Assembly (NCBI GenBank): GCA_024220525.1
Contig: JAMYWO010000172.1
Span: 17,860 to 81,859, forward strand
Length of the DNA: 64,000 nt
Direction: 5' to 3'
From: Cochliopodium minus
Taxonomy: Eukaryota; Discosea; Himatismenida; Cochliopodiidae
Shown here: positions 1 to 64,000 of the stretch, one piece after another
Layout of the letters: every line of letters starts with the position of its first letter
Position numbering within the stretch: the stretch's first letter is position 1
Position numbers and translations under genes: made by a program
The notes under the pieces: generated by a model
Told to the model about the DNA's origin: nothing
The model's input: the letters and a program-made list of their open reading frames with translations, nothing else
The model's database searches: none

Positions 1-754
1 TGATTGGCGCACCAACAAAATTAGTGTTGTTAACATTTGAATTAGAAGAGAGGTAGGAGAGAGTGGAATTGTTGGTGTTGAAGATGGAGATGTACGAGGA
101 GGTGTCATTGGAGGCGATGATGTGTGATCCCACGTCATTGAAGCAGATGCTGTTGAATCTGCTTGTTTTATTGTCTGTGTCGTTGAATCTTTTCAGCCAT
201 TTCTTTTGTTTGATGTCGAAGATCTCTATCACTCCCTCTTTGCTTGCACATCCCAAATAATTCTCTCCTCCCAATGTTATGCTGTATATTTCTGTCTATT
301 ATAAAAAAATAATATTATAAAGGGACAGAGAATAAGAATAGAATTGAAATATGATGATCATATTGCTTTATAACTTGCAATAAATGATCCTATTTTTCAT
401 CATTTTTTTGGAATAAATACAAAAATATATTTTTTGAGTGAATATGGGAAGAATATTTGTTAAAATTGAAGTTATATTGCTTGATTCATTCATATTTTAT
501 GTTTGATAGATTTAAAGTTAAGATCTCTTTACTTCACTTTTTAATGATGTTTCCAATGTTCCATCTAATTTTGATATTGCTATAGAACCATCCTCTGATG
601 CACTTATTATCTTTTTATTGTCGTGGGAGAAGCTGAGAGAAGTTATTTTCGATGATTTATGGTGATTGAAATTATGTTGGAGGTTATGATCGGTTCCCCA
701 TACTTGCACTGATGAATTTGTAAAAGAAATGAATTTTGTAGGTGAATTCTTCAT
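1..754 (-). CDS. NEDD1-like WD40-repeat protein (N-terminal part; gene runs off the window)
   Basis: Two exons are visible: 533-754 with the start codon, and 1-295. The intron opens GTAAAG and closes with TAG, and both sides are in phase 0. The first 75 residues form a WD40 repeat (KFISFTNSSVQVWG, then ITSLSFSHDNKKIISASEDG). The second exon continues with two more blades (YLGCASKEGVIEIFD; FNSICFNDVGSHIIASND). Blade order and wording resemble the N-terminus of NEDD1, the adaptor that brings gamma-tubulin complexes to centrosomes and spindles. For example, FNHHKSSKITSL lines up with the human FN-H-S-ISSI stretch recalled from memory. WD40 proteins are easily confused, so NEDD1 is a best guess; WD40 is near certain. 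The C-terminus is outside the window. A perfect E2F-type palindrome lies 17 bp upstream of the ATG. Confidence 0.6.
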
Positions 755-770
755 TTTTTATTTTATATTC

Positions 771-784
771 TTTTGGCGCCAAAA
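771..784. promoter_or_regulatory. E2F-type palindrome TTTTGGCGCCAAAA
   Basis: This is a perfect 14-bp palindrome 17 bp upstream of the start codon of the NEDD1-like gene. It contains TTTGGCGC on both strands, matching the E2F/DP consensus TTTSSCGC. The surrounding DNA is almost pure A/T, so a GC core of this kind stands out. Binding is inferred, not shown. Confidence 0.5.
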
Positions 785-1062
785 GATTTTAAATTTTTTT
801 TTTTACAAACCATTTTTATTATAAAAAGATGTTTAAGTGAATTGTGAAAAAGAGGGAGAATGCATCAATGTGCTTTAAAATTTTTTTCATTTTACTAATA
901 CAAAGTCTAAAAAGCTAATAAAATTTCTTCAACCAATTATCAAACTTCCCAAACTTTGAAAATGATGAAAAACCAAATATTCAGGAAATAATTCAAAAAT
1001 AAATACAAATTAAATTCATATTCGGTTAAAATTTAAATAAAATAAAAATTTTTTTTTCTATG
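785..1062. other. AT-rich intergenic stretch
   Basis: No open frame with coding character, RNA gene or repeat was seen here. It separates the promoter side of the NEDD1-like gene from the 3' end of the F-box gene, both on the minus strand. Confidence 0.5.
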
Positions 1063-4000
1063 TCAAACATGTTTTATCTCTTTCCAGTCAAGATCAAATC
1101 CAATATGGGACCGGCGGAATGCCTTTTACATCTCTATTGTTCTTATGACCATAATCATCATTCCTATTAAAACTTTTCTAATTTTTGAAATCAAAAAAAT
1201 TTATTGGAAATCTCATTAAACAAAAATATTGAAAAACTTTTCTCTTAATCCATTAAATTTTCAAGTAACAAAGTAATCAATTATTTTTCTTTTTCCCAGT
1301 TTTTAGTAAATTTTTTATTCTAAAAAATATTAATGAAAGTATTTGTAATATTAAGATTATTCAAATCAATAACTTGTATATTTTTGTCCATAACGTAAAG
1401 AAGCAAACTAGACAAGTTGAAGAGGGTGAGTGTTCCATCTTTGTGAGATTTTTTGAGGTTTTTCGATTTAAAATCAGAAAGGGTGTCCATCTCTCTCTTT
1501 CCTGTCAAGACCCATTTATCAGAGATTCCAACAAAATGATCTTTCTTGTAAGTTTGAAAAAAACTAAAACAAAAATAACCGTATTTTAATAAGTAAGAAA
1601 AATGGTTTCCCAACTCTGAATATATTAAATTTTCAAATTTGATCAAACAAGAAGGAAAAGATAAATGAACGAAATAACTCTGGTAACTACCAACCAAAAT
1701 GATTTCATTATCAACAGGAGTTAATTTTTGAAAATCAATGTGACGTATAATGTTTCCTCTTGGAAAGTCATCATAAACAACCGTTCTGATTACTTTTTTT
1801 AAAATTTAAAATATCAAAAATTAAAGTTGTTATTTTTTTTTAAAAAAAAATTTTTTTAACTCTCACTGAGATCATCAGATAAATACCAAATAGTAGTAGA
1901 ACTTTCTTTTAAGAACATTAGAGATTTTGAATCAGGCAAAATTCTACAAACAGGACCGATTTTTCCCAAAGAAAGACATCCCTTCTTTGGATGAAAGCAT
2001 AGAATTTCTTCACCAGCACGCACCAAAATATTACCTTCTCTACAAACAAAAATCTCAAAGGGAATAGCATGGCCTGCCTTTACAAACTATAAAAAAAAAA
2101 TCAAACAAAATAAATAAACTAAAAATCAAAAATCAAAAATCAAAAAAATAAGTTTTAAATTTTTTGAAAAAAAAAACAAAAACAAAAAATAAATAATTTG
2201 ATAAAATATATAAATAATTAAAAATAAATATAAACTAAAAATAAAAAATAAGTTTAAAAAATGTTTTAAAATATGTTTGAAAAGATTGAATTTTTAAAAA
2301 TAAATAAATTGAAAAATAGATTTACTTGAGAAAAATCATCTTTGCGATAAATCAAATAATTTTTTCCACAACACAAAAAAATAAAATCTCCAAAAACAAA
2401 ACAAGATTGAACACGGGAAACCCCAAGCAAAGGAACATCCAAAATAATGTTAACAATGTTTTTTTCATCATTAATTTCCAATACTTTGACCTCGGCCCTT
2501 TTATTTTGGTAGAGGAAAAGATAGCACTTGTTTTTGTCTTCGCACAATGTGGTGATGTTTTCTATGTGGGTGTTTTTACTCCATAGAAGACCTCTTGAAT
2601 TGATGCACATTATCTCTCCTGTCTTTGTGTATGTTAAAAAATTTGGTATGGCTTTCTCATTTTCACTGTTGAATAATTAATATATTTTTAATTTATTTGA
2701 AATTATTTTTTATTTAATTTTTTGTTTAAATTTTATTATGAAATTATTTTATTATTCAATTATTTTATTTATAATTTTATTTTTTTTAAATTTTAATTTT
2801 AAAAATTTTTTATTTTTTTATTTTTGATAATTTCTTTTTTAATTTATAATTTTTAAAACTTTTTTAAAATTTTTACTTTTCCAATGCTAATTGTTTAAGG
2901 GAAGGAGGGAGAGAGAAACCAATAACTTCTGTTTGGTGTTCTATAGTCTTGGAAATCTCCACTGTGTGCTTTTCAGTAACTTTACACAAAAACTTTTTGA
3001 AAATATGTCAAATATTTAAAATTAAATTAAACGAAAAATGAATAATTTTTTTTTTTTTTACAATTTGAGAGCATCCTTTCGCCCACATGAAGAAATTATT
3101 GTTTTGAAGTTTTTCAATCTGATAGTTCTTCTTACAATTTGTTGTTATTTCAGAAATTCTTAATGTTTTAAAAAATGAAAAATAAATTAAAAATTTAAAA
3201 TTTAAAAATAAAAAATAAAAATAAAAAATAAATATTTCTAAAAAATGAAAATAAATTAAAAAAATTTTTACAAAGACATAGAATCTTGGGAATAAATGAG
3301 AATGGAAGAATTGGTTGATAAAATGAATTTTTTATCGAAAGTAATGCAAAAATTGAGTACCTCCTTGAAAGTTTTTTGAGAGGAAGTTTTCTCTTTCATG
3401 TCGTATCTCCATACAAAGGATTCTCCACTGTTTAAAATGGAGTGTGAAAAGAGATATCTCTCGTCAAAAGAAAATTTAATGAGATTCCTTGACAATGTTA
3501 TCGTAGGTACACTATATTGTCAAAAAAAAAATAATAAGAAATAAAAAAATTTAAAAAAAAAATTTAAAAAAAAAATGTTAAAAATATTCTTAATAAATTA
3601 ATTGAAAAATAATTGCCTGATGCTGATATGAGGAACAGGGTTTTCTTTTTCTACAAAGTGCTTAGGGTTATCTGATTGAGATCTTTTTAGGAAATGAGCA
3701 AAAATGCTTTGAAGATCGAAAAGTCTCACCACATTGTACATGTAAAAGGCGAGGTATTTTTTAGAAGGAGACAAAGCGCAAGAAATGTAATTTTCTGCAT
3801 CCAAAACAAAGTCTGCTAAAACGCAGTGATAGTTTATATTTGCTCCATAATTTTTAAACTTTTTTTGTAATATTTCATAGTTTTGTTGGGAATTTTCTTG
3901 CAATTTTGGTTCTGTGACTGTTTATTCATAAAAAAAAAAGTTATTAAAAAATTAAAAAAAAGATTAAAAAAAAAAGGATCGAATAAAAAAATTAATAAAA

Positions 4001-5210
4001 ACAGAAATTCAAAAAAAAATAATTATTAAAAAAAAAAAATAATATTTTTTACCGATGTTTTCAGAGGAAGAATAATTGATATAGATGAATCTTCTTTTTG
4101 AAATGAAGCAAACATACTTTTCATCAACATTCCCAACAAAAACTTGATCATCCTCCAAAAACCGACCATCAAAATCAGCCAACTTGACATTTTTCAACAA
4201 AGAAAAATCCTCTGCTGAAAAAATTAGAAAATTATCATTGTGAATCAACAAGAATACTTTTCCATCTTTAGAAATCCCTGTTTTATGGAGTACGTAGTCG
4301 TTGTAATAGGTGTTCACTTTAAGTGTTTCGTAAAGAGATTCGTGGTATTTCTCATATTTTTTTTCCAGCTTATCCCCTTCTCTATATTCCTATTTCAATT
4401 ATTTTTATTAAAAAAATTTTAATATTTCAATACCTTTAATTATTTTAAATTTTTGAATTATTTTGTTTTAAATTTTTCATAAAAATCTTCTAATTTTTTT
4501 TATTAAAGAAAATAATTTAAAAAAATTTACGAAATACAAACTGACAGGATACACTTGGTTAACTTTGGAAGTGGTAATACCACAACTTATGATCGCATTT
4601 TTATTTGGGACTACCAAAAATTCTACATTAAGCTGCATTTTCACTCCTTCAAACATAGTATGTATGATTTGCTGCTTTTCATTAAGTTCGTAATTTGGTA
4701 AATATCTCAACGTTCTACTATTAGCCTAAGAAAAATGAAAAAAATAAATAATTAAAATATAAATGAAAAATAGATACAGTCAAATAACCATCTCTCATTA
4801 GAATGAAACTTCCATCTTTTTTTGCTTTCATTGTGATTGCTCTTTTCTTTTCTATGTTGAAGATCACCATGTCACTTGATCCACAAGATAAGATGTATTT
4901 GGAAGAGATTGGATGTATCTCTAATCTGACTTTGTTCTTTTGTTCATTTCCCAGTCTCAAAGGAAGAATTGAAAACCACTTTTGTTGAATAATTTAATTT
5001 CAGTGACTAAAATAATATCATTTCGACCATTCTTTTTTCTTACCTTTTTGCATACTCTTTGCAATGTGATAGTGCTATTCACTTTTTAGGGAATAAATAT
5101 AAATTTATTTCTTTCAAATCAATTAATATATTACCTTCCATGAAATTGAAGATATGGATAAGAATGTACTTTGGAAGGATATTGATATTTATATTTGAAT
5201 TGATATCCAT
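1063..5210 (-). CDS. F-box protein with C-terminal beta-propeller-like repeats
   Basis: The start ATG at 5210 opens a short exon (5135-5210) encoding an F-box core, LPKYILIHIFNFME. Splicing to a second small exon and then to the exon starting near 4982 gives VNSTITLQRVCKKWFSIL, the expected second half of an F-box. About ten further exons follow (around 4960-4760, 4710-4530, 4420-4050, 3920-3610, 3510-3270, 3170-3060, 2980-2880, 2640-2320, 2090-1860, 1790-1380). Their repeated pattern, short strands such as KYILSCGSSDMVIFN, KYLAFYMYNVVRLFD and RYLFSHSILNSGESFVW, is typical of divergent WD40 blades. By family knowledge such a protein would be an SCF ubiquitin-ligase substrate receptor: the F-box binds Skp1 and the propeller binds the target. 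The target cannot be guessed. The last exon near 1063-1125 (ending IKHV) and several internal borders are uncertain. Confidence 0.6.
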
Positions 5211-5408
5211 TATCAAAGCTAAATTTCAATTTTTTTTTTTTTTTGATAATTTTATAAGAAAAAAGAAATAAGCAAAAGATTATGATAATTGATCAATGAT
5301 TACATGTATGAACCAAAAATGATTAACTTACAAAGATGTTTTATGGTATAAAAACTTTTTTTTTTTAATTTAATTAATTAATTTAGTTTTCAAATTTTCT
5401 TTTTTATT

Positions 5409-8400
5409 TTAAAAATTGAAAGCTTTTTCGATGATGTTGAGATTCTCTTTAGCGTGAAGATCACTACGACCAGTTGCAGGAGAAGCAGCAGAAGGTCTTC
5501 CGACATAGGAAACTCTCTTGTTAGCACTGATGTACTCCAAGCAGCTGTTCAAGTGGGGAGCGATGAAAGACCTTTTAAAAAAAAATAAAAAAAAATAATG
5601 AAAAACAAAATTAAATAATTTAATAAAAAATATTAAATAAAATTCAAAATAATAAAAAATAAATTAATTAAATAAAAAATATAATTAAATAAAATAAATT
5701 TTACCAAGCACCCATGTTCTTTGGTTCTTCTTGTGCCCATACGACTTGAGCATTTGGATATTTTTTGAATTGGGCAATGACCAAGTGATGTGGGAAAGGA
5801 GCAAGTTGTTCAACACGGACGAGGGCAACGTTCTTGATGTTTTGATTTTGCCTTGCGGAAAGGAGAGCGTAGTAGACTTGTCCTGAGCAGAAGATGACAC
5901 GTTGGATATTTTCTGGTGCGTGGATTTTTTCTGGTTCGGTTTCTGGGATGACGTGTTGGAATCTAGTGTGGTCACTTTTTTTAAAAAGGAATAAAATTAA
6001 AAAGAGAAATTTTGAAAAATAAAATGGAAATAAGAAAGAAAAAATATTAAACTTTTTAAAAAAAATAAAAAATAAAATTTAAAAAAAAAATTAAATAATA
6101 AAAAAAAATTAATCTAAACTGAAATAAAAAATTAAAAATTAATTTAATAAAAAATACCCGGTGTCATCAAAATCTTCAATTGGGGAAACAGCTTGAGGCA
6201 ATCTCAAAAGTTGTTTAGGAGTCATGACAATCAAAGGTTTTCTGAACTCTCTGTGAACTTGTCTTCTCAAAAGATGGAAATAGTTGGCAGGGGTGGTACA
6301 GTTGACGATTTGGATGTTGGTGTTTTGCATTTGCATGCTGAGAGGGAGGATAGGGTCTGGAATGATTTCTGGATCACTGTCGCTTTGTTGGAGGAAACGT
6401 TCGAGACGAGCACTGGAGTGTTCTGGTCCCATACCATCATATCCGTGAGGAAGCAAGAGGGTGATGCCTGATTGTCTCAACCATTTTTGTTCCCCTTTTT
6501 TTGAAGAAAATGATTATCAATTATAAAAAAAATGATTTTAATGAATGAAAAATATTTACAAAAATAATTAAAGATAATTAAAAATAAAAAAATGAAAAAA
6601 ATAAATAATATTTTTCTCAAGAATAATTATAAATATGAAAGAAATTAATAAAAAAAACTTACCAGAAGTGATAAATTGATCGATGATGATTTGAGCACCG
6701 TTAGCAAAGTCACCGAACTGAGCTTCCCAAAGAATGAGAGAGTTAGGATTCTCCAAAGAAAATCCGGTTTCAAAACCCAAAACAGCATACTCAGAAAGGT
6801 TACTGTTGTAGATCAAGAATTGCCCGTTGTTCTCGTCTTTTTCATTCAGTCTTCTCAATGGGATGTACTTGCTCCCATCCTTTTGATCAGTAACAACAGC
6901 ATGTCTATGTGAGAAGGTCCTATTCATTTTCAAAAAAAAAAATTTTATTTTTATTTTTATTTTTTATTTTATTTTTAATTTTGAATTTTTATTTCATTTT
7001 AAATTTAAATTTAAATTTGGTTTTTTTTACCCTCTTTCAACATCTTGACCTGTCAATCTAACGGTGTTACCTTCGAGCAAAAGGGAACCATATGCAAGGA
7101 GTTCTCCAGTAGCCCAATCGACGTTAGTTTTTGGGGTCATGTTTTGGAAGAGATTAGCTCTGGTGTCGAACAACTTGCGGAGATTTTTGTGTAAGTTAAA
7201 TTCAGCAGGTACAGTACTGATACCCAATCCAACCTAAATTTGTTAAAAAAAAATTAATAAAAAATTTAAAATAAAAAAACTTTTGTGTTTGTAATGGAAA
7301 TGTTTTTTTTTAAAAAAACGTTTACTTTCTTAAGGATATCGACAGAAACACCAGTATTTTTGATTCTGGCAAGTTGACCAGGGCTCTTAAAACCTTTCCA
7401 GTTGGAAGACAACCAATCGCTGCTCTTGAAGATGTAACCTTCGGATGATTTGTAAGCTTGCTCCATCACTTCCAAAATCTTGTTTCTCATCTCTTCTAAA
7501 CCTTCTTGAGTAACGACACCTTCATTGAGAAGTTGTCTAGAGTAAAGAGTGAGAGAGGATTCTTGTTTGCTGATTGCATCGTACATGATGGGTTGAGTGA
7601 AATTTGGATTATCTGCTTCGTTGTGACCGTGTTTTCTGTAACCAATGAGATCAATAACTACATCTCTTCCAGTGTGTTGTCTCCACATGACTGCTATTCT
7701 AGATGCTCTGATAACTGCTTCAGGATCATCAGCATTAACATGAAGAATAGGTGCTCCTAAAAAGAAAAAAAAAGAAGAAAGTTGAAAAAAAAAAGAAAAG
7801 AAAGAAAGTTTTTAAAAAAAAGGAAATTGATTCACTTTAACAAAGTTAAAACAGTTTTTTTTTTACCAACAGTCTTTGCAACTGCAGTACAGTATTCGGA
7901 TGATCTTGCATCTTTAGGATCAGTTGTGAAACCGATTTGATTGTTTACAACCAAGTGAATGGTACCTCCAGTGGTGAATCCTCTCAATTCGCTGTAATCA
8001 AAGCACTCATAGATGACACCTTGACCTGCAAAAGCAGCATCACCGTGCAAGAGCAATCCCAAAACTTTTTTTCTTTCAGTGTCTCCCTTGTAGTGTTGGC
8101 GAGCTCTTACTTTTCCCAAAACAAGAGGATTGACTGCTTCAAGATGGGAAGGGTTGGACAAAAGGGATAAGTAGATGTTTTTGCCTGATCTGGTGGTTCT
8201 GGAGTGAGATGTACCCAAGTGATATTTTACATCACCTGATCCCAAGATTTGATCCTTGATTCCTCCTTTGAATTCTCCAAAGATGGATTCCATTGGCTTT
8301 CTAAACACTGTGGATAATACATTCAATCTTCCTCTGTGAGGCATTCCCATGATTATATCTTCCACACCCAATTCTGAACTCATATCGATGATCTCCTTCA

Positions 8401-9632
8401 TACATGGAATCATACTTTCTTCTCCTTCCAATCCGAATCTCTTGGTTTGTTTATACTAATAAATAAAGGTGGCAAATTTAGATAATACAAATATATTATT
8501 TAAACTGAGAATATATCCTTTTCATCCAAATTTATTCTCGGATTTTTCCGTGATTATATTGATGAAAATCAAAGATTATTTGATTAATTTGCAAAAAAAA
8601 TTTTTTACTTTTGTTTCAAGGAATTTTTCAAACATTTCTGCCCACATCAATCTATCCAAAAGTTGGGTCTTTTCTTCCTTTGTAAATTGTTTTGTAGGAG
8701 ATTCAATGAGATCACGAAGCCAATTGCATTCATCCCTTGATGGAATATGCATATATTCAAAAGCCAAAGTCCCACAATAGGTATTTTTTAATAAATCGAG
8801 TATTTCTCTCAAAGTGACTTTTCTAAAAATAAAATAATTATTAAATTTTGTTTTTTTTACTGAATTTTAGAATCACATTCATATAAGTGATAAAATTTTA
8901 AAATATTAAATATAAATATCCACAAAATAAAAAGAATATATATTTCTTAATTTGAGATGAAAAGAAGAGTTTTTAGATATATTCTTTTGAATAGATTGTT
9001 ATTATGATATATTTTTAAATATTTCCTTTTATAAAACAATTTTACGTCTTATTTGCCAATAATAAAGTAGAAAGATTCTTTTCGATATTTTCAAGATTAA
9101 ATACTTTATCTAAGTCCTTTTCACTCCATCCATAAGTCTCTAGTTTTAATTCAGTTGGGACAGCATGCTTTGTTAATTTCAAAGGATCCAAATCAGCCAA
9201 CAAATGTCCACGAACTTGATAAGCTCTAATAAGCAAATGTAATTTCAAAATATCAGATACTTCAGAAGGATTAGAAGATGAATAAGATCTTGGTTGATCT
9301 CCCACATGATGAGATCCAGTAGAACCAATAGAAGGAGGTAATGTTATAGCTTCACCTGGTTGTACACCTTGATCTACATTTGTGAAATATACATCCCATG
9401 CTTTGTGAACACTAGATTTATCATTCCTCCAGCTTCTATACATTTCTTCAACATAATCTGCATTTGTTCCACCAATGAAAGATTCTGATAATTTGCTCAA
9501 TGGAACTGCTTTAGAGTAATGGCGTAATTTGAGGTTACCCCATCCATTGGCTTTATATTTCAATCCATTTCCATTATTCAATATATTGACGAGATACTTG
9601 TTTTTGGAAAATAATTTTGATACTTTTTGCAT
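5409..9632 (-). CDS. OGDH: 2-oxoglutarate dehydrogenase E1 component, mitochondrial
   Basis: This is the thiamine-diphosphate-dependent E1 subunit of the TCA-cycle 2-oxoglutarate dehydrogenase complex, converting 2-oxoglutarate to a succinyl group passed to E2. Nine exons were read: about 9632-9046, 8823-8610, 8455-7868, 7757-7330, 7236-7031, 6923-6662, 6495-6158, 5974-5704 and 5573-5409. The N-terminus is basic and Ser/Asn-rich like a mitochondrial presequence, then comes the family signature [20 protein letters not shown]. Next are the catalytic blocks [24 protein letters not shown] (ThDP/metal region), [10 protein letters not shown] and [12 protein letters not shown], then [19 protein letters not shown] and the C-terminal [13 protein letters not shown]. 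Order and total length (about 1,000 residues) match the eukaryotic enzyme, so the gene looks complete. Only some exon edges are uncertain. Confidence 0.96.
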
Positions 9633-9829
9633 CTAAATATTCAAATCAAACAAAATCCTTTTTTTTATTTATTTTTTTTATTTATTTTCTTAATATTTTT
9701 ATTCACAATTTCCTTTTTTTAAAATAAACAAGTATATCTACATAATTCCAACACAACAAGAATTTAAATGAATTCATATTCCTATTACTATCATCATAAA
9801 TTATATTTGAATTCAAAAATAAATCCAAA

Positions 9830-10135
9830 TTATATATCTCCTTCTATCCATTCATTTTCGATATTATTATCCTCTTTGGAATGTTTTTTTCCGTTTTTTA
9901 TTTTATCTCTGAAAAATTTGAATACGTAGGTATTATTTTTTAGTTTCACAAGTGGTGTTTGTCTGATTTTTTGATAGATCTCTTCTTTCTTCTTGTTCTT
10001 ACTCGCACTTTTCTTTAAATCATCGTTTTTGGCAAATAAAAAAAGAGTAGAAAGCAAAAATGAAATAAGAAATATTATGTAGATGAATCTCCTTCTAGAT
10101 GATAGATCTAAATCCAATAAATTTTCTCCAATCAT
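9830..10135 (-). CDS. Small single-pass membrane protein, unrecognised
   Basis: This is an uninterrupted 101-residue frame starting MIGENLLDLDLSSRRRF. A single strong hydrophobic segment (about residues 17-34, FIYIIFLISFLLSTLFLF) follows three arginines. After it comes a highly charged Lys-rich tail ending in an acidic stretch (NIENEWIEGDI). The layout fits a tail-out or signal-anchor protein, with the basic residues suggesting that the N-terminus faces the cytosol. No family was recognised. It sits between OGDH (about 200 bp upstream on the same strand) and the CAF-1 gene. Coding status rests on its length, composition and lack of alternatives in a very AT-rich region. Confidence 0.5.
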   Translation of the reverse strand: MIGENLLDLDLSSRRRFIYIIFLISFLLSTLFLFAKNDDLKKSASKNKKKEEIYQKIRQTPLVKLKNNTYVFKFFRDKIKNGKKHSKEDNNIENEWIEGDI

Positions 10136-10427
10136 TTCTCCTTGAATGATAGATATATCTTCTTTTTTTTATTAAAAATAAAATTAATGGTTAAATATGT
10201 GAAAAAAAGTGAATCATTCTGGAATAAATTTATTATTTGAGATGATTTGTCTCAAAAAAAAATTAAAAGGATTTTGGTTTTCTCCAATTCAATCTATTCA
10301 TTGTTTGCTATATAATTGGTCTTTATAATTATTATAAATTTCAATTAATAAAAAAAATTTTAATAAAGGAAATTTCACTTTAAAATTAATTAAAGGAATT
10401 TTTTAATGAACCAGAGGTTACTTTGGA

Positions 10428-12068
10428 TCAGTTTTTGTTGCCAACATTCTTTTGATTTTCTTTATCTTCGAAGCAAAATCGATTCTTTTGGATGATTTCG
10501 TTCTGATCCAAAAGAGAGATGGGCTCCCCAAATGTCCTTTCAACATCAAAATCGATAAGAGAACAAAAACCATCATAAGAAGAAATAGATAAAGAAGATC
10601 CATTTTTGGACCAGCTTATATCTGTAATTGCAGCAAAATGTAATCCACTAATGACTGAGATAGGAACACTTTGTTCTGTATCGTAGATCATCACTGTATC
10701 TTTGGATGCAAGTGCGTATACCATTTTGTATGGAAGAGAATAAACGTTTTTTTCATTTCTTAGTTTGTAAAGAACGGGATTAAATCTTGCTGCGATAGTG
10801 GGAGTTCTTTTAGAAAAAAATTTTGAAATGTTTTTAAAGTATGTTTTAAAGTGAATTAAATTAAAATTTCAAAGTTTACTTTGATCCTGGTAAAATAGAT
10901 ACAGGCTCTCTTAAGTTGTTTCTGCTGAACAAACATGAAGCAAAACTTCCACTTTGTGATTTTGCACATGGTACCAATAACATTGTTCCTTCAACTGACC
11001 AACTCATTCTCTTTAAGACAAAAAAATTTAAAAAAAATTAAATCTCCTCAAAAAAAAAAAGGCATTTCTTTACTCTGAAAAAGGTTTTCACTGTTTCGTT
11101 AAGAAAGTGTCCCCATATTTTGACTTCTTTTTTGTCATTTACTTTTGAAGATTCTTTGACAGTGAAAAGTTTGCTGGCTTGTTTTTTTCTTTTCAGATTG
11201 TTTCCTACCATTGTGTATACTATCAACTTTTGATCAGATCCATAAGTAACAAGATATTGATTCAAAGGATCCCACCTTGAAGAGATTAGGTTAAAAAAAT
11301 CTTTTAAAATTTTTTTGTATTCTTTTTACGCGACTCCTTGTACATAATTAGAGTGGTTTGAAAGTATTTGTTTTGGAAGTTTATCTCCTTTTTCCACATT
11401 AAATATTGTCGAAGAGTTATCAGTACTTCCTATCAAATGAATATTTAATATTATATCTCAACAATCAAGTTAATTATGATCAATTTGAATGACCAAGAAG
11501 ATTATTTCTTTTTTTTTTTTTACCACAAATAATCTCTGATGAATTTGGTGACCATGATAGATCGTATATATCGTTCATCACCTTGAATGTTTTTATCACA
11601 TTCCAAAACTCCACATTGTATTTCACATCTTCGTTTTCTTCCTCAAGAAGGCTGTTGTTGTTATCTTTCTTTAATGGATCATGTTCCCAAATATAGAGAT
11701 ATCCATCATCACTTCCTAAGTATTCAATAATAATGAGATTATGTAACATTGGAACAGTTTTATTTTCAATTATTGTTAAAAAATAACGATCAAATTTAAA
11801 TAAAAATAAATAAATTCAATTTACCAGATGCTAAATACTTTCCACAAGGTGAAAATCTGATTGTATTCACAGTTTTGTTATGTCTGACCAAACATGATAA
11901 AAATTTAATTTCATTTTTCTCATAATTCCAAATCTTGATGGTATAATCTTCTCCTGATGTTGCCATCTTGTTCAATGTGGGATGAAAATCTATAGAAAGT
12001 ATAGGTTGTTTGTTATGCCATACTATCTCCCATATCTTAACATTAATAGGGTTTTTTATTTTCTCCAT
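10428..12068 (-). CDS. CHAF1B: Chromatin assembly factor 1 subunit B (CAF-1 p60), WD40 protein
   Basis: The WD40 subunit of CAF-1 deposits histones H3-H4 on newly replicated DNA with the other CAF-1 subunits. Six exons were read: 12068-11825, about 11749-11525, 11430-11330, 11275-11090, 11012-10880 and 10810-10428. The opening EIVWHNKQPILSIDFHP matches the family start (IAWHNKEPVYSLDF in human, from memory). Blade features follow: KMATSGEDYTIKIWNYEK, VRHNKTVNTIRFSPCGKYLA, VIKTFKVMNDIYDLSWSP and SNHSNYVQGVAWDP. The very diagnostic last blades are YALASKDTVMIYDTEQS and LHFAAITDISWSKNG, then ISSYDGFCSLIDFD. The protein ends about 50 residues later, shorter than the human tail. An E2F-type site lies about 50 bp upstream, as expected for a replication gene. 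Identification is secure. Confidence 0.93.
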
Positions 12069-12117
12069 TAAATTTTATTTGTTTCAAATTTTTTTTTTTT
12101 TGAAATAATTAATCTGA

Positions 12118-12131
12118 TTTTTGGCGCAAAA
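12118..12131. promoter_or_regulatory. E2F-type site TTTTTGGCGCAAAA
   Basis: It contains TTTGGCGC (E2F consensus TTTSSCGC) about 50 bp upstream of the CAF-1 p60 start codon, in the 100-bp gap between that gene and the 3' end of the adenosyltransferase gene. CAF-1 is an S-phase gene and an E2F target in other eukaryotes, so position and target agree. Binding is inferred. Confidence 0.5.
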
Positions 12132-12168
12132 TATTTGAAAAAAAAAAAGAAATCATTTCAATTGAAGA

Positions 12169-13137
12169 TTAATTTATTTTTTTAGCAGGTTTCTCTTTTT
12201 TGTGGATTCTTTCTTCTTTTCCTTGTTGTTGAGCAGCAAATCCTTTTGTAGGATAAATTTAAGAGATTTAAAATTGAATTTTTTTTTTAAAAAGAAAAGA
12301 TGTTACTTGCAGCTGCAAAGAAGAAATCAGATAATCTATTCACAAAGATGTATGGTTGATCTCTCAATGATCCTTCTTCTAACATTGGAATGAGTGATCT
12401 TTCAAGTCTTCTACAAACAGATCTCGCAACATGTAAGCTATTGTGAAGAAAAATAAGATATAACTTTTTTGTAATATATTGAAAGAATGCTTAGTTGTAA
12501 TGAAGATATATCATCTATAAATACTTATATTAACTTTTTTGTTAATTTCGTTAGTTATTCGAATTATTTTTTTAATTTATTACTGTGAACTTGCTAATCC
12601 ACCTGATGGCAAGATAAAATTTCTGAGAGGGGGAAGTTTTTCTTCAACTTGATCTATCCATTTCTCAATGGTATCAATATGACCTTCTTCAAATTGGGTT
12701 CTTTCTATTTGCTTTTCATTGGAAGTGGTGAGAGGAGTAGCGATACAAGAACCCAAATCAATTAGAATGTTTTGTATGGATATCAATTTTTCACTTAATA
12801 TTTTTTCTCCTAATCCATTTTCCTTTTCTTTTTCTTCTTCTATTTTTATACAATGTTCTAATGCAACTCCTATTTGTGCATTTAATTCATCTGTATTTCC
12901 CAATGCATCGAAATATATCGAATTTTTAGATAATCTCTCTCCATTGAATAGCATTGATGTTCCTATTATTTTTATTTTGTTGGAATGAGAAGAATGGATT
13001 ACATTGAGTTTTCTATATGAAGAATATTGGGTATTACCTTTATCTCCTGTTTTTGTATACAACTTTATTTTTGTTGGTTGATTGGTTGAACTAAGATTCA
13101 TTTTTATAATCTTTCCAAATATCAATTTTTTTTTCAT
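12169..13137 (-). CDS. MMAB: Cob(I)alamin adenosyltransferase, PduO/MMAB type
   Basis: This enzyme transfers the adenosyl group of ATP to cob(I)alamin, making the cofactor of methylmalonyl-CoA mutase in mitochondria. Three exons: about 13137-12589, 12437-12316 and 12246-12169. Family landmarks are IKLYTKTGDKGNTQY (ATP-binding N-terminus), DALGNTDELNAQIG, LIDLGSCIATP, LPPLRNFILPSGG, then after the first intron LHVARSVCRRLER and FVNRLSDFFFAAARFAA. The phases match at both junctions (SSHLHVARS; AAARFAAQQQG). Two candidate starts exist: the ATG at 13137 gives MKKKLIFGKIIK, and an in-frame ATG at 13101 gives MNLSSTNQ. The longer one adds a basic segment that could aid mitochondrial import. The insert between KGNTQ and LFNGERLSK is longer than in the human protein. 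The last residues (KKEKPAKKIN) are basic. Confidence 0.92.
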
Positions 13138-13177
13138 TTTTTTTTTTTTTTTTATTTTTTAATCATTTTATTTTTGT

Positions 13178-15503
13178 TCACAAAAAATTCAGATTAGAAA
13201 ACAAATTCTCAAGTTTGTATTCTTCAAATTCATAAATATTTGCATAAATTTGGAGAACTTTTGTGAAGATTTTGACTTTTGATTGAAGGCAGATGTGAGA
13301 AAGGTAATAAATGTTCCCTTCTTTCAAGGAATGAGCCCCATTATGAAAAATAATTTGGATGTTATCTTCTAATTTTGATTTTTCTTTCAATTGAGTTATA
13401 GTTTCATTAATCATTGTTTGTTGGTTTTCGTTTAAAGTAGTTTTGTTTTCTTCTTTTTTTGCATCATTCAGAATTTCTTGGTGAACTGTTTCAACCGATT
13501 TAAATCTATTTGAAGAGAAAACGGTATGCCAAATATGAGAAATCATATATTTGAAAGGATAAACTTCAGGAGGTAAATGATTTTTCTTCAAAAAGTTTTT
13601 GACGTGAAGTTGATCATAAATGGGGTAAAATCCTTCATTTCCTGGTAGTTTTTGCCAATATCTGTAAAGTATTTCCCTCACTCTCATTGGTGCCCATTGG
13701 TGAACCTAAAGTAGTTTATTAGTTAACTCATTGAAATTAAAATTTGAAACAAAAGTTTTACATAGTGTGCTTCTTGACAGTTTGAAGTTGACATTAGATC
13801 AAAGAGAGTTTTTAAAACATTTTTATCTTGTTCTTTGATGAGGTCAAATTCTTCATTTGTTTCCATTTGGTAAATTATATTAATGTATCCATATGATGTA
13901 ATCTACAGTTTTATTTAAAAAATAAAGTTTTTCATTAACAAAATAAAATGTATAAAGGAAAAGATAATTAAGTACCATGTTTCTTTCATTTGTATCTTTG
14001 ACACTGTTTCTATCTCTATCAATCCCAATTTGATCACATTCAATACCATAAACAATTTTAGAAGCTCCTTCATACTCTGTAATGAAAATTCCTTTGTAAA
14101 AAAGTTTGCTTTTCAAACAAGGAGAAGTGAAAACAGTGCATCCATATTTTTGTTGATCAACATTCACTTTAACTCTATGACAATTTACAAAATCCTCATT
14201 TATAATAATTGTTTTTCTACAAGTTTTGTCTTCATCACTCAAATCCAAGAATCTTCTTGTGTAAACTTCATTCCATTCTTTAATATCAATCCCTGTCAAC
14301 TTTGTAATGACCACATCTTCTCTCACATTTTCTTTTATTTCACTCACATTGAAAAAAAGACAGTTGTAATCTCCTTCTTCGAATCTTTCATCTTTTTTGA
14401 GAGAGAATGAAAAATTATTTTTTCCACTTTCAAGGGTGATGTCCATGCCATATCTTTTTGCGACAAGAACTGCCAATTTCAATCCTTCTCCGAATCTTCC
14501 TGCAATATCTTTTAGTGCATTTTTGTTACTCTTAACTGTTCCCCCGAGAAGTAAGTTGTATTTAAATAGTTTTCCTAATTTTGAAATTTTGAAATATAAA
14601 AAAATTGTAAAGGAAAAAGACTTTTTAAATAAATTTGAATTTTTTTTTTTACCAGGATTTTCCATGATGAGAACATTGTTTTCATCAAAATAGATTCTTC
14701 CAATCAGTTTCTCATCAAAATAATAATCAAACTCTTTTGCACCATTTCTTTCGTTTATTTTGGAAACTAATTTGAGATTGCTTTTTGACAAAGACTTTGT
14801 CACAAGTCCATCGATCCAATTTTGAATCAATTCTCTCATCATCTCCCACTTTTCCCAAAATTCAGTGTAATGATTTGTCACCATTGAATTACCATGAGGA
14901 TATTCTTTTTCAATTTTGTATTCATTTTCAATCTTCTCAAGTTTTTCTTTGTGTTGTTTGAGAGAATGGTTTTCTATTTTTATTTTTTCGATATCGATCT
15001 TCAAATACTCTTTGCAATCCTTTTGATGAAGCTCCATCAAGAATCTTTTTTCTCTCACATTACATCCCTTCACACAATCTATCCAGGTTTCACTGCATTC
15101 ATCATTTAAATGTATTTCCCTTTGGGATCTTAGGATCTTTAATCTGCATTGAGGACAATCTATTTTGCATTGAGGTTTATGTTCATCCAATTTGCAGAAA
15201 AGGAGCATTTCAATACAATGATTACATTGAACATATTCATTTTTAAGAATATCAAGGTTTTTAATTTTCAGATCTTTATTTTCACAACAAACATTTTCCG
15301 AACATTTTGAGCACATTCTTGTTCCTATTTATTATTATAAAAATGAAAAATAATTATTAAAACAATTCGAAATTGTTTTTTGTTTTACCACATTCTCTGC
15401 AAAATTTAATATTTAAATCAATTTCAGAACATGTTTCGCATTCAATTATAGGTATTTTTTTAGTAAATCTGAAATCAAGCATAATTACTTTGGATTCTTG
15501 CAT
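13178..15503 (-). CDS. TRAF-type zinc-finger / GHKL (Bergerat-fold) ATPase protein
   Basis: The start at 15503 opens an exon of Cys pairs (ECETC, KFCREC). It splices into the main exon with TRMCSKCSENVCCE and a Cys/His array resembling TRAF-type zinc fingers (CNHC, CKIDCPQC, CVKGC). A coiled-coil stretch follows (KIENHSLKQHKEKLEKIENE). The second half carries a histidine-kinase/Hsp90-like ATP site: N-box ELIQNWIDG, a weak G1 box MENPG, and the lid GRFGEGLKLAVLVAKRYG. An intron with a GTAAAA donor interrupts the ATPase after NPG. Near 13973 a GTACTT donor and CTGTAG acceptor remove 74 bp. This joins the ATPase in frame to a C-terminal region of about 200 residues (exons about 13900-13762 and 13708-13178) that would otherwise look like a separate gene starting at 13866. 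The C-terminal part is not recognised. Function is unknown; a ubiquitin- or scaffold-linked ATPase is speculation. Confidence 0.72.
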
Positions 15504-15721
15504 TTTTTTTTTTGAATTTAAATTAATAAAATTTTTTTATTTTTGATTATTTTTTGGTTTCAGAGAAAAAAAAATTAAGAGAAATTAGGTTTGAAAAATA
15601 AATTGCTATAAAAAACATGACATTCTTTTTTGAAATAATATCAATTATTTTAATTTGATGAATTCCTTTTTTCATTGTTTCATAAGATAACTTTGATTTA
15701 TAATAAAAAATAAAATTAAAA

Positions 15722-17481
15722 TTAATTAATATGTTTCGTCAAAAAATCTTCGTTCTCCTTTCTCTTGTTAATTCTCTTTACACACAAGTAAGAAAGAACT
15801 CCAATAAAGAGAGAAAAAATAACAACTCCAAAGATAGAAGACATAATGACAGTAATGATGAACTTGGAGCTGAAATATTGTCTCACTGAAAAATGATGAA
15901 TTTCAGTGAAGATGTTTGTGTTGTTTATCAAAAAATAATCAGAATCAATTATTGTACATTTGGTATTTTCGCATTTTTTTAGAGCATTGGATAAATCAAA
16001 AATGGGAATTTCAATTTTAAAAAATATGGTTGGTAATTCAAAGCAATTCCAAGAGACGTTTACAAATTTTTTTTCAGTAAAAGTATGATTAATCTTTTTT
16101 TAAAAAAAAAAATTTGATAAATTCAAAAGAATTATTTCAATATTTTTTAAAAAAAAGAAAAAAAAAACAAAAAAAAATACATTGTCGAAATTAGAATGAC
16201 TGTTATGTTCTATATCAAAAAAATTGTAATAATTTTGCATTTTGATTTGAACACAATTTTTGTTGTTGTTTATTATTTGGGAAGTAACAATGAGAGAAGT
16301 GTTGGGCACAACATATATAGGGTAGTAACCTTTGTGACTGTTATTTATTGTGAAGTTTATGGTTTGTTTTTGAGGAGTAATTTTTGGTTCTTCTTTAAAT
16401 GTATAAATGCTCATTTTAGAATTTTTAAAATTAATAACATAACCCTCAAAAATGAAACTCCTATCTAAAATAATAAATGAGAAAAAAATTAAAAATAAAA
16501 AAAATAAATAAAAAAAAAAATATCAAAAAAGTAAAAATATAAAAATGATAAAATGGTAATTACTAGAACTTTGTATTGCTTCTCCAAATCCCATTTCTCC
16601 TGGTACAGTGGAAAGCCCATTTACAAAATAAACAACAAAGGAGATTGAAAGAGTTAAAATAGTCAAGAGCACAATTATCACCAGAAATTTTTTGGCAATT
16701 TTTCCTGCGTTGAAATCAAAGTTTAACTCTGTTTTCACCAAGCTGGTTGTTTCTTCTAAATTATAACTTGATCTTGGTATAATTAACAAAGGATATTCTT
16801 TGAAGAATTTTCTCACCAAAAATAATCCTTTTTGAAAAATATTTTTTTTTAAAAGTTTTTTTTGAAGAAAAGTTTTTTTTTTTACCAAATGCCAATAAAA
16901 AAAAGTTGTTCACAATTCCAAGAATGATAATTAATAATTGAATCACTATATTATTGATTCCAAATGTTGGGAGTGAGAAATAGATGAAAATGGAGATTAT
17001 TAAGAGTGAGATGATCATGTAGAGGACTGTATATACTTTGAAAAAGATTCTATATCCTTTTTTGTTGATGTTGGTGAAACCATGGACCATATAATTGAAA
17101 GAGCAAGAATATAATATTGTTATCAATACTAATAGAAGCACTATAATTTGAATGGTAGATTCAATTCCAATTATTAGAAACTATTTTAAATTATAAAATT
17201 TAAAAGGAGATATCTTGAAGATACGATATCTTATTTGAAATAAATTTCCTTACACAAAATAATAGCGAGAAATACACTACCATCTGATTTATCAACATCA
17301 AATAAAGATATAATCTGGATATCTTTTTCATTCTCGCCCATCCTGTAGATTTATCATTAATTATGGATTTTTGTTTAGAATTCAGCATCAAAACAATAGA
17401 AAGGGATACATAAATTAGGATACCAAAAGCAAGAGGAATAAGATAGATTAAATCTGAAATTAAATTGGTGCTATCAACCAT
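15722..17481 (-). CDS. 7-TM membrane protein with a large glycosylated loop before TM7
   Basis: Five exons (about 17481-17253, 17183-16890, about 16840-16563, 16466-16186, 16095-15722) join in consistent phase. Hydrophobic segments: IYLIPLAFGILIYVSLSIVL, LYLYLMLINQMVVYFSLLF, IQIIVLLLVLITILYSC, VLYMIISLLIISIFIYFSL, QLLIIILGIVNNFFLLAF, FLVIIVLLTILTLSISFVVY, and near the C-terminus IITVIMSSIFGVVIFSLFIG. Basic residues after TM1 (KQKSIINDKSTGWARMKK) and after TM7 (CVKRINKRK) place those sides in the cytosol. The N-terminus and the roughly 185-residue region between TM6 and TM7 are then outside. That region has at least six N-glycosylation sequons (NFT, NNS, NTS, NHT, NVS, NNT) and several Cys. 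This is a receptor-like topology, but no family was recognised. Confidence 0.62.
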
Positions 17482-17532
17482 TTTTTTATTTTTTAATTTT
17501 TTAAAAATTAAAATAATTGAAAAGATCCTTTC

Positions 17533-18650
17533 TCAGAGATCGTCCTTGTTTTTTATTTTAAGAGATTTTGCATAAATAGCGTTTTTGTGATTGGGATCAG
17601 CCAAAGCATCGATCCAAAAGTGAAACAAAGAGTATTCGAAATGAGTCAACTTTTTATTCAAAAGAATTTCCTCAACAAGAAAATCTCTAAAAATAAAATA
17701 AAATTCAAATTAAAATTATAATGATATTAAAAAATTTCTTTTACACAAAATTATATTGAAACTCGTATTTTTCAAATATTCCAATACACTTTATGATTCC
17801 TAATTTTAAAAACAAATTTTTTTATATTAAAATTTACAATTTTTTTTATTTTACTGGTGATTCTGAGAGCGTTATGGTTGAGCATCCCAAAAGAATTTTC
17901 CAAATTTTTGTATCTATTTACATAATTTGTATTTCTTTCTATTTTTCCTGTAGATTCATCAACTATCTTTGTTTTTAAATATTTAAATTAAAAATTTGAA
18001 AAAAAATAAAATAAATAATAAAAAATTTGAAATAAAAAAACTTTTTGTTTACCTTTAATCCATAAAAATTTAACATCATTTTGTACGCTTCTAATAGTCT
18101 TTTCATGCATTCTGGGTCTTCTAGAATCAATTTTTTTTCTTCCACTGTTAAAGATTTTGACATGGCATTGAACGAAGATGTTTCGTAAATAGGGAACAGC
18201 CATTGTATGTAATCTTTTTTTTTAAAGATAAAAGAAATTTATTGAAAAAGAAATTTTTGTACCATGTTTTCTTTCCAGTAATTCATAATTTCCTTTTGAA
18301 AAAGTTTTATTATTGATTCAATGATATTGGAGTTGTTTATTATTTATTTATTCTTTATATTATTAAAATTCTGTTTTAAATAATATATTTTTACCATACC
18401 AATTTTTGATGATATTTTCAATCTTTTCTCCATTTTCACTATTTTTGATTTCATTTTTATAGAACATGTAATTCAAAAGATGTTTCTTTTTATTATCTGT
18501 TGAGGATGAAGAAAAAAATCTTAAATTGGAACTGCAATATGCTGTTGATATCATAAGAAATGTAAAAAAAGAATATTTGGGAATAGATCTTTTGATAGAG
18601 AACAAATTATTTTTTCCAAAATTGAAATATTTTTGTTTGGTTAACTTCAT
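17533..18650 (-). CDS. Opioid-growth-factor-receptor (OGFr) conserved-domain protein
   Basis: Exons near 18650-18395, 18280-18265, about 18210-18050, 17960-17745 and 17687-17533 spell an OGFr_N domain. Landmarks are LLNYMFYKNEIKNSENGEKI, NIIKNWYGK, QWLFPIYETSSFNAMSKSL, PECMKRLLEAYKMMLNFYG and, at the end, FEYSLFHFWIDAL. The human protein has the same order (NYWFYKN, NIHKNWYG, QWLFPL, KRLVRAYELMLGFYGIK, from memory). The OGFr domain is widespread in protists and bacteria, and its biochemical function there is unknown, so a hormone-receptor role should not be inferred. The first 50 residues are basic with a short hydrophobic stretch (YSFFTFLMISTAYCSS) and a Ser run. This could be a mitochondrial presequence or membrane anchor. 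The end (KIKNKDDL, TGA stop) is clear; internal borders are approximate. Confidence 0.75.
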
Positions 18651-18776
18651 TTTTTTTTTTATATTTATTTTAATCAAAAAAATAAAAACAAAAAGTTTAC
18701 ACAACAAAGTGCTTTTTTAATATTCAACAAATAAAAAAATACAAAAAAATTTAAATAAATCTCAAGAAGATTCTCC

Positions 18777-21700
18777 TCATAAGAGCATATCACCAGAAAT
18801 GGAAATTTTCTTGAACTGAGAAAAAGAAGAAACTTGAGACTCAAAATAATCTTTGATCTGTGAAGAATTCTCAAAGTCCAAACAAGATTGGGTCAAATTA
18901 AAGATTTTGGATCCCTTCTCCCAAAAATAGGCAGCTTTTTCTTTTCTTCCTTTTTTAGAGTAATAATCAGCAGCAACTTGTACAAAGGCCAATGTTTTTT
19001 GAGTAAATTCTCCGGTGACTTGTTTCTTTTTTAAAATTTTAAAAAAAAAATTGAGATATTTGAAAAAAATTATTAAAATTTAGTTGTTTTACGGATGCAA
19101 ACAATGCGTTCAATAAATTTATGGAGATTTGAACAGTGTTTTTGCTATGATTCTTCCCTTTAATGCCTCCCTCATTAGCATCTTTCTTTTCATAATAATC
19201 CACTATCTCCAGTGCCAAATTTCTTCTTTGCTCGAATAACAACCTTTTTTAAAAAATAAAATAAAAATATGAGAATAAAATTATAAAATGAAAACTTATT
19301 TTCTCACCTTGAATATAAAGTTTTGCATAGAGAAGTTTTGACAAATTTATAGTAAAATTTTCTTTCCGCTTCCAAATGAAGTTTGACACCAGGAAAAGCA
19401 GAAACTTGATCATTGATTGTCTTATTATTTATTTTTTCGTTTTCTGATTCAATAAACTTTTTGGTAGATTTAGCAATGAAACCAGTCCTACAAAAAAAAA
19501 GTAAAAAATAAACTTTGATAAATTTTTTTTACAAAAAAAAAAAATCGATTTACGTGCACAGAAAATCCAAGTAAGAATCAATATGAATTATCTTTTTCTT
19601 GATTGGAAATATTTTTTTAAGGAGAACCGGAGTGAATTGCCGACCTAAAAAATAAAAAAAAGTTTTTAAATTTTTTTTTTGTGATTGAAAGAAATTCTTT
19701 TTATTTAATTTTACCAATGGAACTCGCAACTTTTAGGATCATTTGAGGAAGAGGCTCAAGTTGGTCAATTGAAGTGTTTACGATGGCTTGAACAGTCTCC
19801 GGGAGCTCTGTGATACTAAAAATATCTCCTGTTATCTCCAACACCCCATCTGTTATTGAAATGATCTATTGAACAAAAAAAAAAATTAAAAAAAAAATTA
19901 AGCAGAAAAAACGTAAAAATTTTGTTTACTCCTTTTGATAATAAATTCTCAACTGTTAATTTTGCAAACAATGGATTTCCTTCTGAATTGTCTATTATTA
20001 TTTCTGAGATTATTTCTTTTCCTGAAAAACAACCACTAGAATTAAAACAGAAAATGATTGTTTTTTAAAAAAAACTGAAATTAAAAAGTTTGAAAAAAAA
20101 TAGGAATTTACACGTGGGAATACGCCACAGCAGCTATACTTTTTTCTGACAAAGGAGGTAAAAAAAGATAGTTGTTCTTCGCTGTCATTTGAATACAATT
20201 ATTAAACAAATCCAGGTGTTTCTTCAAACTCTTTTATTAAAAAAAAAATGAAAATAAAATAAAAATAAAATGAAAAATGAAAAAATGAAAAATAAAAAAT
20301 AAAAAATGAAAAAATAAAATAAAATAAAATAAATAAAAATAAAATGAAAAAATGAAAAATGAAAAATGAAAATAAAAAATAAAAATAAAAAAATAAAAAT
20401 AAAATGTAAAAAGTTGAAAAATAAAATGAGATTTTTTTTTTTACTTTTGCAGAAGGACGAGTTGTCAAAATAAACAAAATTGGTTTTTGTGTTACAAAAG
20501 AAACAATGATTTGAAGGAGAGAAACAGAGAACTCATCCATCCACTGCAAATTCTCAATTATCAACAAAAGAGGTGTAAGCGAACTTTTTTGAAGAATGAT
20601 CGCTCCAATCAAACTACTCAAATGGTTTTTTCTTTGTTCTTGTGTAAATTTGCACGATTGGGTGTTTTCTTGAAATTCTTTTTTTTTTTGTTGAAAAAAA
20701 ATTTTTTATAAAATAAAAAAATTAAAAATAAACAAAGTGGAATGCATGTTGTTTACCTAGAGATGGAATGAGATCGTTCAACAGAGGAACGTAGTTTAGC
20801 CACTTTTTCCCAACAAACTGTTTTATGAAACTCTCCAAAGTATCCCGATTGTGTGAATTCTCCGTGTTTAAAAAGATCAACAATTGTTGTAAAATCTAAA
20901 AAATAATTAATAAATATCAAATTAAAAAATAAAAAAATTAATAAAAAATGATTTAAAAAATAAATTAATAAAAAATAATAAATAATTAATTAATTAAAAA
21001 TTATTTAAAAAAATAATTAATAAAAAATAATTAATTAAAAATTATTCATAAAAAAAAATACATTTTTCCACACAAAAAAAGGTGTGGACATTTCAATGGC
21101 ATCAGCAGAACCAATTACGTACAAACAATTCATTTTACGGGCAGCATCGATAGTCATGGTAGTCAACTTACTCTTACCTGCACCTGCAAATCCCTCTATC
21201 ACGATTACATCTCCTTTCTTGTGTTCTACCAAGTTTTGGAGGCTTGTTTTGATCAAATTGAGCTCATTTTTTCTTTCGTAAAACACTTTTTCCTCTTCAT
21301 TGAGCCTTTATTCAAAAAAAAATGATTAATTGAAATTTAAAAATTAAAAAAAAATTTAAAAATATTAAAAAAAAAAAACGATTTAATTAATTTCAAATTT
21401 TAAAATTAAAATAATTTAATTAAAATTAAAAAAAAAAACTTTTTTACCATACACTGTTTCTTATGGTGGATTTCTTTAGAGTATTGTGAGAATTGAATTT
21501 TGGGATGAAGATTTTGACTTTGTTCTTTTTCCCTTTTACAGAGATGCTTTTGAGTCGGGTAAACGAAATTTTCTTTCCGATCTGCTTCACTGTAGTTTCG
21601 TCACAAAGAATAGCTATTTTGTTATTTTCACAATGTATCATCAATCTTGCAGATAAATTTACAGTGTCTCCAACAACAGCATATTCTAAAAAAAAATAAT

Positions 21701-24700
21701 AAAAAATATTTAAAAAAATAATTTTAAAATATAAAAAAAAAATAAAAAAAAAATTTTTAAATAATTTTTAAAATATGAAAAAATAAAAAATAATTTAAAT
21801 TTTATATTTTATGTTTACCTTGACGTATTTTAGAACCAACAGACCCACAAAAAACTTTTCCAGTTGTTACACCTATGTGGGTGTTTATTCCTAGTTGAGA
21901 AAGATGCAAGTGTATTCCCTCTGCGGCTTTCACTCCTCTAAGTGCGTCATCCTCGAATCTCTTGGTTGCACCAAAAACAGCAATCAAAACAGTTCCCTTG
22001 TCTATCAATAAAAAATAAAAAATAAAAAATAAAAAATAAAAAATAAAAAATAAAAAATAAAAAATAAAAAATAAAAAATAAAAAATAAATTTTTTTATAC
22101 CATCAACAAGAAACTGTCTTACAATACCTTCGTATTTGAAAATTACTGACTGCATGAATCTCAAAGAGTCGTGGATCTTGTTGAGATCAAATTCGACATT
22201 CTTTTCGTAATTGAGCTGAGGAAGCTTGACGAACAAAACAGTGCACTGTCTCAACTCTGCGATCCAGCCAGATTGATCAGAATCTACCTTTTGTTGGACA
22301 TAGCGAGGAACATAGGACCTGAGAGATTCTTCATTGAAATAAGAGAGTTGAAGGTCTTCGTACTTGTAATTGTCTTCATACTTTTCTACTTCTTGAATCA
22401 GGTAATCTGAGTTCTCCGTTACCTCTTCTTCGTTGTTGTTTACCACAACGGAAGTTCTGCTTGTGAGTAGGAGTTCGCTGATGCTTTGTTTCTTTATTTC
22501 GTTCAGTTTGGGGAAAGACACGCTTTTGTTTATGATGTCTAGTTTGCTGTTACCGTTTTCTGCTTCTGTGTAACTCTCATGTTTATCTTTTTAAAAAAAA
22601 ATGAAAAAATTAAGTTTTTTATTTTGATTCAAGGGGAAAAAGATTTTTTTTTTTACCAACATTTTCTCCTTCTGAAATCTTGATTTCGTTGTCTGATTTC
22701 GAGAGAGGATCATCCAAATCACCTGTCATTCTTTCCTCTTTTACATTTTCATTGTCTTCTTTGTTTTCCTTGATAAATTCGATGTTGACCATGGATCCAT
22801 TCAAAGAATCACTCTCCATCTCATCTGTGTTTTCACAACTAAGGGAATCATTGCTGCTGGATGTTTTTTCATCATTTTTAAGGGATTCTACTTTGGGATT
22901 TTTTGGTTTTTCCTCTTCTTTGAAAGAAACATTCTTTGACTCCAAGTTTACACCATTTGCATCTTGTACAATATTATTGTTTTCTTTCTCCGTTTCGTTT
23001 TTATGTGGTATTTCGAAGTCAATTTTACTGTCTTCTACTTTATTTACTTGGAAGAACTTGCTAACATTGCTTTTTTCTTTCTTGGGTATTGGTGGAGTTG
23101 GAGAATAGTTAATTTCAGCAGGTATTTCCTTGGCAGAAACTTTATTTTTGATCAGATTGTAGCAAAAAGAAGATACAACTACTTCCCTTGAATTACTGTT
23201 ATGTACGGCTGTTTCTAGTTGTTTAATAGGATCTCCAACAACCTAAAAGAAAAGAAAAAATTAAATAAATAAAAAGGTAAGAAAATAGAAAAAAAAAAAA
23301 TAGTCTTGATTACCAAAAACTCCCAAAAACCATCAACACCTCCCACGTGTATTGCATTTAAATTACCTGAACCAATACCAATATGCAACATCAATTTAAA
23401 TCCTTCACCACTATCATACTCTGGGTATTTTGTTTGAATCTCAGTACCACATTGAACAGCTCTCAGAGAAACATCAGGCAAAGAAGATTCGTCATAGTAA
23501 GATCTGTCTGTGTTTAATTCATCACTTTCATAATTTGTTTTGTTTGTTATTTCACTGAGTGTATCAGAAGTTAAGCTTTTAACAATGTCGTGTCCACTCA
23601 AATTTTTGGGAAATTCCATGGAACTGTGGTAGGATTTCACATTCAATTCAGTAAGATGTTTATTTTTGGTAAATGTTCTTCTACGAAACTCTGAATTATC
23701 ATTGGTACTAAATCTTCTTTCGTTTTCAGGAATAAACAAGCAAATGAGAGCATCACCTATTTGAAGAGGGAAAAGAAATAAATTTTCATAAATTTTTTAA
23801 AAAGTAAAAAAATGTTTACCAGCAAACTTTAGAATGTCCCCTCCAAACTTGTAAACAACATCTATAATCTGGGTAAAATAATTATTGATGTGTTTGCTAA
23901 CTGCCTCAGGGCCAGCTGATCCTAACTTGGCAAGTTGTTCATTCAAAGAAGTGAATCCACTAATGTCTATAAATAAAATGCTCGCTGAAATTCTTTGAAG
24001 ATAAGGCTCCTTCCTGACTTGATTGTTATCTTTGATGTGTCTTCTAACAAAATTGGGAACATAAGAAGACAAAGTATCCACAATGGAATTATCTATTCCC
24101 ATTTTTGAGCTGAGATTCATTTTTTGAACGGGAAAGACGGTACACATGATAACAGATCTCACTTTTCTGTACTCAAGATTTTCGTTTTTGTTTCTTTTTT
24201 TCAACTTTTTTTTGGCTTCCAAATGGAACATACTTTCTATGGATCCCATCAATGGTTTGAAGCAGTTACAAGTGAAATTAATTCTTCCACTTTCTCCTCT
24301 TTCCAACTTGAAAAACTGAGGAGTGACGATGATCTCATAAGAAGAAGATTGAAACAACTCTGATTCGTTGATTTGAATTTCAAAATCAAGCATATCATCT
24401 CCTTCGTTGGTCACTGTTAAAAACGTAGATTTGGAAAAAGGAAACTTTGCATTGTTGTCACATACAAAAGAAATAGAAGTGTTATCCAATGAAATTAAAG
24501 GAAGATACCCTTTTAAAAAAAAAAAAGTTAAAAACTAGTTTTAATAAAAAATGTTTATGAAGCTTTTCATTTACCCTTTGATTCTTCATGCAACCATCTA
24601 ATTACTCTATTTTGAATGGCTTTGGTTTGTTGAGGAGCTTTAATCAACTTATTTTTTAATGATCTATTGTACTTTTCAAATGAACAAAACTTGACAAGCT

Positions 24701-26974
24701 CCTTAGTCAGCAAAGTGAGTCTCTTGTCGCACAAAAAGGCAAGGTTAAGAATACCTATCCCTACCCTAGTCACGAAAAAATGGTTTTTACGTATTTCTTC
24801 TATTCTTCTTGGTGTATATTGATGATATGAATGATTTGCATTCAACAAAAATCCCATCATATAAACATCTCCTCCATCACTATCATTATTTAATTTTGAT
24901 TTTTAATTTTTTTTTTTTAAAATAAAAAAAAATGAGATGATTTTTACCTTGATACAATAGTTGAATAATCACCTTTTTTTTTTTTGTAAATATTTTATTT
25001 TAAATATTTTTGTTTTTCACAAAAAAAAAAAAGTTTTTACCAGTCTGAATATAAATGAGAGTCACACCAGGCATTTCAACAGTGAAAGGCTCATAAATGT
25101 TTTCTAAACTTCCTCCACCACATTGACCATACTTGTTGGCTCCAAAAGTTTCTAGTTTGAAAATATTGGTTATCACAGAAGTGTGGTACTTTCCGCAAGA
25201 AACATCTTTTGCTTTTATGTGATGAACTATCTTTGGAGTTCCCACTATTATTTTGTCTTGTCCCAAACCTAACTGCCCATACAAATTCGATCCCCAACAA
25301 AACAAGTCACCATTATAAGCAATAGCTAATAAAATCATTTTTAAAAAAATCAAAAAATTAAAAAACTAAAATAAAATATTATGAAAATTATAAAATTAAA
25401 AAATTAAAAAAAAAAAATTATTAAAAAAATAAAAAACTAAAATATGAATTTTTTTTTAGAACCTGCACTATGCATCCCACCACAAGATACCTTTATGATT
25501 TTAATGTTAAATTTTATTTTGGACAAAGGTGTATTGGGACCACTTCTTCCTAATTGACCATTACCTTTATAAAAAAAAAAACCACAAAATAAAACAAATA
25601 ATGAAAATAATTAAATAATAATAATGATAAATAAAGTATTAATAATAAATAATAAATTATTAATAATAAATAATAAAATAATAATAATGATAAATAAAGT
25701 ATTAATAATAAATAATAAATTAATAAAAATATTTTTAAAAAATATTACTGTTATTTCCACAGGAATAAATTCCATTTTCAGTTAAAACAGCAGTATGATT
25801 TTCCCCACAAGCAAGAGAAAGTATTTTTTCGTTTTTGTCTATTCCCTCCATTTTGATCGGAAGACTTTCTTTCACATCCATATTTCCCAATTGTCCTGAA
25901 ATGGCCTCACCATTTTTGTCATAAGGTTTTTCATTTATTTTTTCTGCTCTATCAGTGCTTTTACCCAAAACCCAACTTGTATTTTTAACATTTTCTCCCC
26001 AAGAATAAATAGTATTGTCACTCGTAGACGCAACTATTTAAAATTTACAAATTTTTTAAATAAATTATTATTATTTATTAAATATAAAGAAAAAAAATTA
26101 TTTTAAATGAAATATTAAATTTTTCATAAAATTATTAAAAAAAGAAAAAAATACCAGAATGTGAATTTCCAACTGATACAAGATTGACAGAAGAATTATT
26201 GTTATCGTTCACTCTCAAAATTGTAAAAACTCCAAAAGCGCTGTTAGAATATTTCTGCTCTGTTTCGATGATGGTATTTCTCTCGAAATCCCACTTTAAC
26301 ATCTTGATATTGTTTTCCAATCCAACATAATCTATCCCTATCTTTTTATTTGCATTCATTCTTCCAATACATATGGGATCCACATTCTCTCCTGCTGTCA
26401 TATATAGCTCCCCAGATGCATTCACTGCTCCCATTATGTTACCCGTTACACTTAGTGAAGTTATATCATCAGGTATTTCTCTTATTAATTGAAGATTTTG
26501 CATCGTTTGTTGAAGATATCTTTGTCCAATTTCACCTGAATTTTTTCTTCCAAATATTGATTTTCTCCTTTCCTATTTGTTTCATTAGAAGAATAATTAC
26601 AATTTATATTTTTAGTATTTTTTATTTTGTTTGCATTATAGAAAATATGATTTGTATATCAATCAACCTAAAAAAAAAATACAATATATCCATTTATATG
26701 ATCAATATAAAGGAATTTTTACCTTTTGCATTGGTTTTGGACTATCAAAAATTTTATTCTTATTCAATGTTAAAATACTCTTCTTAGGAGTTGTATATTT
26801 TTCTTTTTTTTCCTCCATTGCTGTTGAATTCTCTTCCTCTTCCAAATAATTTTTTATGATAGTTTTAAACGATTCATTAAACAATCCAATTGTAAATACT
26901 GATCCTTTGGTATTCAAAATTTTTCTATCATCTATTTGAAGATTGTATGAAAATGATTTTTTGTCATTCTCCAT
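18777..26974 (-). CDS. RCC1-repeat / paired class III nucleotide cyclase / STAND ATPase fusion (soluble adenylyl cyclase-like)
   Basis: About 22 exons, roughly 1,900-2,000 residues. Order: a short N-terminus; four to five RCC1 blades (TIYSWGE, QLGNMDVKESLP with CGENHTAVLTENGIYSCGN, GDLFCWGSNLYGQLGLGQ, KYGQCGGGS); a 25-nt exon giving GDYSTIVS; then GGDVYMMGF. A beta-sandwich-like region follows (LTVTNEGDDMLDFEIQINES, RGESGRINFTC). Cyclase domain 1 is SASILFIDISGFTSLNEQL with LKFAGDALICLF, so both metal-binding Asp and the nearby Lys are present. A long acidic linker leads to domain 2: ELRQCTVLFVKLPQ, DDKGTVLIAVFG, GVTTGKVFCGSVGS and YAVVGDTVNLSARL. Next is an ATPase with Walker A EGFAGAGKS and Walker-B-like LLLIIENLQWMDE, then helical repeats. 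Cyclase-ATPase-helical order is that of soluble adenylyl cyclase and dictyostelid sGC. Phases match at every junction checked between the RCC1 and cyclase parts, so this is one gene. Product (cAMP or cGMP) is uncertain. Confidence 0.82.
22007..22090 (-). repeat. Heptanucleotide repeat (AAAAAAT)n inside a cyclase-domain intron
   Basis: About eleven head-to-tail copies of a 7-nt unit fill most of an intron of the cyclase fusion gene, between the exons encoding QFLVD and DKGTVLIAVFG. Read on the minus strand the intron has no stop in the coding frame, and the frame is preserved on both sides. Confidence 0.85.
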
Positions 26975-27330
26975 TCTTTATATTGTTTGTTTCTTGTTTT
27001 TTGTACAAATATATTACAACTGTCGAATTTTTTTTTTTATCCAACACAATTTTTTTTTTTTATGATTATTAGCGTATTGCATCAATATAATCATGTAGCA
27101 ATTATTCCAATTAGCATCCTCAAATCATGTAGTTTTGCTCAAACTTTAGTGGTATTCCCATTTTTGAAAATTATTAACCCTTGATTTTTAAATTTCCGTT
27201 CTCTAATCACTTTCCCAAAATAAAAAAAAGGAAAAAAAGGAATTGGTTTGAATTGATGAAAGAAATAAAGTTTGAATATAAAGATAAAGTTTAATTTCCA
27301 CAATTTTTGAATGGTTGATCCTCCTTTTTC
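26975..27330. other. AT-rich spacer between the SRP9 3' end and the cyclase start
   Basis: No frame with coding character or RNA gene was seen. It presumably holds the cyclase promoter and the SRP9 3' end. Runs of T are present, but no clear motif. Confidence 0.5.
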
Positions 27331-27676
27331 TTAATTTTTTGTCATTGTTCTCAAGAAATGTGCATTTAATGTTTCCAAATGTTTCAAATCAGAAAATTGT
27401 GATGTCTTATATTTTATACACTAAAACGAAATATTTGGAAGATTAAAATTATAATTTGAAAAATATATTTTACCACAACATTATCTGTTACTTTTAAAAC
27501 CAATGATGAATCAATTGCTCTAAATTTTATCAAATATCTTGTTTTTGTTGGATTTTTATCATATAATTTGCATGCAGCCTCAAAAAAACTATCCCAATCT
27601 CTTTGATTATTTCAAATTAAAACAATCATTATCTAATTAGAATTTAATTATCTATTTCTTACTTTATGTAAACCAT
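27331..27676 (-). CDS. SRP9: Signal recognition particle 9 kDa protein
   Basis: SRP9 with SRP14 binds the Alu domain of SRP RNA and causes elongation arrest during targeting to the ER. Three exons: 27663-27676 (only 14 nt, MVYIK start), 27474-27600 and 27331-27420. Joined, they give a start of MVYIKDWDSFFEAACKLY, then PTKTRYLIKFRAIDSSLVLK, VTDNVV, CIKYKTSQFSDLKHLETLN and the end AHFLRTMTKN. Human SRP9 has the same layout (W-EF-AAEKLY, P-KAR-V-KYRH-DG-L--KVTDD, YKTDQAQDVKKIE, from memory). The length of about 76 residues is close to the family norm. The two introns are GTAAGA...AAG and GTAAAA...TAG. No separate frame of notable length marks this gene, so it is easily missed. Confidence 0.9.
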
Positions 27677-27820
27677 ATTCCCAATTCAATTACTTTGATT
27701 TTTTTTATTTTTTTAAAAGTAATTTATACAGGCAACTATATTGAAGAAAAGGATACACTCAATCAAAAATAAAGACCCTTTTAAGATGTGTAATTAACAT
27801 TTTTTTTTTATTAATTGTTT

Positions 27821-28717
27821 TTAATCTCTTTCGGCAAGAGCGATCAATCTCTCATCAATTTCCTCGCTTTTGAGTCTTCTGAAAAGAGGATTTTTGGCAC
27901 TGACAACAGCAATCTCGAGTTCTGAAGCCTTGAAATCAGTGGAAAGAATATTTTGAAGACAATCAATAGCAACCTCAATGGTTTCATTTTCGTTCCATTT
28001 AGGATTAGTTCTAATCTTTTTTTCCAAAAAATTGGTAGCTTCTTGTTCCTTCTTGCCACTAACAGTAGCTTTAAAACCAAAATAAGTACCAGCAGGTTCA
28101 CATTTAAATAATTGAGGTCCCAATTCTTTATCCATTCCAATCAAGATCATAGATACTCCCAAAGGTCTCATGTAAGCATGTTGGGTATATACTTGATTGA
28201 TATCTGCAATTCTTTTTGCCAATGCTTCAGGGGTGATGTCATATCCATATTTATTTTTGAATTTTGATGCTTCATGTCTTGCTCTTTGTACTGCTACTCT
28301 TGCATCAGAGATTAATCCAGTCATTACACATCCAATTGTTGGTGTAATGTTGAATATATGAGTAACAGATGATGGATCAACAAAAATATCCTTTTTTGAG
28401 AAGATAGTTCAATAAATATAAATATTTATATGTTATATTATCTAATTTCTTCCAATTATTCTTTAAATATATGTTATATTTTAATTCTTATTCTTTGATG
28501 TCCTCAATATTCTTGATTATTGTTATATTTTTAAAGAAAATTTTCATACTGGGACTTTCTTTGGTGTAATAATCACTACAGAATCATCTCCTCTGACTCC
28601 AATTGATGTTTGTTCCACAGTTAAAATAGCTTTAAATGCATATTCAATTTGATACAGTCTCCCTTCTGGGGAAAAAACTGTCATTTCTCTATCATATCCA
28701 GCTGTTCCTCTTGACAT
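27821..28717 (-). CDS. PSMA6: 20S proteasome subunit alpha-6 (PSMA6)
   Basis: This is an alpha-ring subunit of the 20S proteasome core. Exon 1 (28717 to about 28545) gives [20 protein letters not shown] then [11 protein letters not shown], the alpha-subunit N-terminal gate signature. A small middle exon supplies [20 protein letters not shown], and the last exon encodes [57 protein letters not shown] and the ending [12 protein letters not shown]. Family members share YTQ-A-MRPLG and the precise C-terminus ALAERD, which separates alpha-6 from its paralogues. Alpha subunits have no catalytic threonine, as expected. It is divergently placed to the LRR gene, with a 215-bp shared promoter region. 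Confidence 0.95.
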
Positions 28718-28932
28718 TTTTTAAAGTATTATGGAAAAATAAGAATTTCTTTAAATTTTTTTTATATTTTATTTTTGAATATTTTATAGTGAGACAGAAA
28801 AATTTTTCATTTAACAAAATATTTACAACAAAAGAAAACCAATTAACTTTATAAAAAATAGCAAATACTTTGTTTTCTTTTCAATTTTTTCTTAACTAAC
28901 TATAAATATTAAAAAAAAATTTCAAATTTTGA

Positions 28933-29850
28933 ATGGATGAGAAAGAATTAAATAATCTAAAAAATGTATTAGACTTTAAATCTAGGAGTATCGAAGATTT
29001 GATGAAGGACAACAATGAATTAAATGACTTATGGGTTAAGAGTAATATAGTGATTCACGAAAAACTCAAAAAATTTACAGTTTCAGAGTTTCAATACATG
29101 GACAAAGAAGATTTCCTTCTTTTTTTTAACGATAAGACAAGTGAAGAAAAAATTTATGCAAGTATTTTCTTCAAAAAGTTGTGTAGATTATTAGCTAAAA
29201 TGAAACACAAAGAAAAAAAGAAATTTCAGAAAGAGGAGAGAAAGATTAAAGTTGAAATAACCAAAAAAATCATTTTGAGTGGAAAACTAACAGATTGTGA
29301 AAAAGCAAAACTTTTGATTCAAATTTCCCAATTATATGAATCATTCAAAGAGGTTGATAGTTCTTCTATTAATAAAGAGTGTTATTTTCTAGATTCTCTG
29401 ATAAAGACTGATATGATTTCAAATCAAATCTTGGAAGAAAAATGCAACGAGGTTGAATATTTAGATTTAAGCAGTTGCAATTTTACAAAAGAGATTGTGT
29501 TCGAAGAATGTAAAAAGTTATCTAATCTATTTAAGAATCTCAAAATTTTGAATCTTTCTTTTAATTCCTTCCACTGTGAAGGAAAGGATGGTTTTGTATT
29601 ATGGAATAAGTTCTTAACATTTACCACAGAACTTTCTTGTGATTTCATCGATATTTGCCATAATTCTTTTTCTTCTATCTCCAACAGAAATAACCTTTTC
29701 TATCTTGAAGATACTCACCTCAAGAAGCTCATATTAATACCTAAACAATATTTAGAAAAAGGAGCATGGAAGGATATCTTCCCTTTTGAAAAGCATTACC
29801 TCATAATAAATACCCACAACAAATATTATTCTCTTCTTGATCAAATATAA
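28933..29850 (+). CDS. Leucine-rich-repeat-like protein, unrecognised
   Basis: This is an intronless 305-residue frame with a clear ATG after an A-rich leader. The N-terminal half is highly charged and helical, with a basic stretch (KMKHKEKKKFQKEERKIK, about residues 90-108). The second half contains at least two leucine-rich-repeat-like units (VEYLDLSSCNFTKEIVFEEC and NLKILNLSFNSFHCEGKDG), followed by FIDICHNSF and LKKLILIPKQYL. LRR units of this kind are protein-interaction surfaces; partners are unknown. It lies divergently from PSMA6. No catalytic motif or signal peptide was seen. Similar proteins are numerous in amoebae, and a specific function cannot be proposed. Confidence 0.7.
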   Translation: MDEKELNNLKNVLDFKSRSIEDLMKDNNELNDLWVKSNIVIHEKLKKFTVSEFQYMDKEDFLLFFNDKTSEEKIYASIFFKKLCRLLAKMKHKEKKKFQKEERKIKVEITKKIILSGKLTDCEKAKLLIQISQLYESFKEVDSSSINKECYFLDSLIKTDMISNQILEEKCNEVEYLDLSSCNFTKEIVFEECKKLSNLFKNLKILNLSFNSFHCEGKDGFVLWNKFLTFTTELSCDFIDICHNSFSSISNRNNLFYLEDTHLKKLILIPKQYLEKGAWKDIFPFEKHYLIINTHNKYYSLLDQI

Positions 29851-30034
29851 ATACAAGTTGTGACTTCTTGCATATTTTAATTCTTTTTTTTTTAAATTAT
29901 TTTAAGTTAAAATCATCTTTGATATATTGAAATTAAATTATTTAAAAGATGATTTGCCTTAGTTCCCATGAAGATCCTCGATCAAAAATTATTTTTGCAT
30001 CATCAAAAATTGAATGAAAAATAAAAAAAAAAAA

Positions 30035-33000
30035 ATGCAAAAACAAGTCTCAGATGAGAGAGTTTTGGATTTTCTAAAGAAAGAAGAAGCAATAAAAAGA
30101 TTTATCTCAAAAGTACTTGAAGTATCATTGAATGGAGATCTTCATGATTGTAAAATAAAAATATAATAATATATATTTTCCCCCTCCTTATAAATTTGAA
30201 AAAAAAAATTCTTCAAATAGTACTCAAAAATGGAATCACTCTTTGTTATTTGATGCAAGCAATTGAACCAAGATCAATTCCAAAAATACAAGAACAAACA
30301 AATCAAATATATAAATTTAAAGAGAATATTTACTTTTTCATACAAGCCACATTAGATTTTGGTGTTCCTGAAATCAAAATTTTTAGAGATGTAGATTTAT
30401 TGGAAGGAAATGGAATGGCAAAAGTAAAAAAAATTCAATTTTATTCAAATCAATCCTTAAATCGATTTGATATTTAGGTTGTGGAGGTGATTTTTAAACT
30501 ATTTGAACATTATCAATCTAAAATATCGAAAAAATATAGTGTCTCGCAGATTTGGTAAACATTTCTCAAAATTAAATATTAAATTTTAAATTATGCTTTG
30601 TTGAAAACAAATATATCCAAATAAAATAACTCAATAAATAATAGATTAATTTGGCATATCCATTGACTCAAATTCTTTTGAAAAACTATCTAATTCAATT
30701 AATTCTCATAATTCTATTTTTTTATTTTTATTTTTATTATTTTTTCTTTTAGGCGAATAGAGCATCAAAAGAGAAAAATTTTCCAGTATTGGATATCCCT
30801 ACCAATTGGACATTGGATAAAGTAAAAGAGTTGGATCCAACCAAATTGAAACAAATTAAAGAACAATTATCGAAGATCAGAGAAGCTCCAGTTAATACTG
30901 GAAGAAAATTAGTGAAGATGTCATCTGCCATTTTTAGAAGAAAACTTCAATTATTTTCGAATAATCAAATTGATAGTAAGTATCCTTTTAAACTATACAA
31001 TCTAATTTATCAATTAATCAATTTATTTCAATCAATTTTTAGTGGATAAGCTTGATAAGGGTGTTGCAAGGTTTCAAGCATTGTTTCGTGGTCATACCGC
31101 AAGAAAAGCATACAAAAAAAGAAGTATATTTTTCCTTATTTCATTATTAAAAACTAAATAAAAAAATATTTTGGAAACATCAAAGATATATTATTTAAAT
31201 AGAAGATATAATAATAATTTGAGAAAGTATAATTTTATTTATAACAGAGAAATACTCAAATTATAATGTTTTGCAAGATAATATTCAATTCTCTTTTTAT
31301 ATCGGAATTAAATTTTTTTTTTTGAACTAATTTAACTTTTCGTTCCATGCAAAAATTAAAAAGTGAGAGATGCAGCATATAGAGAAAGAGTGGCAAAGGA
31401 AATTTTACAAACAGAAATAAGTTATGTGGAAGCATTGGGGATATGTATAGAAGTTTTTTTGGAGCCCCTAGAACAAATGTCCAAAGGAAAGAAAGCACTC
31501 CTCACTGGCGATCAAATCAAACAAATTTTTTCAGAGATTAGAGTACTTCATGGATTTAACACTAAACTTCTTAATTCTCTTCAACCCGTTGTGAAATCCT
31601 GGTATGCTCAGTGTAATCCTCCTTTTTTTTAAATTTTCAAATATTTTTTTTTTCAAAATTTTTTTGTTTATCATTGTATAGCTTGTTTGGGAGACATTTT
31701 CCTATCTATTGTTCAATTTTTAAAAGTGTACACTGGTTATGTAATCTTTTTTTTGTTTAATAAATTCCACTTTTACCTTTTTATTTTATTTTTTTATTAT
31801 AAATTAATTTTTTAATTTTTTTATTAAATTAAATTAATTTTATTAAATTCAAACATTGATATATCCAATTATTTTATAAATTCATATACTTAAACTTATT
31901 TATAACCTTAATGTCTTCAATAAATTGAATAAAAAAGGTGCAAAACTACAATTCGAGTCTCAACGTATTAAACAGCAACATAAAAAACAAAAAACTTCAA
32001 AAGTTTCTTTTGGCAGGAAAAGACAACGTAAAGTCAAAGGGAAGAGACCTCCAAGCATTTCTCATCCAACCCATTCAACGTATCCCCAGATACAGTCTTT
32101 TGCTTAATGATCTTTTAAAAAACACGTGGAATGATCATCCCGATAAAGGAAGTCTTCAAAAAGCTAATGATGAAATCCAGAAAATCGCCACTTTTTTGAA
32201 TGAGAAGAAAAGGGAGGCTGAGAACATGAACAAGGTTCAGCAGATTCAGGATATCATTCATCGTACCAACGACAAGTTTAGTTTGATTTCTGCTGGCAGA
32301 ATCATGCTTTATGAGGGTAAAATATTCTATATATAAATACTTTCCTAATTGAATATTTTTTATTATCTTTGATTTTTTAAATTTTTTATTGTAAATTTTT
32401 TTTTGTGATGTCTTGGATTTTTTCTTTTATTTTTGTTTATCATATTTTTTTATTTTATTCTGTTATTTTTTTCAATTAATTTTTCATTCATATTTTTTTC
32501 CTTGATTTATATTTTTTTCATTTTTTTTTCAGATTTTTAAATTTTTTGTTTTTAAATTTTTTGTTTAGGGGATGTGCTCGATAAGAAAGAAAAACCATTG
32601 GCGATATATCTGTTCAACAATATGGTAGTAGAAATGGAGAAAATGAATAAACCAAAGGATGAGAAAGTTTCTATTTACGAAGACGAAGAGAGGTTGAAAT
32701 ACATTAAATTCAAAGATGCCTACACCATCAGTGACAATTTTAGTTACACAGTCTCTACTCCAAAGTAAAATTTCTTTTTAAAAAAAATTAATTCAAACAT
32801 TTTTCAATTTATTATTTTGAATTTATATTTATTCATTTTAATTTTATATATTTTAAATAATTTTATATTTTTTAATTTTTTTTTTAAATTTAATTTTTAA
32901 TTTTTGTTTTTATATTTAACAAATTCCATTATTTTTTTCATTTTTTAATTAGTGAAGGACAAACGAACCCACCATACTCAATAACAATGCAAGTTCAACC

Positions 33001-33918
33001 AAGAGAAATTACTTTTTATTTTCATGCAGAAAAGTTGTTTGAGGGATGGAAGAGTCAACTGGAACAACTCAAAGAGAAACTTCACACTTCCAAAGTACAC
33101 AAGGAGCAGGCTTCCAAAGGAAAGGAGGGGAACAGTAAAGATTCTTTGAGCACTCCAAACACTCCCACTTTGCGTCCTGAAGAGGAACTTTTGTTGAGAA
33201 AAAAGAAAATGAGCTTTTCTCCTTCTACCAACGTTTCCATCAGCCAGGTTCCTTTTCTTAAAATTATTTACTTATTTATCTGTTTAAAAACATTTTTTAT
33301 TCATTTTTTTCTCATTTTTTTAATTTAAAAAATTTTTCTTCCCCTTGTTTTATTTACATCATTTTTCCTAGGATTTGAAGGATTCATCGAGTGAAGAAAA
33401 AAATAAGAATTTGAGACAATCTTCTCCGAATAACTCAAGCCAAAAACTCACTCCCAGCAACCTTTCCCTCAACAGAAGTTCCACCGATACTAACAGCACA
33501 ATATTGAAAGAAAACAATGAAGACACTGAAAAGAAAAATGATGTTAACAAAGATGAGCCTAAAAAACCAGAAGTAAAACTGTTTAAATCTTCATTTATCT
33601 CTTTAATATTTTTATTTTATTTTATTATAATTTTATTTTATTTTTACTTTAATTTTTTAAACGTTTTGTTTTTAGGAGACTCCAAAGATTGAAAACAATT
33701 CTCCAAAATCAGAGCCTAACAATGGTAACACCAAAAGTGAAAAACAACCCATTCCTAAAAAAACTGTAGAAATAAAACCAAAGAAAGAGAAAGAAAAAAA
33801 ATCTAAAAAGGACAAAAAAACCAAAAAAGGAGGAAACCAAGATGATGAATGGGAAAAGATTATCCAATCTAATTTGATAACTGGTCCAAAAAACAAAAAA
33901 AATACTGAGAATAAATAA
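30035..33918 (+). CDS. CH-IQ-RhoGEF (DH-PH) protein, Rac/Rho guanine exchange factor
   Basis: The start ATG at 30035 begins an exon that splices (GTAAAA...TAG) into KNGITLCYLMQAIEPRSIPK and IYFFIQATLDFGVPE, a type-3-like calponin-homology domain. Downstream exons give an IQ motif (FQALFRGHTARKAYKKR, near 31060-31130). The DH domain starts with VAKEILQTEISYVEALG and has its conserved helix at AFLIQPIQRIPRYSLLLNDL. A PH-like region follows (LAIYLFNNMVVEME; EITFYFHAEKLFEGWKSQL). The tail is low-complexity, Ser/Thr/Asn-rich then Lys-rich, ending near 33918. DH-PH proteins load GTP on Rho/Rac GTPases to drive actin; the CH and IQ parts would link it to actin and calmodulin. This architecture is known in dictyostelid Rac GEFs. 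About ten introns were read; several internal borders (31620-31930) are approximate. Confidence 0.85.
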
Positions 33919-34178
33919 ATATAAAAAAAATTATAAAATAAAAATTTTGCTCAAAATAAAAAGAAAAATAATATTTCGTTTCAACTTTTCTTTTTCAATT
34001 TTGGTTATACAACATAACTTTTGTTATTAAAATTTTATTTTTAATTTGAAAGATTTTGTTTAAAAAAAGAAAAAGAAGATAGGGTAAATTTTGGTTCTTT
34101 GTATCTTTTTGAATAAGCAGCAGTTTTTGAAATTATTTTAGTTTTTCTTTTTGATTCTCACAAAAATTAAAAAAAAAA

Positions 34179-37100
34179 ATGATACCAAACAGACCAAATT
34201 TATTGCCTCCTGGAATTAAACCAAATATTTTCCAACCACCCCAAGAACAATTCCATCAAAATAATAATCCAAACAATTCAATCGTCTCAGGTAAAATAAA
34301 AATTTTATAAAACAGAAGAAAAAAAAAATATTATATTTATAGTTTAAAAAAGTGGTATTGAAAGTATTGAAAAGAAAAATTGTACACCTTTTTTTTTACC
34401 TTTATTTTTTAAACTAAAATCCTATTCCCTAAAAAACACAATAAACCAGGATTTATACCTTCTCAAAACTTATATACATCACCCATAATTCAAAGAAATC
34501 CCAATATTGGAATACAGAATACTCCAACAACCATTTCATCTGCACCTGTCAATAATATTGTTAACCCCAACAATAACATCATAAACAACAATAATAATAT
34601 ACCCACTGTTACCAATGGAGCAAAGAATATTGGATGGATAGGAAAACTCCCTATCTCAGTGAATGATGAAACAATGAAAGAAATATTGAGCGTAAAAAAC
34701 AAAAAAAATTCTGAATTTTTCTTAATTTTATTTAACATTTATAATCTTTGATACTCTTTATTTAACAGAATCAACAATGATTTTATTCATCTTTTATCTT
34801 TATAAAAAATTTTTTTTGTGAGAATTATTAAAACTTTGCTTATAATTTGGATTAAAATTTTATATCTCAACTTAAGATACTTTAAACTGTAATTATTCAA
34901 TGAGGTTCTAAATTATCTATTGTTGAAGTTAATTAATATTGATCATTTTACCAACAAATTTTCATTCACAAAAATTCCTTATAGAATTCTTCAATTAAAA
35001 GTAATTGGAATCAACTTTTCAACAAAAAATTGTTTTTATATTAAAATTGTTTTGAATAGGTTTGTGGAGAATTGGAATCATGGAAAAGAGTTGAAAACCC
35101 AGTGCAGGAAAAATTGTTAAATTTTGGATTTTGTGAGTTCAAAACGAATGATGGTTTGAAAACAGCATCCAAGCTGATCAACAAGCTCCTCATTGGAAAC
35201 ACCTCTATCATCTTCAAGCACGACACCACCCTTCAGAATCAATTTTCCTCTCATCTCATTCCCAACGAAACTGATCTTAAAAACAAAATACAATCCATTT
35301 TGGATCAACATTCTTCTTCCAATGTTAAATCCGTTGAGATGGTAAAAAACAAAAAGAAATGTTTTTTTTTCATTAATCATTTATTCCCCAATAAACTACA
35401 TCTATAATCATATTCAAAACAATATCATCACTCTAAATCATTAATTATAGTTAAATTACTTTTCAATTATTATTTAAAATTTTGTTCTCAAAAAAAATCA
35501 TTTCATTTCAATCATTTTACTTAGTTCTTAATTCTTTGCTCATTTATTTTAATACAAGATCATTCAAAATTTGATAAGAAAAAATTTTAGGCATTTTTTA
35601 TTTTATTTGAAATTATTTTTGTTATTTTTATTATCTTTTATTCTTGTTTTATTTTTGTTATTTTGTTATGATATATCATTTAAGTTTTTGAATGATTTTT
35701 GTTATTTTCATCAAGAGATTTTTTATTCAAGTTTTTTGAATTTTTCATTTTTTTTTTAATGAAAAAGGAAAAGCAAAAGGAAAAAGAAAAGATGTTGAAA
35801 CAGGAGGAGATGCTGAAAAAAAAAGAGGAGATGAGAGAAAAGGAGAAAAAGAGAAAGGAAAAGGAAAAAATATTCGAAATAGAAAGAGAACGCAGACACA
35901 GAAAAAGACAGAAAGAAGACCGTTCTTTTTCAGAATTGGAGAAAGAGTGGATTTCTAAAGAGAAAAAAAAACAAAGAGAAGACAGATACGAAGATGAAAG
36001 ATCTGACAAAGATAAAGATTTACGCCTCACTCTTTTACAGTTATCCCTTTTTTTAATAATTTTTTTATTTTATTATTTTTTTATTTTTTATTTTTATTAA
36101 TTTATTATTTTCAATATTTTCTTCTTTAATAATATTATTATTTTTATAATTTTTTAAATTTTATTTTTTATAATTTGAGAACTATTTATTTTTATTTTTT
36201 ATTTTTGTAATTGAATAGATTTAATTTATTCATTTTTTTATTTTAGATTGTGATGAACTGTTTTCATTTTTTAATTCTTTTATATCCTTATTCATTTAAA
36301 AATAATTTTTTTTTTTTTTTTATTGGTTTTTTTAAATTTATTCTCAATTATTTTTGTTTTTCTCATTTATTCTTCTTAAAAAAAAAAAAAACAGAGATTA
36401 TTCATCATTGGACGAAAGAAGAAGAAAAAGGAGAATAGATCAAAAAACGAGGCAGGCAGAAAAACAACAGGACGAATTGGATCGTAATGAAATTTTAAGA
36501 AAAGAAGAGGAGGAGAAAAGAAAAGAAGAGGAGAGAAAACGTAAAGAAGAAGAAAGAAACAAACAAATTCAAATCGAAAAAGAAACCCTCGAAAAACAAT
36601 TATTGGAAGCCGAAAAATTAAAAGAAAAATTACTAAGAGGTAAAAAAAATTATTTATTATTTATCAATGTTTATGATTTATGATTTATTTTATTTTTTAT
36701 TAACTTTTGTTTTCTTTTTATTTTTTCATTTTCTAACCTCATTTTATTTTTATTTTATTTATTTTTATTTTTATTTTCTATTTTTTTATTTTTTTATTTT
36801 TTAATTTTATTTATCTTAATTTTTATAGGGCAAAAAAAAGTGGTGGGAAATGTGAATGCAATAAATCCAACACCTCCAACAATAAGTTTTCCAACACAAA
36901 ACAACCTCCCTCCTCCTCCTGAATCCTTCATTTTGGAACCAGAAGCAAAGAAAACTCTCTCCATCAATTTCAACGTAAATGATCCCTCCAACAACAACCA
37001 TAATGACTCTAACAGCAATAATAACAACAATGATGACATGGATGTCAACGAAAACTTCCGCGTTGTAAAAAAAAAAATTTACAAAAAATTTTTAGTTTCA

Positions 37101-37713
37101 TTTTTTTATTAATTATTTAAATTTGTCAATTTTTTTTTTTTTCATATTAAATTTTTTATTTTAATTTTTTTTCTTTATTATTCCTATATTTTGCTTTTAA
37201 AATATGATTTTCTTTTTAATTTAATATTATTTTTGATTTTCTTTACGATTTTTTTTTTTAAAAAACGAAAAGGACGAAGAGAACAAAGGAGAAACAGAAG
37301 AACACGATCATCCGCTGAGAAAGAAAAACTTGGTGGCACCCCTCATCTTTGACAAAAAGCAAAAAGAAAAGATCACCCAGCTCGTCATCGAAAAAGTCCC
37401 CAAAGACAAGGAGCAGCTCTACGCCTTTGAAATCGATTGGGTGATAGTAGAAAGCAATGATATCGTAGAGGGTAAATTAAAACCATGGATCTCTTCTAAA
37501 ATCAAAGAATTTTTAGGTGGAGAAGAACCTGATTTGGTTGATTTTGTTTTACATTTGATTCGTGAGAAAAAGTCTCCTCAGGATATTGAGAACAGTCCTT
37601 TGTCTGAAGTTTTTGAGAGTGAGCTTCCTGACTTTGTTTTCAAGTTGTGGCGTCTTTTCGTCTTTGAAATCCTTTCTGTCAGAACTATTTTGGGTGAAAT
37701 TCAAAAAAAATAA
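34179..37713 (+). CDS. RBM25: RBM25-like splicing factor (RRM, Arg/Glu-rich linker, PWI domain)
   Basis: The N-terminus is Pro/Asn-rich (MIPNRPNLLPPGIKPNIF). A single RRM follows, split by an intron: IGWIGKLPISVNDETMKEI, then VCGELESWKRV, LNFGFCEFKTNDGLK and TSIIFKHD. A long Lys/Glu/Arg-rich helical region follows (exons about 35760-36020 and 36395-36640). The C-terminal PWI domain is complete: YAFEIDWVIVESNDIVEGKL, PWISSKIKEFLG, EPDLVDFVLHLI and FVFKLWRLFVFEI. RRM, charged linker and C-terminal PWI in this order are typical of RBM25, which associates with U1 snRNP and affects splice-site choice. The gene is complete. An Asn-rich stretch (36990-37040) is inserted before the PWI exon. Exact linker splice sites are uncertain because both exons and introns are A/T repeats. 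Confidence 0.85.
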
Positions 37714-37954
37714 AAAGTATTTAAATTATTTTTCAAAACTTCTTCCTTTTTCTTTTTTTGAAAGATTACATTTTTAAATTTTTCCAAAAGATTGGTGTTT
37801 TATTTTCATAGTTTGGAACAAGATTCTTTTTTGCGATCCATTTATATAATTTCTCCACAGTTCAAATCAAAATTCAAAGAAAGTGTTGGCTCAATCTTTT
37901 TGTTTGTCTTGTTAAATTTTGATCATGATTCACTGATAAAAAAAAAATAAAAAA

Positions 37955-40900
37955 ATGGAAAATAAATCAGGCAATAATATTGAAGAGCAATTCAGGAAGA
38001 TTGTTGGAGAATATTCCAAATTAAAGACAAAGAATGGAGTATTGAAGAAAGCATATTTGGAACAAAATGAAGAAATCCAAAAGCTAAATGAGCTTGTAAA
38101 AACAAAAGAACAACAATCAAGGGAATCAAGCATCGAAATTGATAAACTCCAATTCAACAATGAAAGATTAACAAAGAGATGTTCTTTATTAGTTGAACAG
38201 ATAGAAGAAATGAAGACAAAGGGAGGTGGAGGTTGGTTTGGTGGGAAAGCAGAGATTCAGAAGCTCAAAAATCAGATGAATGTTTTACAGGATGAATTGT
38301 CCATCAAAATCAAGGAGAATGAGAGCCTTCATATCAAAATCTTTGAGATGAATCGTGAATTTAACACTAAGATTGATAATTTAAACATCCAAATGAAACA
38401 ACAGATCGAATCCAAACAAAAATTTGGTAAAAAAAAAAAAATATAATAATTGATTTTTGGTATATATTAATTTCTTTCTGGATCAATTGACAATATAATC
38501 CTTTGTCTCAATAAAATATAAACAAAAAAAATTCAAATTTGTTTGTAAAAATTTAATGGATCAATATACAAATGATATAAACGATTTCATTGATTCATCA
38601 TCATTTCATCATAAATTGAAAATTGATTCTAATCAAATAAGCATATTTTATAATTACAAATAAATTTTCATCTTTGGATTGATATTTAATTTCAAAACAA
38701 AACTCGAAATGAATAAATCTTTGAAATGAATTTTGAATTTTGTTGCTTCATCTTTCAAAAAATTTTTAATTTTTTTTTTTTTTCTTTTGAAATACAGAGG
38801 AAGAAACAGGCACAAAAACGAAAGAATACGAAGAAGAAATCAAAAAGATAAGCACAGAAAAAGAAAAGGTAGAGGGAGAAAACCAAACAAACTTGAAAAA
38901 CTATTTAAACATGAATCAACTTTACAACAATTTGAAATCTGATTCTTCTTTTCAAATTTCTCAATTAAACACTCAGTTCAACCAACTTGATTCTCTTTTT
39001 CTCAAAAAAGTTCCTTTTAATGATTCTTCCCTTTCCCTCCTCCATTCTTATAATCTTCCCTCCTTTTCCTCTTTCGTAAAAAAAATTTAAAACTTTCATT
39101 TTTTAAATTTTTTTTTTTTTTATTTTTCTATTTTTTATTTTATTTTTTATTTTTTATCTTTTTATTTTTTATTTTTTATCTTTTATTTTTTTATTTTATT
39201 TTTTATTTTTTATTTATTTTTATTTTTTTATTTTTAATTAATATGAATGTTATTTTCGAAAATAATTTCATTTGAAAAAAAAAAAAAAAAGAAAAGGGAA
39301 GAAGAAGTGATGAAGGGAATGATGGAATCATTTGGAAAAATATGCAAAGTGCAAACGAAAATAAACAACAATTTGTGTGAAAAGATGGAAATTAAAAACA
39401 GAAACGCATCCCCCACACTCGTTTCCCTCCACAAAAAATTCATCACCCAACTCAAAAAACAAAACAGTATTCTCGAAAACAATGTTCAATCCACTTTTCA
39501 TTTCCCTTCTCTTTTTCTCTATAAAAATCTTTGCGGAAATAATTTATCGGAGAAAAAAGAGATCGAAATTTCTTCGGAGGAAATTTTGAATAAAAGTTCC
39601 GAACAGATTTCTTTTTTCTTTAAAAGTATTTCCGAACTCGTTTTTTCTCTTCGTAAAGCAAACAGTTACCAACTTTTAGTTCTTCAACAATACAACTTGA
39701 CCCAATCAATGAGTTCTTCCCTTCAATCAAGTTATTCTCATTTAAATCTAATTTATTCCCGCTCCTCCTCCTCTCTTTCCAAACTTTTATCTCATTTAAA
39801 ACTTTTGTTCTTTTACTTTTTTCGTCCCTCTTCTCCCTTCCCTTCCTCTCCTCCCTTCCCTTTCTCTCCTTCCAAAAAAAAATCTCTCCAAAACGATACT
39901 CTTTCGTAAAAGAAACCTTTTTTATTTTGTTTTGTTTTTCTTTTTCTTTTTCTTTTTCTTTTTATTTTTCTTTTTATTTTATTTTTATTTTATTTTTATT
40001 TTATTTTTATTTTAAAAATTTTGTGATTTTTTAGTTAACTTTTCTTTTTTATTAGAATTTTTTGTAATTTTTTTCATCACCTTTTATTTTCTTTTTTATC
40101 ATTTTGAAACATCAAAAAAATAAATCTTTTTTTTTGATTTGAAAATAATGAAAATGAAAATTTTATTTAAAAAAAAAAGTGATTCATGTGGTGAGGACAT
40201 ATTTTCAACATTTCAACAAAATTCAGAGAAAATAGATTTTTCATCTCAACAACAACTCTTTGACGTTCTCAATCAACACAACAAAGAAAATCAATCCAAC
40301 AACTATTTTCATAAAAACGAAGAAAATAATCAGGAAAATAAAGAAAATAATAAGGGAACTAATCAGGAAAATAAAGAAAATAATAAGGGAACTAATCAGG
40401 AAAATAAAATTGACACAAAGCATTCCCCTCTTTCTTCTTCTCTTATTTCTTTTAATTCTTTTCTCTTTGATATTTCTTTGAGTGAACAAATTCACATTTC
40501 CGAAGAAAACATTCCTTTCATTTTCAAACAAACTCTTTCTTCTCTTTCCCTTTTAAAGCAAATCTCTCTTCGTACTCCCCTTTTTTCACTTATTTTTAAA
40601 TTTATTTCTATTTAATTTTAATATTTTTAATTTTAATATTTTTGATTTTAATATTTTTAATTTTAATATTTTAATTTTACTTTTATTTCTTTATTTTAAT
40701 ATTTTGATTTTAATATTTTTAATTTTACTTTTATTTCTTTATTTTAATATTTTTAATTTTAATATTTTTTACATTTCAATTTTTTAAAATTTTTCTTCAA
40801 ATAGAAAAAGTGGAAAAGTTGGAGGAAATTTTGAGGATTGAAAAAGAAGAAAGATTGAAAACAACAAAAAACCTCACCGAAAACAACTCTGATCTCGAAA

Positions 40901-42952
40901 AATTGGACAAAGAATGCAAAGAAAGTGAAAAAGATATTTCTTACGAAATTTCCAAAATCGAACTTTTAATGGAAAACTTTGTCAACTTTTCAACCAAAAA
41001 AATCAAATCTAAAATTAGGTAATAAAAAAAAAAATAATAATAAAACATAAAAAAAATAATAATCATAAAAATAAAAATTAAAATGAAAAATATTTAAAAA
41101 TAAAATATGAAATCTCAAAGAAATAAAAGTAAAAATAATAAAAGAATAATAAGTTAAAAAATGAAAAAATAAAAATATAATTTTCACATTTAAAAAAAAA
41201 AAGAGGGGAAGAAGTGGAACACATGGACAGTCATTTAACCAACAAAAAGAAAGAGATGGAAGAAAGTGTGAACTACTTGTCCTCCATCAACGATCAAGTG
41301 GGGAAAAACGAATCGATAAACTACCCCCTCTCCCTCCTCCTCTTCGATAATTTCTCCTCTTTTGTCTCCTCTTTTCAAACCAAACAGTCTCACATCCATT
41401 CCCTCAATCACCAACTTTCTCTCCTTCAAAAAGAAAACAAAAACCAACAAATTGTAAAAAAATTTAAAATTTTTATTTTTTAACTTTATTTTTTTTATTT
41501 TATTTTTTTAATTTTATTTTTTTAAATTTTAATTTTTTTTTTTTTACAATTTTTTATTATTAGATTTTCTCGCAACAAAAAGATCTTTTGGCATCAAAAC
41601 AAAACAAAATTAACAGTCTCATGCTTGATCTCTCAAGCTTCCAAAACAACAGCAATAATAACAAAAAACCCCCCTCTCCCTATGGCTCCTCTTCTGGAAA
41701 TCATTCCCCTTACGGTTCCTCTTCTGGTAATTAAAATTTAAAAATGAATCATTAATAAATTTTTATTTTTTCTTTACTTTATTTTTTTCTTTAATTTTTT
41801 TATTTTTTTTTTTTCTCTTTAATAAACTTTTTAAAAATTAATTTCTTAATCTCCTGTTTAAAAAGGAAATGTACAACCATATGGATCATCATCAAATGTG
41901 TTTGAATCCACTCAAAACAGTCTCCTCACTCCCTCTCTCCTACCCTCCAACCTTTCTAATAACCCCACCCCTAATCTTTCCAACAACAACAATTCTAATG
42001 TATCAAATAACAACTCTCAACTTTCCGAAACGAATCTTCGAAACAACCAAAAAATAGGCCTTTTAGAGAACCACAGCAACACCAATAATGAAATGAAAAA
42101 AGAGGTGAATAAAGAGGTGAGCCTTATTTCTTTTATTCCTTCTTCTCAACCTCTTTCCAATACTCCTACTTTTACTCCTTCTCTTACCCCTTCCAATTCT
42201 CCTTTCAATACTCCTTCCATTCAAAATAAGAGTGGAGAAGGAAAGGAAATCACTTCAAATGATCTCATCAGTTTTTCTAGTTTACCTCAAATGTCTTTTA
42301 AAATTGAAGAAACTTTTCTTGTTGATGATCCTCAAAAAACATCCCACTCCAACAACTCTCTTCTCAATGATAATAACAATGGTTCAAATAACAAAAATGA
42401 AAAAAAATTGTTGGGTAGCTCTTATTCCATTAAAGTCATGGACGAATCTGGAAATCATTCTTCTGTAAATTCTTTCAAACCTTTTTTTTTTTTTACTTTC
42501 TTTTTAAAATATCAAATTTTTCTCCCAATTAGTACTCTCAAACAACGGAAGAAAGTGATAGAGAAAAGCACATGAGAAGGTTTTTTGATAATAAACTAGA
42601 TCAACTTATTTCTCAGCTTCGAGTAGCTGATGAAAAAGCAGAGGAGTGGAACAAAAAATACAAGGTCCTTTCAAAAGATATAGAGATAATAAACTCTAAT
42701 CAGAAAAATATCTCTTTGGAAAAAGAAAACATGGAGAAAAAACAAAAAGAAATCGAAGAACAACTCAACTCCTCTGAAGAGAACTACAAGAATCAGATAA
42801 AACTTTTATCAAATCATATTTGTTTGCAAAATGAAAAGATCTCTTCTCAAGAATTAGAAAATGAGAAATCAATCACTGAAAGAGATAAACATATAAAATT
42901 GTTAAATGAAAAACTAATGCAATACGAGAAGAAAAACTCTAGATGGAAATAA
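37955..42952 (+). CDS. PPP1R21: PPP1R21 (KLRAQ) coiled-coil protein, FERRY complex subunit Fy-2
   Basis: The N-terminal coiled coil (IVGEYSKLKTKNGVLKKAYL, then ENESLHIKIFEMN) matches the KLRAQ domain of human PPP1R21 (LAQEYSKLRAQNQVLKKG, ENERLHIQFFE, recalled). A middle exon carries LKKVPFNDSSLSLLHSYN, corresponding to the conserved EKVPFNDTKYSQYN. The last exon (near 42570) carries QLISQLRVADEKAEEWNKKY and NYKNQIKLLSNHICLQNEKI, corresponding to the TTKRSYEDQ C-terminal domain. PPP1R21 is the core of the FERRY Rab5 effector complex, which links early endosomes to mRNA and ribosomes in animals. About eight exons span 5 kb, with AT-rich introns and Asn/Ser/Pro-rich inserts (41900-42470). Three separate family blocks in the right order make the call firm. 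Whether the other FERRY subunits exist here is unknown. Confidence 0.82.
40328..40408 (+). repeat. 33-nt in-frame tandem repeat (NQENKENNKGT) in the PPP1R21 gene
   Basis: Two full copies and a partial third copy of a 33-nt unit encode an 11-residue Asn/Glu/Lys unit. The copies are identical at DNA level, so the expansion is recent. Confidence 0.85.
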
Positions 42953-43031
42953 TTTAATACTAACTTCTTTTTGATTTTTTTAAAAAAAAAAAATTAAATA
43001 ATTTTTCAATGTTTTAATTTAAATTTTTAAT

Positions 43032-44144
43032 TTAATTTTTATCATCATCCATATCGTTTTCTCCAAGTAATTCCTTTTTGTGTTTGAGACCCACTTCGTT
43101 AGCTTCTTTCCACAAATCCTTTGGCACTTTTCTGTGTTCCCATTTAGATTCTTCGCACAACCAAGAAAGTTCCAATTCAAAATCTTTTTCTTTAATATCA
43201 TCATGAACACCATGGAGACTATAAAAATTAAATTTAAAAAAATCAAATTTAAAAAATCAAGCCAAAAATAATATTTTTTTTTTTTACATTTTTGAAACTT
43301 CCAACAAAGCTTGTCTGCAGGTTAAATTTTCAAGTTTTAGTTTTTCAATTTCAGTTTTGGCAGCGGATTTGTTTTTCCCGATGGCACAACCGTAGTAACC
43401 CCAAGAAACACCTGAAGGTTCGATCATGTAAAGTTTAGCACCATCTCTTTCATCATATCCTCCCAACAATGCAGAACATCCGAATGGTCTCAAATGTGAA
43501 AACAATGTGTAAAATTGAACAAAATTTGAAACTCTTTCGTTCAACACTTTTGTAGGAATAGGATCCAAATACAATGATTTATATTCGCTTTTAAATTTGA
43601 TTATTAATTTTTATTTTCTTTAAATAAGTCTTATTCTTGTATCATAAATTTTTATATAATTCTATGTTGATTCACAATTTGAAATAATGTAGTGATATAT
43701 GTTAATAATCGGAGGGAATATTGAAAGTTTTATAATTTAAAGATTATTTTTACCTTGATTCTTTTCTTGCTCTATTTACAAGGGATCTTGCATCTGCCAT
43801 GACACCAGCAACAGCCATACCCACTCTTCTTCCCACAGTGAAAATTCTTGAAGAAGAACCTTCTACCAATAATGGTGAGATCACTTGTTTCTCTACACCA
43901 AATACTATTCCATCTTTTACTTTAATTGCCACAATTGTACCACTATTATCTACTGCTTTTTGTGCATATTCTACTTGAAATACTCTACCATCAGGTGAAT
44001 ATGTTGATGATGAAAGATCATATCCCTTTTATATTAAACAATATTAACTCAATTTGTTAATTATTTTCATATATTTGAAATGATAAAAAATAATGGGTAT
44101 TAATCATATTTGGAGATTATTCTTACTGTTCCAATTCCACTCAT
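43032..44144 (-). CDS. PSMA3: 20S proteasome subunit alpha-7 (PSMA3 family)
   Basis: Exon 1 is only 18 nt (MSGIGT, 44144-44127) and has a GTAAGA donor. Exon 2 gives [39 protein letters not shown] and [20 protein letters not shown]. Exon 3 gives [40 protein letters not shown] and [20 protein letters not shown]. The last exon ends in an acidic tail (DMDDDKN). Human PSMA3 has the same SSIGTGYDLS start, [26 protein letters not shown] and acidic C-terminus (from memory), which separates it from other alpha subunits. It is a structural alpha-ring subunit with no catalytic Thr. The gene ends about 80 bp from the PPP1R21 gene, tail to tail. Confidence 0.95.
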
Positions 44145-44527
44145 AGTTTTATTTGTGAATTACTTGACAAAATTACTTTTTTTTTTTATATTTTATATCG
44201 AACACAAAAAAATTACTTTTTTCTTTTTACTAATTATGATTTGATAGCAAAATATTACTTTTTTTTTGAAATCTTTGAATAGAGGTTGAAACTTTTAATT
44301 TGTCAAATCGTTGAAGGTCTCAACTTTTTTCATTCAACATTATAAAAAAAAAAATCTTTGTAATCCCTATAAGGTAAAATATTAATTCATTATTTGACTA
44401 TATTTTTCAAATGACTTTGATTTGGATATAAAAAATTTGAAAAAGGAATATATTGTCAATGTATAAGTATTATTAGATCAAAATAGATTAATACCCATAT
44501 TATCAAAAAAAAAATCTAGAAATAATA
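44145..44527. other. Divergent promoter region of PSMA3 and ATP synthase epsilon
   Basis: This 383-bp A/T-rich region lies between two divergently transcribed genes. It has several oligo-T runs and no other open frame or repeat of note. No recognisable proteasome-type regulatory element was found by eye. Confidence 0.5.
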
Positions 44528-44881
44528 ATGAATACTCCAGCAATTAAAGCATCAGGAATGTCTTATTTGAAATACTTGAATTTGAGTTCCCAACATGTAA
44601 GAAATGCATTAAAAGAACCATGGAGAACACAAGCATTGTTGAGATCTAAGACAAATGTAAAAAACAAAAATTATTATAAACCAAAGAAAATTTTTATATT
44701 TTTTTTTTTGATCCTAATAGATCAACATGTTCGCTGTGACTGGTCCAAAACAATTGGCAAGAGAACCATGGCGTAATTTAATTTTATATTATTTGAAAAA
44801 TAAAGATTTATTAACATTTTTCCTTTCTAATAATTTCCAGCAAATCAATTCAGCATTGAAAAAGATGATGGAAACAAATAA
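44528..44881 (+). CDS. ATP synthase F1 subunit epsilon, mitochondrial
   Basis: The small central-stalk subunit of mitochondrial F1 binds gamma and delta. Exon 1 encodes MNTPAIKASGMSYLKYLNLS then SQHVRNALKEPWRTQALLRS. This matches the family pattern ([20 protein letters not shown] in human, from memory). A GTAAAA...TAG intron leads to NINMFAVTGPKQLAREPW. A second intron (donor GTAATT after the Trp codon, acceptor TTTCCAG at 44840) would give a short end, PNQFSIEKDDGNK, and a protein of about 73 residues. Without that splice the frame runs on to 44918 with a longer hydrophobic tail that does not fit the family. The spliced form is preferred. The subunit normally has no cleaved presequence. Confidence 0.85.
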
Positions 44882-44996
44882 ACATTTCGAAAGATTATAC
44901 ATAAAAACTGAAAATTAAAATTATTTGCAAAACAAAAATCATTTGTTCAAAAATATCTTTTAAACTTCTTTTTTAATTGGAAATGGAAAAGAGATT

Positions 44997-46844
44997 TTAA
45001 AATTTAAAGTCTTTGTATTTATCTTTGTCTTTGTTTTTGTGAGATTTGAAATCTTTTTTGTTCTCAGCAACTTTCTCTTCAAATTTCTCCAAAAGCAATT
45101 TTCTGCCTGAGTTTTTGTTCTCCAAGGATTCCATTTCGTTTGGATCAAGAGTAATGACTTGTTTATCTGTTTGCAAATTTTTAATGAGAGGAACTTTGTC
45201 GGAAGAAGAAGAGTTTGAAGGATTAATACTGGAATTGAAAATGTATTTGTGGCTGCTCCCATAAATACTTTTGTCGCTGACATTGGTGGATTGTTTATCC
45301 AAAACTTGATAGAGTTGTTTGGAGTCTTGTTGATCTTTTCTCAAATCTACTCTTTCTGAAGGTACCAAGGATTGAGTATCTGTTATTCCAATCAATAACT
45401 CATCTTTTGCTTCTTCCTTTTCGGGGATTTGGTTTAAGAAATCACCACTCGAAGAAGAATATTTCTCTGTGCCTTCCTTTTCTTTTCTACTTGGTGATTC
45501 TTTTTCTGTTTTCACATCATTCTCTTCTTCTTGCTCCTCTTCTTCTTCCATGTTATCCTCAGAGTATCTTTCGGTGGAAAGTTGACCAAACCTCCATTTT
45601 TTTTGTTCTTCAGGAATATCTTCAATGTAGTGGTGAATGATAGGGGGTGGTGAATTTCCAAACAAATCTCCCCATAAGGGATGTCCAAAGTTATCAACAG
45701 GAGGTTTTCCCCATTGACCAGGATTGAAACCCCACTTTGCACCATTAGGAAGAGGGGAAGAAACACCAGGAATTTTCAATTTTGGATAAGAGGGAGGAGG
45801 ACCCCATCTTTGCATACTCATCAACCAAGGAGGAGGTGTTGCGAGTGATTGTTCGTTTTGTTGTGAAAAATATTCTTCATAAGAGCTCAAAGAAGAAAGA
45901 GGATCATCACTTTCTGTCCTCAATTTTGGCATTCCGAGTGCTTCTCTTAGTTTGTTGGACAAAAGTACAGGTCTAAACACTTTGCTTCTTGCAACCACAT
46001 CAAATTCTTTTCCTTCATAATACAAATCACCATGAAAGGTAAGAGAAGGTTTTGTTTGATGTACAAAGAAAGCATCGTGAAGAGATTGATAATCAATTTC
46101 TCCCTTCAACATTTTTGGTTGTACTCTTTCTCTTGCTTTTTGTTTTGTTGATTTTGATTGATCTTTTTCTCTTGCAGCTTCTCTCAAATCAATGACTCCA
46201 GTATCTTGAAGGTATTTTGGTAATTTGTAAGGCTTCTTTTCTGTACCTCTTTTCCCTTGAAGATATTTCCTTTTTCTGAGCCAATGTCTTGGAACTGAAA
46301 CGTAATTTCTATAAGATTTTAAATAGACCAACATCAAAGGATCAGATGAAGTAACATCATGAGATTCCACTATTGCTGGTTTATCTGTCAATTGTTTAAG
46401 AATTGAAACTTTCAATCTTTTTTGTTCTTTTCTTTCCTTTTTTGTTAATCTCTTTTCTTCTTCTTTCTCTTCTCCATTCTTTTCTTCTTTTTTATTTTCT
46501 ATTTTGTTGTTATTATTATTATTGTTGTTTTCTATTTCTGTATTTTCGTTTTTGTTGTTTTCAGTTTCTATATTTGTGTTAGAATAAAATTTTTCAAATA
46601 TTTTTTGATAAGAATCAAAATTTTTGTTATTTTCATCATACAGTTGTAATGGATTTGTTGGCATTATATAATCTATTACAACATCATCATCATCCATCAT
46701 TTTTTCTTCTTTGATGCTTATTTTATTATTTTTGTTTTCCTCCACATTATTATTGTTATTTTGAATCTTCTTCTTTTTTTTATTGTCTCTTCTCTTTTTA
46801 TTCTTGCTCAATGGTTTATCTTTTTTGACCTGTTTATTTTCCAT
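44997..46844 (-). CDS. SF3B2: Splicing factor 3B subunit 2 (SF3B2/SAP145)
   Basis: This U2 snRNP component sits in the SF3b complex, where it contacts SF3B4 and pre-mRNA near the branch site. The frame is a single uninterrupted exon of 615 residues. The N-terminus is Lys-rich, with an Asn run (about residues 100-115). The conserved core is dense: VPRHWLRKRKYLQGKRGTEK, IDYQSLHDAFFVHQTKPSL, TFHGDLYYEGKEFD, LSNKLREALGMP, PPPWLMSMQRWGPPPSYPKL and WGKPPVDNFGHPLWGDLFG. These are the DUF382 and PSP (proline-rich) blocks in the usual order. The tail is acidic, then Lys/Asp-rich. It is notable for having no intron while most neighbours have several. Confidence 0.95.
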   Translation of the reverse strand: MENKQVKKDKPLSKNKKRRDNKKKKKIQNNNNNVEENKNNKISIKEEKMMDDDDVVIDYIMPTNPLQLYDENNKNFDSYQKIFEKFYSNTNIETENNKNENTEIENNNNNNNNKIENKKEEKNGEEKEEEKRLTKKERKEQKRLKVSILKQLTDKPAIVESHDVTSSDPLMLVYLKSYRNYVSVPRHWLRKRKYLQGKRGTEKKPYKLPKYLQDTGVIDLREAAREKDQSKSTKQKARERVQPKMLKGEIDYQSLHDAFFVHQTKPSLTFHGDLYYEGKEFDVVARSKVFRPVLLSNKLREALGMPKLRTESDDPLSSLSSYEEYFSQQNEQSLATPPPWLMSMQRWGPPPSYPKLKIPGVSSPLPNGAKWGFNPGQWGKPPVDNFGHPLWGDLFGNSPPPIIHHYIEDIPEEQKKWRFGQLSTERYSEDNMEEEEEQEEENDVKTEKESPSRKEKEGTEKYSSSSGDFLNQIPEKEEAKDELLIGITDTQSLVPSERVDLRKDQQDSKQLYQVLDKQSTNVSDKSIYGSSHKYIFNSSINPSNSSSSDKVPLIKNLQTDKQVITLDPNEMESLENKNSGRKLLLEKFEEKVAENKKDFKSHKNKDKDKYKDFKF

Positions 46845-47012
46845 TCAAGTTTTAAACAAATGACAATTTTTTTTTTTTTTGAAGATATAAACCTCAATGA
46901 AAAGAAATGGAATAATCAAAAAGAATCTTTGATAATATCTTAATAATTCAAATACCAAATTATGAAAGGTTTTTTTACAATAATTGAATGATTGTTAATT
47001 TTTCTTTTTTTT

Positions 47013-47775
47013 TTATTGATTACGATTGTTTGTAGAATGCAAAAGTAAATGATTTGGATCATTAGGAAGAGATTGGGAAATCGCAATTTCATCAATAGTG
47101 AAAGAAGGAAAAGAAGTATCAGAGGGATAATAAAAAGAAAAATGCTTTATAAAATTATGATTGAGGAAAGGAGAGGGAACATCATTCCATGTTGCAATAT
47201 TCAAAGAGGGATTGTATTTAAAATCAGAATCAGAAGTCAATTTATTCAAAATCAAAGCCTCATTTATTTTTTCGTACAATTTGTTTACTTTTTTTCTTGA
47301 TTTTTCATCTAAACCAATCCATAGTTCTCTTGGTTTTTTCCAATTTGGTGTTACGTTTATGTTTTTCAATTTTATTTCAAATTTTTCTGTTTCAGAAAAG
47401 ATTTTTTGAATTATTTGAAAAATGGGCTCTATATTTTTTTTCTCAATACAATCAAATTCTCTTATTCTTATATTCAAATTCTTTTCTTCTATCCAATTAA
47501 TATTCCAATCTTATATTATTTTAAAAATCATATTTACATCAAATTTGATTATCAAAACAATTACCCTTTCTTTTTTCTTCCCTTATCGATGTGTTTATCA
47601 ATTCTTCTTTAAATTTTTGAATAGAATTTTGTAATGTGGTTGGTATTGAGATAAAAATGTTTGCTCTTATTGAATCTTTTCTCAAATTCCATTCTTCTAA
47701 TGAAGGGGATCGATAATTGCATTTGATTTGTTTGATTAGAGGTTTATATTTGATTGAAACAATTTTATTTTTCAT
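47013..47775 (-). CDS. LigT-like 2H phosphoesterase relative lacking both HxT motifs
   Basis: Two exons (47775 to about 47566, and 47508-47013) join DWNINWIEEK to the first part. The fold order matches the bacterial 2'-5' RNA ligase (LigT/ThpR) family. It has a first strand-helix ANIFISIPTTLQNSIQKFKE (family: RLFVALPLPEELREAL), then INWIEEKNLNIRIREF (family: WVRPENLHLTLKFLG). Next come FEIKLKNINVTPNWKKPREL with WIGLDE (family: FPNPRRPRVLWLGV) and YNPSLNIATW (family: FHPHLTLAR). Family sequences are from memory. The catalytic histidines of both HxT motifs are replaced: NLNIRI instead of NLHLTL, and PSLNIA instead of PHLTLA. If the alignment is right it is a non-catalytic member that may bind RNA or cyclic-phosphate ends. 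It is near the 5' side of SF3B2, on the same strand. Confidence 0.55.
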
Positions 47776-47880
47776 TTTTTATTTTTTTTTTTGAAAAGAA
47801 AATAAATACTAATTTATCTTTGTTTCTCAACATATTCATTGTGATTTAACTTTGATTTTGTTCTGATTTCATTAATAAAA

Positions 47881-48449
47881 TTAATTGCCACAAGCCATTG
47901 AATATCTTTGAGAATTTTTCTGATTTCCTAGCAATTTGGTTTTGCCGTCGAGATTGAAAGTAATTTCTTCCAAATCTTCTTTCTCAAGTCTCTGGTATCT
48001 GTATATGAGTTTTTCAAATTCCATTGGAGTTTTGTTATTCACAGTCAACAAATCCAAAACTTATCAGTTTGATTGAATCCAATTTTTCCTGAATTTCTTA
48101 ATTAATTGAAAGGGAAATGTGTACATTGTGAAAGGAAGAACTTTCCAACTTTTAGTTCTCTATCATAAATATATTCACAGAGATAGTCTTCAAAAATACA
48201 TTGAGATAAATATTCTAAAAAATTCCAAGAAATAATAAATTTAATGGAAATATTTTTAAATAAAATTAAAATTGTTGGAAAAAATCCACTATCAAAAAAC
48301 TGAATAAATTTATTTTTATTTTAAAAATTTTAATGTGAGCATAACACCAATGGTCACCTGACCTAGTTTGAATTTATTGGAAATTCACAGAAATAAAAAT
48401 ATTTCAAAATTCTTTTTTAACTGTCGCCTGGGGCAGCACCAACAAACAT
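47881..48449 (-). CDS. Possible small multi-exon gene, unrecognised
   Basis: The stop at 47881 closes an exon to 48060 with a well-behaved frame (TPMEFEKLIYRYQRLEKEDL, then EEITFNLDGKTKLLGNQK). A GTACAC donor and AAG acceptor join it in phase to an upstream exon (ending RELKVGKFFLSQ). Two GC-richer patches further upstream can be read as tiny coding exons: an ATG at 48449 giving MFVGAAPGDS, then QVTIG. They are joined by a GTTAAA...TAG intron and a 46-bp GTTATG...CAG intron. The model has no stop and keeps phase throughout. It gives about 140 residues with a Phe/Ile-rich middle (FFPTILILFKNISIKFIISW) that might itself contain an intron. No family was recognised. Support is splice logic only. 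Confidence 0.35.
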
Positions 48450-48648
48450 TTAATACAATTTTTTAAATATAATTTTTTATAAAAAAAAGACCTTCAAGAA
48501 TTAACATTGGGAAATATTTAACATCAAGTTATATAAATATTTTTATTTTTAATAGATATTTTTTTTAATTTTATATTTGTGGTATTTATGTTATGTCAAG
48601 TTTATGTTTTGTTGTAAAAGATCGAAATAAAAAATAAAAGTTTTAATT

Positions 48649-49481
48649 TTATTTGACAATCGTAGCATTATTAATAATTCCGCAAACCAAAACTTCTTCT
48701 TCATTCCATTCATCTGGTGAAACTACAAACTAAAAATTTTGTTTTTGAAAAATTTTTATTAACATTTGTTTTTATTTTTGTTACTTTTTGGTGAGGAGGT
48801 CCTATTTCTGCCTTTAAAATAATACCATCTTTCCCTGAATAAAATTTAGCAACTTCTATGTCTGATTTTTTTTATTTATTTTATTTTATTTATTTATTTA
48901 TTAATTTATTTAATTTAATTTATTTTTTTATTATTTATTGATTTTATTTTTTTATTATTTATTGATTTTATTTATTTATTATTTTTTTATTTATTTATTT
49001 ATTTATTATTTTTTTATTTATTTATTTATTTATTAATTGAAATTAAAAAGAGAGGTAATTTACTGTGAGTCCAAGAAGTGAAGGGAGAATTGAAATTGCC
49101 CTGAAAATTATCATTATGATTTTTGGAAGAGAGAAAGAGATCATCAATTTGATTAAAAGTATTTGTAACGAGAAAATCAATTTCATTTTGATTTGGAAGT
49201 TTTCCTGTTTTCTTTTCATCTTCCGAATAGAATTGATTCAAAAAATAATTGGGAATGACTTCTCCCTTTTTCCCTCTTTCTATCAAAAAATGGGTAATAG
49301 GGAGTCCCCTTATTTTTTTCAAATCATAAAGATCATAAAGAGAAATTAAATAATTAAAATTTATTTACCTAAACAGAACGATTTTATTGTTTTCCTTTGT
49401 TGATACAGAAAATTTTCTTTTCATTTTGGGATTTATAAAATTTATTTTGTTAATTTTATTGGAATTAATAATCTTTTTCAT
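48649..49481 (-). CDS. Small protein, unrecognised, possibly mitochondrial
   Basis: Four exons were read: 49481-49370, 49312 to about 49065, about 48870-48783 and 48731-48649. The start gives a basic Asn/Lys/Ile-rich leader ending KRKFSVSTKENN, which could be a mitochondrial presequence. Then come GLPITHFLIERGKKGEVIPN, YFLNQFYSEDEKKTGKLPNQ and FLVTNTFNQIDDLFLSS, followed by KFYSGKDGIILKAEIGPPHQ. The last exon is SPDEWNEEEVLVCGIINNAT. Phases agree where checked. No family could be named. The third intron is a long (TTTATTTA)n-like tract. Length is roughly 170 residues. The gene starts about 30 bp from the 3' end of the TatD gene. Confidence 0.5.
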
Positions 49482-49514
49482 TTTTTTTGATTTAATTTAA
49501 ATTTCAAAAAAGGT

Positions 49515-51985
49515 TTAAATAGAAAAAAAGGAATGGGTGTTGAGGCGAATTTGTTTGAAAATGAGGGAAAGAGGAATTTTTTTTATTTTGGAAATTTCAG
49601 AAGCAATGAGGGGGATGTGTTGAGGTGTGCATATTGTCCCTTTTTTCAATGGTGATGGTGCGCAATATGGTCCATCTTTTTCGAAAAAAAAAATTAACCA
49701 AAAGATAAGAAAGGTAAAATAAGATAAAAATGGAAAATAAAAACTTTGAAACACTAAAAATAAAATAAAATAAAAAATAAAAATAAAATAAAAAAAATAA
49801 AAGAAAGAATTAAATTTTAAAGATGAAACAAAAATTTAAAATTTAAAATTCTGGAAATAAAAGAGAAACAAAAAGATTACCAGTTTCCAGCAATATTCTT
49901 TCTTTTAAATTGTTTTATTTTAAAAATAAAGTTAAATAAATTAAAATAAAGTTAAAGTTTAATGAATGAAATAATAAAAAAAAAGAAAAAAATACCAAGA
50001 GGGACAAGACGAATAACGGAAGTCAAATGAGGAAGAAAAGTGATATTTCCTGTAAAACCAAAATACAAATTTTTAAACTTTTCCATCAACTCCTTTGCCT
50101 CCTCTTCTTTTCCTCCAAAACAATGCTTTTTTTTTTTTGAATAAAATTTTAAACAAAAAAACAAAAATAATAAAAAAAATGTATAATTAAATAAAAAAAT
50201 GTATAATTAAATAATAAAAAAAATGTATAATTAAATAATAAAAAAAAAGTAGGTAATAAATAAAAATTTTAAAATTTATCAAAATAAACAATATAAATTG
50301 TAATTAAAAATTAAATTTAAAAAAAAAGAGAAAAAAAAAGAAAAAAGAAGGAGGGAAAAGAGGGGAAAAGGGAAAAAAGGGAAAATGGAAAGGAGGTACG
50401 AGGTGAATGAAATGAAGAGGATCAAGATGAGAAGAAAGGAGAGAAAGAGTTTGTTTGGGAGCATTTCTTGAATGTACTATTATTGGTTTTTTCATTTCCC
50501 TTGCTATTTTCATTTGTTCTATCTTTTTTTTATTTTATTTTAAAAATAAAATTCATTTTAAATTAAAATTAAAATAATAAACGGAAAAAGGAAAAGAAGA
50601 GAAAGTTTACAAAGGCATGTGTTTGTTGTTCCTCTGTTGAAATCATTTTTAAAAAATCTATATTTTTTAATTTTTAATATTAAAACTTTTTTTCAATATT
50701 TTTTTTAATTTTAACATTAAATTATTCTTTAATTAAATAAAATAATAAAATAATAAAATATCATAATAGAAAATTATAAAAGATAATAGATAATATAAGG
50801 TTGTATAAGATAATATTAGGTAATATAAGGTTGTATAAGATAATATTAGATAATATAAGGTTGTATAAGATAATATTAGGTAGTATAAGATAATATAGGG
50901 TTATATAATATAATAAGGATATATTAGATAATAAAAGGTGAAAATAAAAAAATAGAATAAAAAAAGGTTATGGAATAAAATTATAATACCCAGTCCACAT
51001 TCTCCCACTGCTACTGCTTTTTTGTTCTTTAATAAAAAACAATAAAAATTGACTAATAAATATGGATATTAAAAATAAAATAAATTTGATAAATTTGATA
51101 AATTTGATAAATTTGATAAATTTGATAAATTTGATAAATTTGATAAATAAAATAAATAAAATAAATAAAATAAATAAAATAAAAATAACAAAAATAATGT
51201 AAAAAAGGAAAAATAGGGTACGAGGAGACACTCTATTATTTTTTTATGAAGATTTTCATTGTAGTACTTTGCGTTGTGTGGATGAATTCCAAATGCTCCA
51301 TATACTTTTCATTTTTATAAAAACTACTTAATTTATTTTATATTTTATAACTTAATTTTTTTTTTTTTATTTTATTTCTTAATTTATTTATTTATTTAAT
51401 TTATTTTAATTTTATCATTTTAATGTTTTTATTAATTATTTAAATTTTTTTTTTTTTTTGATACCATCATCATTTTGTAAAAGCTCTTCATGCATGCCAA
51501 ATGATGAAAAAGAAGCAGGATCACAAAAAATACTAATACATCCCTCTACAAATTAATTAAAATTAGGAAACACTTTAAAATAAAGATAAAAAAGGAATAC
51601 CGTAGGAAGGAGGAAATTTTTTTTTTAAACTTTCAAAATTGGTCTTTTGTTTTTCTAATATGTACTCTAAATGGACATGTGTATCAATGTATTTGAATTC
51701 TCCTTTAACATCAGAGTTTTTTTCTGGAAAATTTGTAATTTCTGTTTTTTCAATTTGATTGGTATTATTTTTTTTGTTATTTTCAATGTTATTGTTATTG
51801 TTGTTCAAATTAGAATCTTTGGGAACATTTTCATTATTTTGTCTTAATTTTATTGTTATTTTTTTATTATTCTTATTTATGATGATTGGGTTTTCTTTTT
51901 TTGGTGGATTATGATCAATTTGGTTATCGTTTTTGTTTAATCTTTTATTTCTTATTTTTATTTTGGGTTTATTATTCAAATCCAT
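49515..51985 (-). CDS. TatD-family metal-dependent hydrolase (DNase-like)
   Basis: The gene is broken into about nine small exons but reads as a complete TatD domain. In order: YIDTHVHLEYI (metal ligands HxH); YGAFGIHPHNAKYY; VAVGECGLD joined to FLKMISTEEQQTHAF (Glu ligand); MKIAREMKKPIIVHSRNAPK (His ligand); KHCFGGKEEEAKELMEKF then YFGFTGNITFL (His ligand); and RILLET joined to DGPYCAPSP (Asp ligand). The junctions GLD-F and ET-D restore the family motifs exactly and confirm the splicing. All expected metal-binding residues are present, so it is probably active. TatD enzymes are Mg-dependent nucleases acting on DNA ends. An N-terminal extension of about 110 residues is Asn/Lys-rich (50-residue low-complexity) and unlike typical members. 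Introns hold long tandem repeats. Confidence 0.85.
50791..50890. repeat. 30-nt tandem repeat in a TatD-gene intron
   Basis: Three almost identical copies of a 30-nt A/T/G unit (starting TAATATAAGGTTGTATAAGA) are followed by a degraded copy. They lie inside the intron between the GECGL and DFLKM exons. Confidence 0.85.
51082..51182. repeat. Nine-nucleotide tandem repeat, two unit types
   Basis: About seven copies of AAATTTGAT change abruptly into about four copies of AAATAAAAT, a unit of the same length. Both are inside an intron of the TatD-family gene. Confidence 0.8.
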
Positions 51986-52101
51986 TTTTTTTCATATATT
52001 TCAGCAAATTTTAAAAAGAAAATAAACGTTAAAATACCAAAATGAAATGAAAGAATTCGAGACTTTTTCTCAATTTTTAAGTTTAATAATAAAAAAAATT
52101 G

Positions 52102-55100
52102 ATGATGGGAAATACTACCAGTCTAAAAATAGATTACAAAGAAAAAGAATTTAATGAAAGAGTGGAAGAAAAAGAATTACTAAAAAAGATTTTGAGAGAC
52201 AATGTTGATTTAAAGTTGATGATTGAGAATCAAAATAAAATGTTCTTAAACTTAAATCTCAATTTAATGAATGTAAAGAAAGAAGTGACAGATGAAAAAC
52301 ACAATTTTAAAATCAAAACAAAAAAAAAATTGTTGGAGATAAAAGATGAAATTGAAGTTTATACTCAAAAATTTGAACAACTTTATATCATACTCAAAGG
52401 TTAAAAAACTTATTAATAATATTAAATATTTTAAAAATGTAAAAAGAATCAAATAATAGAATTCAAAGGATAGAAAGTTGTTTAAATGAAATCTATCTTG
52501 AAGTTTTAGAATCAAAAAATTCAATCCCCAAAAAAATAGAATCCTCAAGTGAAGCATCTTTATCTCTTTTGGAAAGAAAAGGGGAAGAAGAATCAATAAA
52601 AAAAGAGAAAAACAGAAATTTGTTACTTCAATACGAAAAAGAAAATTTTATTTTTGAAGAAGTGAAAGAAGATTCTTTTTCTTCCATAATATTTGAGTCA
52701 ATAGAAATAATAGAAGAAGAACATTACTTTTTAAAGAACTTTTCTTCTGTAAAGAACAAATGGATAAAATCTGAAAAAGTAATCTTTTCTTCCAATAATC
52801 CTGAACTATCCTCATTAACTCACAAATTGTGGAGAAAATCAATCTTTTCTTTTTCTCAAGAAAAGAATAAGGTAATAAAAGAAGAAAAAACAGGAAATAG
52901 AATGGACGAAATGATTAAGAATCCTCACAAATACGAAATTACAGAAAGATTTTTGGTTTTCAAGTATTTCTTACCTCATCTCAGCACTTCTGAGTTTGGA
53001 GAAAACAAAGTATGGATTGAAGAATCTTTTCACCAAAACTCTTATCTTTTTTCATCTCCAATCTACTCTGTTTTGATCAGTCCCTTTTCCCTCAACATAA
53101 ATAAATTCAGCCCTGTCTCCCTTAATCCTTCCTCTCTTTTATCTCCCAATCTTTCTAGATCCTCCAATAAAATATTTGAGAACAATTTAGAGAAAAAAGA
53201 AATTGAAAATCATAAAAAGATCAGGAAAGCTCTTCCTACATTTAAACCTGAAGAAAAAAATAAGATGCATTTTAAAAATAAAAATAATGAAAAGAAAAAC
53301 AAAGAAAAAACAAAGTTATCACCCATTTTATTTTATTTGATGAAGAGAGGAATTGTTGATGAAAAAGGGGAATGGAGAAAAGAAAAGAAAGAGGAGAAAA
53401 AAAAGAATATAGATTGGAAAAAAGTGTTTGAGGGAGAAGGTTGGAAAAGTAAAGAAAAAAGTATTTTCATTTCAAAAATATTATTAGAAAAAAAAATGGA
53501 AGAAATTGTTCAACAATTTTTCAAAAAAGAAATAAAAAAAAGAGATATAGAAGAAGAACACCGAGGAGGGAATGGTAGTGGAGAATCAAAAATGAAAATG
53601 ATCTCAAGATTTCTTTTCCCTGATTCTTTATACGAAGAAAATGAAAATATATTGATTTTGTTACGTCTACAATTTTCCAAAAACAAACTAAACAACCCAA
53701 CCTCTATTCAAGAAGGTAACTATCATAACAACCAAGATAAAAATAAGAATAATGATAATAATATTAATATTAAGAATGATAATAATAATAATATTAATGA
53801 TAAGAAAGATAATAATATTAATAATGATAAGAAAGATAATAATANNNNNNNNNNNNNNNNNNNNNNNNNNNNNNNNNNNNNNNNNNNNNNNNNNNNNNNN
53901 NNNNNNNNNNNNNNNNNNNNNNNNNNNNNNNNNNNNNNNNNNNNTAATATTAATAATGATGACAAAAATAATATTATTGATAAAGGTAATAATAACAATA
54001 TTAATGATGACAACAATAATAACGATAAAATTAAAGTTAATAATAATAACATTAGAAAAGAGAAGAAGAAAGAGGGGGGAGGAAAAATGATGATTTTGGA
54101 AAGGGTGTGCTTATGTTGTTTGTTGGGACACATTCCTTCTATTTATTTTTTGTCAGTGTTGCTAGTAAATGAGGGAAATATTTTCATTTCTTTTCAACAT
54201 TCTTTCCTTCCCCTCCCCTCCTTCCTCCTTTCTCTCCTTTCCTCCGCCTCCGCCTCTCCCTCTCCTCGCTTCAACTATTCTTCCTCTTCCCACATCCCAT
54301 CACCCACTTCTACAACACCTCGTCATTCTTTACTTTTTTCTACTTTACCTTTATCTTCTTCTTCTTCTTCTTCTTCTACTTTACCTTCTTCTACTTTACC
54401 TTTATCTTCTTCTTCTATTTTACCTTTATCTTCTTCTTCTATACCTTCTTCTTCATCATTATCTTCATCTTCTATTTTATCTTCATCATTACCTTCTTCT
54501 ACATTTTTACCATCTTCAAAGTCATTTCCTCCTTCCACACCAAAATCAACTTCATCATCTTCTTTTATTTTTTTTGATGATCTTTACTTTGAAGTAAATC
54601 TTCCTCCTTATAATGTTCACACCATTTATATTTGATTTTGTTATATTTTATTATTTTTTAAATTATTTTTGATTTTTATATCAATTGAATATTCATTTTA
54701 AATTGATTTAAATAATTTGATTATTTTAATAGTTTTTATCAACTTTTTTTTGAATTCATTTTAGTTGGGAGTGGTGGGGAACAAGATGCAAAGAAACGAG
54801 GAAGCGAAATTGTTGTTAAAAAAAGTGAAAATAAAGAATAGTGAATTGTTGGAATATCATAAAGCAATATCGAAAGGAAGAGAGGGGGTGGCCACTTTAA
54901 AAAAATTGGCACCAAAATTCACACACTCTTTTTTTTATCTCAATTATTATGAAAAAGATTATTGTGATTATAAACAAAAAGATCTTTACTTCCTTTCCCA
55001 AAAAGCCTATCTCCTCTATTCTTCTTCTTTTCTTCTTCATGACAAGCAAAAGTATGTGAATCTTTTGGTTGAATATTCGAATAAAGGTTCTTTCAATGCT

Positions 55101-55307
55101 AAAATCCTTTTGCAAAATATTTCTTCTCAATTGAATGCTCCTCTATCTTCCCTATTTGATGATTCTTCATCTCTATCAAAAGACTTGATTTCCAATGATG
55201 TTAAAATAGAGATTTGCAAAGGTGAAGAATTCAATAATTTGATCCAATACACTTTAAAAATTTGTAAATTTTTAAAATTTGAACATTCTCAAATCAAATT
55301 TAAATAA
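52102..55307 (+). CDS. Large low-complexity protein, unrecognised, possibly N-myristoylated
   Basis: Exon 1 (52102 to about 52399) is charged and coiled-coil-like. Its start has two ATG codons; the second gives MGNTTSLK, which fits the N-myristoylation consensus (Gly2, Ser6). A GTTAAA donor and AAAAAG acceptor join it to exon 2 (52448-54591), in phase: KESNNRIQRIE. Exon 2 holds FEEVKEDSFSSIIFESIEII, RFLVFKYFLPHLSTSEFGEN, then KLSPILFYLMKRGIVDEKGE. An Asn/Asp/Lys tract broken by an assembly gap (53845-53944) follows, then a long Ser/Pro run. A donor at LYFE links to a last exon (from 54765) with helical repeats (EAKLLLKKVKIKNSELLEYH, SQKAYLLYSSSFLLHDKQK). No family was recognised. The length is unknown because of the gap. 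Confidence 0.55.
53845..53944. other. Assembly gap of exactly 100 N
   Basis: One hundred N are placed inside an (AAT/GAT/AAG)n tract that codes for Asn, Asp and Lys. Exactly 100 is the conventional size for a gap of unknown length, so the true repeat may be much longer and the frame across it is not assured. Confidence 0.95.
54345..54530 (+). repeat. Poly-Ser (TCT/TCA)n coding tract
   Basis: Repeated SSSS-LP units are encoded mainly by TCT. They lie within the low-complexity protein that starts at 52102, in frame with it. Confidence 0.8.
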
Positions 55308-55503
55308 ACAAGTAATAAATATCACTGATTTTTTTTTCAAAATTATTCAACAGAAAATAAAGGATGAATCTATAGAGCAAATTTATGGAAAAATATGTGT
55401 TTTCATTTTCATTTTCTATAAAATAATAATAAAAAAAAAAATTTAATTTAATTATTTTCTTTATTTTCTTGAAAACTTGTTTCATTAAAATCATCATTTC
55501 ATT

Positions 55504-58500
55504 ATGGAATTCAATGTAAATAAATAGAAAACAAAAATATATTTATATTATTCTATTATTTTCATTTATTTAATGTAAGAAAGGAACACTCAACAAAGAA
55601 GATGATCATATTTCGATTGAGATTGAAAAAAAAAAAATTCCTGTAAATAATTTCATCCAATCAACCAATATAGATACAAACAACCCTCCCATAATTGAAT
55701 TACCAAAGAATTATTCAAAAGATAACAATTATAATGGTGGAATACAACAAATAAAAAATAAGGAAAGCGAATCAAATTCACTTTTAGAATCAGATGATTC
55801 TAATAAATTGATAGATGAAGAAAAAAAAGTATTGAGAAGATTGAATAGGGTGGAAGAAATAAACAAGATCTTAACAAAAATTGAAAATAATTATGATTTG
55901 GTTAAAAAAAAAGAAAATGAAAACAATTTGTGGGTGAAATTAAGAAACAAGATAGTGGAAATCTATAAAGAACAGAAAGAAACGGAGGAGATTAAGATTT
56001 TTGAGTTTTTAAACTATGTTTTCTTACTTATTGGATACAAATTCATCTCTGATGTAAAAGAAATGAGTCATATCGGTTTCTCTGCAAACAGTTTAAAGTA
56101 CTATGGCTTTGAGGTGTTTACAAAGAATAAATTTAAGAAACACAGATCTCTTCTTGATGAATTTTTCAGAATAGATAAAAGAAAAGATCAACTCAAAATC
56201 TTTTTTTTTGATCTTTCCAAACAAACACCCCCTCCCCCCCTCTCCCATCTTAAAAACGATCTCTATTTAAATAGAGAAGAGGATTCCGAAACAGAATGTG
56301 ATGATATTGATCCCACCAACTCCTCATCATTAACAAAAGAAAAGAATCAACAAGAAAATGTAAAAAGAATTAAATTGCTTGATGATTTTCCAAATATATC
56401 ACCTCATAATTTCTATAAAAACAATAATACCTTTCATACCCATAATACCAATCTCAATACTCTCAATAATACTACTAATACAGAAGATATGACACAATGT
56501 TACAGTATCCATGCAAATCATCTTCATCTCTTTTTGGATAAACTCTATTTGGGAATTTCGGAGAATAAATATTTCAGAGAATTTTTGAATTTATACAAAA
56601 CAGATCCACAACTAGAAAACAACATCTTGTTTCTTGCAACAGAAGACAAATTCATTCTCAATTTTGATAAAAACTACGTAATTCAAAATTTTACAAATGT
56701 GAAAGATAAAAACAGATTCATTTCCAACATGCAAAAAAGTTTGAGTCACTATGGTTTTTCGAGTATGGATAACTCTAGGTTGTGTGTTGTAAATAAAGAT
56801 AATCTTTTAATTGATTCCAAAAAAAAGAATCTCCGTTTAAATTGGCATTTTTCCCTCACCTCTTCTCTTTACAAATCTTTCCTCCCCCTTCTCTTTTCTC
56901 TTCCCTTTCAATTTAACAATAACCAACTCCATAATAATAACATTAATAACATTAATAATAATAATGACATTAATAACATTAATAACATTAATAACATTAA
57001 TAATATTAATAACATTAATAATATTAATAACATTTATAATATTAATAACATTAATAAAAATAATAAAAATAACAATAATAATAATAATAATGACATTAAT
57101 AACATTAATAAAAATAATAATAATGACATTAATAATATTAATAAAAATAACATTAATAATAATAATAATGATAAAAAAAACAAAAATAACATTAGTAATA
57201 TTATTAATAAGATTAACAATATTAACAACAACAATAACCTCATTAACATTAATGATAATACTAAAAACAACAATAATAGTAATAATAATAATAATAATGA
57301 TATTAACAATAAAAACAAAAAAAATAATAACAATAATAATAATAATAATAATAACAATAATAATAATAATAATAATAACAATAATAATAATAATAACAAT
57401 ATTAATAATAATAATAATAACAATAATAATAACAATAATAATAACAATATTAATAATAATAATAATAATAATTTTAATAATAATAATAATAATAACATTT
57501 TAAAACAAAAGAATGATACTGGACTCTTAATCAATTTTATAAATAAAAATATTTCTACAAGTGCCAACAATTCAATCAACAACCAAACAAACAATCAAGA
57601 AAAAAGAGAAAAGAAAAACCAATCTCCCAAAAAAACAATATTTCTTAAAAGTCCTTTCTCGTCTTACCCTTTTGATTCCAATTCCTCCCCTAAATTAAAA
57701 AATCATCCTATTACCTCTTCTAATAACACTTCTAATCTAAATCAGTCTTCTAATGTTAATAATACTTCTATTATAAATAACTCTTCTAATTCTTATAATG
57801 TAAATAACCCTTCTAATGTTAGTAATCCTTCTATTATAAATAACTCATCTAATGTTAATAATACTTCTATTATAAATAACACTTCTAATGTTAGTAATAC
57901 TTCTTTTATAAATAACCCTTCTAATGTTAGTAATCCTTCTATTATAAATAACACTTCTAATGTTAATAATAGTTCTAATCATGATTCCTTTTATCCTACT
58001 CTAAATTCAACTGATAATTCCATCACTTCTACTCATGATCCTAAGAAAGTAAATGAAATTAATGTTGGTGCTAATGTAGATACAAACATTTCCAGTCTGA
58101 AATCAAATACAAATTTGAATGCTGATACAAATTCTCTTTTACCCAATAACAACATTAATAACAATAACAAAATTAAAAACATTAACAACGTTAATAACAT
58201 TGATAACGTTAACAACATTAATAACGTTAACAACAATAATAACATTGATAATATGAATAACAACATTGCAATTGGAAAAAGCAATAAAGTAAACACAGAG
58301 AGGTACAAACTAATTAGTCAGACACTTTTATTCAGTTTGGTACTGGATCCATTATTGGGCTGCTTAATTATGGTTGTATTGAAGAAAGATTATGATGCAT
58401 TTCATTTTGAAGTGATAGATAACAGTATTGTTGTGAAAAGAAAAGAGTTTTTTAGACCTTTGAATCTTTCTTCTTCTTTTTCTTTTTCTCCTGTTTCCTC

Positions 58501-59185
58501 TCTATTTAATGAAAAGTTTCCCCTCCCCTTTTGTGTTTCTCCTGTTCCCCTCAATGTTCTTTCCCTTGATTTTTTCCTTCTCATTTACTTTCAACTCTCT
58601 TCTTCCTCCTCTCCTTCTTCCAACACCCTCATACGTCCTCTTTCTATTAACCCCTCCTTTTCTCTTTCTTCTTCTTCCGATCCTCCCCAAAACACAAATA
58701 ACTCTTCTCTTGACATTCAAAATTCTTCCAATTCACTGAATAATCTTTACAAAACATTCAATCAAAACTCTCCGAATGAGTTTGGAAATTCACAAAATGA
58801 TTCTCAAACTCAGAATTCACATTCCTACTTACCTCCCAACCATTCACTAAATCAACCCAATAATCAAATACTCAATCAACAAATACAACCCAGTCAATCA
58901 TTTATAACAATAACTTCCCAATCAAAACAAGTAATAGGAAATTATCCTGATCAAACACAAATTCAACTTCTTTCCTTTCCTCCACAAATTTATTCAACAC
59001 AATCTAATTTTTCGATCAATTCTCAAATTCGACAAACAAACAAAAATATAAGGGATGATCTTTCTGAAAATGCATCTGAATATGACGAAAATAGAAATAA
59101 GGAAAGTGAAGTTTATAAAGAGGAAAATAAAGAAAAAGAAATGATCGATTTAAAAATCAAAAATAAGAGAAAGTCGCCCTATTAA
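55504..59185 (+). CDS. Asn-rich protein, unrecognised
   Basis: The long exon 55580-59185 (about 1,200 codons) has an acceptor at AATGTAAG. A 12-nt first exon (55504-55515, MEFN, followed by a GTAAAT donor) splices to it in phase 0. The ordered N-terminal part includes LWVKLRNKIVEIYKEQKE, FLNYVFLLIGYKFISDVKEM and SANSLKYYGFEVFTKNKFKK. A second ordered part has HANHLHLFLDKLYLGISE and FISNMQKSLSHYGFSSMD. A poly-Asn region of roughly 190 codons follows, then a second Asn/Ser/Thr-repeat block, then a short ordered stretch (LLFSLVLDPLLGCLIMVVLK, FHFEVIDNSIVVKRKEFFRP) and a Ser/Gln/Asn-rich tail. It ends in basic KIKNKRKSPY. No family was recognised. Asn-rich insertions of this size are typical of dictyostelid-like proteomes. 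Confidence 0.6.
56928..57500 (+). repeat. (AAT/AAC)n poly-Asn coding repeat
   Basis: A long trinucleotide tract is broken mainly by ATT (Ile) and AAA (Lys) codons. It stays open in the coding frame and encodes mainly Asn. The other two plus frames are Ile- and Met/Leu-type repeats and are not genes. Confidence 0.9.
57736..57980 (+). repeat. Degenerate tandem repeat (NTSNVSNPSIINN-type)
   Basis: In-frame near-repeats of about 36-39 nt (ACTTCTAATGTTAATAATAC and variants) encode Asn/Ser/Thr/Ile units in the same Asn-rich protein. Confidence 0.7.
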
Positions 59186-59380
59186 ATTATCTTTTGTATA
59201 TTCTATCAAAATTATCCAAAAAAAAGTTTTTTTTTGCTTAAATGAAGATCAATATTCCTCAGATAAAAGTTAATGATTTCTTTTTAATTGGTTTTTTGTT
59301 TAATTTTTTTTTGATCTAAAACACCCACAAAGTGGGATATCTTTATTTAAAATATTAAACATAATCAAACAAAAAGTAAA

Positions 59381-59381
59381 N
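59381..59381. other. Single ambiguous base (N)
   Basis: This lone N in otherwise called sequence disrupts the 5' part of the RGS gene. It may mark a local assembly join. Confidence 0.9.
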
Positions 59382-61430
59382 CCAAGTGTAGTTTATCCAA
59401 AGTTTATTGGTAATTTATCGAGTCCAAGTGGTGTTATGACAGGTAAAATATACTTTTTTATTTTTTAATTTTTGTCATTATTTTTAATAATCTTTTGATT
59501 TTAACTTTAATTTTATTTTTTTATTTTGTTTTTTATTTTTATTCTTTATTCTATTTTTTATTTATTAATTTTAGTTTATTTTTTAAAAATTTTTTTTTTA
59601 ATATTTTTATTTGATTTTTATTTGATTTTTTAATTTTTATTTAATATTTTTATTTATAATTTTACAATAATAATTATTAATAATTTATGTTTTATGATTT
59701 TTATTTTTAAATTCTTAATAGGAGTATTAGAAAGAATTCCCTACAATTCTGTTGTTTTGAATGCGCAAAGGTTGACTCCCAACATAGATTCAATAGTAAT
59801 GATTTCAGACATGTCTAGTTCTGGGACCGTCATTTTCAACACTTCTGTCGCTGCTATTGCGGCCAATCCTCAGTGGCCAAAGTCTGATTCAAGACAATTT
59901 TTATATTTCAAGGATTACCAAAATTTTGTAATTTATTTTTTATTGTTATTTTATTTTTATTTTTATTTTTATTTTTATTTTTCATTGTTATTTTATTTTT
60001 ATTTTTATTATTATTTTTTTTAAAAAAAGATATCTAATAATCTAACAATGCAATCCAAAACCAATCTCCTTGTAAAGATTTTTTTTTTTTTAATATTATT
60101 TTATGTATTTAAAAAAATGATTTTATAAATTTTAATTTTAATTTTAATTTTAATTTTAGCTTATGATCACTTACCAACAATTTTTGGACAAAGATGGCAC
60201 GGTAGTTCCCGACAGCACAGTCCTCTCTTGGACTCTGGCCAACAGAAACGCAACAGAAACAGGAACTGCTATATTCGTTTCTAATCAAGGAGCTTTAATT
60301 TGTAAGAAAATTTTTTTTTTTTTTTTTTTTTTAAAATTTATTCATGATTTTTTTTTCTTTTTCTTTTATTTTTTATTTTTTTTTCAGCTTTGGGAAATGA
60401 TCCTATCAAAATGGGAAAGCCTGCAGGAATTTATGGAGCTAGAATATGGAAAGGAGAAAACATTTCAGGAATGCCCATCAAAGACTTTAAGTACTACCAA
60501 ACTTCTGTCAACAGACAAAGATCTGCACAAGTAAAAAAAATAAAATTTTTTTATTTTTTATTTTTTTTATTTTTTTTATTTTTTTATTTTTTTATTTTTT
60601 GTATTTTTTTATTTTTTAATATTTTTTTCAATTTATTAATTTTTTTAAATTTATTTTTTATTTTTAAAAATAGTGAAAACATATTTCAAACATCAAACGA
60701 AAAAAATATGATAGAAGACGCACCAATTTTGTTAGGAGACATCTCACCCAAAGAAGACAACAGTCCCACCTCCAAAATAAAAGCTACGCTGAGAAACTTC
60801 GAGACGTTTGAGTCCTTCAAAAAGTTTTTGGAGAACGAACATGACTCGGAGCCCTTGGAGCTTTATTCCAGCATTTTGAAGTACAAGAAGATTGACCGTT
60901 CTGATGAGAAGCAGCGGTCCATTTTTTTTAAGAACACTTATGCCAATTTTATTGATCCTAAGGGCAAACACTCTGTAAAAAAACTTTATTTAAAAAATGT
61001 TTCTCTTTATTTTTTATTTTTACAATTATTTAAAATTATTTTTTTTTTTGGAATATTTTTTTTTTTAATTTTAAATTATTGTTAATTTACTTACATCAAT
61101 TTTTCGAATTATTATTTTTATTTTTTTGTTTCAAATTAATTATTATTTTTAATTTTTTATTTCAAATTAATTATTATTTTTAATTTTTCGAATTATTATT
61201 GTTATTTTTTTTGTTTATTTTAATTTTTTATGCTTGAAATTTCTTATTGTTCATTGTTTTTTAAATTGCAGATTTCTTTACCTGTTGAACTTAGAGAAAA
61301 ATTCACAAAAATGGTTGGGGATGATGTGGAGCTCCTTCAAAGCGACGAAAAGCTTATCAATGATTTATTGAGCTATATTTATGTTTGTTTGTATGATCAT
61401 CACAGAAGATTTCTCCAGGAAAATTCCTAA
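59382..61430 (+). CDS. RGS-domain protein with unrecognised N-terminal region (5' end unresolved)
   Basis: Exons: 59382-59441 (SVVYPKFIGNLSSPSGVMTG), 59723-59930, 60161-60300, 60389-60530, 60674-60974 and 61272-61430, with TAG or CAG acceptors and GTAA-type donors. The last two exons form an RGS domain: FETFESFKKFLENEHDSEPL, ELYSSILKYKK, then ISLPVELREKFTKMV and LLSYIYVCLYDHHRRFL. RGS domains speed GTP hydrolysis on G-alpha subunits. The N-terminal ~180 residues (RIPYNSVVLNAQRLTPNIDS, IVMISDMSSSGTVIFNTS, LSWTLANRNATETGTAIFVS, PAGIYGARIWKGENISG) look like a compact beta-rich domain that was not recognised. A single ambiguous base at 59381 lies where the first exon should join, and no start codon can be placed with confidence. 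Confidence 0.65.
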
Positions 61431-61679
61431 ATTATGTTTCCCAAGAAAATCTGAACGGAGGAAAATATTCTTTGCGATTTTTTAAAAAAAAAAGAAAAAA
61501 AAGAAAAATTTTCAAAATTTTTTCTCTTTTCTTTTTTTTTTTTATTTCACGGGATTTTTGTATAAATTTTTTTCAAAAAAAATTTTTAATAGTAATTAAA
61601 TAATTTAACTAATTCTTTTAAAAAAAAAACTTTTTTTATTTTTTCTTTATTTTTAAAAATACAAATTATTTTTGTTGTT

Positions 61680-62879
61680 TCAATCATTGATGGAAGATTC
61701 ATCATTTGAAGAGAAAGTGTTTGTTTGAACAAAATTACTTTTTGGAGTATTTCTTATCAAATAAAAAATTGTAAAGAAGATGGGCATAAATTCGAATATA
61801 TTAAAATAGACAAATTCATAGATCCAATAGTGACTAGTCAAGTATTCTTTGTAAATTCTGTAAACAAATGTTTCAATTACTTCCAAAGAAAATAAAATGG
61901 TCAATAACACTGCCAATATTCCCTTAACAACATTTTTTTTTTGATTAAATTTAAAAATAAAAATTAGTCTAACTAAAGTTTTAAAAAAACTATTCTTACA
62001 ACATTTTTTGTTTCTTTGTGTGCAACTTTTGAAACTAAAATTATTTTAAATATTAAAAACCTGAAAAATTTCTTCTATGATGATTTACCAATGGGAAGCT
62101 TTTTAAGTTTGATACTGAAAAACAAGCCTGATGTTGATACCAAAAAAGAAGATCCTCCATACAAAATACAAATAAAAAATGTTTGGTAAGTTTCATATTT
62201 ATCTCGTTTGTGAGGGTAGTGTAACAAATAAAACCTACATAGGGAACAAAATTGTTTCAAAAAGTTTCTTTTGAAAAATTATTAAATTACCAAAGAGAAA
62301 ATTGAATTATCCACGATATAATTGTCAGTATGAAAGGTAAAAATCTGACGAGATTGTTCTTTTTGGAATGATTGTAGGCTTGAATTGATTTTTCCCAGAA
62401 ATATGCAGAAATGAAAAGATAATTATTGAATAAGATTAAGAATGGTGCACTCCTATTCAAGAATTGAAAGGTTCATTTTAAAAGATAATGTTAATGAAGA
62501 AATTATTTTATATTTTCATTTCCCTTCAAAATTGAATGGACTTGAATTTCTTAATATTCTTATCAATGATCCTTCTATTTTACCTTAACACGAAATATAC
62601 AAGGTCTGATAAATATTTGACTTGAAGAATGAAAAAGAAAACACATCTCACGATGCATGAGATGATAATCAAGATCAAAATCAAGATATGTATCGTGAAT
62701 TCCTTCTTCTCTATCAATCTCATTACCAGGAAGATAATGCAGATGATTCCAATAATTAAATATTCCACTCCTACAAACAATTTCAATGAAATGTTTATGA
62801 TGATATTTGATTTATGAGGTTAATTACCCAATATATTTATCAATATCAAAGTGACAAAACTTTTAAAAAAGGCTTCCAT
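61680..62879 (-). CDS. Multi-pass (about 7-TM) membrane protein, TOM1/THH1-like
   Basis: The start ATG at 62879 gives MEAFFKSFVTLILINILG, then GVEYLIIGIICIIFLVMRL, EFTIHILILILIIISCIVRC and FFFILQVKYL. Next come APFLILFNNYLFISAYFWEK, LVRFLPFILTIISWIIQFSL, ICILYGGSSFLVSTSGLFFS and KLKKLPIG. The last exon has AVLLTILFSLEVIETFVYRI and a final TM ending in a polar Ser/Asn tail (SNDESSIND). There are about seven hydrophobic segments and short loops. The layout and the wording around LFISAYFWEKS recall the THH1/TOM1/TOM3 family (also GPR137-like), but similarity is weak and judged by eye. About five exons; borders between 62030 and 62500 are approximate. It lies tail to tail with the RGS gene. Confidence 0.5.
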
Positions 62880-63005
62880 TTTAATTTTTTATATATTCAA
62901 TTTTAAATTTAAAATGAAATTTCTTTGAAAAAAAACTTTTGAACCATTCAATCAAAAAAATCCAATTTAAATTTTAATTATTCAATAATTTATGTTAACT
63001 ATTTT

Positions 63006-64000
63006 TTAAAGAAACTTGATAATCATGTAACAAAGAGGACGGGGAATTTTCAGAGGATGTTTGCTCAATTTGGAATTGTTGAAAAACACTTTCAAATACA
63101 TCAAAAATCCAAAAACAGTGTCTCTAAAACTTTCACAGTAAAAATTATGCAAAGAAGGAGACCATTCCTTCCACAATTAAAATTTTTTTTTAAAAAAAAA
63201 AATTTTAAAGAATAAATTAAAATATTTATAATATTTGAATGAAAAAATTAATAATAATCAGAATAAATAATATTTCAAAATTAAAAAATAAATTCCTTTT
63301 TACTTGGTGAATCTCATGACCATGGGGCAAGATAACGGGATCTATTTTTAACTTTTGGGCTTGACTAACGTCCTTTTCGTTTCCTAATCCTACCCTTCCA
63401 TACGTTCCCCATCCACAAGTAAAAACTTCTTTATTTTCTTTTCAAATAATAAAAAAGGCAAAGCAAAAAATAAAAGTAAGTAAAATAAAAAAAATAAAAA
63501 AAAATAAAAAATAGAAAATAAAAAATAAAAAATAATAAAAATTTAAAAAATAAAAAATATAAAAATGAATATAAAAAATATAAAAATAAATATAAAAAAA
63601 TAAAAATAAATAAAAATAAAATCATTTTTTTTTACTGCTCACAAAGATAGTGTGGTTAATTCCCGTTGTTACTCTGTAAAGATTGGGAAATTCAACTTTG
63701 GTGAAAGAATCGATAATTTTGGATGAAAGATTAAGTTCTAAAAATAAAAACATATTCAATCAAATAAATAAAAAAATATTAAAAAAAAATTTTACGTCCA
63801 AATTGATTAAATCCACTACCATAAATATTTCCACTTTCTTTTTTTACAAAGGAAAAAAATTTTTTTAAAAATAAACAAATGTTAATATTACCAGTCACAA
63901 TGAAATAATGTCTTCCTAAAAATATAATAAAAAAATTTATAAAAAATAAAAAAATAAAAAAATAAAAAATAAAAAAATAAAAATAAAAAATAAAAAATAA
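63006..64000 (-). CDS. RCC1-repeat protein, C-terminal part (gene continues beyond the window)
   Basis: Several small exons carry RCC1 blade signatures in order: GRHYFIVT (about 63890-63920), GNIYGSGFNQFG (about 63797-63840), RVTTGINHTIFVSS (about 63640-63740) and VFTCGWGTYGRVGLGNEKDV (63305-63440). The last exon (about 63178-63006) is not RCC1-like. It reads KEWSPSLHNFYCESFRDTVF, then GFLMYLKVFFNNSKLSKHPL and ends CYMIIKFL. That C-terminal extension may be a separate helical domain. RCC1 propellers act as Ran exchange factors or as protein-interaction modules; nothing here shows Ran specificity. The N-terminus is outside the window. Confidence 0.65.

Follow-up and report, generated by a model that had tools for sequence, protein, structure and literature searches.

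Within the window, a stretch of 64,000 nucleotides from Cochliopodium minus, the minus strand from 26974 to 18777 splices into one open frame of 5961 nt, which is distributed over 23 exons and encodes 1986 aa. The gene model was built from genomic sequence alone and contains the following features.

18777..26974, minus strand: whole gene model, 23 exons, 22 GT-AG introns, 1986 aa
24753..26557, minus strand: RCC1-like propeller, aa 90-498, exons 2-7 (Pfam PF25390 and PF00415; PDB matches)
24948..24972, minus strand: 25-nt exon 6, inside an RCC1 blade (splice model)
24510..24574, minus strand: intron 7, 65 nt (splice model)
24124..24507, minus strand: beta-sandwich-like segment, aa 559-686, tentatively PapD/ASH-like (profile matches below cut-off)
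23141..23991, minus strand: cyclase domain C1 (aa 731-969), which carries a long insert; metal-binding Asp D739 and D789; K785 (Pfam, PDB, residue alignment)
21495..22332, minus strand: cyclase domain C2, aa 1216-1417; N1363 and R1367; base-contact positions Q1288 and A1356 (Pfam, PDB, residue alignment)
20469..21283, minus strand: P-loop ATPase (AAA_16), aa 1441-1630; GFAGAGKS from aa 1471 and IIENLQWMD (Pfam, over cut-off)
18777..20468, minus strand: C-terminal tail, aa 1631-1986, with no Pfam family over cut-off

The spliced frame runs from an exact start ATG at 26974 to an exact stop at 18777 without internal stops. All 22 introns are of the GT...AG type and 63-214 nt long, and the donor of intron 4 (GTTCTA) is the only one in the gene that departs from the consensus. 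An earlier sequence-only reading had traced unbroken splice phases from the RCC1 blades through the 25-nt exon and the sandwich-like segment into C1, and this continuity was recovered in the 1986-aa frame. The 25-nt exon (24972-24948) reads (G)DYSTIVS(S) and lies within GDYSTIVSSDGGDVYMMG, a stretch across exons 5-7 that has the appearance of an RCC1 blade. Intron 7 (24574-24510) separates the exon of RCC1 and linker from that of sandwich and cyclase. It is in the correct phase and so short, at 65 nt, that a separate promoter would hardly fit at the RCC1/cyclase junction; transcript ends together with such a promoter had been named beforehand as the finding that would speak against a fusion. 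In the list of open reading frames, read-through into intron 7 reaches a stop (ESKGK*), and an RCC1-only isoform ending in this intron may exist. A small gene finder returned all 23 exons, a circular result since it was trained on the same gene. Applied to one unrelated gene, that of adenosylhomocysteinase, the same finder gave five exons, and residues 5-467 of the product aligned to 23-485 of a solved relative over equal lengths. The best PDB match of this adenosylhomocysteinase was 6uk3 and the second 5v96, which we take to come from Acanthamoeba castellanii and Naegleria fowleri, respectively. A search of the window against Rfam gave no matches, and no tRNA genes were found. By eye, an oxoglutarate dehydrogenase E1-like model was recognised in the window and a type II NADH dehydrogenase-like model in the genome, which together point to an aerobic cell and speak against Anaeramoeba, the host first suspected.

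The N-terminal region (aa 90-498) matched the RCC1-like Pfam family WD40_RLD (PF25390) with an E value of 1.4e-49 and 169.8 bits against a cut-off of 150, and RCC1 repeats (PF00415) were also detected over the cut-off (E 9e-35). The match covers positions 4-357 of the 363 in the PF25390 profile, indicating that tandem RCC1 repeats span the whole propeller, which would probably have seven blades. With a home-made single-repeat profile, built from the same cyclase family, five repeats were detected in the gene, one of them at E 0.39, and seven at 143-505 in the sister locus C155 (one at 0.034), followed by an eighth at 0.77. Sequence search of the PDB with the propeller returned UVR8, RPGR, HERC1/2, and RCC1. 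The closest solved propellers were those of UVR8 and RPGR (E 2.4e-39 to 2.4e-37), and the RCC1/SRM1 chains were weaker (E 7.6e-22 to 1.8e-18). Since the nearest solved propellers are UVR8 and RPGR and not RCC1 itself, Ran exchange is not favoured in particular. Ran GEF activity as a default role was dropped, as nothing beyond the fold class spoke in its favour.

Downstream of the propeller, the segment of aa 559-686 matched PapD_N with an E value of 0.019 in the whole protein and 5e-4 when searched alone (20.5 bits, cut-off 23). Cep192 and ASH models were also among the matches, all below cut-off, including Cep192_D3 and Cep192_D4 in one sister (Cep192_D3, 16 bits against 27). No PapD/ASH (MSP-like) family model in Pfam exceeded its cut-off for this segment, and a profile of the sandwich searched against the PDB reached a best E value of only 0.028. 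A single-sequence structure model of exon 8 was unusable (pLDDT 36.6), and the assignment of the sandwich therefore rests on weak profile matches. The cyclase pair that follows matched Guanylate_cyc of Pfam over the cut-off in two stretches (E 1.4e-15), and its closest relative among solved structures was human ADCY10, the best PDB match at E 1.5e-36, the alignment covering C1 and C2 in three stretches. The P-loop ATPase sits after C2, in an sAC-like position, and was detected as AAA_16 at aa 1441-1630 (E 2.4e-10, 41.6 bits, cut-off 32.6). It contains GFAGAGK(S) at aa 1471, presumably the Walker A motif, and IIENLQWMD, which we take to be Walker-B-like. In the approximately 350 aa after the ATPase, the place of a helical or TPR tail in sAC-like cyclases, no Pfam family exceeded its cut-off, and an NCBIfam search from C2 to the end gave TOMM kinase/cyclase at 63.7 bits, far below its cut-off of 705.75. 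The earlier proposal that a single gene combines an RCC1 propeller with an sAC-like cyclase pair and an ATPase is in agreement with the Pfam domains over cut-off and with ADCY10 as the best PDB match.

The 44.65 Mb genome contains at least eight loci that encode a C1 domain of the same type, the reference gene included; this count is a lower bound. RCC1 matches were found 5' of C1 in the reference gene and in six of its seven sisters, and in these seven loci RCC1 repeats on the same strand are followed by a linker and a sandwich-like segment. PF25390 was over the cut-off in all six sister N-terminal parts scanned, and the linker motif [IL][QE]NR..W was present in four of seven rows. In sister C155, RCC1, sandwich, C1, C2, and ATPase follow one another without interruption in a single model, and the sandwich and C1 (SGFT, FAGDA) share one 759-nt exon. 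At default settings, the gene finder joined RCC1 to C1 in five of the six RCC1-bearing sisters (C155, C2, C173, C251, and C88), and it split sister C44 between the sandwich and C1 (129784-133014 and 133780-136179); the two parts merged, with a 404-nt intron, only under a stronger penalty. In sister C127, RCC1 was not found in about 9 kb upstream of C1. The comparison was confined to loci of this C1 type, leaving aside the Pfam class III cyclase genes on contigs C1, C294, C11, C9, and C55. The recurrent order of propeller and then cyclase looks like that of a real gene family, and this comparative recurrence speaks more strongly for a true fusion than any other evidence. Propeller and cyclase are thus almost certainly parts of one fused gene. 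The fusion put forward in the sequence-only reading has stood, and its presentation as a feature of one gene has given way to a family of at least eight cyclase loci, seven of them with a propeller.

Alignment with ADCY10 showed that D47, D99, V406, N412, and R416 are kept as D739, D789, V1357, N1363, and R1367. The metal-binding Asp pair (Asp47/Asp99) is the same in all eight C1 domains, and N412 and R416 are conserved in those four of six C2 rows that extend to these positions. Other positions are changed. In the gene and in sisters C155, C2, and C127, Lys334 is replaced by Gln (Q1288) and Thr405 by Ala (A1356); position 405 is still Thr in sisters C44 and C251, where position 334 is Asn. 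Gln/Ala matches neither the sAC pair nor Glu/Cys, which we take to be the guanylyl cyclase residues at positions 334/405. Lys144 is His in all eight C1 domains (H912 in the gene). At the bicarbonate site, only the Lys95 half of the mammalian pair Lys95 and Arg176 is retained (K785); Arg176 is replaced by Glu in the gene (E945) and by Lys in the seven sisters. Passages of PMC12867704 and PMC12250328 describe Lys334 and Thr405 as contacts of the ATP base, Lys144 as a contact of the pyrophosphate, and Lys95 as a bicarbonate residue, and a passage of PMC12867704 reports that substitutions at the bicarbonate site are also usual in non-mammalian animals. Because the base contacts and the pyrophosphate contact of sAC are changed, the nucleotide used, and even activity, are uncertain. 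C1-C2 may be catalytically active, and kinship alone would make cAMP the product; with the loss of Lys334 and Thr405, our expectation of adenylyl activity, at first fairly confident, was lowered to an even balance.

We propose, with chances that we judge about equal for and against, that the gene encodes an ADCY10-like sAC cyclase whose N-terminal RCC1 propeller and PapD/ASH-like sandwich regulate or dock it in cis. C1 and C2 would form one working site, to which C1 gives the two metal-binding Asp residues and C2 the Asn and Arg, with the P-loop ATPase and tail after C2 as in long sAC. As a cis regulatory and docking module, the propeller and sandwich would keep the cyclase low or position it, and the binding of a partner, for which a small GTPase is one candidate, would alter cyclic-nucleotide output. 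Profile search detected PDEase_I and cNMP_binding matches elsewhere in the same genome. Regulation of the cyclase by the propeller, taken by itself, is an evenly poised suggestion; passages on other proteins describe the RCC1-like domain of PAM as an inhibitor of adenylyl cyclases (PMC4806438) and the RCC1-like tail of NEK9 as an intramolecular inhibitor of its kinase (PMC12564199).

Alternatively, the propeller could serve only as a localisation or scaffold module at a membrane, the centrosome, or the cytoskeleton, with the sandwich aiding docking and catalysis unaffected. RCC1-like domains mediate protein-protein interactions according to a passage of PMC12564199, RPGR is among the nearest solved propellers, and the Cep192 and ASH matches, although below cut-off, would suit docking, but no target motif was identified, and we consider this reading possible but rather unlikely. 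A ciliary marker search (ParcG) was negative, but its controls likewise gave no signal, which makes the result uninformative. Somewhat doubtful, too, is a guanylyl or mixed-specificity cyclase with an sAC layout, like dictyostelid sGC: both sAC base contacts are changed in the gene, C155, C2, and C127, but not to the Glu/Cys pair of guanylyl cyclases, Thr405 is retained together with Asn at 334 in C44 and C251, and the closest solved relative is an adenylyl cyclase. The propeller might also be an exchange factor or effector through which a small GTPase is coupled to the synthesis of cyclic nucleotides, the route put forward in the sequence-only reading, which also saw chromatin or a membrane as possible targets. 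RCC1 is a Ran GEF, and Ran and Rheb are reported in vitro targets of the RCC1-like domain of PAM (PMC4806438), but the similarity to RCC1/SRM1 is weaker than that to UVR8/RPGR, which leaves this route improbable. Least credible is a wrong merger of a gene for an RCC1 protein with a neighbouring sAC gene, which would fit the termination of an RCC1-only product in intron 7 and the default split of C44 but was rejected on the in-phase 65-nt junction intron and the same order, with related linker and sandwich, at seven of eight loci, RCC1 and C1 lying in one default model in five of six RCC1-bearing sisters.

Beyond the proposed cis module, a bolder and distinctly unlikely reading by analogy is that of a single-chain sensor family, in which the propeller would monitor the state of a partner such as a small GTPase and directly open or close the sAC-type cyclase, with bicarbonate control lost, base recognition rebuilt, and control passed to the propeller. 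Such a sensor, if true, would be the cis counterpart of the inhibition of adenylyl cyclase in trans by the PAM RCC1-like domain. The family of sAC-like enzymes carries, within the chain, a propeller of a class that has been reported, in another protein, as an adenylyl cyclase inhibitor, which makes a mechanism directly testable and would add a cis-regulated branch to protist cyclic-nucleotide signalling. The regulation of sAC-type enzymes outside mammals is an open field, to which the present family brings a built-in propeller; the sAC of sea urchin and salmon is reported, in a passage of PMC12867704, to react to pH but not to bicarbonate.

The gene shares with ADCY10, the long animal sAC, the sAC-type C1 and C2, the metal-binding Asp pair, and the Asn/Arg pair, and differs from it by the substitutions at Lys334, Thr405, Lys144, and Arg176 (Gln, Ala, His, and Glu) and by the long C1 insert. 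Long sAC also has a P-loop ATPase and a long C-terminal tail, as does the gene described here; to our knowledge, ADCY10 has neither an RCC1 propeller nor the sandwich. In an amoeboid protist, the sGC of Dictyostelium has an sAC-like layout and makes cGMP. C1 domains of the same type also occur in prokaryotes (Chloroflexota, Herpetosiphon, Myxococcales, and others), with identities of up to 57% in the best segment, and viral contigs gave two weak relatives; in the 45 prokaryotic and viral loci examined, no RCC1 repeats were found within the available flanks. No report of an RCC1-cyclase architecture was found among the matches listed in searches of open-licence PMC papers, read in their main texts. 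The term 'rcc1' is absent from the main text of PMC4758236, a passage of which mentions a Physarum SGC homologue. Passages of a Tetrahymena survey (PMC3143110) describe a P-type ATPase-cyclase and RCC1-motor fusions and contain no RCC1-cyclase; in its myosin-RCC1 and kinesin-RCC1, RCC1 is joined to a motor and not to a cyclase. In NEK8 and NEK9, the RCC1 repeats are likewise joined to a kinase and not to a cyclase (PMC12564199, in part). The RCC1-like domain of MYCBP2/PAM/Phr1 acts on adenylyl cyclase types II and V in trans, as stated in a passage of PMC4806438. MYCBP2/PAM/Phr1 is a separate ubiquitin-ligase protein, whereas in the gene described here propeller and cyclase share one chain.

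An RCC1 propeller joined to a soluble adenylyl cyclase (sAC)-like enzyme is well supported as a structure predicted from the genomic sequence. The gene lies on the minus strand of an AT-rich stretch (20–32% GC in 2-kb steps; C172:17860-81859 in an assembly of 598 contigs and 44,654,751 bases) and runs from an ATG at 26974 to a stop at 18777. The hand-made model, drawn from genomic sequence, has 23 exons (5961 nt, 1986 aa, 0 internal stops) and 22 hand-placed introns of 63–214 nt, all GT...AG; the 25-nt exon claimed by the sequence-only reading proved to be real, at 24972–24948. When the spliced 1986-aa protein was scanned with Pfam, PF25390 (RCC1-like; aa 90–498, 169.8 bits), PF00415, PF13540, PF00211 (Guanylate_cyc) and PF13191 (AAA_16) were all over cut-off, bearing out the RCC1 and cyclase content of that reading. 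The best PDB match of the cyclase part was human sAC, ADCY10 (E 1.5e-36), with distinct stretches over the two cyclase domains C1 and C2, and the propeller matched UVR8 (E 2.4e-39 to 1.2e-38), RPGR (E about 2e-37), HERC1/2 (E 3.5e-29 to 2.5e-26) and RCC1/SRM1 chains (E 7.6e-22 to 1.8e-18). The interval between propeller and C1 (aa 559–686) was weakly PapD-like in Pfam. When seven such segments from the family were scanned singly, every family match was confined to one member (best PapD_N, Cep192_D3, an Ig-like DUF and Cep192_D4; weaker, a DLEC1 Ig domain and ASH), and the others share only 17–30% identity with the first; because of this, "PapD/ASH-like sandwich" is a tentative label.

A C1 query gave at least 16 matches in the genome, on at least eight contigs: C172, which carries this gene, and C155, C2, C127, C173, C251, C44 and C88. 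The sister C1 domains share 45–63% identity with that of the gene of the window, so the sisters are divergent duplicates rather than assembly repeats. Two overlapping stretches were taken for each of the seven sister loci, and same-strand RCC1-like matches lay upstream in six of them. A single-repeat RCC1 profile, built from these very loci, matched in L025, L027, L031, L033, L035 and L037 and gave no match in L029 and L030, the stretches from contig C127. Pfam provided an independent test: PF25390 exceeded its 150-bit cut-off in all six sister N-terminal parts scanned (156.5–235.2 bits; C127 left out). The propeller is thus present in 7/8 loci including the gene of the window, a count taken over the C1-matched loci and not over every class III cyclase that the genome encodes. 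C127 (G000:C127:46000-64900) retains C1, C2 and ATPase sequence, but the roughly 9 kb taken upstream of its C1 gave no RCC1 match, which suggests that a form of the cyclase lacking the propeller, at least within that distance, can exist.

The genome is rich in RCC1-like sequence (PF25390; at least 147 exon-level matches, 112 of 990 candidates scored), so that a single RCC1 neighbour could be due to chance; seven such neighbours with related linkers would hardly be. The linker ahead of the sandwich reads [IL][QE]NR..W in four of seven rows, with a fainter resemblance in the others. With a gene finder trained on the RCC1-cyclase gene itself and checked on one unrelated gene, C155 gave a single unbroken model that spans RCC1 through ATPase (1829 aa at first and 1919 aa once the finder had been retrained), in which RCC1 blades continue into the linker in exon 5, and sandwich and C1 motifs share exon 6. 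Under default settings, single models also covered both RCC1 and C1 on contigs C2, C173, C251 and C88, and the C44 model was broken between sandwich and C1, which were joined, via a 404-nt intron, under a stronger penalty only. The models of C173, C251, C44 and C88 are incomplete, breaking off or ending in the C2 region, and under the stronger penalty some models extend into adjoining genes; the claim is therefore limited to the matched domains. Upstream of the RCC1-C1 part of C44, on the same strand, lies a C2-and-ATPase-like piece (L035, G000:C44:125943-126688) that may represent a ninth copy in tandem or else a rearranged segment.

The large RCC1 expansion predicted in this genome includes some PF25390 matches in frames of more than 800 aa (contigs C16, C26 and C10), making further RCC1 fusions possible. 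Three other features were recorded in the window:

63229–63441, minus strand, weak RCC1-like open frame near the window end (E 6.6e-5, home-made single-repeat profile)
30035–33918, plus strand, gene model with CH, IQ and RhoGEF-like parts (likeness by eye)
5409–9632, minus strand, gene model like mitochondrial oxoglutarate dehydrogenase E1 (likeness by eye)

The last of these argues for an aerobic host.

Residues of ADCY10 were transferred by means of a printed alignment. D47 (D739 here), D99 (D789), K95 (K785), V406 (V1357), N412 (N1363) and R416 (R1367) are kept, whereas K144 is replaced by H912, R176 by E945, K334 by Q1288 and T405 by A1356. In the family, 8/8 C1 rows share the two metal-binding Asp, Lys95 and a His at position 144; position 176 is Glu in the gene of the window and Lys in the seven sisters. 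Among the C2 rows, which leave out C173 and C88, position 334 is Gln in four of six and Asn in two, and position 405 is Ala in four of the five rows extending there and Thr in one (Thr also in C251, per its gene model); Asn412 and Arg416 are kept in all four rows that reach them. In the available parts of PMC12867704 and PMC12250328, the roles given for sAC are metal binding for Asp47 and Asp99, alpha-phosphate contact for Arg416, product release for Asn412, pyrophosphate for Lys144, the base for Lys334 and Thr405, and bicarbonate for Lys95 and Arg176. Because of these kept and changed positions, one predicted site appears largely intact on its metal and phosphate side, while base recognition is predicted to be altered and the mammalian bicarbonate switch lost. 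The residues would be compatible with cAMP, cGMP or both as product, without choosing among them.

Cyclic nucleotide signalling probably exists in the host, since the genome holds PDEase_I (13 exon-level matches) and cNMP_binding sequences (45 matches, 40 over cut-off). On contig C1 (L001-L005, G000:C1:261696-266636), each of five Guanylate_cyc matches falls in an open frame of 1940 aa. The starts of the last four are spaced by 1101 nt and three matches score identically, which points to near-identical cyclase units repeated in tandem.

We infer that the propeller could regulate or position the cyclase in cis, because the RCC1-like domain of NEK9 affects its own fused enzyme (PMC12564199, in part) and that of PAM/Phr1 inhibits adenylyl cyclases (PMC4806438, in part). 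The same portion of PMC4806438 also reports in vitro exchange activity of the PAM/Phr1 domain towards Ran and Rheb, so that the GTPase route proposed earlier may still apply, with no support from the gene of the window itself.

Available parts of the Acanthamoeba and Physarum genome papers (PMC4053784, PMC4758236) describe kinase-flanked and other cyclase layouts, and "rcc1" occurs 0 times in their main texts. No report of an RCC1-cyclase fusion was among the matches listed from open PMC texts; such proteins may well have InterPro entries without a written account. C1 relatives occur at 43 loci in prokaryotic genomes and two in viral contigs, and no RCC1 repeat was found in the flanks of these 45 loci (at most 6–8 kb, many shorter).
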